In this document: one piece after another, positions 1 to 37,093 of the stretch | How the letters are laid out: every line of letters begins with the position of its first letter | Numbering within the stretch: the first letter of the stretch is position 1 | Virus record (IMG/VR): IMGVR_UViG_3300036852_000745 | Span: 1 to 37,093 of that record | Direction: 5' to 3' (one strand) | DNA: 37,093 nt | From: a virus | Translations under genes and position numbers: made by a program | Notes under the pieces: model-generated | The model's database searches: none | Told to the model about the DNA's origin: nothing | The model's input: the letters and a program-made list of their open reading frames with translations, nothing else

Positions 1-600
1 CAGGAGATCGAACGCGCTCGCCATGAGCTGCTGCTCCGTCGGGCGCAGGACCTCCCGTGCGGCCTTGTATCCCGCGGCCCTCGCCGCGGCCCACGCCGCG
101 GCCCTCGCCGCGGCCCACGCCGCGGCCCACGCCGCGGCCCACGCCGCGTCCCACGCCGCGGCCGCCTTGGATCGCGCATTTTCGATCACCGACTGACAGG
201 CGACGGCGATCTCCGAGGACGTCAGCGGCGGCAGGTTCCGGAGCTGTGTGGCCTCATCCTTCAGCCCCGCGAGCTCGAGCCATGCCGGCGTCTGCACGCG
301 CACCAGCCAATCGGTCGCGAGCCAGGCGCGGATCTCGTCGTCGACCGGCCCGGTGTTCGTGCCGATCACCTTCAGGGCGTAGGGCTTCAGGCGCTGGCGG
401 GGCTCCTCCTCGAGCGCGTCGTTCCAGCTGCGCAGGTAGGCGCCGATCACCGGCGAGACGCACGTCGGGTGATCGCCGAACTTCTCGCCGGCGAGGAGCG
501 CCACCGCCTCCATCACACACATCCCCTCCTTGGGGCTACTATGCGCGCCGGTGTCGAGTGTGATCGTGTTGAGGTCGAGCGGTGTCTTCTTCGTCGTCAT
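1..600 (-). CDS. Phage protein of unknown function with a Trp/Ala repeat tract (partial, runs off the left edge)
   Basis: The ATG at 600-598 overlaps the stop of the upstream gene (ATGA). The frame stays open for 200 codons to the window edge, so the C-terminus is missing. The N-terminal 130 residues look like a conserved phage globular domain, with stretches such as [20 protein letters not shown] and [21 protein letters not shown] recognise this pattern from uncharacterised phage proteins of high-GC hosts, with no known activity. Residues about 145-177 are a low-complexity helix built from repeats of (W/R)AAA or (W/D)AAW, encoded by a 12-bp tandem DNA repeat. The sequence after it ([16 protein letters not shown]) looks globular again. 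The repeat is in frame, so unit gain or loss would change length without breaking the gene. It is the last gene seen of the leftward early operon. The frame and start are well supported; the function is unknown. Confidence 0.8.
72..163. repeat. 12-bp tandem repeat (CCGCGGCCC[A/T]CG), about 7.5 copies
   Basis: Seven full units can be read at 72-155, followed by a partial unit at 156-163. Units differ mainly at one position (A or T), which swaps Trp and Arg codons in the minus-strand protein. One unit has T for G at position 6. On the minus strand the unit encodes (W/R)-A-A-A. The unit contains a SacII-type CCGCGG core. There are no spacers, so it is not a CRISPR array. Confidence 0.9.
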
Positions 601-1271
601 GGCTGCACTCCTTGGGCAGGAACGCCGGCGAGGTCCGCCGGCCAGGGGAAGCGGGGGTCATCGAGGGCCTCACCATCCTCCGTCCGCAGCGGCATGATGA
701 GGAGGAACCAGTCGGCGCCCGTGAAGACGCGCGGCTTTCGCGGATCGGGCGGCTCCCACAGCGTCGCGGGCTCGGTCTCCGGGATCCAGTTCAGCCACTT
801 CCAGAGCACCGACCGATTGATCCGCACGGCGCCCAACCAGCACGGCATCCATTTCAGACCGTCGCTGCAGGTCTCGCACCGTTCCCGGCCGTCAGAGCAG
901 AACTCGCACTCGCCCGAATCGATGCCAGCACAGACGCTGCACGGGACGCTGCCTTCCCCTCGGCACTCGGGGCAGTCCGCTGTCGCCGGCGGCACACACG
1001 TCCGGGCGAACTCCTTCAGGGCCACCAGGTCGATCGGATACGCATCCACCCCGGTCCGCCGCTGCGCGAGGACCGCGGGCATACTCGTCATCGGTGGCGC
1101 CCCGTAGACCTTATCGCCGCGCACTTCCCGGAAGCCGATCAGGCCGTGGCCATCACTGCCGATCGTCCATTGCGCGCCGTCGAGTTCCACGAGATACGGG
1201 ACGGCGAGCGGGGGCCGGTGCTCCCCCATCTCCGCGCAGGTCTTCTCGAGCCACTCGATCCGGGTCGTCAT
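597..1271 (-). CDS. Cysteine-rich protein with a DnaJ-like (CxxC)4 zinc-binding region
   Basis: 224 residues from an ATG that overlaps the preceding stop (ATGA). Four CxxC pairs occur within about 40 residues: CPECRGEG, CSVCAGI, CEFCSDG and CETCSDG. This spacing resembles the CxxCxGxG zinc domain of DnaJ/Hsp40 and of small bacterial DnaJ-like zinc-finger proteins. There is no J domain and no HPD motif, so it is not a DnaJ. The N-terminal half (RIEWLEKTCAEM, then PYLVELDGAQWTIGSDGHGL) resembles small phage proteins of unknown function. The C-terminal 70 residues are rich in Trp and Pro (ETEPATLWEPPDPRKPRVF). It sits in a run of three zinc-ribbon genes at the end of the early operon. A role as a DNA- or protein-binding zinc protein is inference. 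Confidence 0.82.
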   Translation of the reverse strand: MTTRIEWLEKTCAEMGEHRPPLAVPYLVELDGAQWTIGSDGHGLIGFREVRGDKVYGAPPMTSMPAVLAQRRTGVDAYPIDLVALKEFARTCVPPATADCPECRGEGSVPCSVCAGIDSGECEFCSDGRERCETCSDGLKWMPCWLGAVRINRSVLWKWLNWIPETEPATLWEPPDPRKPRVFTGADWFLLIMPLRTEDGEALDDPRFPWPADLAGVPAQGVQP

Positions 1272-1480
1272 GCCGCCTCCCGCTTGGGCAACGGATAGCC
1301 ACGTGCCGGCTCGCTCGAGGGGCCGAGGCACGTCGCGCACACACGCAGGGCGTGGTAATACTTGCCGCACCCGCCGCGGCAGGTGTGATAGGTCCGCGCG
1401 CCCAGCAGCCGGTCGGTGGCTGGATACAGGCGCGACACCTCCTGGCCGCACCGCTCACACCGTCCCGGCGAACTGCTCAC
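1268..1480 (-). CDS. Small zinc-ribbon protein
   Basis: A 70-residue protein starting at a GTG (1480-1478) whose GTGA overlaps the upstream stop. It has the cysteine pattern CERCGQE, a central CRGGCGKYYH segment and CATCLG, giving three or four Cys pairs typical of a zinc ribbon. The C-terminus is basic. It lies between two other cysteine-pair proteins in one tightly overlapped transcript. An ATG start is not available in a sensible place, and the overlap pattern decides for GTG. Function unknown; a nucleic-acid-binding or protein-docking role is possible. Confidence 0.72.
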   Translation of the reverse strand: MSSSPGRCERCGQEVSRLYPATDRLLGARTYHTCRGGCGKYYHALRVCATCLGPSSEPARGYPLPKREAA

Positions 1481-1827
1481 GCGCCGGCCCGCTTCGGGAT
1501 CTGTGCTGCCGGCGCCGGACTGCGGCCGCAGTTCACACACCGATCGATGAGCCCGCCGTTGCCGTTGGTCTCCGGCTTCAGACGTCCACCACAGGACGGG
1601 CAACCACCAGCGGCTGGGAGCAACGCGAGCGGAATGAAGGCGGTCGCCGTATGCCGGGCGCCCGTGGCGGTGAGCAGATGGATCTCCGCTTTAGCCGAAT
1701 CGACGATCACCCGGGCCACGTCCGCGATCGCGCGGGCCCGTTCGATCTCCATCGGTTTCTTCTGGTCGGCTAACCCGTCGAGGGCCGCGAACAGATGGTT
1801 CCGCAGGTCGTCGATGTTGTGGCTCAT
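1477..1827 (-). CDS. Conserved phage protein with C-terminal zinc ribbon
   Basis: 116 residues, with an ATG at 1827 overlapping the stop of the HNH gene (ATGA). The N-terminal half (MSHNIDDLRNHLFAALDGLA, then ERARAIADVARVIVDSAKAE) is a helical domain of a type I recognise from proteobacterial phage early regions. In those genomes it also follows ParB-like or HNH genes. The C-terminal half carries CPSCGG and CVNCGR, a two-knuckle zinc ribbon. The helical domain is plausibly a regulatory or replication-associated module, but no experimental function is known to me. Confidence 0.8.
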   Translation of the reverse strand: MSHNIDDLRNHLFAALDGLADQKKPMEIERARAIADVARVIVDSAKAEIHLLTATGARHTATAFIPLALLPAAGGCPSCGGRLKPETNGNGGLIDRCVNCGRSPAPAAQIPKRAGA

Positions 1828-2492
1828 GCCCGTGCTTTCCGGTTGATCTTTCGCCGGAGCGCGCCTAACAACTGCACCGTCTGCGCCAGCGGCTTCGGTA
1901 GATTGTGAACGGTGTTCCGCGCCATCAGCGCGCGGCGGCTGATGCACTGTAGGTTGTCGAGTCGCACGTCTCGCTTGTCGCCATTCTTGAACGCAATCGC
2001 GTGGCCCCTCGGGACCGGACCATGTGCGGCTTCCCACACCAGCAGATGCACCGCGCGCCAGCGCGCCTGCAGAGGCAGGCCGTCGTTCACCTTGCGCTCG
2101 AGGTAGCCATCCTTGCTGAGCCGCTCGGTGCCGATTGGCTTGTAGAGCCGAACCGCGAAGCCCCGCCGCTCGCCCTTTTTGAACTGCGTCTCACGCATCC
2201 GACCCGGCGCCCAGCCGGGCCGGCGCAGTCCCTTATTCGCGGGCACGTGACCTTTCCGGAATCGGAAGCGCGCGCCGACGTGATCGCCGCGGCGGAGCCG
2301 ACAGGCGGCCGGGCTGGCCAGGTATGCCGCAGACTTGTTCAAACCCAGCTTGTCCGCCCGGCCATACACGGCCGCCACGGTCCGCTTCAATCGCCGCGCA
2401 ACAGCTGCCGTGGGGGTGTCGGGATAGAGGTCGCGTAACAATGAGTCGTCCTCGCGAGACCACCGGCGATGGACATAGACACCGGACGGCAT
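1824..2492 (-). CDS. HNH endonuclease with N-terminal Myb/SANT-like HTH (homing type)
   Basis: 222 residues; the ATG overlaps the ParB stop (TGATG). Residues about 10-52 (WSREDDSLLRDLYPDTPTAA, ending in VYGRADKLGL) look like a Myb/SANT or HTH DNA-binding domain. A basic linker follows (FRKGHVPANKGL, FKKGERR), resembling the NUMOD-type modules of homing nucleases. Residues about 145-195 form the HNH fold: VHLLVWEAAHGPVPRGHAI, then FKNGDKRDVRLDNLQCI. Together these are typical of a free-standing HNH endonuclease that nicks or cuts DNA and spreads between phages. The tail ends NTVHNLPKPLAQTVQLLGAL, conserved in several such proteins. Translational coupling to the ParB gene suggests a settled insertion. 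Activity is inferred from family. Confidence 0.86.
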   Translation of the reverse strand: MPSGVYVHRRWSREDDSLLRDLYPDTPTAAVARRLKRTVAAVYGRADKLGLNKSAAYLASPAACRLRRGDHVGARFRFRKGHVPANKGLRRPGWAPGRMRETQFKKGERRGFAVRLYKPIGTERLSKDGYLERKVNDGLPLQARWRAVHLLVWEAAHGPVPRGHAIAFKNGDKRDVRLDNLQCISRRALMARNTVHNLPKPLAQTVQLLGALRRKINRKARA

Positions 2493-4060
2493 CAGTGGCG
2501 CCCCTTCTTCTTGGCCGGTTTCGTCGTGGGCGTCTTGGCCGCGGGCTTCGGCTTCGGCGCGACCTGGTCGACGATCTTCGCGGCGTCGATCCCCAGCGCG
2601 CGGAGATCCTTCACCGCGTCCGCGTGCCGGTAGTAGCCCGGCGCCAGGTCGTCCACGTCGTCCGCATAGAGCTGGAAGGCGGCATACCGCAGGAAGTCCT
2701 CCGCGGTGTGCCCACGGGCGACGGTGGTATTGGCCTTGCCGCCACGAATGCACGCCGCCAGCACATCGTCGGCGAGGTTGCTGCGGGGTCCAGCCGGTGT
2801 CGCGGCGAGCTTCTCGGCGAGCGCCTTCAGGACCGCCGGCCGCGCCTTCACCCAGCGCGCGCGCTCGGCATCGCGGGCCGCCTCTTCACGCTGCCGGCGG
2901 AGGTTGTCCTGGATCGCGGTGCTGCCGCTCGTGTCCCGGCTAGCGGGGCTGGCCCGCCGGCGCTTGGCCGCGCGCGCGGCCGCCTGGAAGTGTACGTCGC
3001 AGCGATCGCGATTGACGCAGACCCGGAACGCATCCCCGCGATCGCGGCCGGCGGCGACGATCCCGATGCGGCTCCATGCGCACGTCTTCGACTTCCGCTG
3101 CCCGTCGGCCCGCCGCCACGAGCTGATGCCATAGGTGCGGACCTTGTGGTCCTTGGCCTCGTGTCTCAGTTGGTGGTCGTAGGTGATGTAGACCGGCGTC
3201 AGGTCTTCGGTCTTCACCACGTCCATGGCCGCGGCGGTCGCCGGGAAGAGGAAGGGATCTGCCTCCTCCGGCCGGAACCGGACATGGTCGTTGATGTAGT
3301 TGCCGAGCTCGCGCACACTGACCGCCTTGACGGCGCGGGTCAGCTCGAGCGATGGCTGCTCGAGATCGTAGTCGGCGTCCTCGCCCTGCCAGAGGCCGCC
3401 GCCGGCCGAGAACTGGTAGCGGTTCACGCGCTTGGGGTCGCCCATGACGCGCTTCTGCTCGGCCGGCTTGAGGCGCGCGAGCAGGATGGCATGGCCCGCG
3501 GTGATCGTCCCCTCCTCGAGGTACTTCTTCGCCTCGGGGATCAGCTGCAGCAGTTTGAGCCGATCGTAGACGTACTTCATCGAGAGGCCGATCCGCGCGG
3601 CGAGCTTCGAGACGTCGTAGCCCGCCTTCTCCATGAGCATCCGGAAGCCGGCGGCCTCGTCGAGCGGCGTCACGTCCTCGCGCTGCTTGTTCTCGATCGT
3701 CAGGAGCTCGAGGAAGGCGACGTCGTCGAGCGGTCGGACCACGGCCAGGAGGCTCGCGAGCCCCGCGAGCGGCGCCGCCCGGAACCGCCGGTGGCCAGCG
3801 CCGATCTCGTAGTACGGCGTCGCTTCGTCGCCCCACTTCGACCCCTTGCGCACCATCGGGCGCACGACGATCGGCGTCAGCTGCCCGTTCACCCGCAGCG
3901 ACTCGGCCGTCTCGGCCAGCTTCGTCGGATCGAAGTGCTTCCGCGGGTTCCAGGGCGACTCGACGAGCTGCGTCAGTGGGACGAGGTGGACCTGGGCAGG
4001 GACTGCTTCGGCGGGGTGGCCTTTCACGCCCCCCGGGGCGACAACGGCGACTGCGGTCAT
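2492..4060 (-). CDS. parB: ParB/Spo0J-family partition protein with long cysteine-containing C-terminus
   Basis: 522 residues from ATG 4060, just downstream of the tRNA. Residues about 25-130 form the ParB N-terminal CTPase domain. The SPWNPRKHFD segment, the GAGHRRFRA box (near 87-95, the GERRxRA equivalent) and the ENKQREDVTPLDEA box (near 123-136) are all present. These are the residues that bind CTP and clamp DNA in true ParBs. Residues about 147-195 form the HTH domain (YDVSKLAARIGLSMKYVYDR, then EEGTITAGHAILLARL). The C-terminal 300 residues are longer than in chromosomal ParB. They carry a Cys cluster (CAW and CVNRDRCDVH), an Arg/Ala-rich linker and a Lys-rich tail. No ParA is visible nearby. 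It could load on parS-like sites for partition, or act as a phage regulator or nuclease. The palindromes reported below are candidate sites. Confidence 0.9.
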   Translation of the reverse strand: MTAVAVVAPGGVKGHPAEAVPAQVHLVPLTQLVESPWNPRKHFDPTKLAETAESLRVNGQLTPIVVRPMVRKGSKWGDEATPYYEIGAGHRRFRAAPLAGLASLLAVVRPLDDVAFLELLTIENKQREDVTPLDEAAGFRMLMEKAGYDVSKLAARIGLSMKYVYDRLKLLQLIPEAKKYLEEGTITAGHAILLARLKPAEQKRVMGDPKRVNRYQFSAGGGLWQGEDADYDLEQPSLELTRAVKAVSVRELGNYINDHVRFRPEEADPFLFPATAAAMDVVKTEDLTPVYITYDHQLRHEAKDHKVRTYGISSWRRADGQRKSKTCAWSRIGIVAAGRDRGDAFRVCVNRDRCDVHFQAAARAAKRRRASPASRDTSGSTAIQDNLRRQREEAARDAERARWVKARPAVLKALAEKLAATPAGPRSNLADDVLAACIRGGKANTTVARGHTAEDFLRYAAFQLYADDVDDLAPGYYRHADAVKDLRALGIDAAKIVDQVAPKPKPAAKTPTTKPAKKKGRH

Positions 4061-4089
4061 GGGGTCAGGCCCTCATCGGTTGAAGTGAG

Positions 4090-4162
4090 AGCGGGAGGCG
4101 GGGCTTGAACCCGCCACCTCGGCCTTGGCACGGCCGCGCTCTACCAGCTGAGCTACTCCCGC
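4090..4162 (-). tRNA. tRNA-Gly (anticodon GCC)
   Basis: A 73-nt cloverleaf can be folded on the minus strand. The acceptor stem GCGGGAG pairs with CTCCCGC. The D arm is GCTCAGCTGGTAGAGC. The anticodon stem CGGCC/GGCCG encloses the loop GTGCCAA, giving anticodon GCC. The T arm is GCGGG-TTCAAGC-CCCGC. The discriminator is U73, as expected for bacterial tRNA-Gly. Position 32 is G rather than the usual pyrimidine. The 3' CCA is not encoded. GGC is a frequent codon in this GC-rich phage, which may explain the gene. It lies in the early transcript just before parB. Confidence 0.95.
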
Positions 4163-4269
4163 GTGTTCCTCGAGCGTCGAGACGGGCGGCGCAGGCCAAC
4201 TTCCTTGACACCGGGCGGAGCGAGGAGTGCGACCCGACCCGGCAACGCTGACCCGCCGCGCTCGAGGCC
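4163..4269. other. Short intergenic region upstream of tRNA-Gly
   Basis: 107 nt between the small membrane-protein gene and the tRNA 5' end. I see no convincing ORF. A TTGACA hexamer occurs on the plus strand but has no paired -10. On the minus strand it may be just the leader processed from the tRNA precursor. An inverted pair, CTCGAG near 4168 and again near 4261, is noted without interpretation. Confidence 0.4.
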
Positions 4270-4398
4270 CTACACGTCCCGCATCTGCGCCCGCATCCAG
4301 GCCTGCGGATCCACGTCCGTCCACGGCTTCGGCGCCGGCGGTGCCGTGAGCCAGAGCGTCACGGCGATCAGCGCCAGCACGACCAGGAGCCCGAGCAT
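4270..4398 (-). CDS. 42-residue single-span membrane peptide
   Basis: A small gene starting at ATG 4398-4396, overlapping the preceding stop (TGATG) and ending at TAG 4272-4270. The first 19 residues, MLGLLVVLALIAVTLWLTA, form a clear hydrophobic span. They are followed by a Pro-rich hinge and a short polar tail, KPWTDVDPQAWMRAQMRDV. The overlap pattern matches the rest of the operon and supports it being real. Small one-span peptides of this kind are common in phage early regions. The role here (envelope modification, exclusion, lysis timing) is unknown. Confidence 0.65.
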   Translation of the reverse strand: MLGLLVVLALIAVTLWLTAPPAPKPWTDVDPQAWMRAQMRDV

Positions 4399-4658
4399 CA
4401 GACCGCCCCCGCCGCGCGCGCCCGGGCGGCATCGAGGAACGTCACCGGCCGCTCCCGGTACGCCCGCCGCCAGAGCTCGAGCAGCATGTCCCGCTCGGTG
4501 GCGAGCTCGCGGATCTCGTGGTCCTGGACGATCACGCCGCCCGTCACCGCCTCCCCGCGCAGCGCCCGCAGCTTCCGGTCGTAGCGCAGCTGCGCCTCGG
4601 CCAGCGAACGCAGCACGGCGAGCTCGTCCATCTTCCCGGGCGTGATTGTGGCGATCAT
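4398..4658 (-). CDS. Small helical early protein of unknown function
   Basis: 86 residues from an ATG overlapping the upstream stop (ATGA). The sequence is strongly charged and helical (DELAVLRSLAEAQLRYDRKL, then DHEIRELATERDMLLELW). It probably forms a coiled coil or small helical bundle. There is no signal peptide, cysteine motif or recognised catalytic motif. It is the middle gene of a tightly overlapped early cluster with two small membrane proteins. I do not recognise a family. Confidence 0.68.
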   Translation of the reverse strand: MIATITPGKMDELAVLRSLAEAQLRYDRKLRALRGEAVTGGVIVQDHEIRELATERDMLLELWRRAYRERPVTFLDAARARAAGAV

Positions 4659-4942
4659 GCGACCGCCTTTCGCACAGTCACGCCGAGGGTCACGACCTGC
4701 CCGACCTGGACTTCCCTCACCCGATCCGTCCACGGCATGTCGTGCTTCCTCCGGGCGAGCTGGTCAGCCTGCCGCATGTTCGCGGCGAGCCGGACGAAGC
4801 CGAGCCGCACCTCCTGGTCCATCCGCCGGCGCTCACGCGCGGCGTGCACCCGCGCCGTGAGCCTGCCGGCCACGTGCAGCAGGGCCGCGCTCGCGATGGC
4901 GTAGCTCACGACCCCCCACGCGAACCACTCGAGAGGCGTCAT
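4655..4942 (-). CDS. Small membrane-anchored protein
   Basis: 95 residues with an ATG in an ATGA overlap with the upstream gene. Residues about 5-27 (FAWGVVSYAIASAALLHVAG) form one transmembrane span. A basic helical segment follows (RVHAARERRRMDQEVRLGF), then a polar C-terminal part. The positive charges after the span favour a cytoplasmic C-terminus by the positive-inside rule. No family recognised. Neighbouring small membrane peptides suggest a shared envelope-related early function, which is inference. Confidence 0.68.
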   Translation of the reverse strand: MTPLEWFAWGVVSYAIASAALLHVAGRLTARVHAARERRRMDQEVRLGFVRLAANMRQADQLARRKHDMPWTDRVREVQVGQVVTLGVTVRKAVA

Positions 4943-5142
4943 CGGGTCGCCGCGGCTGGCGCGTGCCAGTGATCGATGTTGGTCAGCCGGAACGGCGGGA
5001 GACCGTAGCGCATCGGCAGCTCGAGATCGGCCGGCGCGCCCTTCGCGGCACGGATGTACTCCCGGCCATCAGGCCCGGTAAAGACCTCGAGGCTCTCCGT
5101 GCCGAGGTCCTCCCAGCGCGACGTCCAGCCCGGGCGCTTCAC
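4939..5142 (-). CDS. Small hypothetical protein
   Basis: 67 residues starting at GTG 5142-5140, a GTGA overlap with the upstream gene. The content is compact and looks like a small globular domain (RPGWTSRWEDLGTESLEVFT, GPDGREYIRAAKG, PFRLTNIDHWHA). The string FTGPDGREYI resembles small phage proteins that bind or modify partners, but no function is known to me. The high aromatic content and good fit in the coupled gene array support it as real. Confidence 0.65.
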   Translation of the reverse strand: MKRPGWTSRWEDLGTESLEVFTGPDGREYIRAAKGAPADLELPMRYGLPPFRLTNIDHWHAPAAATR

Positions 5143-5624
5143 GCGTCCCCCTGGGCGGCGACGGCCGCGCGCAGGCGCTGCAGCGTCGCCATCGCCCGGT
5201 CCGCCCGGCGGAGATACTCGCGCCGGGTCTCTGGCGTAGGATTCGCGACGAGGGCAAGCTGCGCGACGTCCTCTTCCCCATCCGGGGCCTGCTCGGCCTT
5301 CGCGAGCTCGAGGACCTGCTCCCAGCTCACGACGTCGACGGCACCGGCGAGGACCGCGTCGAGCTCGGCCATGTAGTGCGCCAACCGGACGTCCGCACCC
5401 GCAGCGAGGAGGTGTCTGGCGAACACGGCGGCGCGGTGGAACGCCTGGGCCATCGCGTGCTCGGCCGCTTTGGCCGTGAGGCCGAGCTCGAAGCCGGCGG
5501 CCTCGGCGACCGGATCGCACTTCCCGGACGTGCCCCACCGGCGCGGCCGCGGGCCGCGGCGAGCCGGGGAGTCGGTCGTCCCCCCGTTGTTGTCTGGCCG
5601 CGCGAGCACGAGTCTCTGGTCCAT
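5139..5624 (-). CDS. Hypothetical early protein, mostly helical
   Basis: 161 residues from ATG 5624. The first 35 residues are Arg/Pro-rich and disordered-looking (PARRGPRPRRW). The rest is Ala- and Leu-rich helix (GLTAKAAEHAMAQAFHRAAV, then RADRAMATLQRLRAAVAA). There is no transmembrane span or cysteine motif. It lies two bases downstream of the next upstream gene and overlaps the following one. Unknown function; it may be a small DNA- or protein-binding regulator. Confidence 0.65.
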   Translation of the reverse strand: MDQRLVLARPDNNGGTTDSPARRGPRPRRWGTSGKCDPVAEAAGFELGLTAKAAEHAMAQAFHRAAVFARHLLAAGADVRLAHYMAELDAVLAGAVDVVSWEQVLELAKAEQAPDGEEDVAQLALVANPTPETRREYLRRADRAMATLQRLRAAVAAQGDA

Positions 5625-5626
5625 GA

Positions 5627-5821
5627 TTACCTCACCTCGAGCTGCTCATAGGCCTGCTGCAGGCGGGCGCGAATGGCCGCGCTGTCCTCCGCGGTCAGCA
5701 CGCGGTGACCACTCGGGTCGATCTCCGCGGCGCACAGGATCATGAGGGCGTTGCGCACGTGCTCCGCCGGGCCTTCCGGCTGGACGAGCTGGCGCGGGCT
5801 TTGCGTTAGGGGAGCCGTCAT
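5627..5821 (-). CDS. Small hypothetical protein
   Basis: 64 residues starting at the ATG at 5821-5819, four bases past the stop of the upstream ribbon-helix-helix gene. The sequence (RNALMILCAAEIDPSGHRVL, then EDSAAIRARLQQAYEQLEV) suggests a two- or three-helix domain. No recognised family. Its place among small regulators in the early region is the only hint of role. Confidence 0.62.
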   Translation of the reverse strand: MTAPLTQSPRQLVQPEGPAEHVRNALMILCAAEIDPSGHRVLTAEDSAAIRARLQQAYEQLEVR

Positions 5822-5825
5822 GGGA

Positions 5826-6020
5826 TCAGAGAAGCCCGGTCTCGGGGTTCGTCTCGTACGCCTCGACGGCGTAGCGCACCCGTACGGAGCGGGTCCACGC
5901 GAGGACGATACGGCGGACGACGGAGGACGCGCGCTGGTGGCCCAGCTCGCGGCAGCGGGCGATGAACTCCCGCTTCTCCGGGGCCGATACCGCACCCGAC
6001 AGGGTCTCGCGGCGGGCCAT
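5826..6020 (-). CDS. Small DNA-binding protein, ribbon-helix-helix-like
   Basis: 64 residues from ATG 6020, one base after the stop of the preceding gene. The N-terminal part (SGAVSAPEKREFIARCRELG, then QRASSVVRRIVLAW) fits a short beta strand followed by two helices, the pattern of Arc/MetJ/CopG-type repressors. The C-terminal tail is unlike the core. It is paired with a second ribbon-helix-helix gene and lies directly opposite the plus-strand repressor, so a transcriptional role in the early switch is likely. The family call rests on the secondary-structure pattern only. Confidence 0.66.
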   Translation of the reverse strand: MARRETLSGAVSAPEKREFIARCRELGHQRASSVVRRIVLAWTRSVRVRYAVEAYETNPETGLL

Positions 6021-6021
6021 G

Positions 6022-6219
6022 TTAGGCGACCTTCGCCGGGATTACAGACGCCTGCAGGATCTGCTCGATGGCGGGCATCCCGAGCTCGAGCAGGAGCGGC
6101 CCAGGCTCGACGATCTCGCCGCGCCGCTCGCTCTCGAGCCGGGCGGCACTCTTGATCTTCCGCTTCGTCTCGCGGCGCATCCGGATGTTGAGCTGATCGT
6201 CCTTGCGGAGGTGCTTCAT
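6022..6219 (-). CDS. CopG/Arc-type ribbon-helix-helix regulator
   Basis: 65 residues, ATG 6219. The N-terminal segment KDDQLNIRMRRETKRKIKSA has the alternating residues of a DNA-contacting beta strand followed by helix 1. The helix 2 region is LLLELGMPAIEQIL. This is the usual Arc/CopG repressor layout and length. It is the first gene of the leftward early operon and faces the plus-strand HTH repressor across a 76-bp divergent region containing an 18-bp palindrome. That geometry fits a Cro-like or early-gene regulator. Which palindrome it binds cannot be told from sequence. Confidence 0.76.
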   Translation of the reverse strand: MKHLRKDDQLNIRMRRETKRKIKSAARLESERRGEIVEPGPLLLELGMPAIEQILQASVIPAKVA

Positions 6220-6231
6220 GCGCCGTATGCT
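6203..6231 (+). promoter_or_regulatory. Candidate promoter for the plus-strand repressor
   Basis: TTGCGG (6203-6208), a 17-bp spacer and TATGCT (6226-6231) resemble sigma70 -35 and -10 boxes, matching at 3/6 and 4/6 positions. Start of transcription would fall near 6238, upstream of the palindrome and the repressor ATG. The sites overlap the 5' end of the opposing gene. Moderate evidence only. Confidence 0.4.
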
Positions 6232-6255
6232 CCCGGGTTCGGTGGTATCACCCTT

Positions 6256-6273
6256 GCGACGCAGGGGCGTCGC
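6256..6273. promoter_or_regulatory. 18-bp palindromic operator candidate in the divergent control region
   Basis: GCGACGC (6256-6262), the 4-bp spacer AGGG, and GCGTCGC (6267-6273) form a perfect 7-bp inverted repeat. It lies between the divergent ribbon-helix-helix gene (start 6219) and HTH repressor gene (start 6296). This is where a phage genetic switch would place an operator. A TTGACT hexamer on the minus strand (6277-6282) could be a -35 box of the leftward promoter, but its -10 is unclear. Confidence 0.55.
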
Positions 6274-6295
6274 GTGGAGTCAATTTAGGAGCCAT

Positions 6296-7009
6296 ATGGC
6301 GTCTGTCAAGACCCCATCTGGAACCGGAACGGTTGCCAGTCGAATACGCCTCATCCGCCGAGCCCTTAACAAGCATGGGACTAAGGAGTTGGGATGGCCG
6401 GAGTTCGCGGCGTTCGCGGACGTGCCGCTGGGGACGGCGAAGCATTGGGAGGATCGGAGCCAGATCGGGGCCGACTCGGCCGATGCACTGGCGGCGCGGC
6501 TTACGGCCGCGGAATATGCCTGCACAGGCGCGTGGATCCGGAAGGGTGGTGAGCCGACACCATCATGGGCGCGAGCTGTGGAATCTCCAGACTCCACAGC
6601 CGTAGCCATGGAGGAACAACTGGATACCGCCCAGGCAGCCCAGCCGCCTGCGCAGGCCCCTGTGCCGCCGCGCGCGGATAATGCGGAGCTAGAGTCAGGG
6701 GAGCTCCTGAAATTGGCTGCCGAGGCAAAACGTATCGCCGATGCCCTACGAGAGGATCTCGCGCGCAGCGAGGCGCCGGTCCTGTTCGACGGCACCACTG
6801 AGAAAGGGCGCCAGCAGGCCCTCATCTGGGCCCTGAAGCAGCTCGCCCGAGACCTGCACCTCCTCGGCTTCGACATGCGCCGCATGTTCCACGTCACCGA
6901 CGAACTCGCCGGGGCGATCGGGCTCCCCGCGCAAAAGCAGCACGGGTGCGGGGGGACATTGCCTACCGATGCCAAGTTCTGCCCGCGGTGTGGGAAGGAA
7001 GTTGCGTAG
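6296..7009 (+). CDS. HTH transcriptional regulator with C-terminal zinc ribbon (repressor candidate)
   Basis: 237 residues. ATG 6296 is chosen because AGGAG lies 4 bases upstream and because longer versions would overlap the opposing gene. Residues about 12-65 (ASRIRLIRRALNKHG, then FAAFADVPLGTAKHWEDRSQ) form an XRE/Cro-type HTH. A Pro/Ala-rich linker (near 105-125) leads to a helical region, LLKLAAEAKRIADALREDLA, and a second helical region containing RQQALIWALKQLARDLHLLG. The end is a truncated zinc ribbon with HGCGG and FCPRCGKEV; the usual first CxxC is replaced by HxC. There is no LexA/CI-type self-cleaving peptidase domain. As one of only two plus-strand genes, divergent from the early operon, it is the best candidate for a lysogeny or early-gene repressor. 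Confidence 0.82.
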   Translation: MASVKTPSGTGTVASRIRLIRRALNKHGTKELGWPEFAAFADVPLGTAKHWEDRSQIGADSADALAARLTAAEYACTGAWIRKGGEPTPSWARAVESPDSTAVAMEEQLDTAQAAQPPAQAPVPPRADNAELESGELLKLAAEAKRIADALREDLARSEAPVLFDGTTEKGRQQALIWALKQLARDLHLLGFDMRRMFHVTDELAGAIGLPAQKQHGCGGTLPTDAKFCPRCGKEVA

Positions 7010-7016
7010 GGGGGGG

Positions 7017-7040
7017 GCCGCCGCTCCGTCGTCCGGCGGC
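7017..7040. terminator. Possible bidirectional hairpin between convergent genes
   Basis: GCCGCCG (7017-7023), a 10-nt loop, and CGGCGGC (7034-7040) form a GC stem exactly between the convergent stops of the repressor and the last lysis-region gene. A run of nine Gs precedes it at 7009-7017. No T tract follows on either strand, so it is a weak terminator candidate. Confidence 0.4.
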
Positions 7041-7041
7041 G

Positions 7042-7716
7042 TCAGCGGGCGAGCACGAACCCCAGACCCACGAGACCGACAGCCCATGGCAGGGACGGAA
7101 CGCGGAGCGTGAACGGCCGCCAGACCGGTGGCCTTGGGTTGCAGATCTCCGGACGCTGCTCGACGCGCGAGAGATCGATCGTTGCCCAACGCGGCCCGCT
7201 CACCTGGGCCACCGCGTCCGGCCCCTGGCACGAGAGCGCCACGTCGAGCTGCAGCGGTTCACGCGTCACCTCGAACCGCGTCCAACCATTGGGCGTTGGC
7301 CCCACCGGGAAGAATCCGCGGAGCTCGGTCGTCGTCGCGATGTACAGACCCAAACTGTCGCGAGCGTCGAGCTTCGCGCGGAGGGTGATCGCCGGCGCCG
7401 CGCCCGTGTCGATCGCGACGAGCAGCGGCACGAGCGCCCGCAGGCTATCCCGCTCGACCCGCACCCGGACGAGGGCGTGGTCGGTCTGGCCGGTGCGCTT
7501 GAGCGCGGCGTCGAGCTGCACGGCCACCTGCAGCGCGAGCCGCTCGGCCACGAGGATGTCGCCGGCCATCCGCACCCGCGTGCGGTCATGCTCCGCTTTG
7601 GCGTTCGCCGTCGCCACCTGCGCTTCCCACAGGGCGCGGCGGCCGAGGTAGAGCGCGACGCCCTGGGCGATCGCGACGAGCACTAGGGCGACGATCGCCC
7701 CGTTCTTGAGCGTCAC
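7042..7716 (-). CDS. Membrane protein with N- and C-terminal spans and a large extracytoplasmic domain
   Basis: 224 residues from a start that overlaps the preceding stop. Residues about 7-25 (AIVALVLVAIAQGVALYLG) are an N-terminal membrane anchor. A coiled-coil-like stretch follows (LGRRALWEAQVATANAKAEH), then a mixed domain with a Cys pair (CQG and EICNP), and the last 20 residues (LPWAVGLVGLGFVLAR) form a second span. Anchor plus periplasmic coiled coil resembles Rz-type inner-membrane spanins, although it is longer than most and has an extra C-terminal span. It is the last gene of the lysis region. A spanin role is plausible but not certain. Confidence 0.7.
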   Translation of the reverse strand: MTLKNGAIVALVLVAIAQGVALYLGRRALWEAQVATANAKAEHDRTRVRMAGDILVAERLALQVAVQLDAALKRTGQTDHALVRVRVERDSLRALVPLLVAIDTGAAPAITLRAKLDARDSLGLYIATTTELRGFFPVGPTPNGWTRFEVTREPLQLDVALSCQGPDAVAQVSGPRWATIDLSRVEQRPEICNPRPPVWRPFTLRVPSLPWAVGLVGLGFVLAR

Positions 7717-8252
7717 GGGGCTGGCGCCTCCGGCCCGGCCCAGGTGAACACGCCGTTCCGTCCGTCTTGGAAGAGAATCGCGCCGCGGCCGCGCGCACAG
7801 AACACGAGGCTGAACAGGACTCGGTGATCACCGAACAGCGCCAGCGCGTCCAGATCGGAATGCGCGCAGGGACGCTCCGGCGGCGTCGTCGGATGGTCAT
7901 GCGCGACCCCGATCAGTCGATCGCGCTGGCAGCCGCTCCGCGGGTTGGCCGTGAGGAAGACGTGATACTGATCCGCACTATCGGCCCGGGCCGGACGGAC
8001 CGCCGTCACTCGGACGTGCCACGCGCCGGGCCGCACGGGGCTCGGCACCAGCGCGCCTTCGAGGCAGAGCGCCGCCTCCTGGGGGAGGGCCGCCCCGAAG
8101 ATCTCGGCCGCCTGCCGCACGAGGAGGGAGTCCATCTCGAAGCTGACGATCCGCCGGGTGTCGGGCCGGGGGACGAGCGGGACGAGCCTGGGCGGCGCGC
8201 ATGCCGCGCCCAGCGCGGCGAGCCCGATCGCCCACCGTCCGAGCCGTCTCAC
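7713..8252 (-). CDS. Putative lipoprotein with JAMM/MPN-type metalloprotease motif
   Basis: 179 residues from GTG 8252 (GTGA overlap). The N-terminus MRRLGRWAIGLAALGAAC is a signal peptide with a lipobox-like end at Cys18. The -3 position is Gly, so the lipobox is imperfect. The body has the JAB1/MPN pattern: a Glu in LCLEGAL (E65), HDHP (H118, H120), and SDLD (S132, D135), the JAMM zinc ligands and catalytic residues. The gap between the histidines and Ser is about four residues longer than in RadC or AfJAMM, with a Cys before the Ser, as I recall for some bacterial JAB-domain proteins. An exported JAMM protein in a lysis region could cut isopeptide or peptidoglycan cross-links. That substrate is inference. 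Confidence 0.66.
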   Translation of the reverse strand: MRRLGRWAIGLAALGAACAPPRLVPLVPRPDTRRIVSFEMDSLLVRQAAEIFGAALPQEAALCLEGALVPSPVRPGAWHVRVTAVRPARADSADQYHVFLTANPRSGCQRDRLIGVAHDHPTTPPERPCAHSDLDALALFGDHRVLFSLVFCARGRGAILFQDGRNGVFTWAGPEAPAP

Positions 8253-8626
8253 GGGACGCTCCGAACCACCGGGCCCACCAGCTGGACGACCAGGTCGTAG
8301 TGCTCTATGGGCCCCCGGAGAAACGCGCGACTCGGATGGGGATCGAAAAGCGGGCGTCCGTCACGACAGATCACCGAATGCGCCCAGTCCCCCCGCGGGC
8401 TCTGGCCGGTGCCGATGCTATAGCCGGCGGGCACGCGCGGAGGATGGAAGGTGTCGAGGGAGAGAGTCCAGCCGTTCGCCTGGAGGATCTCCTGGACCGC
8501 CCGCGTCTGTTCCCACCCCTTAGTGCCGATCGGCAGGACCGGGAACACCGAGAGCGCGAGGCCCGTGAGCGATGCGAGACAGGCATTGAAACAGTCGGTA
8601 TCGCCGACCTGCGTAATGAGGTTCAC
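8249..8626 (-). CDS. Papain-like (C39-type fold) cysteine peptidase candidate
   Basis: 125 residues starting at GTG 8626 (GTGA overlap). The motif order fits a small papain-fold enzyme: Cys in GDTDCFNACLASLTG (C12 or C16), His in WAHSVICRDG (H83), and Asp in RPLFDPHPS (D95). Bacterial and phage proteins with DCxxAC near the start and an HxVxxxxGxxxDP block belong to peptidase-C39-like families of unknown substrate. There is no signal peptide, so the product would be cytoplasmic unless released at lysis. It is coupled to the JAMM lipoprotein gene downstream. Roles in host takeover or wall modification are both open. Confidence 0.68.
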   Translation of the reverse strand: MNLITQVGDTDCFNACLASLTGLALSVFPVLPIGTKGWEQTRAVQEILQANGWTLSLDTFHPPRVPAGYSIGTGQSPRGDWAHSVICRDGRPLFDPHPSRAFLRGPIEHYDLVVQLVGPVVRSVP

Positions 8627-9019
8627 CGGCGCGCAGGTCTCCCTTCCCGGCGGCGATGTGCAGACGTGTGCACCCGCCGGCGCTTCGGCAGGAGCACTTC
8701 GAGGAGGGCGGCGCCGGCGACGCCCATGGCCCAATCCTTCGGGCTGACGCCGTAGCCGCGCCCGTGCAGGCCGGTGTCCCCCGCGAGCTTGGCCTGGCCG
8801 AGCTCGTACGCCAGGGCGATCGTCGCCACTACGGCGAGCCGCTGCCACGGCGACGCCTTGGGGAGGACGAGCCGCGCGCCCACGTCGATGCCGACGCCGG
8901 CGCCGAAATGCTGCCAGCTGTCGGCGCAGGTGAAGGCACGTATCCCGATCCCACCACTGCGCCACGGCGGATCCCGGGAGGAGCAGGAGGGCGAGGACCA
9001 CCCGCGTGACCGCCCTCAT
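8623..9019 (-). CDS. Exported helical protein (YfiM-like); reading frame apparently shifted near 8930
   Basis: ATG 9019 overlaps the preceding stop (ATGA) and opens a clear signal peptide, MRAVTRVVLALLLLPGSAVA, followed by QWWDRDTC. Around 8926-8938 the plausible protein continues in a different frame: CADSWQHFGAGVGIDVGARL, then LAYELGQAKLAGDTG, then GYGVSPKDWAMGVAGAALLE. That second part looks like small YfiM-type exported or membrane proteins (HFGAG..., ...DWAMGVAG). In the first frame the continuation turns into meaningless Arg-rich sequence. So either a one-base change disrupted the gene (mutation or assembly error), or the second part starts alone at GTG 8883. The stop at 8623 overlaps the next start. 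Lysis-region position suggests an envelope role. Confidence 0.6.
8658..8673. promoter_or_regulatory. Dispersed 16-bp palindrome, site 1 (15/16)
   Basis: GTGCAGACGTGTGCAC differs at one base from the perfect palindrome GTGCAGACGTCTGCAC found at 34657. It lies inside the YfiM-like coding region. It is a candidate ParB (parS-like) or other regulator site. Confidence 0.5.
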
Positions 9020-9264
9020 CGCGCGGTCCGGGGTAGACTGTCCGGGGCGCGCCCCACCACCACCTTGTCCCACGGGCCGATCCGCACCCAGTTCCCGGAG
9101 AGCAGGGTCTCCATGCTGTCGCGAGCCGCGACCCACTGCCGCTTCGCCCGATCGGCCTGGCGCCACGCGAGCCCCGAGCCCGCGGCGAGCAGGAGACTCG
9201 TCACCGCGAGGAGCGCGACGAGCAGCACGGCGCGGGCGTCCACGAACCACCCGGGCGGGCGCAT
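9016..9264 (-). CDS. Small inner-membrane protein (possible i-spanin-like lysis accessory)
   Basis: 82 residues from ATG 9264. Residues about 11-33 (ARAVLLVALLAVTSLLLAAG) form a single N-terminal span. A basic helical stretch follows (WRQADRAKRQWVAARDSMET), then a short domain containing NWVRIGPWDKVVVGR. N-in/C-out topology with a periplasmic helix resembles i-spanins, but it is short and lacks a long coiled coil. It sits directly after the endolysin and overlaps a signal-peptide gene, the gene order common for Rz/Rz1-type accessories. The family call is therefore contextual. Confidence 0.65.
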   Translation of the reverse strand: MRPPGWFVDARAVLLVALLAVTSLLLAAGSGLAWRQADRAKRQWVAARDSMETLLSGNWVRIGPWDKVVVGRAPDSLPRTAR

Positions 9265-9266
9265 GG

Positions 9267-9776
9267 CTAGTCGAGACCCCCGGGCAGGGCCGCGACCCAG
9301 CGGACGAACCGGATCCGCGGCCCCACGGTGCGGGTGCGGCGGCTGACGCAGTAGCCCTCGCGGCCGCCGCCCGGATCCGTGTTCCCCTCGAGCGTCGTGA
9401 ACTTCGTGCCGGTCGCATCGGGCGCGTCTACGAAGCCGATATGCGCATAGCGATGCAGGGGATCCGGGAAGAACAGCACGAAGAGATCGCCGAAGCGCGG
9501 CTGCTCGTGCAGGAGCTGGCGGGCGTCGGCCCAGTCGACGATCGCCTGGACGAGCGCCGCGCGGGGGACCGGCCAGGCCGTGCCGAGGGCCTGCCGGCCG
9601 ACGTTCCAGGCCCAGGCCGCGCACCACGCTAGGCCGACGTCGACGCGGGTCTCACGCAGCCAGTAGTCGATGGCCCAGCTGCGGTTCGAGCCGCGTGGGA
9701 CTTCCTGGTGGCCCACCCAGCGCGCGGCCTCGGCGAGCACGGCGGCCTCGGCGTTCGCGATCGCGGCCACGGTCAT
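9267..9776 (-). CDS. CHAP-domain endolysin
   Basis: 169 residues. The CHAP catalytic residues are visible: Cys52 in GLAWCAAWAW, His112 in HRYAHIGFVDA, and Glu130/Asn132 in TLEGNTDPGGG. The surrounding pattern RFGDLFVLFF and the GNT turn are typical of cysteine amidase/endopeptidases that cut peptidoglycan. There is no signal peptide or transmembrane span, so export would depend on a holin; two membrane-protein genes lie directly upstream. It has no extra cell-wall-binding domain. This is the best-supported enzyme of the lysis region. The exact bond cut cannot be told from sequence. Confidence 0.88.
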   Translation of the reverse strand: MTVAAIANAEAAVLAEAARWVGHQEVPRGSNRSWAIDYWLRETRVDVGLAWCAAWAWNVGRQALGTAWPVPRAALVQAIVDWADARQLLHEQPRFGDLFVLFFPDPLHRYAHIGFVDAPDATGTKFTTLEGNTDPGGGREGYCVSRRTRTVGPRIRFVRWVAALPGGLD

Positions 9777-10084
9777 GCCGGCTCCACGCCGTCCATCGCG
9801 CCGAGCGATCGACGGGTCCCGATCGCGCGGCCGCCGTTGCCGGCGTCGGGTCCCGCGCCGAAGCGGAGCTTGACGAGGGTCTTGAAGCCGTCGAGGCCGT
9901 ACGGGGCGACGAGCAGCGCCGCGAGGATCGCGGCCTCGGGCCAGGTCAGCGGCCGGTCGCCGACGAGGAGGTTCAGGCCGACGATCACGGCCACGGCCGC
10001 GGTGACGCCGAAGGCAAGGACCTTGCTGTGCACGTGGCGCCCCTGCGCATCGGTCAGGTCCACGAGATCGGAGAGGGGCTTCAT
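9773..10084 (-). CDS. Two-span membrane protein (holin candidate)
   Basis: 103 residues, with ATG 10084 in an ATGA overlap. Two hydrophobic segments occur: about 22-42 (KVLAFGVTAAVAVIVGLNLL) and about 48-66 (WPEAAILAALLVAPYGLDGF), followed by a polar tail ending RSLGAMDGVEPA. Two or three spans with short loops, next to an endolysin, is the class II/III holin arrangement. The segment PYGLDGFKTLVKL resembles small phage membrane proteins found in lysis cassettes of high-GC phages. Assignment as holin rather than antiholin is not possible here. Confidence 0.7.
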   Translation of the reverse strand: MKPLSDLVDLTDAQGRHVHSKVLAFGVTAAVAVIVGLNLLVGDRPLTWPEAAILAALLVAPYGLDGFKTLVKLRFGAGPDAGNGGRAIGTRRSLGAMDGVEPA

Positions 10085-10320
10085 CGAGACGTCAGGAGGG
10101 AGATGAGGATCATGCCGATCGAGCCGAGCACGCCGGCGACGAGGCCCCAGAGGCCGGCCTTTACCTTGAGTGTCGCGATGTCCGCCGCGACCCCGACGCG
10201 GATCGCGGGCAGGTCCTCCGTGCGCACCGTATCCAGCTTCTCTTCGACGCACGACAGACGCTGGTCAATGCGCTCCTCGAGGCGGTGCAGCTCCCGCAGA
10301 ACGGTCGGCTCATCTACCAT
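10081..10320 (-). CDS. XhlA-like holin/haemolysin protein
   Basis: 79 residues from ATG 10320, with GAGGG seven bases upstream. The N-terminal half is an amphipathic coiled coil (VLRELHRLEERIDQRLSCVE). The C-terminal half ends in one transmembrane span, AGLWGLVAGVLGSIGMILIS. Coiled coil followed by a single C-terminal span at about 80 residues is the XhlA family layout, seen as an accessory to holins and endolysins. It is the first gene of the lysis cassette and is preceded by a terminator-like hairpin. Confidence 0.78.
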   Translation of the reverse strand: MVDEPTVLRELHRLEERIDQRLSCVEEKLDTVRTEDLPAIRVGVAADIATLKVKAGLWGLVAGVLGSIGMILISLLTSR

Positions 10321-10344
10321 GACAGGCCCTCGCCGAAACGAGAA

Positions 10345-10375
10345 ACGCCCCCAGAGGAGCTCCCCCTGGGGGCGT
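10345..10375 (-). terminator. GC-rich hairpin upstream of the lysis cassette
   Basis: ACGCCCCCAG (10345-10354) pairs with CTGGGGGCGT (10366-10375), 10 bp, with an inner GGAG/CTCC that extends it. Read on the minus strand it is followed by TTTCTCGTTTC, a short broken T tract. It would end transcripts coming from the tail genes before lysis. It shares the GCCCCCAG/CTGGGGGC core with the terminator at 25609-25640. Confidence 0.65.
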
Positions 10376-10398
10376 CACGATTCGTACCTACCGATTGT

Positions 10399-10468
10399 GG
10401 ACTACGCGGCTCCCCTAAAGTAAAGCCGCCAGCCGCGGTGGGCAACCACCGGGGGAACGTCGTAGTCC
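10399..10468 (+). other. Structured leader region (nested hairpins with a GNRA loop) upstream of the lipoprotein gene
   Basis: GGACTACG (10399-10406) pairs with CGTAGTCC (10461-10468), enclosing two smaller hairpins. One is CGGTGG-GCAA-CCACCG (10436-10451), with a GNRA tetraloop on the plus strand only. The other is CGGCT (10407-10411) with AGCCG (10424-10428). It resembles a small three-way-junction RNA. The GNRA loop favours plus-strand transcription, which fits the lipoprotein leader. The rest of 10376-10527 shows no clear -35/-10 pair. Confidence 0.45.
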
Positions 10469-10527
10469 CGAGTTGCCGAAAGCACGCCGGTTGCGCATCC
10501 TAGGACAGCGCCCAGGAGGTAGCCACC

Positions 10528-10890
10528 ATGCGAAACGTACTGATCGTCATCGGACTTATCCTGCTCGCCGCCTGCGGCGACCCGGCTGCGCCCGCACGCA
10601 ATCCAGACATCCACATCTCGAACGGCTCCAATGAGTCGGTCACCATCGGCTACCGCCCGATGGGCGATCCGACAGCCCATTGGTTCTCAACGGGCGACGT
10701 GCCAGCACAGTCGGGCCGCTGCGTTCTCTTGGGCCTGACGGGACCGATAGTTCTCAGGGCTCGCGGTCTCTCAAGCGGCTTGACCGTTAGCGATTCCTCC
10801 GACCTCTCCTCATCGGCGGATTGGCGTTGGGATCTCAACGTTGGTAACCAGCAAGCCGAACTGGAGCCCATCAAGACAGTGTGTGGCTGA
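10528..10890 (+). CDS. Lone plus-strand lipoprotein (moron-like)
   Basis: 120 residues. A strong AGGAGGT lies 10516-10521, just before ATG 10528. Residues 1-15 (MRNVLIVIGLILLAA) form a signal peptide ending in a lipobox before Cys16 (LAAC). The mature part starts GDPAAPARNPDI and looks like a small beta-rich domain (HISNGSNESVTIGY, then GPIVLRARGL) with Cys at GRCVLL and at the C-terminal KTVCG. It runs against all neighbours and ends one base from the convergent tail-tip stop. Its own leader, single-gene layout and export signal match phage 'morons'. Small lipoproteins such as N15 Cor and T5 Llp block superinfection; that role here is inference. Confidence 0.82.
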   Translation: MRNVLIVIGLILLAACGDPAAPARNPDIHISNGSNESVTIGYRPMGDPTAHWFSTGDVPAQSGRCVLLGLTGPIVLRARGLSSGLTVSDSSDLSSSADWRWDLNVGNQQAELEPIKTVCG

Positions 10891-10891
10891 G

Positions 10892-13800
10892 TTATCTGGC
10901 GGCCAGCAGTACGCGGCAGAGCATGAAGCGCATGTTCGCCAGGTCGGTGGTAGCCCGCAACGCCACCTCGATGTAGTAGGTGTAGGTATCCCAATCGACG
11001 AAGTGGTCGACAGTTGCATCGGCGCCCTCCACCCACGCGTTGGCCGCCGTGCTGTCCGAGACCTGCGCCACGATCGATCCCGCGGTCCCAGCAAGCGGGA
11101 TGCGCCACAACGTGGCCACGATCTGCCCACCTCCGCCGCCCGCATTGCCGATGTAGTGACGCGATTTAAAACCGACAATATGAAGACCCTGCAGCATCGC
11201 GGTCGGTGTCAAATGATGCAATCCCTCGTTGTCATTGCCCAGGGTCGGCGGGCGGGCGTGCTCGCTGGTGAAGTTCCACTCTTCTCCAGGGGTGACCGCC
11301 ACCCCGAACTGGCCGGCGCCTAAGATGAGGTCCTCGGGCTCAAGTGCGAAATCGCGACTGGCGAGATTCACGTCGGCAAGAATGTCCGCATACCCTCGCG
11401 GGTGGATCGTGAAGAAGCGCCCCGACCCTACGCGCTGGAGCGGTCCTACGGCGAAGCGCCGACCCTTGATCTCCTGGTCCACGTTGGGATCGCGCGAGAC
11501 AAACAGGTCGGTCTCGACCGCCACGATGTCGCCCATCTCGAGCTCGGGGTAGCGGTCCACGGACGTGAAGCTCCACAGCATCTCCCCTGTGCCGAGTCGT
11601 TCCACGGTGCGGTGACCCACAGATTCCGCCAGCGCATCCGTGTCGATCCACTTGGCGATCTCCTCCTCGAGCCACTTCGGCGGCCCGAGCCCCACGGTCC
11701 CAATCTTGAGAATGGAGTCCGTGTGGAACGCCCGCACCTCGTCCTTGAACTCCTCCTGCGTCGCGTCCCACCGGTAGGGCACGAAATACTCAGGCAGGCG
11801 ACGCTCGTGACCGGGCGAGGTCTCGCCGATCTTGATGCGCCGGGATCGAAACAGCGCCCGGATGGATTGCCCCGGCGAGAGGTCGAACGCTTTGATGCGC
11901 CCTTCCGAGGACCCGATCGCCGCGTCGGCGAGGAACGCAATAGCCTCGATCTCCGTCTTGGCCACCACGTCCTTCGAGCCCGGGGAGCGTTTGCGGAGCC
12001 CCGTGATCTGCTTCGAGACCGTCGTGGTCGTGTTCTCGATGCCCGGCCCACGGAGGTTGGCGGGGATGGAGAGGCGGTTCGCCAGTAAGTCATCGTAGAC
12101 GGCCTTGAGCGTCTGGTTCGTGTAGGTGACGACCTCGCGGCGCCCGCCCGAGCGGAACCGTGCCCAGTAGACGTGGGCGCGTCTATCCCCCGCCCCCCCC
12201 GTCGCATTGGCAACGAACGCCAGCCGCACGTTGGGCAAGTCCGTGAGCTGCGCGATCTGCGCCTCCGTGAACTCCATCGTAGACTGGACCCGATCGGGGC
12301 CAATGTCCGCCTTCACGAGCTCCGCCACCAGTGTCGTCGTCTGATAGCCACGGATCTTGAGCTCGAGCGTCTGCCCGCCGGCGGCGTTCTTGGCGTAATC
12401 GCAGTCGAGGAACAGCCGCCGCCCCGCAATATCCGTCGGCGTGGGGAGCGTGAAGACCACCTCCTGGTTCGACGGGTTCAGGCCCGAGCGGATGCCGTCC
12501 GTCTCATCCGCCACGAGCTCATCGATGCCCAAATGAATGTTGGTCGTGCCGCCGGCCAGATCCTGCCAGCTCCCGATTGTCTGGGTGCCGTCGGGCGCAT
12601 AGCTCGTCCCGGGTGAGAACGGCGGCGCCAGGTCCTTGAGCAGCGCACAGAGCCCGACGAGCTGCAGCTCGATCACCGGCTGGCGTGGCCGGGAGTCAAG
12701 CACCAGGAAGTCGTCCATGTGCGTCCACAGGTTGCGGGAGAGCGAGGGGGCGCCCACGAACCACCGGATGCGGATGTCGTTGATGAAGTTCTCGGCCAGC
12801 AGCTTCTCGATCTTCGAGCTGAACGCTTGCGGGCCGGTCTTGGGGCCATCTTTCACCGCCACCAAGCGAGGCCGGGGAATCTCTACGCGGTGCGTCTCAG
12901 GATCGAACGCTTGCTCGTAGCCCTCAATGGTGGCCACGCGGGAGAAGTCGATGCGGACGATCGCCTGGCGGCCGAGCTTGCGGAGGGTGGGCGTGAGGTT
13001 TCCCGCGGCGTTCGGCGTGAGGGTGGCCCGCAGCTTCTTGCTCTGGGGGGACGCGAAGCCCAAGTCGGCTTCCTCGAATTGCCCATTCGTGAACGCCACC
13101 CAGGCGGAGTCCGCGTCGTTGCGCACCTCCAAGGTGACGGACGTGCCGGAGGGTGTCTGCACGAGGCCCACGAGCTCCACGTCGCCCGTCGGCGCCGCGC
13201 CCAGGTCGAACAGGTTGCCCGAGGAGAACGTGATCGTCGCAGCAGTATAGGTACCGTTCTCAATGGTACACCTCGGCGTGCCACCGGCAGACCCGTCATC
13301 GTGCAATAACCCTTTATCAGGAAGGAGGGTGGTGTTAAGCCGACGGCTGCGGAGGATGTTGCCGCCCTGCGTCACCGAGGCCGTCGTGGAATCGTAAGCG
13401 AGCCCGGTGTTGGCTGCAGCGCCCCCCGATGGATTCAGGGCGTACACAAAAATGAGCATCGAGTCGCGCAGCGGGAAGTCTTCCGGGCGCAGATCGCTGG
13501 GAATGATGGTCCGCACACTCTTGGGCTGGGGACGCTGCGACAAGGCGCTGAAGTCGAACGTCACGAGTCCAGCGGTATCCCCTGTGACAGCCATGTCCAC
13601 CGCTTCACAGAGCGGGGCCAGGCGGTACACGTTGGACGGGGAAACGCCACGTTCGGGGTACATGAGTTCGACCCGCCACTTGCCACCGTTGATCATCTCA
13701 TTTTTCTGGCTCCCGCTAATCCGGGGGTTGAGCCATAGCTTGACCCGCAGAATCTCAAAGTCGGCTGGTTCAGTGCCCTTCCACTCGCACATAATGACAT

Positions 13801-14083
13801 CAAACGGCGCCACCCGATCTAGCCCCGTGAAATGGCTATCAGATGCCGCGTGCGTGAGCAGGGTGTTAGTGGCGTCCTTCAGCCGGAGATCCCCATTGTC
13901 GAACCGGATGAAGTCCGCATCGACCGCCGCGGCCCCGCCGTCCGCTTCTGCCCATTCTTCCTTCGTGTCCCGGAGGTGGGCGAGCTGGGCGCCGGCCGCG
14001 CTGCGCTCGATGACCAGAGCTTCGAGGTAGTCCCGGGCCGTGGGATCAGCCCGGCGGACGAGCGGGATGAGCGACGGCGACAT
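10892..14083 (-). CDS. Large tail-tip/baseplate or host-recognition protein
   Basis: About 1063 residues from ATG 14083; GTG 14092 three codons upstream is an alternative, and neither has an obvious ribosome-binding site. It is the largest gene in the window and follows the tape measure and two minor tail genes, the position of the tail-tip or central fibre protein. The N-terminal half contains beta-rich segments (ILRVKLWLNPRISGSQKNEM, then NGKWRVELMYPERG-like text). The middle region has LFDLGAAPTGDVELVGLVQT. The C-terminal region contains an HYIGNAGGGGGQIVATLW glycine loop and VDWDTYTYYIEVALRA. I see no lysozyme motif. Adsorption or tail-tip assembly is inferred from position and size. Confidence 0.8.
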   Translation of the reverse strand: MSPSLIPLVRRADPTARDYLEALVIERSAAGAQLAHLRDTKEEWAEADGGAAAVDADFIRFDNGDLRLKDATNTLLTHAASDSHFTGLDRVAPFDVIMCEWKGTEPADFEILRVKLWLNPRISGSQKNEMINGGKWRVELMYPERGVSPSNVYRLAPLCEAVDMAVTGDTAGLVTFDFSALSQRPQPKSVRTIIPSDLRPEDFPLRDSMLIFVYALNPSGGAAANTGLAYDSTTASVTQGGNILRSRRLNTTLLPDKGLLHDDGSAGGTPRCTIENGTYTAATITFSSGNLFDLGAAPTGDVELVGLVQTPSGTSVTLEVRNDADSAWVAFTNGQFEEADLGFASPQSKKLRATLTPNAAGNLTPTLRKLGRQAIVRIDFSRVATIEGYEQAFDPETHRVEIPRPRLVAVKDGPKTGPQAFSSKIEKLLAENFINDIRIRWFVGAPSLSRNLWTHMDDFLVLDSRPRQPVIELQLVGLCALLKDLAPPFSPGTSYAPDGTQTIGSWQDLAGGTTNIHLGIDELVADETDGIRSGLNPSNQEVVFTLPTPTDIAGRRLFLDCDYAKNAAGGQTLELKIRGYQTTTLVAELVKADIGPDRVQSTMEFTEAQIAQLTDLPNVRLAFVANATGGAGDRRAHVYWARFRSGGRREVVTYTNQTLKAVYDDLLANRLSIPANLRGPGIENTTTTVSKQITGLRKRSPGSKDVVAKTEIEAIAFLADAAIGSSEGRIKAFDLSPGQSIRALFRSRRIKIGETSPGHERRLPEYFVPYRWDATQEEFKDEVRAFHTDSILKIGTVGLGPPKWLEEEIAKWIDTDALAESVGHRTVERLGTGEMLWSFTSVDRYPELEMGDIVAVETDLFVSRDPNVDQEIKGRRFAVGPLQRVGSGRFFTIHPRGYADILADVNLASRDFALEPEDLILGAGQFGVAVTPGEEWNFTSEHARPPTLGNDNEGLHHLTPTAMLQGLHIVGFKSRHYIGNAGGGGGQIVATLWRIPLAGTAGSIVAQVSDSTAANAWVEGADATVDHFVDWDTYTYYIEVALRATTDLANMRFMLCRVLLAAR

Positions 14084-14238
14084 GGCGCGCACGTTAGCTT
14101 AGAGGCCGGGGGTGAGACGCGGGTTCAATCCCCGCCACAGGGAAGTGCCAGGGCTGGGCTCGCCGGAGTGGACGAAGGGAAGTCGCCCCCCAACTCCTGC
14201 GCGACCGAGCCTGGTGGCGACGCGCCTCACGAGACGCT
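14084..14238. other. Intergenic region between tail genes with a tRNA T-arm-like sequence on the plus strand
   Basis: Bases 14119-14135 read GCGGG-TTCAATC-CCCGC, a perfect T-arm stem-loop. They differ by one base from the T arm of the tRNA-Gly in this window. The next seven bases (CACAGGG) have no partner upstream, so no complete tRNA can be folded. It may be chance, a tRNA remnant or an attachment-site core. No gene is seen in this stretch on the minus strand. Confidence 0.35.
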
Positions 14239-15552
14239 TCACGGCACGGCATCGCATTCGGCCCAACTAAAGAGGTCGCGCAGCACCTTCACGTCCATGA
14301 GCACCAGGTGGCCGCGGCCCGCGTTGGATCCAAAGCCAAGGTTCAGTTCTTGGCTGCCAAACTGCGTCGCGCCGCCCGTCCCCGCAGAAAAGGCGCTGAG
14401 GCCGGTTCCCACGTCGACCGCGCATTGCCCGGTCGTCTTCAGGTTTTTAAACTGGGCGCACACCTTGATCGTGGCCGTGGCAGGCAGGGCAACGAGTGGA
14501 CTGTTGACGACGCTGGGACTGCGGATCTCGGCCCGAACCTCATGGTTGGCGGCCGCCTGGCAATAGACGTCGAGCGCGAAGTTTGAGGCGATGCTCACGA
14601 GTTCCGGGAACATTGTGGTCGCGTAGGTTTTCCACCGCGGCCGGGCGAACTCAAGGAAGAGCGTGAGATTGTCCACGTCCGGGCCGAAGTTGATCGGCAC
14701 CTTGGGCGTTTCCAGGGCCCGGGTGACGACCGCCCCAGCCGTCGGGATATGGGAGGTGCCTTCCCGCGTCGCCGCCACCCCTGGAGCGCCGAGCATCACC
14801 CCGCCAATGTGAATCGTGCCCGTGTCGGTGTTGCCCCAGGCGGGATAGATGTCGATCCGCCACGCATTGGTGTCGACGACCGCATTCGTAGTTTGGAGCA
14901 GGAGCCGGTAGGAGTCCCGATTGCCGAGTTGTTCCTTGTCGTGGAACGTGCCCACGCCCCCGATGATCGTGACAGTCGGGACGTTCCCGGTCCAGGTGAT
15001 CTCGAACTCGAGCCGCATCAGACCCGCCGTAGTGTCGAAGACCTGGATGCGGGTGGCCGTCGCTGGCGACGGCGTAGCCTTCTCAACCACGACGGCGAAG
15101 GGCGTCGCACCGCCGCCGCTAAACGTGCCGGTGAGCCGGAAGCCCTCGATTTGTCCTGCCGTCGCGTCATCATCCCCTAGCTGCGAGAGCTTGATCTCCC
15201 CCAGGTCGATCGTATTCGCTACACGGGTCGGCGTCCCACCGACCTGCGTCCAGTTCGCAAAATCGTCCGCATAGATGACGCGATTGGCCTCGGCGCCTTC
15301 GGCGACGAGACCGGCGGTGTCGCGTTTCCCATTCCCATCGGTGTCGACGAACTCTAGCCGTGGGATATCGTTACTGTACTTGCGGAGCTTGCCATCACGG
15401 TCGATGCCCCACCGTGCCGACGCTCCCGTGAACGTGTACGGCAGCGGCTTGACGCGCCCCCGACCCGCTCCCGCCACGGCGAGCGCGTTGTACCGCTCCA
15501 GCATCTTCGGGCTGACGCGGAGGAGGATGTCCGGCACCCGCACGGCGGCCAT
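14239..15552 (-). CDS. Tail protein with lectin-like (concanavalin-like) features
   Basis: 437 residues, with an ATG in a TGATG overlap. The N-terminal part (TGASARWGIDRDGKLRKYSN, then PRLEFVDTDGNGKRDTAGLV) is a pattern I know from phage tail or fibre proteins that start with an AR-x-D-G module. They then carry a carbohydrate-binding-like beta domain with YADDFANWTQVGGTP. The C-terminal 150 residues (LTLFLEFARPRWKTYATTMF to the final LFSWAECDAVP) fit a concanavalin A-like jelly-roll found in virion adhesins. Its place beside the tail-tip gene supports a host-surface or tail-shaft binding role. Confidence 0.78.
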   Translation of the reverse strand: MAAVRVPDILLRVSPKMLERYNALAVAGAGRGRVKPLPYTFTGASARWGIDRDGKLRKYSNDIPRLEFVDTDGNGKRDTAGLVAEGAEANRVIYADDFANWTQVGGTPTRVANTIDLGEIKLSQLGDDDATAGQIEGFRLTGTFSGGGATPFAVVVEKATPSPATATRIQVFDTTAGLMRLEFEITWTGNVPTVTIIGGVGTFHDKEQLGNRDSYRLLLQTTNAVVDTNAWRIDIYPAWGNTDTGTIHIGGVMLGAPGVAATREGTSHIPTAGAVVTRALETPKVPINFGPDVDNLTLFLEFARPRWKTYATTMFPELVSIASNFALDVYCQAAANHEVRAEIRSPSVVNSPLVALPATATIKVCAQFKNLKTTGQCAVDVGTGLSAFSAGTGGATQFGSQELNLGFGSNAGRGHLVLMDVKVLRDLFSWAECDAVP

Positions 15553-16400
15553 CAGCTGGGCTCCGCTGGGTCATGCTCGACCCAGGTGAGTTGCCCCGCG
15601 TTCCGCCCCTCACCTCCATCGGGCCACGCCGTATCCGTCGCGAACTCGAGCATGCTGCCCCCGGTCCGCACAGCCATGACGGCCCGCTCGGCCTGCGCTT
15701 CGTTGTGGACGATGAGCATGGGACTTCCGCCCCCCCAGCGGTGCTCGAGGTGGAAGCGGGCCGGCTCGTAGTCGAAGTCGCTCCGCATCTTCATCGTGAT
15801 CGCCCCGCGCCGGAGATTGACGGGCGGGTTCCGCCCGAGCACGCCGCGGTCGCTCCGCTGCTCTTCGACAATGAACTCGGTCCCGCCCGGGGCGTAGGGA
15901 TAGTCGTACTGCGCTGGCGAGTACGAGATGCCAGCGATGCCGTTGAGCTCGGGCTTCAGGTCCGCCCCCATGGCGGGCACGAAGTGGCGGAAGTCCACCG
16001 CGTAGCGCGTCGGCACCCGCTTGATCCACATGAAGTCTTCGGTGACCACTCCCAGCGCGTCGTCGATGTGCCCCGTCCCGGGGTTCGCCGGGATCGTCAC
16101 GTCGATCGCCGTTTCGATGGTGCCGAAGTCGTCGTTGGACACCTGAAAGCGATAGGCTTTCCCGAGGAGATTGTGCGCCCAGAGGCAGACCGTGTTGAAC
16201 GCCCGTAGTTGGGTGTGCCGCGCCTTGAGCCACGCGTCAGTGTTGAACACACTGGGCGAGTAGTGATCCTCCCGCCGCAGCGTGGAGAACATCGCCGCCT
16301 CGGTTCCCATGCCCTCCGAACTCGCGGAGAGCACGACGTCGGGGTAGTGCACCGGCGAGAACAGATTGTCCGGGAAGAAGACGGGGCGCACGAGAGCCAT
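15552..16400 (-). CDS. Minor tail protein (distal-tail-like)
   Basis: 282 residues from ATG 16400, three bases after the tape-measure stop. It opens MALVRPVFFPDNLFSP and contains FNTVCLWAHNLLGKAYRFQV and TEDFMWIKRVPTRYAVDFRH. The position, first gene after the tape measure, is that of distal-tail (Dit-like) or tail-tip adaptor proteins in siphoviruses. The overall beta-rich composition fits that. I do not recognise a specific named family. Confidence 0.74.
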   Translation of the reverse strand: MALVRPVFFPDNLFSPVHYPDVVLSASSEGMGTEAAMFSTLRREDHYSPSVFNTDAWLKARHTQLRAFNTVCLWAHNLLGKAYRFQVSNDDFGTIETAIDVTIPANPGTGHIDDALGVVTEDFMWIKRVPTRYAVDFRHFVPAMGADLKPELNGIAGISYSPAQYDYPYAPGGTEFIVEEQRSDRGVLGRNPPVNLRRGAITMKMRSDFDYEPARFHLEHRWGGGSPMLIVHNEAQAERAVMAVRTGGSMLEFATDTAWPDGGEGRNAGQLTWVEHDPAEPS

Positions 16401-16403
16401 GGG

Positions 16404-17870
16404 CTACCCCGTCGCGCCGACTGGGCCGGGCACACGCTCCACCGCATCGCCGCTCTCGAGCTCGGCGAGGCTCTTGCGGACCTGGTGCCCATCGGGGCCG
16501 GTGAACACCACGGTGAGCCGCTCGAGGCCGACTTCTTTCGCCATGCGCTCGATAGCGTCTACGACACGCTGAGTGCGCCGTTCCTCGGCGTTATCGAAGG
16601 CGCTGACGATCCCACCCAGGCTCCCCAGAATGAGGCCTGGCACGAGCAGGCTTGGGTGCTGCGTCGCCAGAGCCGACAAAATGCCGCCGCCGGCCGACAG
16701 GATCGACCCCGGCCCCCCGCCGCTCACCACCGCCTGGATGGCGCTCGAGACCGAGGTGATGATCGCGATCGCGAGCTGCTGGGACTTGACCTCGGCGCGG
16801 TTCATGCTGCGCACCATGGCGTTGAACTCTTCGCTCAGACCGGCGGCCGCAAGGGAGGCCATGACCGTCTCGTCGGCGGCGATCGCCATGATCTCGGCCC
16901 GCTGCTGCTCGGCCTGGCGCAGCTGTTCGAAGAGCGCCGCGCGACCGGAGACGTCGCCCAAGAAGTGTGCGCCGGGACTGGTATCGATGGCCGGCAGGCC
17001 CTCAGTGCCGGTCATTGTGGGCGTCACGAACCGGCCAAAGGTGGGCAGCTTCAGCTGCGCGAACATGGTCGGCGCCATGGCCAACGCCCTGGCGATGTCC
17101 ACCTGGATGCGCCGCCCCTCCTCGAGGAGGGGCGCCACGATCAGCGCCTGCCGCAGGCGGACAAACTCGTCGGCGGTGTCGCCGACCAGCCCGGCCCACT
17201 GCGCCTGCAGGCGCAGGGATTCCTCGAGGGGGGCGTTCATCAACTGCAGCTCACGGCGCATGCCGAGCAGCACGTGCTCGGGCTTCCGGCCGATCTCGTC
17301 GATGATGGCGTTGAGGCTCGTGAGCTGCGAATTCCACTGCTGGAGCAGGACGTCGCCCTTGGTGAAGAAGTCGAGGGGCGCATTGATGCCGCGCGCTTGT
17401 TCCGTGAGATCCGAGGTCCGCCCGCGGACCTTCTCGGCCAGGAGGTCTCGCTCCGCCACCCGCGGTTCTTGCTCGCTCAGCCGCAGGAGGAGCGGGGACC
17501 CGATGCGCACGGCCGCCAGCTGGCGCCAGGACGCGGCGAGCTCGTCGCTCCGTTTGGTCGCTTCCTCGATTTCCTTCGTGGCCTTCATGATCAGCAGGGC
17601 GACCGCCCCGGCCGCGCCGGCGGCGACGAGCGCGTGCATGCCGCCGGCGAGGGCGAGCAGGGAATTCGCCGCCTGGCCCGCCGGGCCGATCATGCCGAAG
17701 GCCTGCAGCGCGACGCCCTGGAGGGCATTGCGCATCTGGCCGGTGGCCCGATGGGCGATCACCTGCGACCGCGTCATCTTGTCCATGACGACGGCCGAGG
17801 CCGCCAGGCGGGCATCGAAATTGGCTGTTTGCGCTTCCAGGACGGCGAGAAGCCGCGCGGCGACGGTCAT
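16404..17870 (-). CDS. Tape measure protein
   Basis: 488 residues from ATG 17870. Alternating hydrophobic helices occur at about 55-95 (FGMIGPAGQAANSLLALAGG, then GAAGAVALLIMKATKEIEEA) and near 390-440 (GGGILSALATQHPSLLVPGL). They are separated by long polar helical stretches such as AALFEQLRQAEQQRAEIMAI. This, plus its position right after the G/GT chaperone pair, identifies a tape measure. It is short; by the usual rule of about 1.5 angstrom per residue it would set a tail of roughly 70 nm. There is no peptidase or lysozyme insertion. The last 30 residues (VVFTGPDGHQVRKSLAELES) are a small beta element. Confidence 0.86.
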   Translation of the reverse strand: MTVAARLLAVLEAQTANFDARLAASAVVMDKMTRSQVIAHRATGQMRNALQGVALQAFGMIGPAGQAANSLLALAGGMHALVAAGAAGAVALLIMKATKEIEEATKRSDELAASWRQLAAVRIGSPLLLRLSEQEPRVAERDLLAEKVRGRTSDLTEQARGINAPLDFFTKGDVLLQQWNSQLTSLNAIIDEIGRKPEHVLLGMRRELQLMNAPLEESLRLQAQWAGLVGDTADEFVRLRQALIVAPLLEEGRRIQVDIARALAMAPTMFAQLKLPTFGRFVTPTMTGTEGLPAIDTSPGAHFLGDVSGRAALFEQLRQAEQQRAEIMAIAADETVMASLAAAGLSEEFNAMVRSMNRAEVKSQQLAIAIITSVSSAIQAVVSGGGPGSILSAGGGILSALATQHPSLLVPGLILGSLGGIVSAFDNAEERRTQRVVDAIERMAKEVGLERLTVVFTGPDGHQVRKSLAELESGDAVERVPGPVGATG

Positions 17871-17879
17871 GGGCGGGAC

Positions 17880-18436
17880 TCAGCGACCACGGGAGTCCTT
17901 CGCGTGTTCACGCGCCCGCTCTTTCTCGTGTTCCAGGGCGTCGTGTTCGAGCGCAAGGTATGCCTCCCACTCATCGAGCAGCTCAGCCGGCAGCCCGAGG
18001 ATGTAGCCGACGTCGAGTTCCTTGAACGCGCGACCGAGCCGAAACGCCTGCAGGCGGCGCGGCCGCGCTAGGAGTTTCCCTTGAGGCTCTCCAGCGTCGC
18101 GCCGACCCCTGAGAGCGCGGCGGCCTCGAGGAACAGCGGGTCGAGGATCTCCGCTGGTTGATGCCCCAACGCGGGCGCGTGCTCATCGGTGAATAGCCGC
18201 TCCCCACTCACGGGATCGTGGAGGCACTCGATCAGCATCCGCGCGCGCTGATTCTCGCGGTTCGCCTGAATCTGGCCGCCCTGCACGCGCACGTTCTGCG
18301 CCTCCCAGTGATCGCGCTGGGCGCCCGTCATGCCGACCAGGCGCACTAGGCCCCAGCCCTTCACCTCCACGTCCTTGAACGGGGGCTGGCGCGGCGTGAG
18401 GATCGCCGCGCGCAGCTGCTCTGTGGTCGTCGTCAC
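17880..18436 (-). CDS. Tail assembly chaperone GT fusion made by -1 frameshift
   Basis: Product of the upstream chaperone read through a GGGAAAC slippery site (18080-18074) into the -1 frame. After ...LESLKGN it continues LLARPRRLQAFRLGRAFKEL, then GYILGLPAELLDEWEAYLAL, ending EHAKDSRGR at TGA 17882-17880. The total is about 185 residues. The T part has no start codon of its own and ends nine bases before the tape-measure ATG. This is the lambda gpG/gpGT arrangement. The fusion is expected in small amounts, to recruit tail-tube subunits to the tape measure. Confidence 0.83.
18068..18436 (-). CDS. Tail assembly chaperone (gpG-like)
   Basis: 122 residues from GTG 18436, a GTGA overlap with the tail-tube stop, ending at TAG 18070-18068. 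The sequence (TEQLRAAILTPRQPPFKDVE, then LVGMTGAQRDHWEAQNVRVQ, then HDPVSGERLFTDE) is typical of phage tail assembly chaperones that lie between tail tube and tape measure. The slippery heptamer lies just before the stop, so the same start yields the longer GT product. The short form should be the abundant one. Confidence 0.85.
   Translation of the reverse strand: MTTTTEQLRAAILTPRQPPFKDVEVKGWGLVRLVGMTGAQRDHWEAQNVRVQGGQIQANRENQRARMLIECLHDPVSGERLFTDEHAPALGHQPAEILDPLFLEAAALSGVGATLESLKGNS
18074..18080 (-). other. Programmed -1 ribosomal frameshift site (GGGAAAC)
   Basis: The minus strand reads G-GGA-AAC in the chaperone frame, a perfect X-XXY-YYZ heptamer, two codons before the stop TAG. A -1 slip gives GGG-AAA and opens a 64-codon frame. 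Lambda G/T uses GGGAAAG. Immediately downstream is GCGCGGCCGCGC and then CGCCTGCAGGCG, two self-complementary GC-rich segments that could stimulate shifting. Confidence 0.85.
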
Positions 18437-18864
18437 GGGGTGATGTCCTCCGTCAGGCCGGGGGTCGTGCCGGCGGGCGTGATCTCGATCTCGACCTCGG
18501 GCACGTCGCCGAAGTTGCCTTTGATGGGCGCGTAACGCGTGATGATCCCCGTGCCGGTGAAGTGGGGGTTCGTGGCACCGGCCACGGCCGACGTCGGCTG
18601 CAGGATGTAGGTGAAGGCCGTCTTGCCGTTCCACAGCGGCCACAGCGTCGCGTGGACCTGGGCGGCCGCGAAGTCCTGCTTGAAGCGCACCATGATGGGT
18701 CCCGTCTCCTTGATCGTGGCCAGAAACTTCACGTCGATCTGGCCCATGACCGGCCCGTCCTCCACGGTGCGGGTGCGGCCCTCGGCGTCGATGCCGGTGC
18801 AGTGCGCCGCGAGATTCACCGCGTTGATGATCGCGACGCCGTCGATGAAAGCGTAGTGCGGCAT
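18433..18864 (-). CDS. Major tail protein (tail tube)
   Basis: 143 residues from ATG 18864. The size, position between tail terminator and chaperone, and beta-rich sequence (HYAFIDGVAIINAVNLAAHC, then QIDVKFLATIKETGPIMVRF, then FGDVPEVEIEITPAG) fit a siphovirus tail-tube subunit. No C-terminal Ig-like extension is present. It should be made in many copies, polymerising around the tape measure. Confidence 0.77.
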   Translation of the reverse strand: MPHYAFIDGVAIINAVNLAAHCTGIDAEGRTRTVEDGPVMGQIDVKFLATIKETGPIMVRFKQDFAAAQVHATLWPLWNGKTAFTYILQPTSAVAGATNPHFTGTGIITRYAPIKGNFGDVPEVEIEITPAGTTPGLTEDITP

Positions 18865-18867
18865 ACG

Positions 18868-19110
18868 TCAGGCTCCTGCGCCCGGGGGCGCGGTTTCCAT
18901 CACCGTCTCCTGGCAACCCTCACACGTGAACCGCCGCGGGCTCCCCATCGTCCCGAGCAGGTACTTCCGCTGCGACTCCGGATGCGTGCAGACGTCTGCA
19001 GGCGCCGCCGGCCCTGTCTCGATCGCCCCGAGGTACACGAGCGTCGCATCCAATTGCGCGCGGCAGGCGAGCAGCTGCGCGATCAGGACCTCGAGCTCGT
19101 CGCGGGCCAC
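18868..19110 (-). CDS. Small zinc-ribbon protein within the tail module
   Basis: 80 residues from GTG 19110. The N-terminal half is helical (VLIAQLLACRAQLDATLVYL). The C-terminal half carries CTHPES and FTCEGCQET, giving a Cys/His zinc site. Short CTHP...C-x-G-C proteins occur in phage genomes without a known role. It is an accessory insertion between tail terminator and tail tube. One of the dispersed palindromes lies inside its coding sequence. Confidence 0.68.
   Translation of the reverse strand: MARDELEVLIAQLLACRAQLDATLVYLGAIETGPAAPADVCTHPESQRKYLLGTMGSPRRFTCEGCQETVMETAPPGAGA
18986..19001. promoter_or_regulatory. Dispersed 16-bp palindrome, site 2 (15/16)
   Basis: GTGCAGACGTCTGCAG matches the consensus at 15 of 16 positions and contains the perfect 14-bp palindrome TGCAGACGTCTGCA (18987-19000). 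It sits inside the small zinc-ribbon gene, in a different codon frame from the other sites. Confidence 0.55.
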
Positions 19111-19117
19111 CGGCTCG

Positions 19118-19522
19118 TTAGGCGAGCTGATACGTGAACCCCACGTCAGCCGAGACCCCGGGATGCTGGGTGTCCTCGTCCTTCTCGAAATCGCGCCCCT
19201 CGTCCAGGATCACCGCGGCCGAAACCGTGATGCCCCCCGCCGTGCCGGTCCACCGGTTGAAACAGGCCTTCACCTGCTCGGCCAGTGCCCACGCCGCCTT
19301 CCGCGTCGCCGCCACGCAGTCGAACTGCACCCGCGGCTGCGCCAGCGAATCCCGGCTCATCACGTGCACCCGCGGCCCACCGACGATCGTGAACTGGACG
19401 TAGGGCGGCGCCACATCCTGCGGCACGTGATCGACCGGATAGATCCGGGGTGGCGTCCCGATCAGGGCCGTGAGGCCGGCGAAGGCCGACGCGCGCGTGA
19501 AGATCGCCTCACCCAGACTCAC
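19118..19522 (-). CDS. Tail terminator (DUF3168-like)
   Basis: 134 residues from GTG 19522 (GTGA overlap). The layout (GEAIFTRASAFAGLTALIGT, then RIYPVDHVPQDVAPPYVQFT, then QPRVQFDCVAATRKAAWALA) matches the DUF3168 tail-completion family: an N-terminal 'length-trimming' helix, a P-x-x-P-Y-V/I strand and the QxDxxA helix. Such proteins cap the tail tube and join it to the head. Position after the HK97 gp10-like gene agrees. Confidence 0.82.
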   Translation of the reverse strand: MSLGEAIFTRASAFAGLTALIGTPPRIYPVDHVPQDVAPPYVQFTIVGGPRVHVMSRDSLAQPRVQFDCVAATRKAAWALAEQVKACFNRWTGTAGGITVSAAVILDEGRDFEKDEDTQHPGVSADVGFTYQLA

Positions 19523-19746
19523 CGCTTCTTCCTCCGCGGCCGCTCCACGATCTTGACGTCGACGTCGGTCATCTCCAGTCGCACGCTACTGATCAGCTCG
19601 AGCTCGAGCTTCGTGATCTCACCCACCCGCCCCCGGACGGTGAAGCCTTGCACGTACTGCGAGATGTCGCGCCCGTCGATCGACAGGCAGCTCTGGCCGC
19701 CGAGCCGCGCGGCCGCGACCACTTTCACGCGCCGCTGGTCGCTCAC
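19519..19746 (-). CDS. Small hypothetical protein in head-tail joining module
   Basis: 75 residues from GTG 19746 (GTGA overlap). It has a beta-rich core (QSCLSIDGRDISQYVQGFTV, then EITKLELELISSV) and a basic tail (VERPRRKKR). Small proteins of this kind with a DGxDIS...GF/V pattern are frequent in phage morphogenesis regions. It could be a scaffold or accessory of tail completion; no assignment is possible. Confidence 0.65.
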   Translation of the reverse strand: MSDQRRVKVVAAARLGGQSCLSIDGRDISQYVQGFTVRGRVGEITKLELELISSVRLEMTDVDVKIVERPRRKKR

Positions 19747-20396
19747 GCGGCCCTCGCCGGCGCCTGCTCCGCGAGCCGCCGCCAGTGCTGCTCGATGCCC
19801 TTACCGATCACCTCGGCCATCCGCCGGATCACCCGCTCACGGGTCTCGTCGAATGCCGGTCGCAAAAAAGGCCGCGCCGCGACGAATCCCTTGGCGCCCG
19901 CGCGCCGGCGCTCCGTCAGCTTCCGGCGCAGCTCCCCATGCATACCGGTGACGAACGAGCGATGCCGCGTCACGAGGACCGTCTTCGTCACGACCGTGCC
20001 GTCCTTCCGCTTCCGGCGGACGGTCTTCCAGTTCACCCTGACCGCCGTCTTCACCCGCTGCTGCGAGCCGAGCGCCTTGCGGCCCGGGCCGCGGGCGATC
20101 TGCCTGTGTCCGAACTCGACCAGGTGGGCGAACGGGATCCGCGTCCCGACGTGGACCAGCACATGCGCCCGGTCTTTCTCCCGCACCTCAACCTTGATCG
20201 AGTCGCTAAGCCGGACCGTTCGCGGCCGCCGACGTAGACTCGGCCGCGGCGCGAGCTCGGCCGCGCGGGCCCGCACGATGCCGGCGCCCGCGACGACCCC
20301 CGTCTCGAGGACCTCGGCCGCCGCCTGCCCCATCGTCCGGAGCGCCCGGGTCATCTCGCGGCCGCCGGTGAACTGCATCCGCATGCTGTCGGGCAC
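19743..20396 (-). CDS. HK97 gp10-like tail-completion/neck protein
   Basis: 217 residues from GTG 20396; ATG 20384 is an alternative. The N-terminal region has the typical gp10 family helix (TRALRTMGQAAAEVLETGVV, then AGAGIVRARAAELAP), followed by a beta hairpin with VLVHVGTRIPFAHLVEFGHR. The HLVEFG motif is a hallmark. The C-terminal helix (ARPFLRPAFDETRERVIRRM) is also typical. A Lys/Arg-rich insertion (RRKRKDGTVVTKTVLVTRH) makes it longer than the usual 130-170 residues. It joins the head-tail connector to the tail. Confidence 0.86.
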   Translation of the reverse strand: MPDSMRMQFTGGREMTRALRTMGQAAAEVLETGVVAGAGIVRARAAELAPRPSLRRRPRTVRLSDSIKVEVREKDRAHVLVHVGTRIPFAHLVEFGHRQIARGPGRKALGSQQRVKTAVRVNWKTVRRKRKDGTVVTKTVLVTRHRSFVTGMHGELRRKLTERRRAGAKGFVAARPFLRPAFDETRERVIRRMAEVIGKGIEQHWRRLAEQAPARAA

Positions 20397-20732
20397 TTAC
20401 GCCCCCCGCTGCCGCGTGATCAGGATCAGCTCGCCCTGGCGCTTCTTGCTGTCGTCCACGCGCGTGATGTCGTAGAGCACGCCGCCCTCATTGATCCGGA
20501 ACTTCGTCGGGCTTAGGGCCGCTACCTCGGCGCTGTAGTAGATCGTCCACTGCACCGTGGCTGACGCCGTCCGGCCCTCCCCAGTCTCTCCTTCGCTGCC
20601 GCCGAGGTCCTCCTGCTTCGCCCAGACGGTCGCGAACGTCGGCCAGTTCTCGATCTCCGCGCCATCCGTGTCGCGCGTGACGCCGGTGTTCTGCTCGATC
20701 GTGATCCGCCGATCCAGCTCGCCGGCGCGCAT
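20397..20732 (-). CDS. Head closure protein (head-tail adaptor)
   Basis: 111 residues from ATG 20732. It starts MRAGELDRRITIEQN, a strong signature of the SPP1 gp16/HK97-type head-closure family (AGxLRxRIxIQ). This is followed by WPTFATVWAKQEDLGGSEG and VLYDITRVDDSKKRQGELIL. The length and beta-rich fold match. It seals the portal/adaptor channel in the mature head. Confidence 0.88.
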   Translation of the reverse strand: MRAGELDRRITIEQNTGVTRDTDGAEIENWPTFATVWAKQEDLGGSEGETGEGRTASATVQWTIYYSAEVAALSPTKFRINEGGVLYDITRVDDSKKRQGELILITRQRGA

Positions 20733-21329
20733 CTACAGCCAGGCGATCCGGTACGGTGCAAGCAGCGAGCGGGCCGCCATCGTGATCGGAATCGCGGCCA
20801 CGATCGTCCCCGTCACGATCTCCTCCCGGTTTTGGAAGCCCGTGTTCACCATCACCTTGATCGCCTGCCGGATCTCCTCCGGCACGTCCTCGATCGCGTT
20901 CCCGTAGCCGGCCACGAACCGGAGCTCGACGGCATTCGGCACGTCCCGCGTCGCCGGCCAGCTTTTCCCCCACGCCGGGTAGACCCGCCCGGGCTGGGAC
21001 TTCGCGTCCACCTGGTACTCGCTCGCCGCCAGCACCACCTGCGCGCCGCCCGTGTCGATGTACTTGATCGACGTCACCGACTGGAGCGGCGGCCGCGGGA
21101 CCCGGATCCGGCCCCCGTGGTCGCACGGGAACGCGTCCAGGAAGTAGTCCCACGTCTGCGTGTTGAGCGCCCGCCGGAGCTCCGTCGACTCGACCTGCCG
21201 GCGCGCGGCCAGGAGCAGCATCTCGACGACGTCATCTTCGGCGCTCGTCGTGATCCGCGCCCAGTCCTTCGCCTCGGCGACGGTGACCGGCTCGATCGCC
21301 GGCGGCGTCACCAGCACGAGCGGTCCCAT
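20733..21329 (-). CDS. Head-tail connector (phiE125 gp8/HK97 gp6 type)
   Basis: 198 residues from ATG 21329, with a strong GAGAGGAGG ribosome-binding site just upstream. The opening LVLVTPPAIEPVTVAEAKDW and ITTSAEDDVVEMLLLAARRQ are typical of the gp6-like adaptor fold. It also has a TWDYFLDAFPC / RIRVPRPPLQSVTSIKYID stretch characteristic of the phiE125 gp8 family. It forms the ring under the portal. The 68-nt gap upstream can form a hairpin, GCCGTG/CACGGC. Confidence 0.87.
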   Translation of the reverse strand: MGPLVLVTPPAIEPVTVAEAKDWARITTSAEDDVVEMLLLAARRQVESTELRRALNTQTWDYFLDAFPCDHGGRIRVPRPPLQSVTSIKYIDTGGAQVVLAASEYQVDAKSQPGRVYPAWGKSWPATRDVPNAVELRFVAGYGNAIEDVPEEIRQAIKVMVNTGFQNREEIVTGTIVAAIPITMAARSLLAPYRIAWL

Positions 21330-21397
21330 GCGCCTCCTCTCGCCTCAGCCCGAGCCGGGAGCCGTGAGGTCACCCCCACGGCCCCAGCTCACGCCGC

Positions 21398-21823
21398 TCA
21401 GACCGGCGGGTTCAGCGTGGGCGCCTGGGTGGGATGCCCCAGGACCGCGATTGCCGCCACCGGCCACGCGCCGAGGTTGGCCGCCGGCGTGATCGTCAGG
21501 CGCACGTACCGCTTCGTGCCCTTGTAGCCGATCTTCCGGGTCTCCGAGTCGTCGGCGAAGGTGAAGCCCGCCAGCGCCTCCGTGCCGATCAGGTCCTCGT
21601 CCGCCACCGCGGCCGCGTCCGAGAGGTTGGCCGCGTCGCCGTGCTCGACAAGGACGGTGAAGGTGGCATCCGCGTCGGCGATCACGCCGGTCGCGATCAG
21701 CCAGGTCAGGGACTCGAAGCCCTGCCGGTCGATGATCTGCGACACCTGCGCGGTGTTGTCCGACGCGCCGACGACGGGATCGATCCCCCGCTTCGGGTGG
21801 ATGTTGTTCATGAGATCGCGCAT
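21398..21823 (-). CDS. Head-associated structural protein (capsid-adjacent, decoration-like)
   Basis: 141 residues from ATG 21823, directly downstream of the major capsid gene. The sequence (MRDLMNNIHPKRGIDPV, then IDRQGFESLTWLIATGVIAD, then GTKRYVRLTITPAANLG) belongs to a conserved phage family that I recognise next to HK97-type capsid genes. It has no assigned function there; a decoration or head-stabilising role is the usual guess. Its ribosome-binding site can pair with an upstream C tract (see the regulatory entry). Confidence 0.74.
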   Translation of the reverse strand: MRDLMNNIHPKRGIDPVVGASDNTAQVSQIIDRQGFESLTWLIATGVIADADATFTVLVEHGDAANLSDAAAVADEDLIGTEALAGFTFADDSETRKIGYKGTKRYVRLTITPAANLGAWPVAAIAVLGHPTQAPTLNPPV

Positions 21824-21834
21824 CGCTCTATTCT

Positions 21835-21871
21835 CCCCTTGGAGGGGACCGCCCGGGCTGGCGCGGCCCCC
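21835..21871 (-). promoter_or_regulatory. Hairpin region between capsid and next gene, overlapping the ribosome-binding site
   Basis: On the minus strand GGGGGCCGC pairs with GCGGTCCCC (21871-21844, one G-U). The same CCCC can instead pair with the GGGG of the ribosome-binding site AAGGGGAG (21840-21833). The two foldings exclude each other. No T tract is present. This may lower expression of the next gene relative to capsid. Confidence 0.4.
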
Positions 21872-21892
21872 GTCACGGTGTCGTGATCGCGG

Positions 21893-23224
21893 TTACGCCG
21901 CGAACTTGATGAGCTTCAGAGCCTCGAAGTTCACGACGTCGCCCCCGACGCGGCGGGTCGTGTAGAACTTGATGAACGGCTTCGTCGTCAGGTTGTCGCG
22001 GATCAGGGTCAGGCCCCGGCGATCCACGATCTCGTAGGCCTGGCGGAAGTCCGCGTACGCGATCGACAGGCTGTCCGCCGCGATCGCCGCCAGGTCCTCG
22101 AACAGCGCGACCGGGTAGCCGGCCAGCGACGTCGGCGTACCCGCCTGCAGCCCGGGCTGCCAGACGTAGGCCCCGTTCGAGTCCTTCAGCTTCCGCGTCT
22201 CGGCCTCCGTGGTCCGGTTCATCGCGAACCGGGCGTTGGCGCGATACGCGACCTTCAGCTTGCCGATCGCGGTGAGGAACACGTCCCCGCCGTTCGGCGC
22301 GGCCGCGAAGGCGCCCGCCGCTCCGGTGTTGACCTGCTCGACCACGTTCCAGGCCGACGCGGAGGGCACGCCGGCGCCGTAGGTCGTGAAGCCGCGCGAC
22401 TTGGCGATGCCGTTCCCGACGACGTTGGCGCTCGCCTCGAGGCGCCCCAGCTTGTCGCCGATCTTCCGGACGAGCCAGCCGTCGACGTCGAAGTCGGCGT
22501 CGTCGAGCTCGTCCTGCGAGATCCGGGGCTCGGAGAACTGCCCGTGCACCGGGATCATCCACTCGCCGAGCTTCGGCGCGGCGCTCTCGGTCGGCGCCGC
22601 CGTCTCGCCGATCCACCCGCCCCCCGCCTCGTCGAGGTCGTTGATGCCCTTCTTCTCCTTCCGGCTCGTCGTGCTCACCGAGGCGAACTGCCGCATCGGC
22701 GAGGTCTCATAGACGAGCTGGGCGACCCGGCCCGTGAGGTCGGGCGGCACGAGGTAGCCGCCCTCGGGGTCCGTGCCGACGGTCATCGCGGCCCGGATCT
22801 CACCCGCCACGGCCTCGATGCCGCGCCGCACGTACTGGCGGAAGCCGCGGCCGTAGACCCGGTACTGCTCGAGCTCGGGGTCCCCGATCGCGGCCGGGGG
22901 CGCCATGTTGCGACGCCGGGCCGCGATGGAGAAGAACTCCTGCGCGTGTGCCCGCTCGAGCACGGCGGCCGGGTTCTCGGTCCGCGAGCCGAGCGCCTCG
23001 AGGCGCGCGACCAGCGTTTCCTGCGCCCGCAGCTGGGTCGTCAGCGTCTCGATCTGGCCGCGGAGCTTCGTGATGTCGGCGTTGGCCGCCTCGACCTTGG
23101 CGACGACGTCGGCACTCGCCGACCCCTTGGCCGCGATCTCGCCCAGGCGCTGGTCGTTCGCGGCCTTGAAGGCCTCGAACGCCTTGCCGAGCTCGTCCAG
23201 TTTCTTCTTGAGTTCCTCGTTCAT
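21893..23224 (-). CDS. Major capsid protein (HK97 fold)
   Basis: 443 residues from ATG 23224 (overlaps the protease stop). Residues 1-80 form a long coiled coil (MNEELKKKLDELGKAFEAFK, then ITKLRGQIETLTTQLRAQET), the scaffold-like delta domain of HK97-type capsids that the prohead protease removes. The capsid core starts near GTDPEGGYLVPPDLTGRVAQ and includes QLVYETSPMRQFASV, PVHGQFSEPRISQDELDDAD, and the C-terminal GLTLIRDNLTTKPFIKFYTT. This is a textbook phage_capsid family layout. Cleavage probably falls between about 100 and 120. Confidence 0.94.
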   Translation of the reverse strand: MNEELKKKLDELGKAFEAFKAANDQRLGEIAAKGSASADVVAKVEAANADITKLRGQIETLTTQLRAQETLVARLEALGSRTENPAAVLERAHAQEFFSIAARRRNMAPPAAIGDPELEQYRVYGRGFRQYVRRGIEAVAGEIRAAMTVGTDPEGGYLVPPDLTGRVAQLVYETSPMRQFASVSTTSRKEKKGINDLDEAGGGWIGETAAPTESAAPKLGEWMIPVHGQFSEPRISQDELDDADFDVDGWLVRKIGDKLGRLEASANVVGNGIAKSRGFTTYGAGVPSASAWNVVEQVNTGAAGAFAAAPNGGDVFLTAIGKLKVAYRANARFAMNRTTEAETRKLKDSNGAYVWQPGLQAGTPTSLAGYPVALFEDLAAIAADSLSIAYADFRQAYEIVDRRGLTLIRDNLTTKPFIKFYTTRRVGGDVVNFEALKLIKFAA

Positions 23225-24039
23225 GGCTTCACTCCCGTGAGGGTTGTGATGAGTCGGTCCAGTTCATCGAGCGACTCGTCACCCGCGTCCCGCGGGGAGA
23301 GTGCTGTCAGCGCCGGCATCCCCTGCGATGCCACCTTCTCGGCTTCCGAACGGCTGAATCCCGCGTCCCGCAGGAGCCGCTCCACCTCCCGCACCGTCGG
23401 CGGGCGCTCCCGGGCCGCGAGCGCCGCCGGGGCGTGCTCGAACACACTCAGGTCCCACCGGGCCGCGGCCTCGGACTCCGCGGCCGGCCCGTCGATCGCG
23501 TCCGCGAAGCCCGCGTCCTTTGCCTCCTCGGCCGTGAACCACGTCTCCGCCGCCATCCACTCGGCGACCTGTTCCTCGCCGGCGTCCGTCTTGGCGACGT
23601 AGACCCCGGCGAGCGTCCCCTCGACCTTGTCCAGGACCTCAGCGGTCTTCCGGTGGTCGGCCGCGTCCCCGATCGTGATCGTGAACGGGTTGTGGATCAT
23701 GAAGAACGCGTTCTCGGCCATCCGGACTTCCTCGCCGGCGAGCGCGATCACACTCGCGATCGACGCCGCGAAGCCGTCCACGTGCGCGACGATCTTGGCC
23801 CCGTGCTGCCGCAGGGCGTTGAAGATCGTGAGCCCCTCGAACACGTCGCCGCCCGGGCTGTTCAGGCGCAGGTGGATCGTTGCCGCCTCGATCGCCTTGA
23901 GATCGCGCACGAAGTCCTGCGCCCGGATCCCGAAGAACCCGATCTCGTCGTAGAGGAGGATCTCCGCCTCATCGTTCCGCACCCGCGCCCGGTAGCGGGG
24001 CGAGGCGCGGTGGAATGGGCTGCGCTGGCGGTCTCTCAC
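23221..24039 (-). CDS. Prohead maturation protease, ClpP-like
   Basis: 272 residues from GTG 24039 (GTGA overlap with portal). The ClpP-fold pattern is clear: IHLRLNSPGGDVFEGLTIFN, then the nucleophile Ser in HVDGFAASIASVIALAG, then the His in AFFMIHNPFTITIGDA. A conserved helix follows, AETWFTAEEAKDAGFAD. The ClpP-type serine protease family trims capsid scaffolds in phages of this architecture. The C-terminal 60 residues (TVREVERLLRDAGFSRSEAE) are an added helical domain common to phage versions. Confidence 0.93.
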   Translation of the reverse strand: MRDRQRSPFHRASPRYRARVRNDEAEILLYDEIGFFGIRAQDFVRDLKAIEAATIHLRLNSPGGDVFEGLTIFNALRQHGAKIVAHVDGFAASIASVIALAGEEVRMAENAFFMIHNPFTITIGDAADHRKTAEVLDKVEGTLAGVYVAKTDAGEEQVAEWMAAETWFTAEEAKDAGFADAIDGPAAESEAAARWDLSVFEHAPAALAARERPPTVREVERLLRDAGFSRSEAEKVASQGMPALTALSPRDAGDESLDELDRLITTLTGVKP

Positions 24040-25319
24040 GCGGCGCCCTCCTCATCTTCGTCCTCGGGATCGGGATCGGTCGGCGGCGCCCGGCGCCCGC
24101 CCGCACCGGCGCCGGCCCCGTCGTCGTCCTCGCCAGCCGCGGGCATGGTGTTCGCCGCGATACGGTACTCGTCGAGCCCCTCGACGCGGTTCATGTTCTC
24201 GCGCTCGCGCGCCTCGTTGCGGTTCATCCACCCGTCGGTGAGGGCCCAGTGGTAGGCCTCGTAGCGGGCCTTCTGGTCGCCGCGGAGCAGGGCGTCGATC
24301 AAGAACTCGACGTAGTGCGTCTGGCGGTCGGCCTCGGGCAGGAGCGTCTTCGCCGCCCGCTGCTCGATCCGCGTGAACCAGGGCGCCATCGTGAATTGCA
24401 CGTGCTCGAGCGACTGCTGCTCGATGTTCGAGAAGGTCGCGCGCTCGAGATCCCCGATCAGGTGCGGGGCGACGCGGTAGATGCTCGCGATCTCGGTCCG
24501 GTTGTACTTCATGGACTCGATGAACTGCGCGTCCCGGGAGGACATGCCGGACTTCACGTACTCCGTGCCCTCCTCGAGCAGGACCGTCTTCTCCCAGTTG
24601 TCGACGCCCGAGTACTTCTCGTCGAACGAGCTGATCAGGCGGTCATAGGCCTCGTCGGAGAGCAGCTGCGGGTGCCGCAGGATCCCGGAGAACTGGGCGC
24701 CGTTCTTGAAGATCCGGGCCTCGTGCTTGCGGAGCTGCATGGCGATGCCGATCACCTCGCGCTGGTAGGCGATCGGCGACAGCCCCACGAAGCCATTGAA
24801 CGCGAGGCCGGGGATGTAGAACATCCGCTCGTAGGGCACCGGCAGGATCGTGCCGTCGGGCATGGACACGTCGAACCAGATCCGCTTCGTGAGTGGATCC
24901 TGCTGCGGGGTGACGCGCGTCGGCACGACCGGCAGGAGCTCGCGGACCTCGTTTCGGACGAGTGTCTTGATCGCGTAGGCCATGCCGCTGAGGGCGACAT
25001 GCGCCTGCATCATCTCCTTCCACTCGAACGGCGTCTGCCAGGCGTTGGGGGCCTCGTGCAGCAGGCGGTACAGCCAGTGCTCCGTCGCGCGCTCGCGACC
25101 CTGGGCGGTACGCTTGTACACGATCAGCGGCACCTGGGCCGTGGTCTCGCTGAGGACGCGGACACAGGCGTACACCGCCGCGACCCGCATCGCGCTCTCG
25201 GCGTTGACGAACGCCCCGCTGTCCGTCGCGGCGCCGCGGCGCAGGTGCTTGAGCAGCTCCTCGGACGTGGTGATCGAACCCTCGGATGCCCGCGGCAGGA
25301 GAAGGCTGAAGAGGCTCAC
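24036..25319 (-). CDS. Portal protein, HK97 type
   Basis: 427 residues from GTG 25319, whose GTGA overlaps the upstream membrane-protein stop. An ATG at 25553 would add 78 Ala/Arg/Gly-rich residues that read like out-of-frame DNA of that membrane gene. Portal landmarks include SAMRVAAVYACVRVLSETTA, then PLIVYKRTAQGR, WLYRLLHEAPNAWQTPFEWK, PIAYQREVIGIAMQLRKHEA, and IASIYRVAPHLIGDLERATF. The C-terminal tail is acidic and glycine-rich (GEDDDGAGAGAGGRR, then DPDPEDEDEEGAA). Length and motif order are normal for HK97 portals. Confidence 0.92.
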   Translation of the reverse strand: MSLFSLLLPRASEGSITTSEELLKHLRRGAATDSGAFVNAESAMRVAAVYACVRVLSETTAQVPLIVYKRTAQGRERATEHWLYRLLHEAPNAWQTPFEWKEMMQAHVALSGMAYAIKTLVRNEVRELLPVVPTRVTPQQDPLTKRIWFDVSMPDGTILPVPYERMFYIPGLAFNGFVGLSPIAYQREVIGIAMQLRKHEARIFKNGAQFSGILRHPQLLSDEAYDRLISSFDEKYSGVDNWEKTVLLEEGTEYVKSGMSSRDAQFIESMKYNRTEIASIYRVAPHLIGDLERATFSNIEQQSLEHVQFTMAPWFTRIEQRAAKTLLPEADRQTHYVEFLIDALLRGDQKARYEAYHWALTDGWMNRNEARERENMNRVEGLDEYRIAANTMPAAGEDDDGAGAGAGGRRAPPTDPDPEDEDEEGAA

Positions 25320-25516
25320 GAGGAGCGCCCCGACTGCGATGCGGATTCGCGCACTGCGAGCCGCCAGGCTGCGACGAGGAGTGAGACGCCGACCACGAGC
25401 CACGCCAGCGCCGGATGCACGAGCGCCGCGCTGCGGCAGAGGCAGACGAGCCCCACCAGGCCCGCGAGGTCCGGGGCCCAGCGCAGCCACCGCGGCAGCG
25501 GCGGCGGCCGGTTCAC
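25316..25516 (-). CDS. Two-span membrane protein upstream of the portal
   Basis: 66 residues from GTG 25516; an in-frame TGA at 25552 limits the start. Two hydrophobic segments, APDLAGLVGLVCLCRSAALV and ALAWLVVGVSLLVAAW, form a helical hairpin. Small proteins of the type W-x-PDLAG...L...P...GVxLL are found between terminase and portal in many siphoviruses and may have a role in head assembly at the membrane. The function is unknown. The strong GGAG upstream of 25553 is out of frame with it. Confidence 0.72.
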   Translation of the reverse strand: MNRPPPLPRWLRWAPDLAGLVGLVCLCRSAALVHPALAWLVVGVSLLVAAWRLAVRESASQSGRSS

Positions 25517-25608
25517 GCGACCGCCGGTCGCGCGGCGTCGCAGCGGTGTTCATCGGTCACTCCACGTCGGTCGCACTGATGCACCTCACCGTCCCTCGAG
25601 CATGTGAA
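25517..25608. other. Leader of the head operon
   Basis: Between the terminator and the membrane-protein gene. A GGAG lies seven bases before an ATG (25553) that leads into the portal frame. No sigma70-like promoter is evident by eye. Confidence 0.3.
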
Positions 25609-25640
25609 AAGCCCCCAGGGGGAAACCCCCCTGGGGGCTT
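25609..25640. terminator. Strong rho-independent terminator after terminase
   Basis: AAGCCCCCAGGGGG (25609-25622) and CCCCCTGGGGGCTT (25627-25640) form a perfect 14-bp stem with a 4-nt loop. On the minus strand it is followed by TTTTC, as expected at the end of the terminase transcript. Plus-strand use is also possible. It splits terminase genes from head genes, so the head operon needs its own promoter or antitermination. Confidence 0.85.
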
Positions 25641-25702
25641 GAATGCCAGATGTCGGTTGTGCCTACGCTTGAAAGGTAATATCCCGCCCTCTGCGCACAA
25701 GC

Positions 25703-27274
25703 CTAGACGGTCCGGATGCCACGTTCTCCGTAGACGCTCGGCCGCGGCCGTTCCCGGACGACCAGGTCGTGGGCGATCACCGCGGCGACGGCGAGGTCGA
25801 TCTTCCGCGGCGAGTCCTTGTGGTCCTTCGTGATCCGCGGGCCCCGGTGATCGATCTTGACGACGCAGTTGGCGACGTGCTGGGCGAGCCGCGGGTCGCC
25901 GTCGTGGGAGAGCTGCTTGTTCACCACGGCCTCGTAGAACGCCGAGCAGGCCGGCACCATGATCGACGCCTGGTGAGAGGGCCAATCGATCACCGTGTCC
26001 TGCCCAAACTCCACGCGGAGCAGCTCGAGGGACCGGTGCCAGAGCGCGGGGTCGCAGCCGGCGCGCTTGACCCGCCAGGTCGTGAACGCCTTCCGGATCG
26101 CCGTCTCGACGTCCAGCACGTCGACGTGCCACTCGGGCTCATTGGCCGGCTTCTCCCAAGCGTCGATCACGAACAGCCGTCCCTCGAGCGTGCACCCCAC
26201 GAGCGCGGTGCTGTCGCGCGCATAGGACCCGTCGAACCCCAGCATGATCGTCGTTCCCTTGGGCGGGGGCGCCCCGGGAACGGCGACAGCGTCCCACGAG
26301 CCAATCGGGAGCCAGCGTTCCGGCGCCGACACCCACTGATTCAAGTGGTAGCGCCGGAACTCGAACTCCGAGATTTGCTGGAACCGTGCCATGACGCTCG
26401 CGAGCGGGAGGAAGTCGCCGACCGCCGGGTTGGCTTCGCGGATCGCCTGCTCGAGCTGGACGGGATCCCGGAGATCCCACGTCGGTGACGCCTCACACCA
26501 CCGGCACAGGAACTTCGGGTCCGCCGCCTCGCCGGCGAGCACCTTCTTGCCGTGCAAGTACATGCGGCCGAGGAGCGACGTCGGGTCCCAGCCGGCCGTC
26601 GTGATCGCCAGCTCCCAGGCGTCGGCGCGCTTGGTGCGGTTGTTCGAGAGCACCAGGTGCACCCGCTCCTTGTTGCCCGTCCACTCGTGGAGCTCGTCGG
26701 CGACCCAGAACGTCGGCTTGCCGCCGTCGTTCGTGCCGGCGGCCGCGGCGACCCGGTAGAGCCGGCCGGGCTTCCCCTTCAGGAGGATCTCGGTGTCGTA
26801 GACATCGCACGAGTGGGCGAGTGCGCCCTGCTTGATCATCGTACAGGCCGCGGCGAAGACGTGATCGGCCTGCTCGAACGAGGCGGCCGCAACCGGGATG
26901 TCGGGTGAGAGGCGCGACTTCCCGCGCGGGGTGCCGTTCGCCTTCCACCCGGCGAACATCACCGGCCCACAAAACTCGGCCACGGACACCGCCGCCGCGA
27001 ATTCCGTCTTGCCGTTCCCCTTGGGGAAGCCCAGCAGCACCCGCTCGTACACCCGCGTCCCGTCCGGGTTGAGCTCGTAGGCCTCGTAGAGTGGGGCGCG
27101 CTGCCAGGGGCGGAGCCGGAACGGCTTGCCGAAATAGTCGCCCTCGGCGTGCACGAGGTTCCGCTCCATCCAGCGGCAGACGACCGGCCCCAACGTGGGG
27201 CGCAAGCCGTCAGGAGCGGGCGGGGCGGAGGAGCCGCGGGTCTTCTTCTTCGTCCTGGTCGTCGTCGTCGGCAT
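25703..27274 (-). CDS. terL: Terminase large subunit
   Basis: 523 residues from ATG 27274, with GAGG six bases upstream; this start overlaps the small subunit by 65 bases. ATPase motifs are Walker A GFPKGNGKT (82-90) and Walker B FWVADELHEW (D193/E194). The nuclease domain has LGFDGSYARDSTALVG (D348) and a late RKIDLAVAAVIAHDL. FRLRPWQRAPLYEAYELNP is the usual entry to the ATPase. It belongs to the terminase-like COG4626 type that works with P27-type small subunits and cuts and pumps DNA into the prohead. Confidence 0.95.
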   Translation of the reverse strand: MPTTTTRTKKKTRGSSAPPAPDGLRPTLGPVVCRWMERNLVHAEGDYFGKPFRLRPWQRAPLYEAYELNPDGTRVYERVLLGFPKGNGKTEFAAAVSVAEFCGPVMFAGWKANGTPRGKSRLSPDIPVAAASFEQADHVFAAACTMIKQGALAHSCDVYDTEILLKGKPGRLYRVAAAAGTNDGGKPTFWVADELHEWTGNKERVHLVLSNNRTKRADAWELAITTAGWDPTSLLGRMYLHGKKVLAGEAADPKFLCRWCEASPTWDLRDPVQLEQAIREANPAVGDFLPLASVMARFQQISEFEFRRYHLNQWVSAPERWLPIGSWDAVAVPGAPPPKGTTIMLGFDGSYARDSTALVGCTLEGRLFVIDAWEKPANEPEWHVDVLDVETAIRKAFTTWRVKRAGCDPALWHRSLELLRVEFGQDTVIDWPSHQASIMVPACSAFYEAVVNKQLSHDGDPRLAQHVANCVVKIDHRGPRITKDHKDSPRKIDLAVAAVIAHDLVVRERPRPSVYGERGIRTV

Positions 27275-27731
27275 TGGCCTCGCGGTTCAGCTCGTCGAGG
27301 TTCTTGTGCAGGTCGGTGAAGATGATGCCCAGCGCCATCGCGGCGCGCGGGGAGAGCCCAAAGCGATCCTCGAGCTGGCGGATCTCCGCGTCGACGGCGC
27401 CGAGCTGTTTGGTGAGCGGGTTGAGGGTGGGCTGGCCCATCGAGCCCGCGAGGATCGGACGCTTGCGCGTCGCGCGCAAGAACCGGTCGTGCAAATCGTA
27501 GAGCTCGAAGAGTCGCGTGAGCGACCGACCGTCGCGACGCCACTTGAGGTGGAACGCGTACTCCGAACGCCAGAACTCTTCCCACTCGTGCGCGAGTTTT
27601 TTGGAGAGTCCGCGCGGCGCCGGCTGGACGTGCAAGGGCACGATGCCGCGGCCACCGACCGACAGCTCGACGCGCGGCGGACGATTGCGGCGTTGCCGGC
27701 GATCCGCGGGCTTACGCGGAGGCCCGGGCAC
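27210..27731 (-). CDS. Terminase small subunit (P27 type)
   Basis: 173 residues from GTG 27731. The pattern WEEFWRSEYAFHLKWRRDGR, FELYDLHDRFLRATRKRPIL, AGSMGQPTLNPLTKQL, EDRFGLSPRAAMALGI is the P27/phage_terminase_4 signature. The N-terminus is basic (RKPADRRQRRNRPPRVELSV) and binds packaging-site DNA in relatives. The acidic tail (EANADDDDQDEEEDPRLL) is encoded by the same bases that encode the basic start of TerL in another frame. Confidence 0.9.
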   Translation of the reverse strand: MPGPPRKPADRRQRRNRPPRVELSVGGRGIVPLHVQPAPRGLSKKLAHEWEEFWRSEYAFHLKWRRDGRSLTRLFELYDLHDRFLRATRKRPILAGSMGQPTLNPLTKQLGAVDAEIRQLEDRFGLSPRAAMALGIIFTDLHKNLDELNREANADDDDQDEEEDPRLLRPARS

Positions 27732-27801
27732 AGAAAAAAAGCGCCAACACGTAATACATGGCGAACCCGTACAGGATTTGAAACGAGGCCGACGCGGTCA
27801 T
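27712..27801 (-). CDS. Possible 29-residue hydrophobic peptide
   Basis: ATG 27801 forms an ATGA overlap with the HNH stop and ends at TAA inside the small terminase start region. The peptide (MTASASFQILYGFAMYYVLA, then LFFCARASA) is a single membrane span. The conserved junction pattern is the only support. It could be a leader peptide or chance. Confidence 0.3.
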   Translation of the reverse strand: MTASASFQILYGFAMYYVLALFFCARASA

Positions 27802-28490
27802 CCGCGCTCCGCTGGTAGAAAAGCGATACCCCTACCCACCAACGACTTAACATGGGATGCCGTCTGTCGCCGCATTCCACCGACCAGCCCGGAGCAGGCA
27901 GGTGAGCAGTACTCCCGGTCGGTAGGTGAGCCGCACACTCTGCATGGCTTGTCGCCCCGCCCGCGGCGATCCTGGTCACGCCCCGTATTGCAGTCATGGC
28001 ATGATGCCACGAGGTTCGTTGGGGCGTTGTTCTCCTTGTGGCCATCCACATGATCCGTGACCAGTCGGGACTTCCCCCGCCCAAACCACCACACCGCCCG
28101 CCCACACCAGTAGCAGTCCTGGTCGCAGCCGGACGTCTTATCCCACAGGACGACGCGGTGCTCATAGACACGACCGTCCCGCGCGGCGAGGGGGTGACCT
28201 CGACGAATGGTGACGATGTACCCAGCTGACGAGCGCCACCTATAGGCAGGCTCGCGCACACATGACCAATCACCATGGCGCCGCACTCGCGCGTAATGCA
28301 TCTCGCAAAAGCGCGCGTGGCGGGAGCGCGGTGGCTTGAGGCATCCCGTTACGCTGCACATGGTCGATGGCTCGCGATCGTGCCCCAACGCACGCAGCGG
28401 GTCGCCGTACCGATACCAGCTCTGGTAGTGAGTGTTGCACCACCCGCGGCAGACAGCCGCCCGAGTGCAGGCCTCAACGGCGCATCGCAT
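27798..28490 (-). CDS. HNH homing-type endonuclease with zinc fingers
   Basis: 230 residues from ATG 28490, preceded by GGAGG. The start overlaps the upstream HNH gene by 17 bases. An N-terminal Cys/His-rich region (CAVEACTRAAVCRGWCNTHY, then CSVTGCLKPPRSRHARFCEM) is followed by the HNH core: GYIVTIRRGHPLAARDGRVY, CYWCGRAVWWFG, LVTDHVDGHKENNAPTNLVA, SCHDCNTGRDQD. There is one more CRVCG finger near the end. This is a typical free-standing HNH nuclease carried between structural genes. It lies beside a second HNH nuclease and the terminase. Confidence 0.86.
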   Translation of the reverse strand: MRCAVEACTRAAVCRGWCNTHYQSWYRYGDPLRALGHDREPSTMCSVTGCLKPPRSRHARFCEMHYARVRRHGDWSCVREPAYRWRSSAGYIVTIRRGHPLAARDGRVYEHRVVLWDKTSGCDQDCYWCGRAVWWFGRGKSRLVTDHVDGHKENNAPTNLVASCHDCNTGRDQDRRGRGDKPCRVCGSPTDREYCSPACSGLVGGMRRQTASHVKSLVGRGIAFLPAERG

Positions 28491-28920
28491 CCGACCCTCC
28501 GAACTCACGCATGTACCGCCAACCTCGAGGCGCCGGCTGACCCGCACGCGCTCCCGCCTCCCGTAGACGAAGTCCAAAGGATGGGTCGCGCTGTTCGCGC
28601 GCCGTCTTGTATGAATGGCAGCCGCCGAACGGCCCATCATTGCACAGCCCCTGGCGATTACTCTGGGCATTCGGCGATCCACCCTGGCGCTTGGCGACGA
28701 CGTGATCGTCCACCGTACTCGGGGCCCTCAGGCAGCCTCGACAGATGGGATCCCGAGCCAACGTGAGCTTCCGTTGACGCCGATGCAGACCTCCATAGCC
28801 ACGCTGCGCGGTCGTGCCACGCCGCTGCTCTGCCACGCGCGCGTGCGCTCGGCACGCCCCCCGTTTCACCAGGGTGCCGCACCCGGGATACGTGCAGGGA
28901 CGCATCGCGCCAGAGGCCAT
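28474..28920 (-). CDS. HNH endonuclease adjacent to terminase (packaging-associated type)
   Basis: 148 residues from ATG 28920 (TGATG overlap). The C60-x2-C63 pair, TVDDHVVAKRQGGSP (H73), and the C93...C101-H102...K105 block (LCNDGPFGGCHSYKT) form a zinc-stabilised HNH (ββα-Me) nuclease. The N-terminus adds a CTYPGCGTLVKRGACRAH finger. Small HNH proteins next to terminase genes are known to assist DNA packaging (cos cleavage) in HK97-like phages. That role is the best guess here. It is separated from TerS only by the second HNH gene. Confidence 0.84.
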   Translation of the reverse strand: MASGAMRPCTYPGCGTLVKRGACRAHARVAEQRRGTTAQRGYGGLHRRQRKLTLARDPICRGCLRAPSTVDDHVVAKRQGGSPNAQSNRQGLCNDGPFGGCHSYKTAREQRDPSFGLRLREAGARAGQPAPRGWRYMREFGGSDAMRR

Positions 28921-29300
28921 CAGTTCGCCCCCGTAATGCGCTTGTGCAGCCGGAGCGTGCCGTCCTCGAACTGGCTATCCGTGCCGTTGCTGAGCTCGAT
29001 CTGGATGTCGTAGTAGTACCGCTTGCCCGGGACGAGTGTAGACGTCTGCGCGCCCGTGAACTCGAACACGACCTTCCCAGTCTGGTCGGCGCCGGTATCC
29101 GTGATCTGCCCCACACCAGGGTTCGCGCTCGGCGTGATCACCTTCTGCAGGACCCCCGGATCCGCGTCGGCTGGGCTGTTCTTGAGCGTGAACCACGCCC
29201 GCGCGAGCGTGAGGCCAGCCGGCACGTCGGTGACGGTGCGCTCGACATTGAAGTCCGTGCCGACCGCGTACCCCTTGATCTGCTGGTGGCGAGTGCTCAT
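28920..29300 (-). CDS. Virion-associated protein (Ig-like/baseplate-type N-domain)
   Basis: 126 residues from ATG 29300 (ATGA overlap). The sequence reads KGYAVGTDFNVERTVTDVPA, then LTLARAWFTLKNSPADADPG, then VPGKRYYYDIQIELSNGTDS. Its pattern of DxP-G-x-L-x-x-A-W-x-T-V-K, DADP and YYYDIQ is common in small phage tail or baseplate proteins with an Ig-like fold. It belongs to the block of fibre-like genes upstream of the terminase. Its exact attachment point is unknown. Confidence 0.72.
   Translation of the reverse strand: MSTRHQQIKGYAVGTDFNVERTVTDVPAGLTLARAWFTLKNSPADADPGVLQKVITPSANPGVGQITDTGADQTGKVVFEFTGAQTSTLVPGKRYYYDIQIELSNGTDSQFEDGTLRLHKRITGAN
29036..29051. promoter_or_regulatory. Dispersed 16-bp palindrome, site 3 (14/16)
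   Basis: GTGTAGACGTCTGCGC matches 14 of 16 positions of the palindrome and keeps the AGACGTCT core. It lies inside the virion-associated protein gene. Confidence 0.45.
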
Positions 29301-30007
29301 GTAAGCGCCCCCGTGCGCGCGTCCACGTTCTGGAGGGACCGGCTCTCCTCGTCCCCGTCCTCAAGCGTGAGAGTCGCATACGTCACCGGGTCCATGCCGC
29401 GGGCGGCCACGTGCCGCTCCAACACGCCCGGCCGGAAGACGATCACCGCCAGCGCCGTATCCAGCTCGACGGCGAGCCCTACGGGCAGCGTCTTCGCTCG
29501 CGTGATCACCAGCGCGACGTCCGTCACGACCACGAGACCGACCGGGACTGTCTTCAGCCGCCCGACCCCGAACGCGGTGTCCGTCTCGATCGCTTGGGCC
29601 ACCGGCACCGTCACGCCCGGGGCGACGACGTCGAACGCCGTGTCCACCTCGGTCGCCAGCCCCACCGTGCGCGTCTTGAGCCGCCCGACCGCCAGGGCGC
29701 TGCCGAGTTCGCTCGCGAGCCCTACCGCTCGGACCTTGGTCCACGTCACCGCAAACGCGCTGCCGGTCTCCGCCGCTAGCCCGATCACCACTGTCTTTCG
29801 TGGGACGACGGCGAAGGCCGATGCCGTCTCGGTCGCCAGCGCCACCGCCCTGACCTTGGTGCGCGTGATGGCGAACCCTGTATCAGTCTCGGTGACGAGC
29901 CCCACGACCACGGTGATGCTGACTACCTCGAGCAGCAGCACGCCGCTCGCATCCTCGAGCTGATAGCCATCCGGCGCCCCGGACTCGAGCAGGTAGCGGT
30001 CAGCCAC
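29297..30007 (-). CDS. Repeat protein of the fibre-like block (eight 20-residue repeats)
   Basis: 236 residues from GTG 30007. The N-terminus DRYLLESGAPDGYQLEDASG is a head domain common to phage virion proteins. Residues about 32-192 hold eight 20-residue repeats with consensus T-V-x-V-G-L-A-x-E-T-D-T-A-F-A-V-x-x-x-K; one unit is 21 residues. The V-G-L-A and T-A-F-A-V segments likely form paired strands, giving a beta-solenoid or stacked rod. The C-terminus (FRPGVLERHVAARGM, then YATLTLEDGDEE) caps it. Similar repeats occur in phage proteins of high-GC bacteria. A rod-like fibre or surface decoration is the most likely role. Confidence 0.76.
   Translation of the reverse strand: MADRYLLESGAPDGYQLEDASGVLLLEVVSITVVVGLVTETDTGFAITRTKVRAVALATETASAFAVVPRKTVVIGLAAETGSAFAVTWTKVRAVGLASELGSALAVGRLKTRTVGLATEVDTAFDVVAPGVTVPVAQAIETDTAFGVGRLKTVPVGLVVVTDVALVITRAKTLPVGLAVELDTALAVIVFRPGVLERHVAARGMDPVTYATLTLEDGDEESRSLQNVDARTGALT
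29432..29914 (-). repeat. Eight 60-bp coding repeats
   Basis: The repeats of the 236-residue protein, unit by unit: residues 32-51, 52-71, 72-91, 92-111, 112-132, 133-152, 153-172 and 173-192. The DNA copies differ mainly at synonymous and surface positions, so they are old duplications rather than a recent tandem expansion. Confidence 0.82.
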
Positions 30008-30587
30008 GCAGCACCTCGGGGATCACGGCCTTCAGCTCCTCGGGCGTCTGGGCTGCCTCGATGGCCGGATCAGCGGTTATGTCGCGCAGCGCCTGTTTGC
30101 GCGCGATGATGGCCTGCTTCTTCTTGAGATTGACGACGATGACATTGTGCTCGGGTGTCGTAGCGGCGAGGCCCTCCTCTTCAGCCCGCGCGTACTCCAC
30201 GTCGAGCGCCTCCAACAGCGGCGTCCGCATTCGGCGCAGGCGCGTGCGATGAATTTCGCGCGCCTTTGGCATGTCCACGTCGGGCTTGGTTCGCCCAGGC
30301 GCGTCCTTCCAGGCGTTGCGGAAGTATCTGTCCGTCGTCTCGTCCACGTAGTCGTTGGCCACGAACCGCCAGCTCGTGGGCGCAAGCGGGCCCACCCAAT
30401 GCCCGTCGCTCACGTACTTCGCGATCAGTGAGTCCACGTACTTCTCGGTCGGCTCGTAGTGCCGGTGCCGGACGCGCTGTGTGGGGTCCTTGGGGTCGGG
30501 GACGTACTCGTTGACGATGACGCGCACCACGGTCACCCCCCCGTCCACGCGACTGACTGCGACGGTCACGACATCAGGGGCGATCAT
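30000..30587 (-). CDS. Fibre-region protein of unknown function
   Basis: 195 residues from ATG 30587 (ATGA overlap). A beta start (VVTVAVSRVDGGVTVVRVIV) is followed by helical text: RHRHYEPTEKYVDSLIAKYV, then WKDAPGRTKPDVDMPKAREI, then RLRRMRTPLLEALDVEYARA. The segment HRTRLRRMRTPLLEALDVEY looks like conserved phage tail-fibre assembly or chaperone-like proteins seen after fibre genes. It overlaps the repeat protein by eight bases. No catalytic motif. Confidence 0.68.
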   Translation of the reverse strand: MIAPDVVTVAVSRVDGGVTVVRVIVNEYVPDPKDPTQRVRHRHYEPTEKYVDSLIAKYVSDGHWVGPLAPTSWRFVANDYVDETTDRYFRNAWKDAPGRTKPDVDMPKAREIHRTRLRRMRTPLLEALDVEYARAEEEGLAATTPEHNVIVVNLKKKQAIIARKQALRDITADPAIEAAQTPEELKAVIPEVLRG

Positions 30588-31162
30588 GCGTGGTCTCCAA
30601 AGCCGATGACGCACCACTGGTCGGGATCGGTGAGACTCGCCACCGCCGTGCCGCCATCGGTGATGGTGGAGCACAGGACGCCGAACGTGCCTGCGGCCTT
30701 GGCGTTGAAGCCGGACCCCTGCACGTTCGCAGCGTCCCAGGCGAGTGTCGTATCTTGGGTGTCCACCGATGCGGCCCAGTTCGCGCTCGAGAAGTCGGTC
30801 GCGATCGTCCCATCCGCATCGCCGACGCCCGTGTCCGCGATGCTTGTCATGTTGTAGGACGAGAGGATCGTCGTGCTGTTGCCCGTCCACTGGACCCAGA
30901 ACTTCGCGGCGCTGGGGTGGAAGTGCTGGCGCCCAGGCGTGACGGCGCGCGTCGCGTCGGTGCCCGCCTCCATCTCCGACTGCACGGCGATCTCGATCTT
31001 CCCGGCCGCCGCGTCACCCGCTGCTGGCACGAGGGCCAGCACGTTGTCGATCGTCACCTTCTTGGAGATCGGCGTGCCAGCTGGATCGTCGATGACGGCA
31101 AGGAGATCACCACCGACCGGCGTGGCGAGCTCCGTCAGCGCCGAGACCTTGGTATCGGCCAC
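30584..31162 (-). CDS. Tail-fibre-like/virion appendage protein
   Basis: 192 residues from GTG 31162. It opens ADTKVSALTELATPVGGDLL, then VIDDPAGTPISKKVTIDN, a module found at the start of many phage tail-fibre or head-fibre proteins. The body (SAAKFWVQWTGNSTTILSSY, then GVGDADGTIATDFSSANWAA) fits a fibre beta-domain. It is grouped with the repeat protein and other virion genes, upstream of the terminase, an unusual place for tail fibres. Confidence 0.78.
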   Translation of the reverse strand: MADTKVSALTELATPVGGDLLAVIDDPAGTPISKKVTIDNVLALVPAAGDAAAGKIEIAVQSEMEAGTDATRAVTPGRQHFHPSAAKFWVQWTGNSTTILSSYNMTSIADTGVGDADGTIATDFSSANWAASVDTQDTTLAWDAANVQGSGFNAKAAGTFGVLCSTITDGGTAVASLTDPDQWCVIGFGDHA

Positions 31163-31588
31163 TTAGGCGGGCAGGCCCCCGCGGGCGCGCAGGAAATGCT
31201 GCCGCGCTTCCTTGCCGAACGTCGCCTGCACGGCGCCGCGCCCGGGCGGATACTTCTGCTGCGCCCATGTCTTCTCTGGGTCGTGGATCCGGATCTCGAA
31301 CGTGAAGGAGCGCATCGCGGCCTGCAGCTCGAGCTTGATGCACTGGTAGGCGACCTCGAGCCAGTACTGCGTCCACGCGCCACCCCGAAGCGCCTCGAGC
31401 TCAGCCGCCCACTCCGGACGGAGATCTCCGGATTTGGGGTCGTACCATTCCCCGGGCAACTGGGCCGCGTAGCGGGATTGCAGCTCGGTCAGCCAGGCCG
31501 TGTACGCAGCGTCCGCGTCGACGTGAACGAGCGGCAGCTCGCCGGACAGGCCGCCGTGCTTGGCATAGGCGGGGAGTTTGACGCTCAT
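31163..31588 (-). CDS. Hypothetical virion-region protein
   Basis: 141 residues from ATG 31588 (ATGA overlap). The sequence (KLPAYAKHGGLSGELPLVHV, then QSRYAAQLPGEWYDPKSGDL, then YWLEVAYQCIKLELQAAMRS) is helical with conserved aromatic residues. It precedes the fibre-like gene without a gap. I do not recognise a family; an adaptor or assembly factor for the fibre is possible. Confidence 0.68.
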   Translation of the reverse strand: MSVKLPAYAKHGGLSGELPLVHVDADAAYTAWLTELQSRYAAQLPGEWYDPKSGDLRPEWAAELEALRGGAWTQYWLEVAYQCIKLELQAAMRSFTFEIRIHDPEKTWAQQKYPPGRGAVQATFGKEARQHFLRARGGLPA

Positions 31589-32022
31589 GCGGCTCTCGCA
31601 AATCCGGCCGCGTTGAACTGCGCGGTCAGGTCGGAGTCGTCGGTGGTGGCGGCAAAGTCGTGATGCGTGAGCGGAATGCGATCGGAGTCCGCGGCCGACT
31701 GCTGGTAGGCCACGATCAGTTTCGTGAGTGTGTTGTTCGTCGCCCCGCCGGCACCCACCCAGGTCTGATCGGGAAGATCCACGTCCACCCGGTCGTTCGA
31801 GTCGTCCACCGTGATCGTGCCGGTGAGTCCGGTCTTGCGGGCGTAGTCCGTGAAGTCGGCTTCCGTGCTCCCATTGGCGAGCACCGCCGCAACATCGTCG
31901 CGGTCGATGAGTGTGGCCTCGGCCTCGTTCGCCTTGAGCAGCAGCACGAGGCCGTTCGCCGCACCGTCGCGGAACTTCTCCGCGAAGGCGCCCTTGGCAA
32001 TATTGAAGACCCCGTTGGCCAT
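31585..32022 (-). CDS. Conserved phage structural protein (MANGVFNIAKG family)
   Basis: 145 residues from ATG 32022 (TGATG overlap). MANGVFNIAKGAFAEKF, then LVLLLKANEAEATLIDRDDV, then TEADFTDYARKTGLTGTITV, then LPDQTWVGAGGATNNTLTKL, is a recurrent signature in phages of actinobacteria and other high-GC hosts. It lies near fibre or tail genes there and is a virion component in annotations I recall, function unknown. The ending PLTHHDFAATTDDSDLTAQF is also typical. Confidence 0.77.
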   Translation of the reverse strand: MANGVFNIAKGAFAEKFRDGAANGLVLLLKANEAEATLIDRDDVAAVLANGSTEADFTDYARKTGLTGTITVDDSNDRVDVDLPDQTWVGAGGATNNTLTKLIVAYQQSAADSDRIPLTHHDFAATTDDSDLTAQFNAAGFARAA

Positions 32023-32321
32023 CAGATCGCTCCTGGTGTGTGGGGCAGAACGAGACGCGGCGGCCGCTCGAGAGAGGCGCCAGGGCCGGGCCGTGGACTC
32101 GGCGGGCGCCGAGGGCGGGCGACGATGTCGGCGGCCGGCGGAGCGGCAGCAGCCTTGGCCCGCGCCTTGCTGCGCTCCTGTCGGGCGAGTTGCTTGCGGA
32201 GCTTCCTCAGCTGACGACCGGTGAGGCCGAGCGACTTCTTCACCTGCCGCGCAGGGTTCACGTGCACCACACGCCGGCGGAGTGTGGCGCCGGCCTCGGC
32301 TGCCTTCCGGAGATGGTTCAT
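32022..32321 (-). CDS. Small basic protein
   Basis: 99 residues from ATG 32321 (TGATG overlap); GTG 32324 one codon upstream is an equal choice. The N-terminal half is strongly basic (NHLRKAAEAGATLRRRVVHV, then RQLRKLRKQLARQERSKARA) and probably helical. The rest is Pro/Arg-rich and disordered (VARPRRPPSPRPGPGASLER). It may bind nucleic acid. No family recognised. Confidence 0.62.
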   Translation of the reverse strand: MNHLRKAAEAGATLRRRVVHVNPARQVKKSLGLTGRQLRKLRKQLARQERSKARAKAAAAPPAADIVARPRRPPSPRPGPGASLERPPRLVLPHTPGAI

Positions 32322-32623
32322 CACGCCGCCTTTCGGGCCAGCATGGCCTGCACGTACGCGACCTCGATCCGCGTGCCGTCGGCGACCACCGCGACGTCGT
32401 GACGCTCACCCTCACGATCCGGACAGATGAGTAGCCGGCAGGGCTTCAGGTGGCGCCGGCGGACCGACTGATGCACGAACGGGATCAGCCCACTCGAACG
32501 GCTGAACGGCTGCCGGATCGGTTCGCCACAGGCCGGGCAGGTCAGGTAGACCAGGTAGGCCTGGAAAAGCGAAAGGGCGATCTCTCCGTTTCCGGAGGGA
32601 CCGCCCCTGGGCGGCTGCACCAT
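32321..32623 (-). CDS. Zinc-ribbon protein downstream of RuvC
   Basis: 100 residues from ATG 32623, 32 bases after the RuvC stop. It carries TCPACGEPIRQPFSRS, H and Cys further on (HQSVRRRHLKPCRLLICPDR), consistent with a zinc knuckle. The start is chosen as the first ATG giving a compact protein; the ribosome-binding site (GAAG) is weak. Probably a small DNA-binding accessory of the recombination block. Confidence 0.65.
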   Translation of the reverse strand: MVQPPRGGPSGNGEIALSLFQAYLVYLTCPACGEPIRQPFSRSSGLIPFVHQSVRRRHLKPCRLLICPDREGERHDVAVVADGTRIEVAYVQAMLARKAA

Positions 32624-32655
32624 GATCTTCAATGTAACATCGGAGGCGCGCCCTG

Positions 32656-33210
32656 TCACGGTGACAGCACCGGCTGGTACTGCGGGTCGGTGAGCGCCGT
32701 CGCCCCGACGAAGATTGCATCCAGGAGATCCGGACTCGGCCGCCGGTGAAGCGCGAGCGGATGGCCCTGGGCGCGCAGCTGCGCGAGCACGAGCTGCAGC
32801 CGGAGCTTCTTCTCGACCCGCGAGGCCGGGACGAAGACCACGTCGAGCAACTCGCCGGCGGCCGCGCCCACGAGGACGCCGATCGCCAGGTAGAGCTTCG
32901 CCATGTCCGCGGCGTTGACGGCGGTCTTCGAGTACTGCCGCCCGCGCCGCTTGTAGTACGCGCCGGCGATCGCGGGCGCCTCGACGTAGACGCGCTCGGG
33001 CTGGTGGTCGCGCAGCACATCCTGCAGGCCCGTGTAGAGCCCCGTGAGACGTTCGGCGAGCGGCGTGGCCGGCTGCGTCCGCAGGACCCGGTACTGGCTG
33101 AGGCGCGCGACGGCCTGGGCGAAGCTCTCGCCCTTCCGCCAGTCGCGCAGGTCGAAGCAGGCCACGCCCGCGGCGTCGATCCCGGGGTCGATTGCGACGA
33201 CGTGGCTCAT
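32656..33210 (-). CDS. RuvC-like Holliday-junction resolvase
   Basis: 184 residues from ATG 33210 (ATGA overlap). The RuvC/RNase H-like residues are all present: D8 in VVAIDPGIDAAGVACFD, E77 in VYVEAPAIAG, and D161/D164 in PSPDLLDAIFVGA. The length matches RuvC (about 170-180). Phage RuvC proteins resolve branched DNA before packaging or during recombination. Neighbouring zinc-ribbon genes and the HerA-like ATPase make this a recombination/processing block. Confidence 0.88.
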   Translation of the reverse strand: MSHVVAIDPGIDAAGVACFDLRDWRKGESFAQAVARLSQYRVLRTQPATPLAERLTGLYTGLQDVLRDHQPERVYVEAPAIAGAYYKRRGRQYSKTAVNAADMAKLYLAIGVLVGAAAGELLDVVFVPASRVEKKLRLQLVLAQLRAQGHPLALHRRPSPDLLDAIFVGATALTDPQYQPVLSP

Positions 33211-33698
33211 GCGGCCGCCGCGCGCTGCTGCTCTCGGCGGGCGCGCCGGCGCGCGCTGCCGGCAGCGTTCTGCGCGCGCACCTGGTCGGGATGCTCGCGC
33301 CGCCATCGCCGCGCGGCCGCGATCTGCGCGTCGCGATGCAGGTGATACCGCGCGCGGTTCGCGCGCAGGACATAGGCCCGGTTGCGCTGCCGCCACTCCG
33401 CCGTGTGCCGCAGTCCGGCCAACCGGTGGTGCGCCGCACAGCGGCGCGCGAGACCGCGCTGTCCGTACACCGGCTGCGGGCACTCGAGACAGAGGCCCGC
33501 CTGCAGGCGTTCACACCGGGGGCAGACGACCGTCGTTGCCCCGCCCGGCAGGACGAGCGTCTCGAGCCGGCCGCCGCACTCCTCCTGCTGGCTGAAGCGG
33601 CGTGGGCACGTCGCGCGGCAGGCCTGCGCGAGAACCTTCGCGCGCTGGCGCTGGTAGTACGCGCGCCAGCTGGCCCGGCGACGAGCGACGTCTCTCAT
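33207..33698 (-). CDS. Basic protein with zinc ribbon
   Basis: 163 residues from ATG 33698 (ATGA overlap). Cys pairs (VVCPRCERLQAGLCLECPQP) form a zinc ribbon in the middle; CRATCPRRF and ECGG precede it. The C-terminal 70 residues are highly basic and repetitive (RNRAYVLRANRARYHLHRDA, then RRARREQQRAAAA). It looks like a DNA-binding protein, perhaps an accessory for the RuvC directly downstream, which shares four bases with it. The family is not recognised. Confidence 0.7.
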   Translation of the reverse strand: MRDVARRRASWRAYYQRQRAKVLAQACRATCPRRFSQQEECGGRLETLVLPGGATTVVCPRCERLQAGLCLECPQPVYGQRGLARRCAAHHRLAGLRHTAEWRQRNRAYVLRANRARYHLHRDAQIAAARRWRREHPDQVRAQNAAGSARRRARREQQRAAAA

Positions 33699-33886
33699 GC
33701 GGCCCTCGGCCGGTGCCGAGCTCGGTGATGCCAGATGTAGCAATGCGTGCAGGCGACCGCCGCCTCGAGCGGATCGTCGAGCCGCACGACGATCTCAAGC
33801 CGCACCTGCTCAGTCGAGGTCGCCCCCTCGACGACCTCGTCGTGGCAGTCGCAGCGGCAGAGGAACTGGGGCGCTACTTCTGACAT
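33695..33886 (-). CDS. Small Cys/His zinc-binding protein
   Basis: 63 residues from ATG 33886. CRCDCHDEV and ACTHCYIWHHR are Cys/His clusters at both ends of a short beta segment (QVRLEIVVRLDDPLEAAVA). The start is inside the previous gene by 13 bases, as in the rest of this array. A longer upstream start is possible but would overlap the coupled neighbour entirely. Function unknown. Confidence 0.6.
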   Translation of the reverse strand: MSEVAPQFLCRCDCHDEVVEGATSTEQVRLEIVVRLDDPLEAAVACTHCYIWHHRARHRPRAA

Positions 33887-34053
33887 GCCCGGTTCCAGGC
33901 GTCGAGCCTGCGCTGCTCGACCTCGTACTGCTTGAGCGCGTCCTGCCGCGACTGATGCGTGACGCCCCGACGACTCTCGCAGCGGTGCCCGGGCGCCGCG
34001 TTGCACGTCGGGCAGCGGACGTCGAGCGGACCGGACGGCGCGCGCTCAGGCAT
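33874..34053 (-). CDS. Small phage zinc-finger protein (CPxCxAxPGxxC type)
   Basis: 59 residues from ATG 34053, overlapping the ATPase stop by eight bases. LDVRCPTCNAAPGHRCESRR, then GVTHQSRQDAL, is the common phage zinc-finger signature CPxC-x-A-xPG-x-x-C-x(6-8)-HxxR. It continues as a helix (KQYEVEQRRLDAWNRACQK). Such proteins are scattered through actinobacterial and proteobacterial phage genomes and are thought to bind nucleic acid. Confidence 0.75.
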   Translation of the reverse strand: MPERAPSGPLDVRCPTCNAAPGHRCESRRGVTHQSRQDALKQYEVEQRRLDAWNRACQK

Positions 34054-35695
34054 TCCGGATCCGGACCTTCATGTCCGTGACCGATCGGTACAGCGTGCGC
34101 TTGCGGTGTTGGTCGTCTTTCCCCTCCTCGATGGTGACGAATCCCATCTCGGCGAGCGTCTTCATCTCGTTGTAGGTGTTCCCGGGCCCCGGATCCTTCC
34201 CGAGGCGCGCCAGCTCCTTCTGCACCGCATTCGCGGTGACGCCCTTGTCCAGGAATCCGTCGGCCATCAGTCGGGCGACGCGGCCCCGTAGAGTTTTACC
34301 GTCGACGTCGATCGTCTCGCGCGTGACGGCGACCTCGATCTCGGGCTTCGTCACCAGCACCTTGAGAACTGCTGGGGCCTCGGCGATCAGGCGGGCCTTG
34401 ATCGCTTGATAGAGCGCCTCCCCGTCGGCGGCCGGCGCGCCAGTGGGGGCCAGTGCGGCCATAGAGGGCACGGGCGGCCGCGGCGTCGGCGTCTCCGGTC
34501 GAGGCTCCGGTGTCGCGGTGTCCGGCCTCCCGACCAAGCGGCCGGCGACCAGCAGCTCGATGCGCTCCTCGAGTCGCTCGTTGGTGCGCCGGAGCTCGAC
34601 ATTCTCTTCGCGCAGGGCCTCCGCTTCTTCTGGTGTCACAGAATCCTCCGAGGTAGGTGCAGACGTCTGCACGGGCTGCGGCCGGGCATGGATGACGCCC
34701 TGCGGGATCTGGATCCGTCCCTGCGCCACGCCGATCGCCGTCGGTTCGTCCATCCACGCCGGCTGCACATAGGTCTTGATCGCGTGCTCACCGAAGCAGG
34801 CGTAGAACTCGCCGAGCTTGAGCGTCGCGACCTGCCGGGGGGTCAGCTTGGGCATGGCGACTGGCATCTGCTCGAGGGTCCGCTTCACCTCGTTCACCTC
34901 GCGCTGCACGCCCAGGATCCACACCGGCACGCTCTTCAGGATCAGCTTTTCGATGCCGGCAATGTCCTGACTGTCGAGCCAGAGATAGTTGCGGAGCGCC
35001 GCCGCCTGCCGGATGAACGCCTCGGCCGCGAGCTTGACGGGTGTCCCACGCCCCTGGGGGATGAACTTCCAAGCCTCCGGCACCACCACGATGGTGTCTT
35101 CGGCATGGTGCAGCACCCAGTCGATTGTCGCGCGGATCACGAGGTGCTGCATCTCGATGCCAAGCGCGCCCAGGTCCATGGCGTTGATGCCCGGGGCGAG
35201 CTCCACCGTCCGCGCCCACTGCACCCGCGCGATCTGCGGCACGACCGCCTGGAGATACTCGTTCAGCGTGAAGTAGACGTCGGCGCTGAGGCCCCTGGTC
35301 TTGGGATCCTCGAGCGCGGTGCGCACGTTGCGCTGGACGTCCGCCAACGTCGTGGCGCCCTTCGTCGCCCGCATGATCCAGCTGCGCTCGAACTTGAGCT
35401 TCTCGCCCAGGCTCGCCTCGAGGATCGAGGCGACGTAGCGCCACTCGATGTAGCCCGCGTCGGTCTTCTGCTCGCTGAAGTAGGGCGCGATCGTATGCGC
35501 GTCGCTGAAGCTCTCCTCTCCGCGCTTCGTGACGAACGCGACGGCCCGAACGCCGGCGCGGGCGATCAGCGCCTCAAGCGTCGTCGTCTTCCCGGCCTCC
35601 TGGGTCTGGCCGGTCACGACCATGTGGCGCAGCGGGATCGTGACGGGCGTGCCCGTGCCGATCGCGAAGCCCAAGTGCACCGTGGTGGTCGCCAT
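34046..35695 (-). CDS. HerA/FtsK-like AAA ATPase with divergent Walker motifs
   Basis: 549 residues from ATG 35695 (TGATG overlap). Residues about 10-290 are a HerA-type core. The P-loop is GQTQEAGKT (29-37), with one residue more between the two glycines than the classic GxxxxGKT. The Walker B is TIVVVPEAWKF (P206, E207), with Pro where the usual Asp-Glu has Asp. YLWLDSQDIAG (near 238-247) is the sensor region. The text after Walker B, FIPQGRGTPVKLAAEAFIRQ, matches HerA's 'G-R-G' loop. Then comes a coiled coil (EEAEALREENVELRRTNERL), a Pro-rich linker and a C-terminal winged helix (TANAVQKELARLGKDPGPGN, then MGFVTIEEGKDDQHRKRTLY). Not the packaging ATPase; that is the terminase. Possible DNA pump, end-processing or partition motor. 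Confidence 0.82.
   Translation of the reverse strand: MATTTVHLGFAIGTGTPVTIPLRHMVVTGQTQEAGKTTTLEALIARAGVRAVAFVTKRGEESFSDAHTIAPYFSEQKTDAGYIEWRYVASILEASLGEKLKFERSWIMRATKGATTLADVQRNVRTALEDPKTRGLSADVYFTLNEYLQAVVPQIARVQWARTVELAPGINAMDLGALGIEMQHLVIRATIDWVLHHAEDTIVVVPEAWKFIPQGRGTPVKLAAEAFIRQAAALRNYLWLDSQDIAGIEKLILKSVPVWILGVQREVNEVKRTLEQMPVAMPKLTPRQVATLKLGEFYACFGEHAIKTYVQPAWMDEPTAIGVAQGRIQIPQGVIHARPQPVQTSAPTSEDSVTPEEAEALREENVELRRTNERLEERIELLVAGRLVGRPDTATPEPRPETPTPRPPVPSMAALAPTGAPAADGEALYQAIKARLIAEAPAVLKVLVTKPEIEVAVTRETIDVDGKTLRGRVARLMADGFLDKGVTANAVQKELARLGKDPGPGNTYNEMKTLAEMGFVTIEEGKDDQHRKRTLYRSVTDMKVRIRNA
34657..34672. promoter_or_regulatory. Dispersed 16-bp palindrome, site 4 (perfect)
   Basis: GTGCAGACGTCTGCAC, a perfect 16-bp palindrome, lies in the linker region of the HerA-like gene. 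It defines the consensus for the other sites. Confidence 0.6.
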
Positions 35696-36294
35696 CAGAC
35701 CCCACGACCCGCCATCGCCGCGCCGCAATCGAAGAACCGATCTAAGAGGGTGGCGATGACGCCGAGGTTGTGCGCGACGATCGCCAGGTTGTCAGAATCG
35801 GGCCCACCCAGCACGGCACCCATTGGGCGTGAGAGATCGCTGCTCGGTGCCTGGGTGGGCGTGGGTGGTGTTGCACCAGGCTCCTCGCAGTCGTGCAGCG
35901 TCGCCAGCGCCTCGCCGACGCCGCGGAGCTCGTAGTCGCACCGGACCGTCCAGGGACGCTTGCAGATCCCGCAGTGGTTCACCACGAACAGGCTGTTCGA
36001 GGCGGCGAATACGACGAACGTCACGCCCTCGATGGTTGCTCTGTACGGCAGCTCCCAGGGGGTCGGGGTGTACTTAAACCATCCCGGATCAGCTCCGGGT
36101 GCATCCGGGGCGAGCGGCGTGACGGTGACGCCGGGCTTGTCGAAGTGATCTTGGAATCGCTTCGCCAGCAGGGCGCGGACGTCACGGTCGGCCGTCGCGT
36201 GTTCGTCTCGCTCGCGGTCCATGCGCTCGCGCTCGGCGTTCTCGTAGGCGAGTAGGGCCCGCTCAGCAAAATTGGGGACGGTGGTGGTCGTCAT
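35695..36294 (-). CDS. Hypothetical protein with a zinc-knuckle segment
   Basis: 199 residues from ATG 36294 (ATGA overlap); an upstream start at 36330 would overlap the neighbour more. The N-terminus (FAERALLAYENAERERMDRE) is helical. The centre has YRATIEGVTFVVFAASNSLF and a Cys set, HCGICKRPWTVRCDYE. The C-terminal 60 residues are Pro-rich, then helical (SDNLAIVAHNLGVIATLLDR). It directly precedes the ATPase and may be its partner. No family recognised. Confidence 0.68.
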   Translation of the reverse strand: MTTTTVPNFAERALLAYENAERERMDRERDEHATADRDVRALLAKRFQDHFDKPGVTVTPLAPDAPGADPGWFKYTPTPWELPYRATIEGVTFVVFAASNSLFVVNHCGICKRPWTVRCDYELRGVGEALATLHDCEEPGATPPTPTQAPSSDLSRPMGAVLGGPDSDNLAIVAHNLGVIATLLDRFFDCGAAMAGRGV

Positions 36295-36557
36295 GTGCGC
36301 GGTCTCCGATGTTGGGCGCCGTCCGGGCACGTGACGAAGTGGCTTTGGTAGAGCCGCTCGTCTGGTGCCGGCGTCATGGTGAACGTGGCGATGGGCGATT
36401 CATCCGACGTGCCGGCCGGCGGATCCGCGAGGCGGAAGCCGCGCGGCACGGCTACCGGGTCCGGATCGACGGGCATGCGCTTCTGGTTGCTCGTCACGGT
36501 CCAGACGATCGCCATACGGCAGCTGCGACAGTGGCCCAAGCGTAGGATCGGACTCAT
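36291..36557 (-). CDS. Small zinc-ribbon phage protein
   Basis: 88 residues from ATG 36557 (ATGA overlap). GHCRSCRMAIVWTVTSNQKR, then MPVDPDPVAVPRGFRL, is a familiar phage pattern in which a CxxC knuckle precedes 'MPVD'. The last part has HFVTCPDGAQHRR, giving the second Cys and His. These proteins are common in phages of high-GC hosts with no assigned role. Confidence 0.74.
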   Translation of the reverse strand: MSPILRLGHCRSCRMAIVWTVTSNQKRMPVDPDPVAVPRGFRLADPPAGTSDESPIATFTMTPAPDERLYQSHFVTCPDGAQHRRPRT

Positions 36558-37093
36558 GCCGCGATCTCCCAGTGCACCGGCTTCGTGCCGACGGCGAGAT
36601 AGAGGGGATGCTTTGGATGGCCCGCCCGAGTGAGGCCCAGGTGGTGGACGTCCACCGTCGCGGACTCGCGGCGGAGGAGCTGCTGCACGGCATGTGCGCG
36701 GCCGAACAGCGTGCCGTTCACGCCCCAGGCCGCGATCACGATCTGCGCGAACCGCGCCTCCTCGGCGATGACGTCGTCATTGCCTGGGCCGATGGAGTCG
36801 GTCGCCGGGTAGCGCCAGAGCTCCATCGGGTTGGTGGCGCGCAGCGCGAACAAGTTCACGACAACGAGGCCGCTATACCCCCAGGCCCGGGAGAACCGGA
36901 TGCACCGGCGGATGGTCGGGTCGTCCTCGAGCGCATCAGCCGTCGACGGGTTGAGCATGATCCAGCAGACGATCCGCCCCGACGACAGGCTCGGGGACAT
37001 ATCCGGATCCCCCCAGTGCCGGCGCAGCGCGAAGCGGTAGCGGCCCGTGGGGTCGATCGTCGCGTCCCGACGGATGATGAGGGGAGCGGTCAC
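36554..37093 (-). CDS. DUF1643-family protein
   Basis: 179 residues from the GTG at the very right edge (37093); the start could lie further right, so it may be partial. The signature ICWIMLNPSTADALEDDPTI-like text, RCIRFSRAWGYSGLVVVNLF, ALRATNPMELWRYPATDSIG and VIAAWGVNGTLFGRAHAVQQ matches DUF1643. This family is found in bacteria and phages with unknown activity, and possibly nucleotide-related. Its GTGA start suggests a coupled gene upstream. Confidence 0.86.
   Translation of the reverse strand: MTAPLIIRRDATIDPTGRYRFALRRHWGDPDMSPSLSSGRIVCWIMLNPSTADALEDDPTIRRCIRFSRAWGYSGLVVVNLFALRATNPMELWRYPATDSIGPGNDDVIAEEARFAQIVIAAWGVNGTLFGRAHAVQQLLRRESATVDVHHLGLTRAGHPKHPLYLAVGTKPVHWEIAA

Follow-up and report, generated by a model that had tools for sequence, protein, structure and literature searches.

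The 37,093-nucleotide viral DNA analysed in the current study (hereafter the window, meaning this whole stretch) encodes a member of a large family of HerA-like DNA-motor ATPases, hitherto without a name, that is found in uncultivated phages and in some archaea. The window gene is not an isolated curiosity, nor has it decayed. Its motor carries active-site residues that are invariant or nearly so among 101 aligned relatives drawn from phages, archaeal virus contigs and archaea, and its C-terminal winged-helix module is swapped between phages like a cartridge. The features of the gene and of its upstream neighbour, in window coordinates, are as follows:

34046..35695 (-), HerA-like ATPase gene; ATG start, 549 amino acids, stop codon within the coordinates
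34691..35695 (-), motor domain, residues 1-335, delimited by AF2, Foldseek and hhalign
35585..35611 (-), enlarged P-loop GQTQEAGKT, residues 29-37; family-wide Gx[TS]Qx[AS]GKT, aligned by hhalign with HerA GxTGxGK[ST]
35516..35530 (-), TKRGE, residues 56-60, at the HerA DxxGE motif; K57 and E60 invariant, D176 lost
35075..35092 (-), Walker B strand IVVVPE, residues 202-207; P206 and E207 in 101/101
35009..35011 (-), R229; Arg in 100/101, Lys in 1/101; one helical turn before the HerA Arg-finger position (A232)
34964..34975 (-), DSQD, residues 241-244, end of strand 4; D241 specific to the type with Pro-Glu in Walker B (PE type), Q243 the sensor-1 Gln
34547..34633 (-), coiled-coil helix, residues 355-383, from the AF2 model
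34049..34423 (-), C-terminal module, residues 425-549, with a PadR-like winged helix at about 469-538, from AF2, Foldseek and sequence entropy
35695..36330 (-), upstream gene, function not assigned; without a Pfam, PHROG or PADLOC match

The gene, its fold and its setting

An earlier note on this DNA had given the coordinates of the gene, the motifs GQTQEAGKT (residues 29-37) and VVVPEAW (203-209) and the numbering of E207, all of them correctly. Its identification of the product as a HerA-like ATPase is borne out by the structure prediction that it had proposed as a check. An AF2 model built from 30 sequences (mean pLDDT 84, pTM 0.62) displays a RecA/HerA fold, in which a short N-terminal beta segment precedes the RecA/HerA core and a four-helix insertion separates strand 2 from the Walker B strand; the coiled coil and the C-terminal winged helix that the note had described as fused to the motor are present in the same model. 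The best PDB match found by Foldseek is HerA (4d2i, E 1.8e-14), and HerA-NurA, SIR2-HerA, DndH, DUF4297-HerA, VirB4 and TrwB are also matched. Overall TM-scores are modest (0.3-0.6), and therefore the kinship is at the level of the superfamily. An hhalign comparison of the family profile with twelve canonical DUF87 proteins likewise gave a probability of 95.6 and an E-value of 1.2e-8. A sensor-1 glutamine at the end of strand 4 is a mark of the FtsK-HerA superfamily (PMC10853773), and Q243 occupies this place in the window protein. We regard membership in this superfamily as practically certain. Just 28 residues precede the P-loop, and thus the HAS barrel, to which NurA binds in HerA (PMC9960219), is absent.

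The start of the ATPase gene overlaps the stop codon of the upstream gene by 1 base, an arrangement of translational coupling as in an operon. Read in one direction, the window presents a DUF1643 gene, genes of unassigned function, the ATPase, a RuvC-like resolvase (PHROG 159, E 1e-7) and TerS/TerL, then portal, capsid, tail and CHAP genes and finally, at the opposite end, a ParB-like gene. From this gene content, the source of the window is a tailed phage. The ATPase gene lies in the early region, outside the head genes, and TerL is encoded elsewhere, at 25703-27274 (PHROG 9, E 1.6e-94), with both its ATPase domain (PF03354) and its nuclease domain (PF20441). Three other proteins deserve mention in their own right: the ParB-like protein (2492-4060, minus strand; ParB_N and HTH_ParB, 522 amino acids), a tail-region protein of 1066 amino acids without any Pfam or PHROG match (10892-14092, minus strand), and the DUF1643 protein (36554-37093, minus strand; E 8e-41), which is located upstream of the ATPase at the window edge.

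Distribution of the family

Neither Pfam nor NCBIfam gave the ATPase protein a match above cut-off, and a single-protein query of PDB chains by sequence found no match. In IMG/VR, a single-protein query recovered 34 loci, and an alignment query recovered 112 relatives, of which 80 were kept. MAG contigs contributed 21 more, labelled as Gemmatimonadota, Acidobacteria, Chloroflexi and Deltaproteobacteria among bacteria and as Bathyarchaeota, Nitrosopumilus, Nanoarchaeota and Methanofollis among archaea. The bacterial-labelled contigs are dispersed across the viral tree, which suggests that they are prophages or viral contigs. Searches by tblastn with three queries against 50,697 annotated phage records, and with one query against 72,556 plasmids, found no member of the family. 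Among 106 relatives of the window phage recognized through TerL, mostly short fragments, the ATPase gene was absent from the 80 loci examined, many of which lack flanking sequence.

The earlier note had proposed searching for the motif family and its usual neighbours. The family was readily found, but no constant partner gene accompanies it, and the genes directly beside it vary from locus to locus almost without exception. Genes that recur nearby, a matter of recurrence and not of enrichment, encode ParB, DUF5131, methyltransferases, DnaB, integrases, Ku, RuvC-like proteins and the recombination proteins YqaJ and AAA_24. Proteins with ParB_N occur in 13-15 of the 50 viral contigs longer than 30 kb that carry the ATPase. 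Ku-like proteins are phage-encoded in seven ATPase loci (for example L059:7880-8717, minus strand).

In one Bathyarchaeia clade, the gene is kept on the chromosome, within a housekeeping locus. In four Bathyarchaeota genomes (L122, L123, L124 and L129), it adjoins genes whose functions, read by eye, are those of FEN1, DNA ligase and an M20-type peptidase; where the contig reaches further, SRP54, ribosomal-protein and glutamine-synthetase-like genes are nearby, again as read by eye. No virus genes were seen around these chromosomal copies. The two Bathyarchaeia genomes sampled for this purpose (G001 and G002) also contain separate DUF87 HerA-type genes. Strong matches occur in 8 of 121 sampled relatives of one Bathyarchaeia genome, and members are present in 4 of 398 genomes across the phylum Thermoproteota; the archaeal chromosomal copies are thus a patchy trait. 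A fifth Bathyarchaeia copy (L183:3235-6126, minus strand, genome G014) is interrupted between K36 and T37 (GMTQLSGK|T) by an intein-like insert of about 400 amino acids that has an N-terminal Cys, a C-terminal HN and LAGLIDADG-like blocks.

The active site and the C-terminal module

The unusual P-loop and the Pro-Glu Walker B to which the earlier note drew attention are real and far from chance, given that GxT/SQx[A/S]GKT is present in 99 of the 101 aligned relatives and P206 with E207 in every one. Within the P-loop, G29, G35, K36 and T37 are each found in 101/101 and Q32 in 99/101. Elsewhere in the motor, K57, D241 and Q243 reach 101/101, and E60 and R229 each reach 100/101. Between near pairs, dN/dS of the motor is 0.01-0.14, and the motor is under strong purifying selection. 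Together with the invariance of the motifs, these values point to a functional and constrained active site, and we predict with considerable confidence that the protein is an active ATPase.

The note had further assumed that the GRG loop and the rest of the HerA pattern were intact, which does not hold. The loop is variable in the family (G215 in 66/101, R216 in 75/101 and G217 in 53/101), and the positions of D176 and of the trans Arg finger R381 have changed as well. Relative to canonical HerAs, the hhalign alignment places one inserted residue in the P-loop, a Pro in place of the Asp at the first Walker B acid position, and the family TKxGE opposite HerA DxxGE, with loss of D176. The Arg-finger position, located on that alignment by its spacing of 25 residues from the catalytic Glu, is occupied by a small residue in the family (A, G or S; A232 in the window protein). 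The ATPase activity of Sulfolobus HerA needs K154, D176, E356 and R381 (PMC4351679); here, equivalents of the Lys and the Glu are kept, and those of D176 and R381 are altered. Three invariant residues are new with respect to HerA, namely K57, R229, which stands three residues ahead of the finger position, and D241, which precedes the sensor-1 Gln by two. In the ASCE fold, the P-loop strand (strand 1) and the Walker B strand (strand 3) flank strand 4, and D241 is therefore placed where it could replace the lost Walker B carboxylate, a putative role to which we give rather less than an even chance. From the alignment, the P-loop, Walker B, Arg finger and D241 appear to have changed as a set, in a concerted remodelling.

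Three relatives retain Asp-Glu in Walker B (DE type):

L185, 8973-10442, DE relative with GTTGSGKT, IDE and Arg at position 232 (canonical P-loop and Arg finger)
L187, 404-2098, DE relative with GQTQFSGKT and IDE
L190, 1847-3502, DE relative with GQTQFSGKT and IDE

Neither R229 nor D241 is present in any of them. No more than five columns combine invariance among PE members (at least 100/101) with a different residue in all three DE relatives, and P206, R229 and D241 are three of these. The three residues covary with phylogeny, and in this sample of three DE sequences the pattern possibly reflects a single evolutionary event. When the motif columns are removed, the DE relatives no longer fall cleanly outside the PE group. 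A stepwise order, in which the P-loop changed before Asp gave way to Pro, is suggested by L187, L190 and the full tree; it is unstable without the motif columns, and we do not claim it. A coiled-coil region common to the DE-type L187 and L190 and the PE-type L191 and L192 suggests that modules may have been exchanged between the two types.

Residues 425-549 are modelled as a winged helix at high confidence (AF2 pLDDT 92.8). Its nearest structural relatives by Foldseek are PadR regulators, and the Pfam MCM C-terminal winged helix is matched by four members. The scaffold is conserved (P451, G471, A474, L476, G518 and F519), whereas the recognition region (484-513) is hypervariable, with about 3 bits of entropy at exposed positions. 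Among 56 pairs with motors more than 75% identical, 28 have winged helices less than 50% identical, the pair L089/L097 being an example (motor 92%, winged helix 35%). Reciprocal pairs also exist, as in L041/L048 (motor 68%, winged helix 79%), and the swap break is located near residue 325, at the end of the motor. Beyond this residue, phage pairs for which dS is finite give dN/dS values of 0.34-0.58, and one Bathyarchaeia pair gives 0.10. The hypervariability and the swapping lend indirect support to the earlier suggestion of site-specific loading through the winged helix, and we consider it likely that the module docks on DNA in a sequence-specific manner.

A search for k-mers shared by loci of one winged-helix type found nothing over the simple-repeat background. 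In one locus (L105:7892-12295), heptamer-spaced GTGATTCGTGA repeats occupy several intergenic regions, with 15 matches against 0.5 expected. We considered the copies flanking the gene as a binding site and rejected them, because repeat searches of the close relatives L031, L103 and L115 were negative and the repeats lie at several intergenic places in L105. At L080:10001-11840, the motor and the coiled coil with winged helix are encoded as two overlapping ORFs, through natural fission or a frameshift. Three archaeal members (L128, L132 and L133) consist of the motor only, and the winged helix is therefore not essential to the family. In L128 and L133, a small gene overlaps just upstream, whose product has a ribbon-helix-helix appearance as judged by eye.

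Proposed function and related systems

We propose that the ATPase serves as a self-targeting DNA translocase for handling the viral genome before packaging, and we hold this reading, taken as a whole, to be evenly poised between right and wrong. The protein probably forms a hexamer around double-stranded DNA, which would probably pump DNA with ATP; D241, at the end of strand 4, could supply the carboxylate that is absent from Walker B. The winged helix, tethered by the coiled coil, would bring the motor to a specific DNA site, which most likely belongs to the genome of the phage itself, and the exchangeable docking modules would differ between phages. Its job would most likely fall at an early stage of replication, recombination or segregation, by oriented pulling, decatenation, partition or resolution of replicated DNA, and the filling of capsids would be left to TerL. 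That the protein is a double-stranded DNA translocase we judge probable, with some reserve, and that its substrate is the phage's own genome during replication or segregation we advance as possible, at somewhat less than an even chance.

A motor of HerA/FtsK type might instead serve defence or counter-defence, capturing competing DNA or blocking a host system in the manner of mad8 or DndH, with the winged helix tracking foreign targets. Such domains have repeatedly been captured by anti-invader systems with fast-evolving winged helices (PMC10853773, PMC12839542), and PADLOC mad8 (MADS_8) is the nearest named profile for the window protein (E about 3e-8, or 3.4e-8), for 20/30 members and for the canonical-motif relative L185 (E 5.5e-16). 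However, this profile also gives matches in 14/14 control genomes, and we rejected mad8 as an identity for this lack of specificity. PADLOC found no match among ten other window proteins, mostly encoded around the ATPase gene, and neither a nuclease nor another constant partner was found beside the gene. We consider a defence role distinctly unlikely. An end-processing function, in which a HerA-type helicase or translocase feeds a nuclease in recombination, was among the roles raised in the earlier note and gains something from HerA being the best structural match and from the RuvC-like, YqaJ, AAA_24 and Ku genes that recur in the region. Yet the docking domain for NurA is missing, NurA (PF09376) occurs in 0 of 50 viral contigs longer than 30 kb, and the D176 and R381 equivalents of HerA are lost, all of which make this role improbable.

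HerA/FtsK-type ATPases package DNA in tailless viruses, and an accessory motor for packaging or DNA injection, working with TerL or the portal, would have a parallel there. An FtsK-gamma winged helix is also known from a small terminase (PMC8190038), and a PHROG terminase profile (PHROG 2666) gives a weak match to residues 192-285 of the window protein and to 15/30 members. We rejected this as an identity: the match is local only, the true TerL of the window is not matched by PHROG 2666, and TerL Pfam models do not match the ATPase. The complete TerL of the window, the location of the gene outside the head genes, and the Bathyarchaeia chromosomal copies among FEN1, DNA ligase and SRP54 genes all argue against packaging. 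The earlier note had reasoned similarly from TerL, and its view gains from TerL being present in at least 18 of 50 other viral contigs longer than 30 kb that carry the ATPase, with two TerL families searched and many contigs being fragments. We deem a packaging or injection role quite improbable. Lastly, the missing Walker B Asp and canonical Arg finger could mark a pseudo-ATPase, a DNA-binding scaffold that binds ATP without hydrolysis. This is very unlikely, since K36, T37, E207, Q243 and R229 are invariant or nearly so across phages and archaea and the motor is so strongly constrained. Moreover, inteins favour the catalytic sites of active enzymes, and the archaeal P-loop carries such an insert.

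Returning to the self-targeting translocase, a more far-reaching version, which we think unlikely to hold in full, is that the Walker B carboxylate passed from strand 3 to its neighbour, strand 4 (D206 to P, S241 to D), and the Arg finger shifted by one helical turn (R232 to R229), so that with the longer P-loop they would form an alternative, fully active HerA-type site. The viral genome-handling motor would then exchange its docking domain like an incompatibility determinant and would have become a resident chromosomal gene in one archaeal lineage. Few features of P-loop motors are as well conserved as the Walker B acidic residue and the trans Arg finger. Given that both are displaced identically in about 100 relatives, the family offers a natural test of how far catalytic geometry can be rebuilt, for which the DE-type relatives L187, L190 and L185 are ready controls. 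The family also represents an early gene that is common in uncultivated phages yet has no name and was missing from the collections of annotated phages and of plasmids that we searched, and its rapidly exchanged DNA-recognition module hints at self/non-self specificity in the handling of phage genomes.

Of the known systems, archaeal and bacterial HerA (DUF87, PF01935; 4d2i, 7wrw and 9x1m) share with the family the fold, the helical insertion after strand 2, the catalytic Glu and the sensor Gln. The family differs in the absence of the HAS barrel and NurA, in the additional P-loop residue, in the Walker B Asp/Glu changed to Pro, in the altered D176 and R381 positions and in the added winged helix. 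mad8 is similarly a HAS-less HerA-like ATPase whose motor begins directly at strand 1, and it is the best-scoring named family in most members; however, the score is weak and comes from a profile that matches many genomes, other mad genes were not found among the ten window proteins, and the likeness is judged from the profile score. The C-terminal HerA/FtsK domain of DndH (7es4) and the HerA/FtsK capture systems combine the same core with variable winged helices, whereas in our family the winged helix is fused in cis and no defence partner genes lie near the window gene. The VirB4 C-terminal domain and TrwB (4ag6, 1e9r) are also HAS-less HerA-like motors (TM-score by target 0.46-0.59), but their active-site residues differ and no conjugation genes were seen. 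Unlike FtsK and SpoIIIE, the family lacks a membrane domain, and its winged helix is PadR-like by Foldseek; nevertheless, these proteins with their gamma winged helix may work alike, as a motor that docks on DNA through a C-terminal winged helix.
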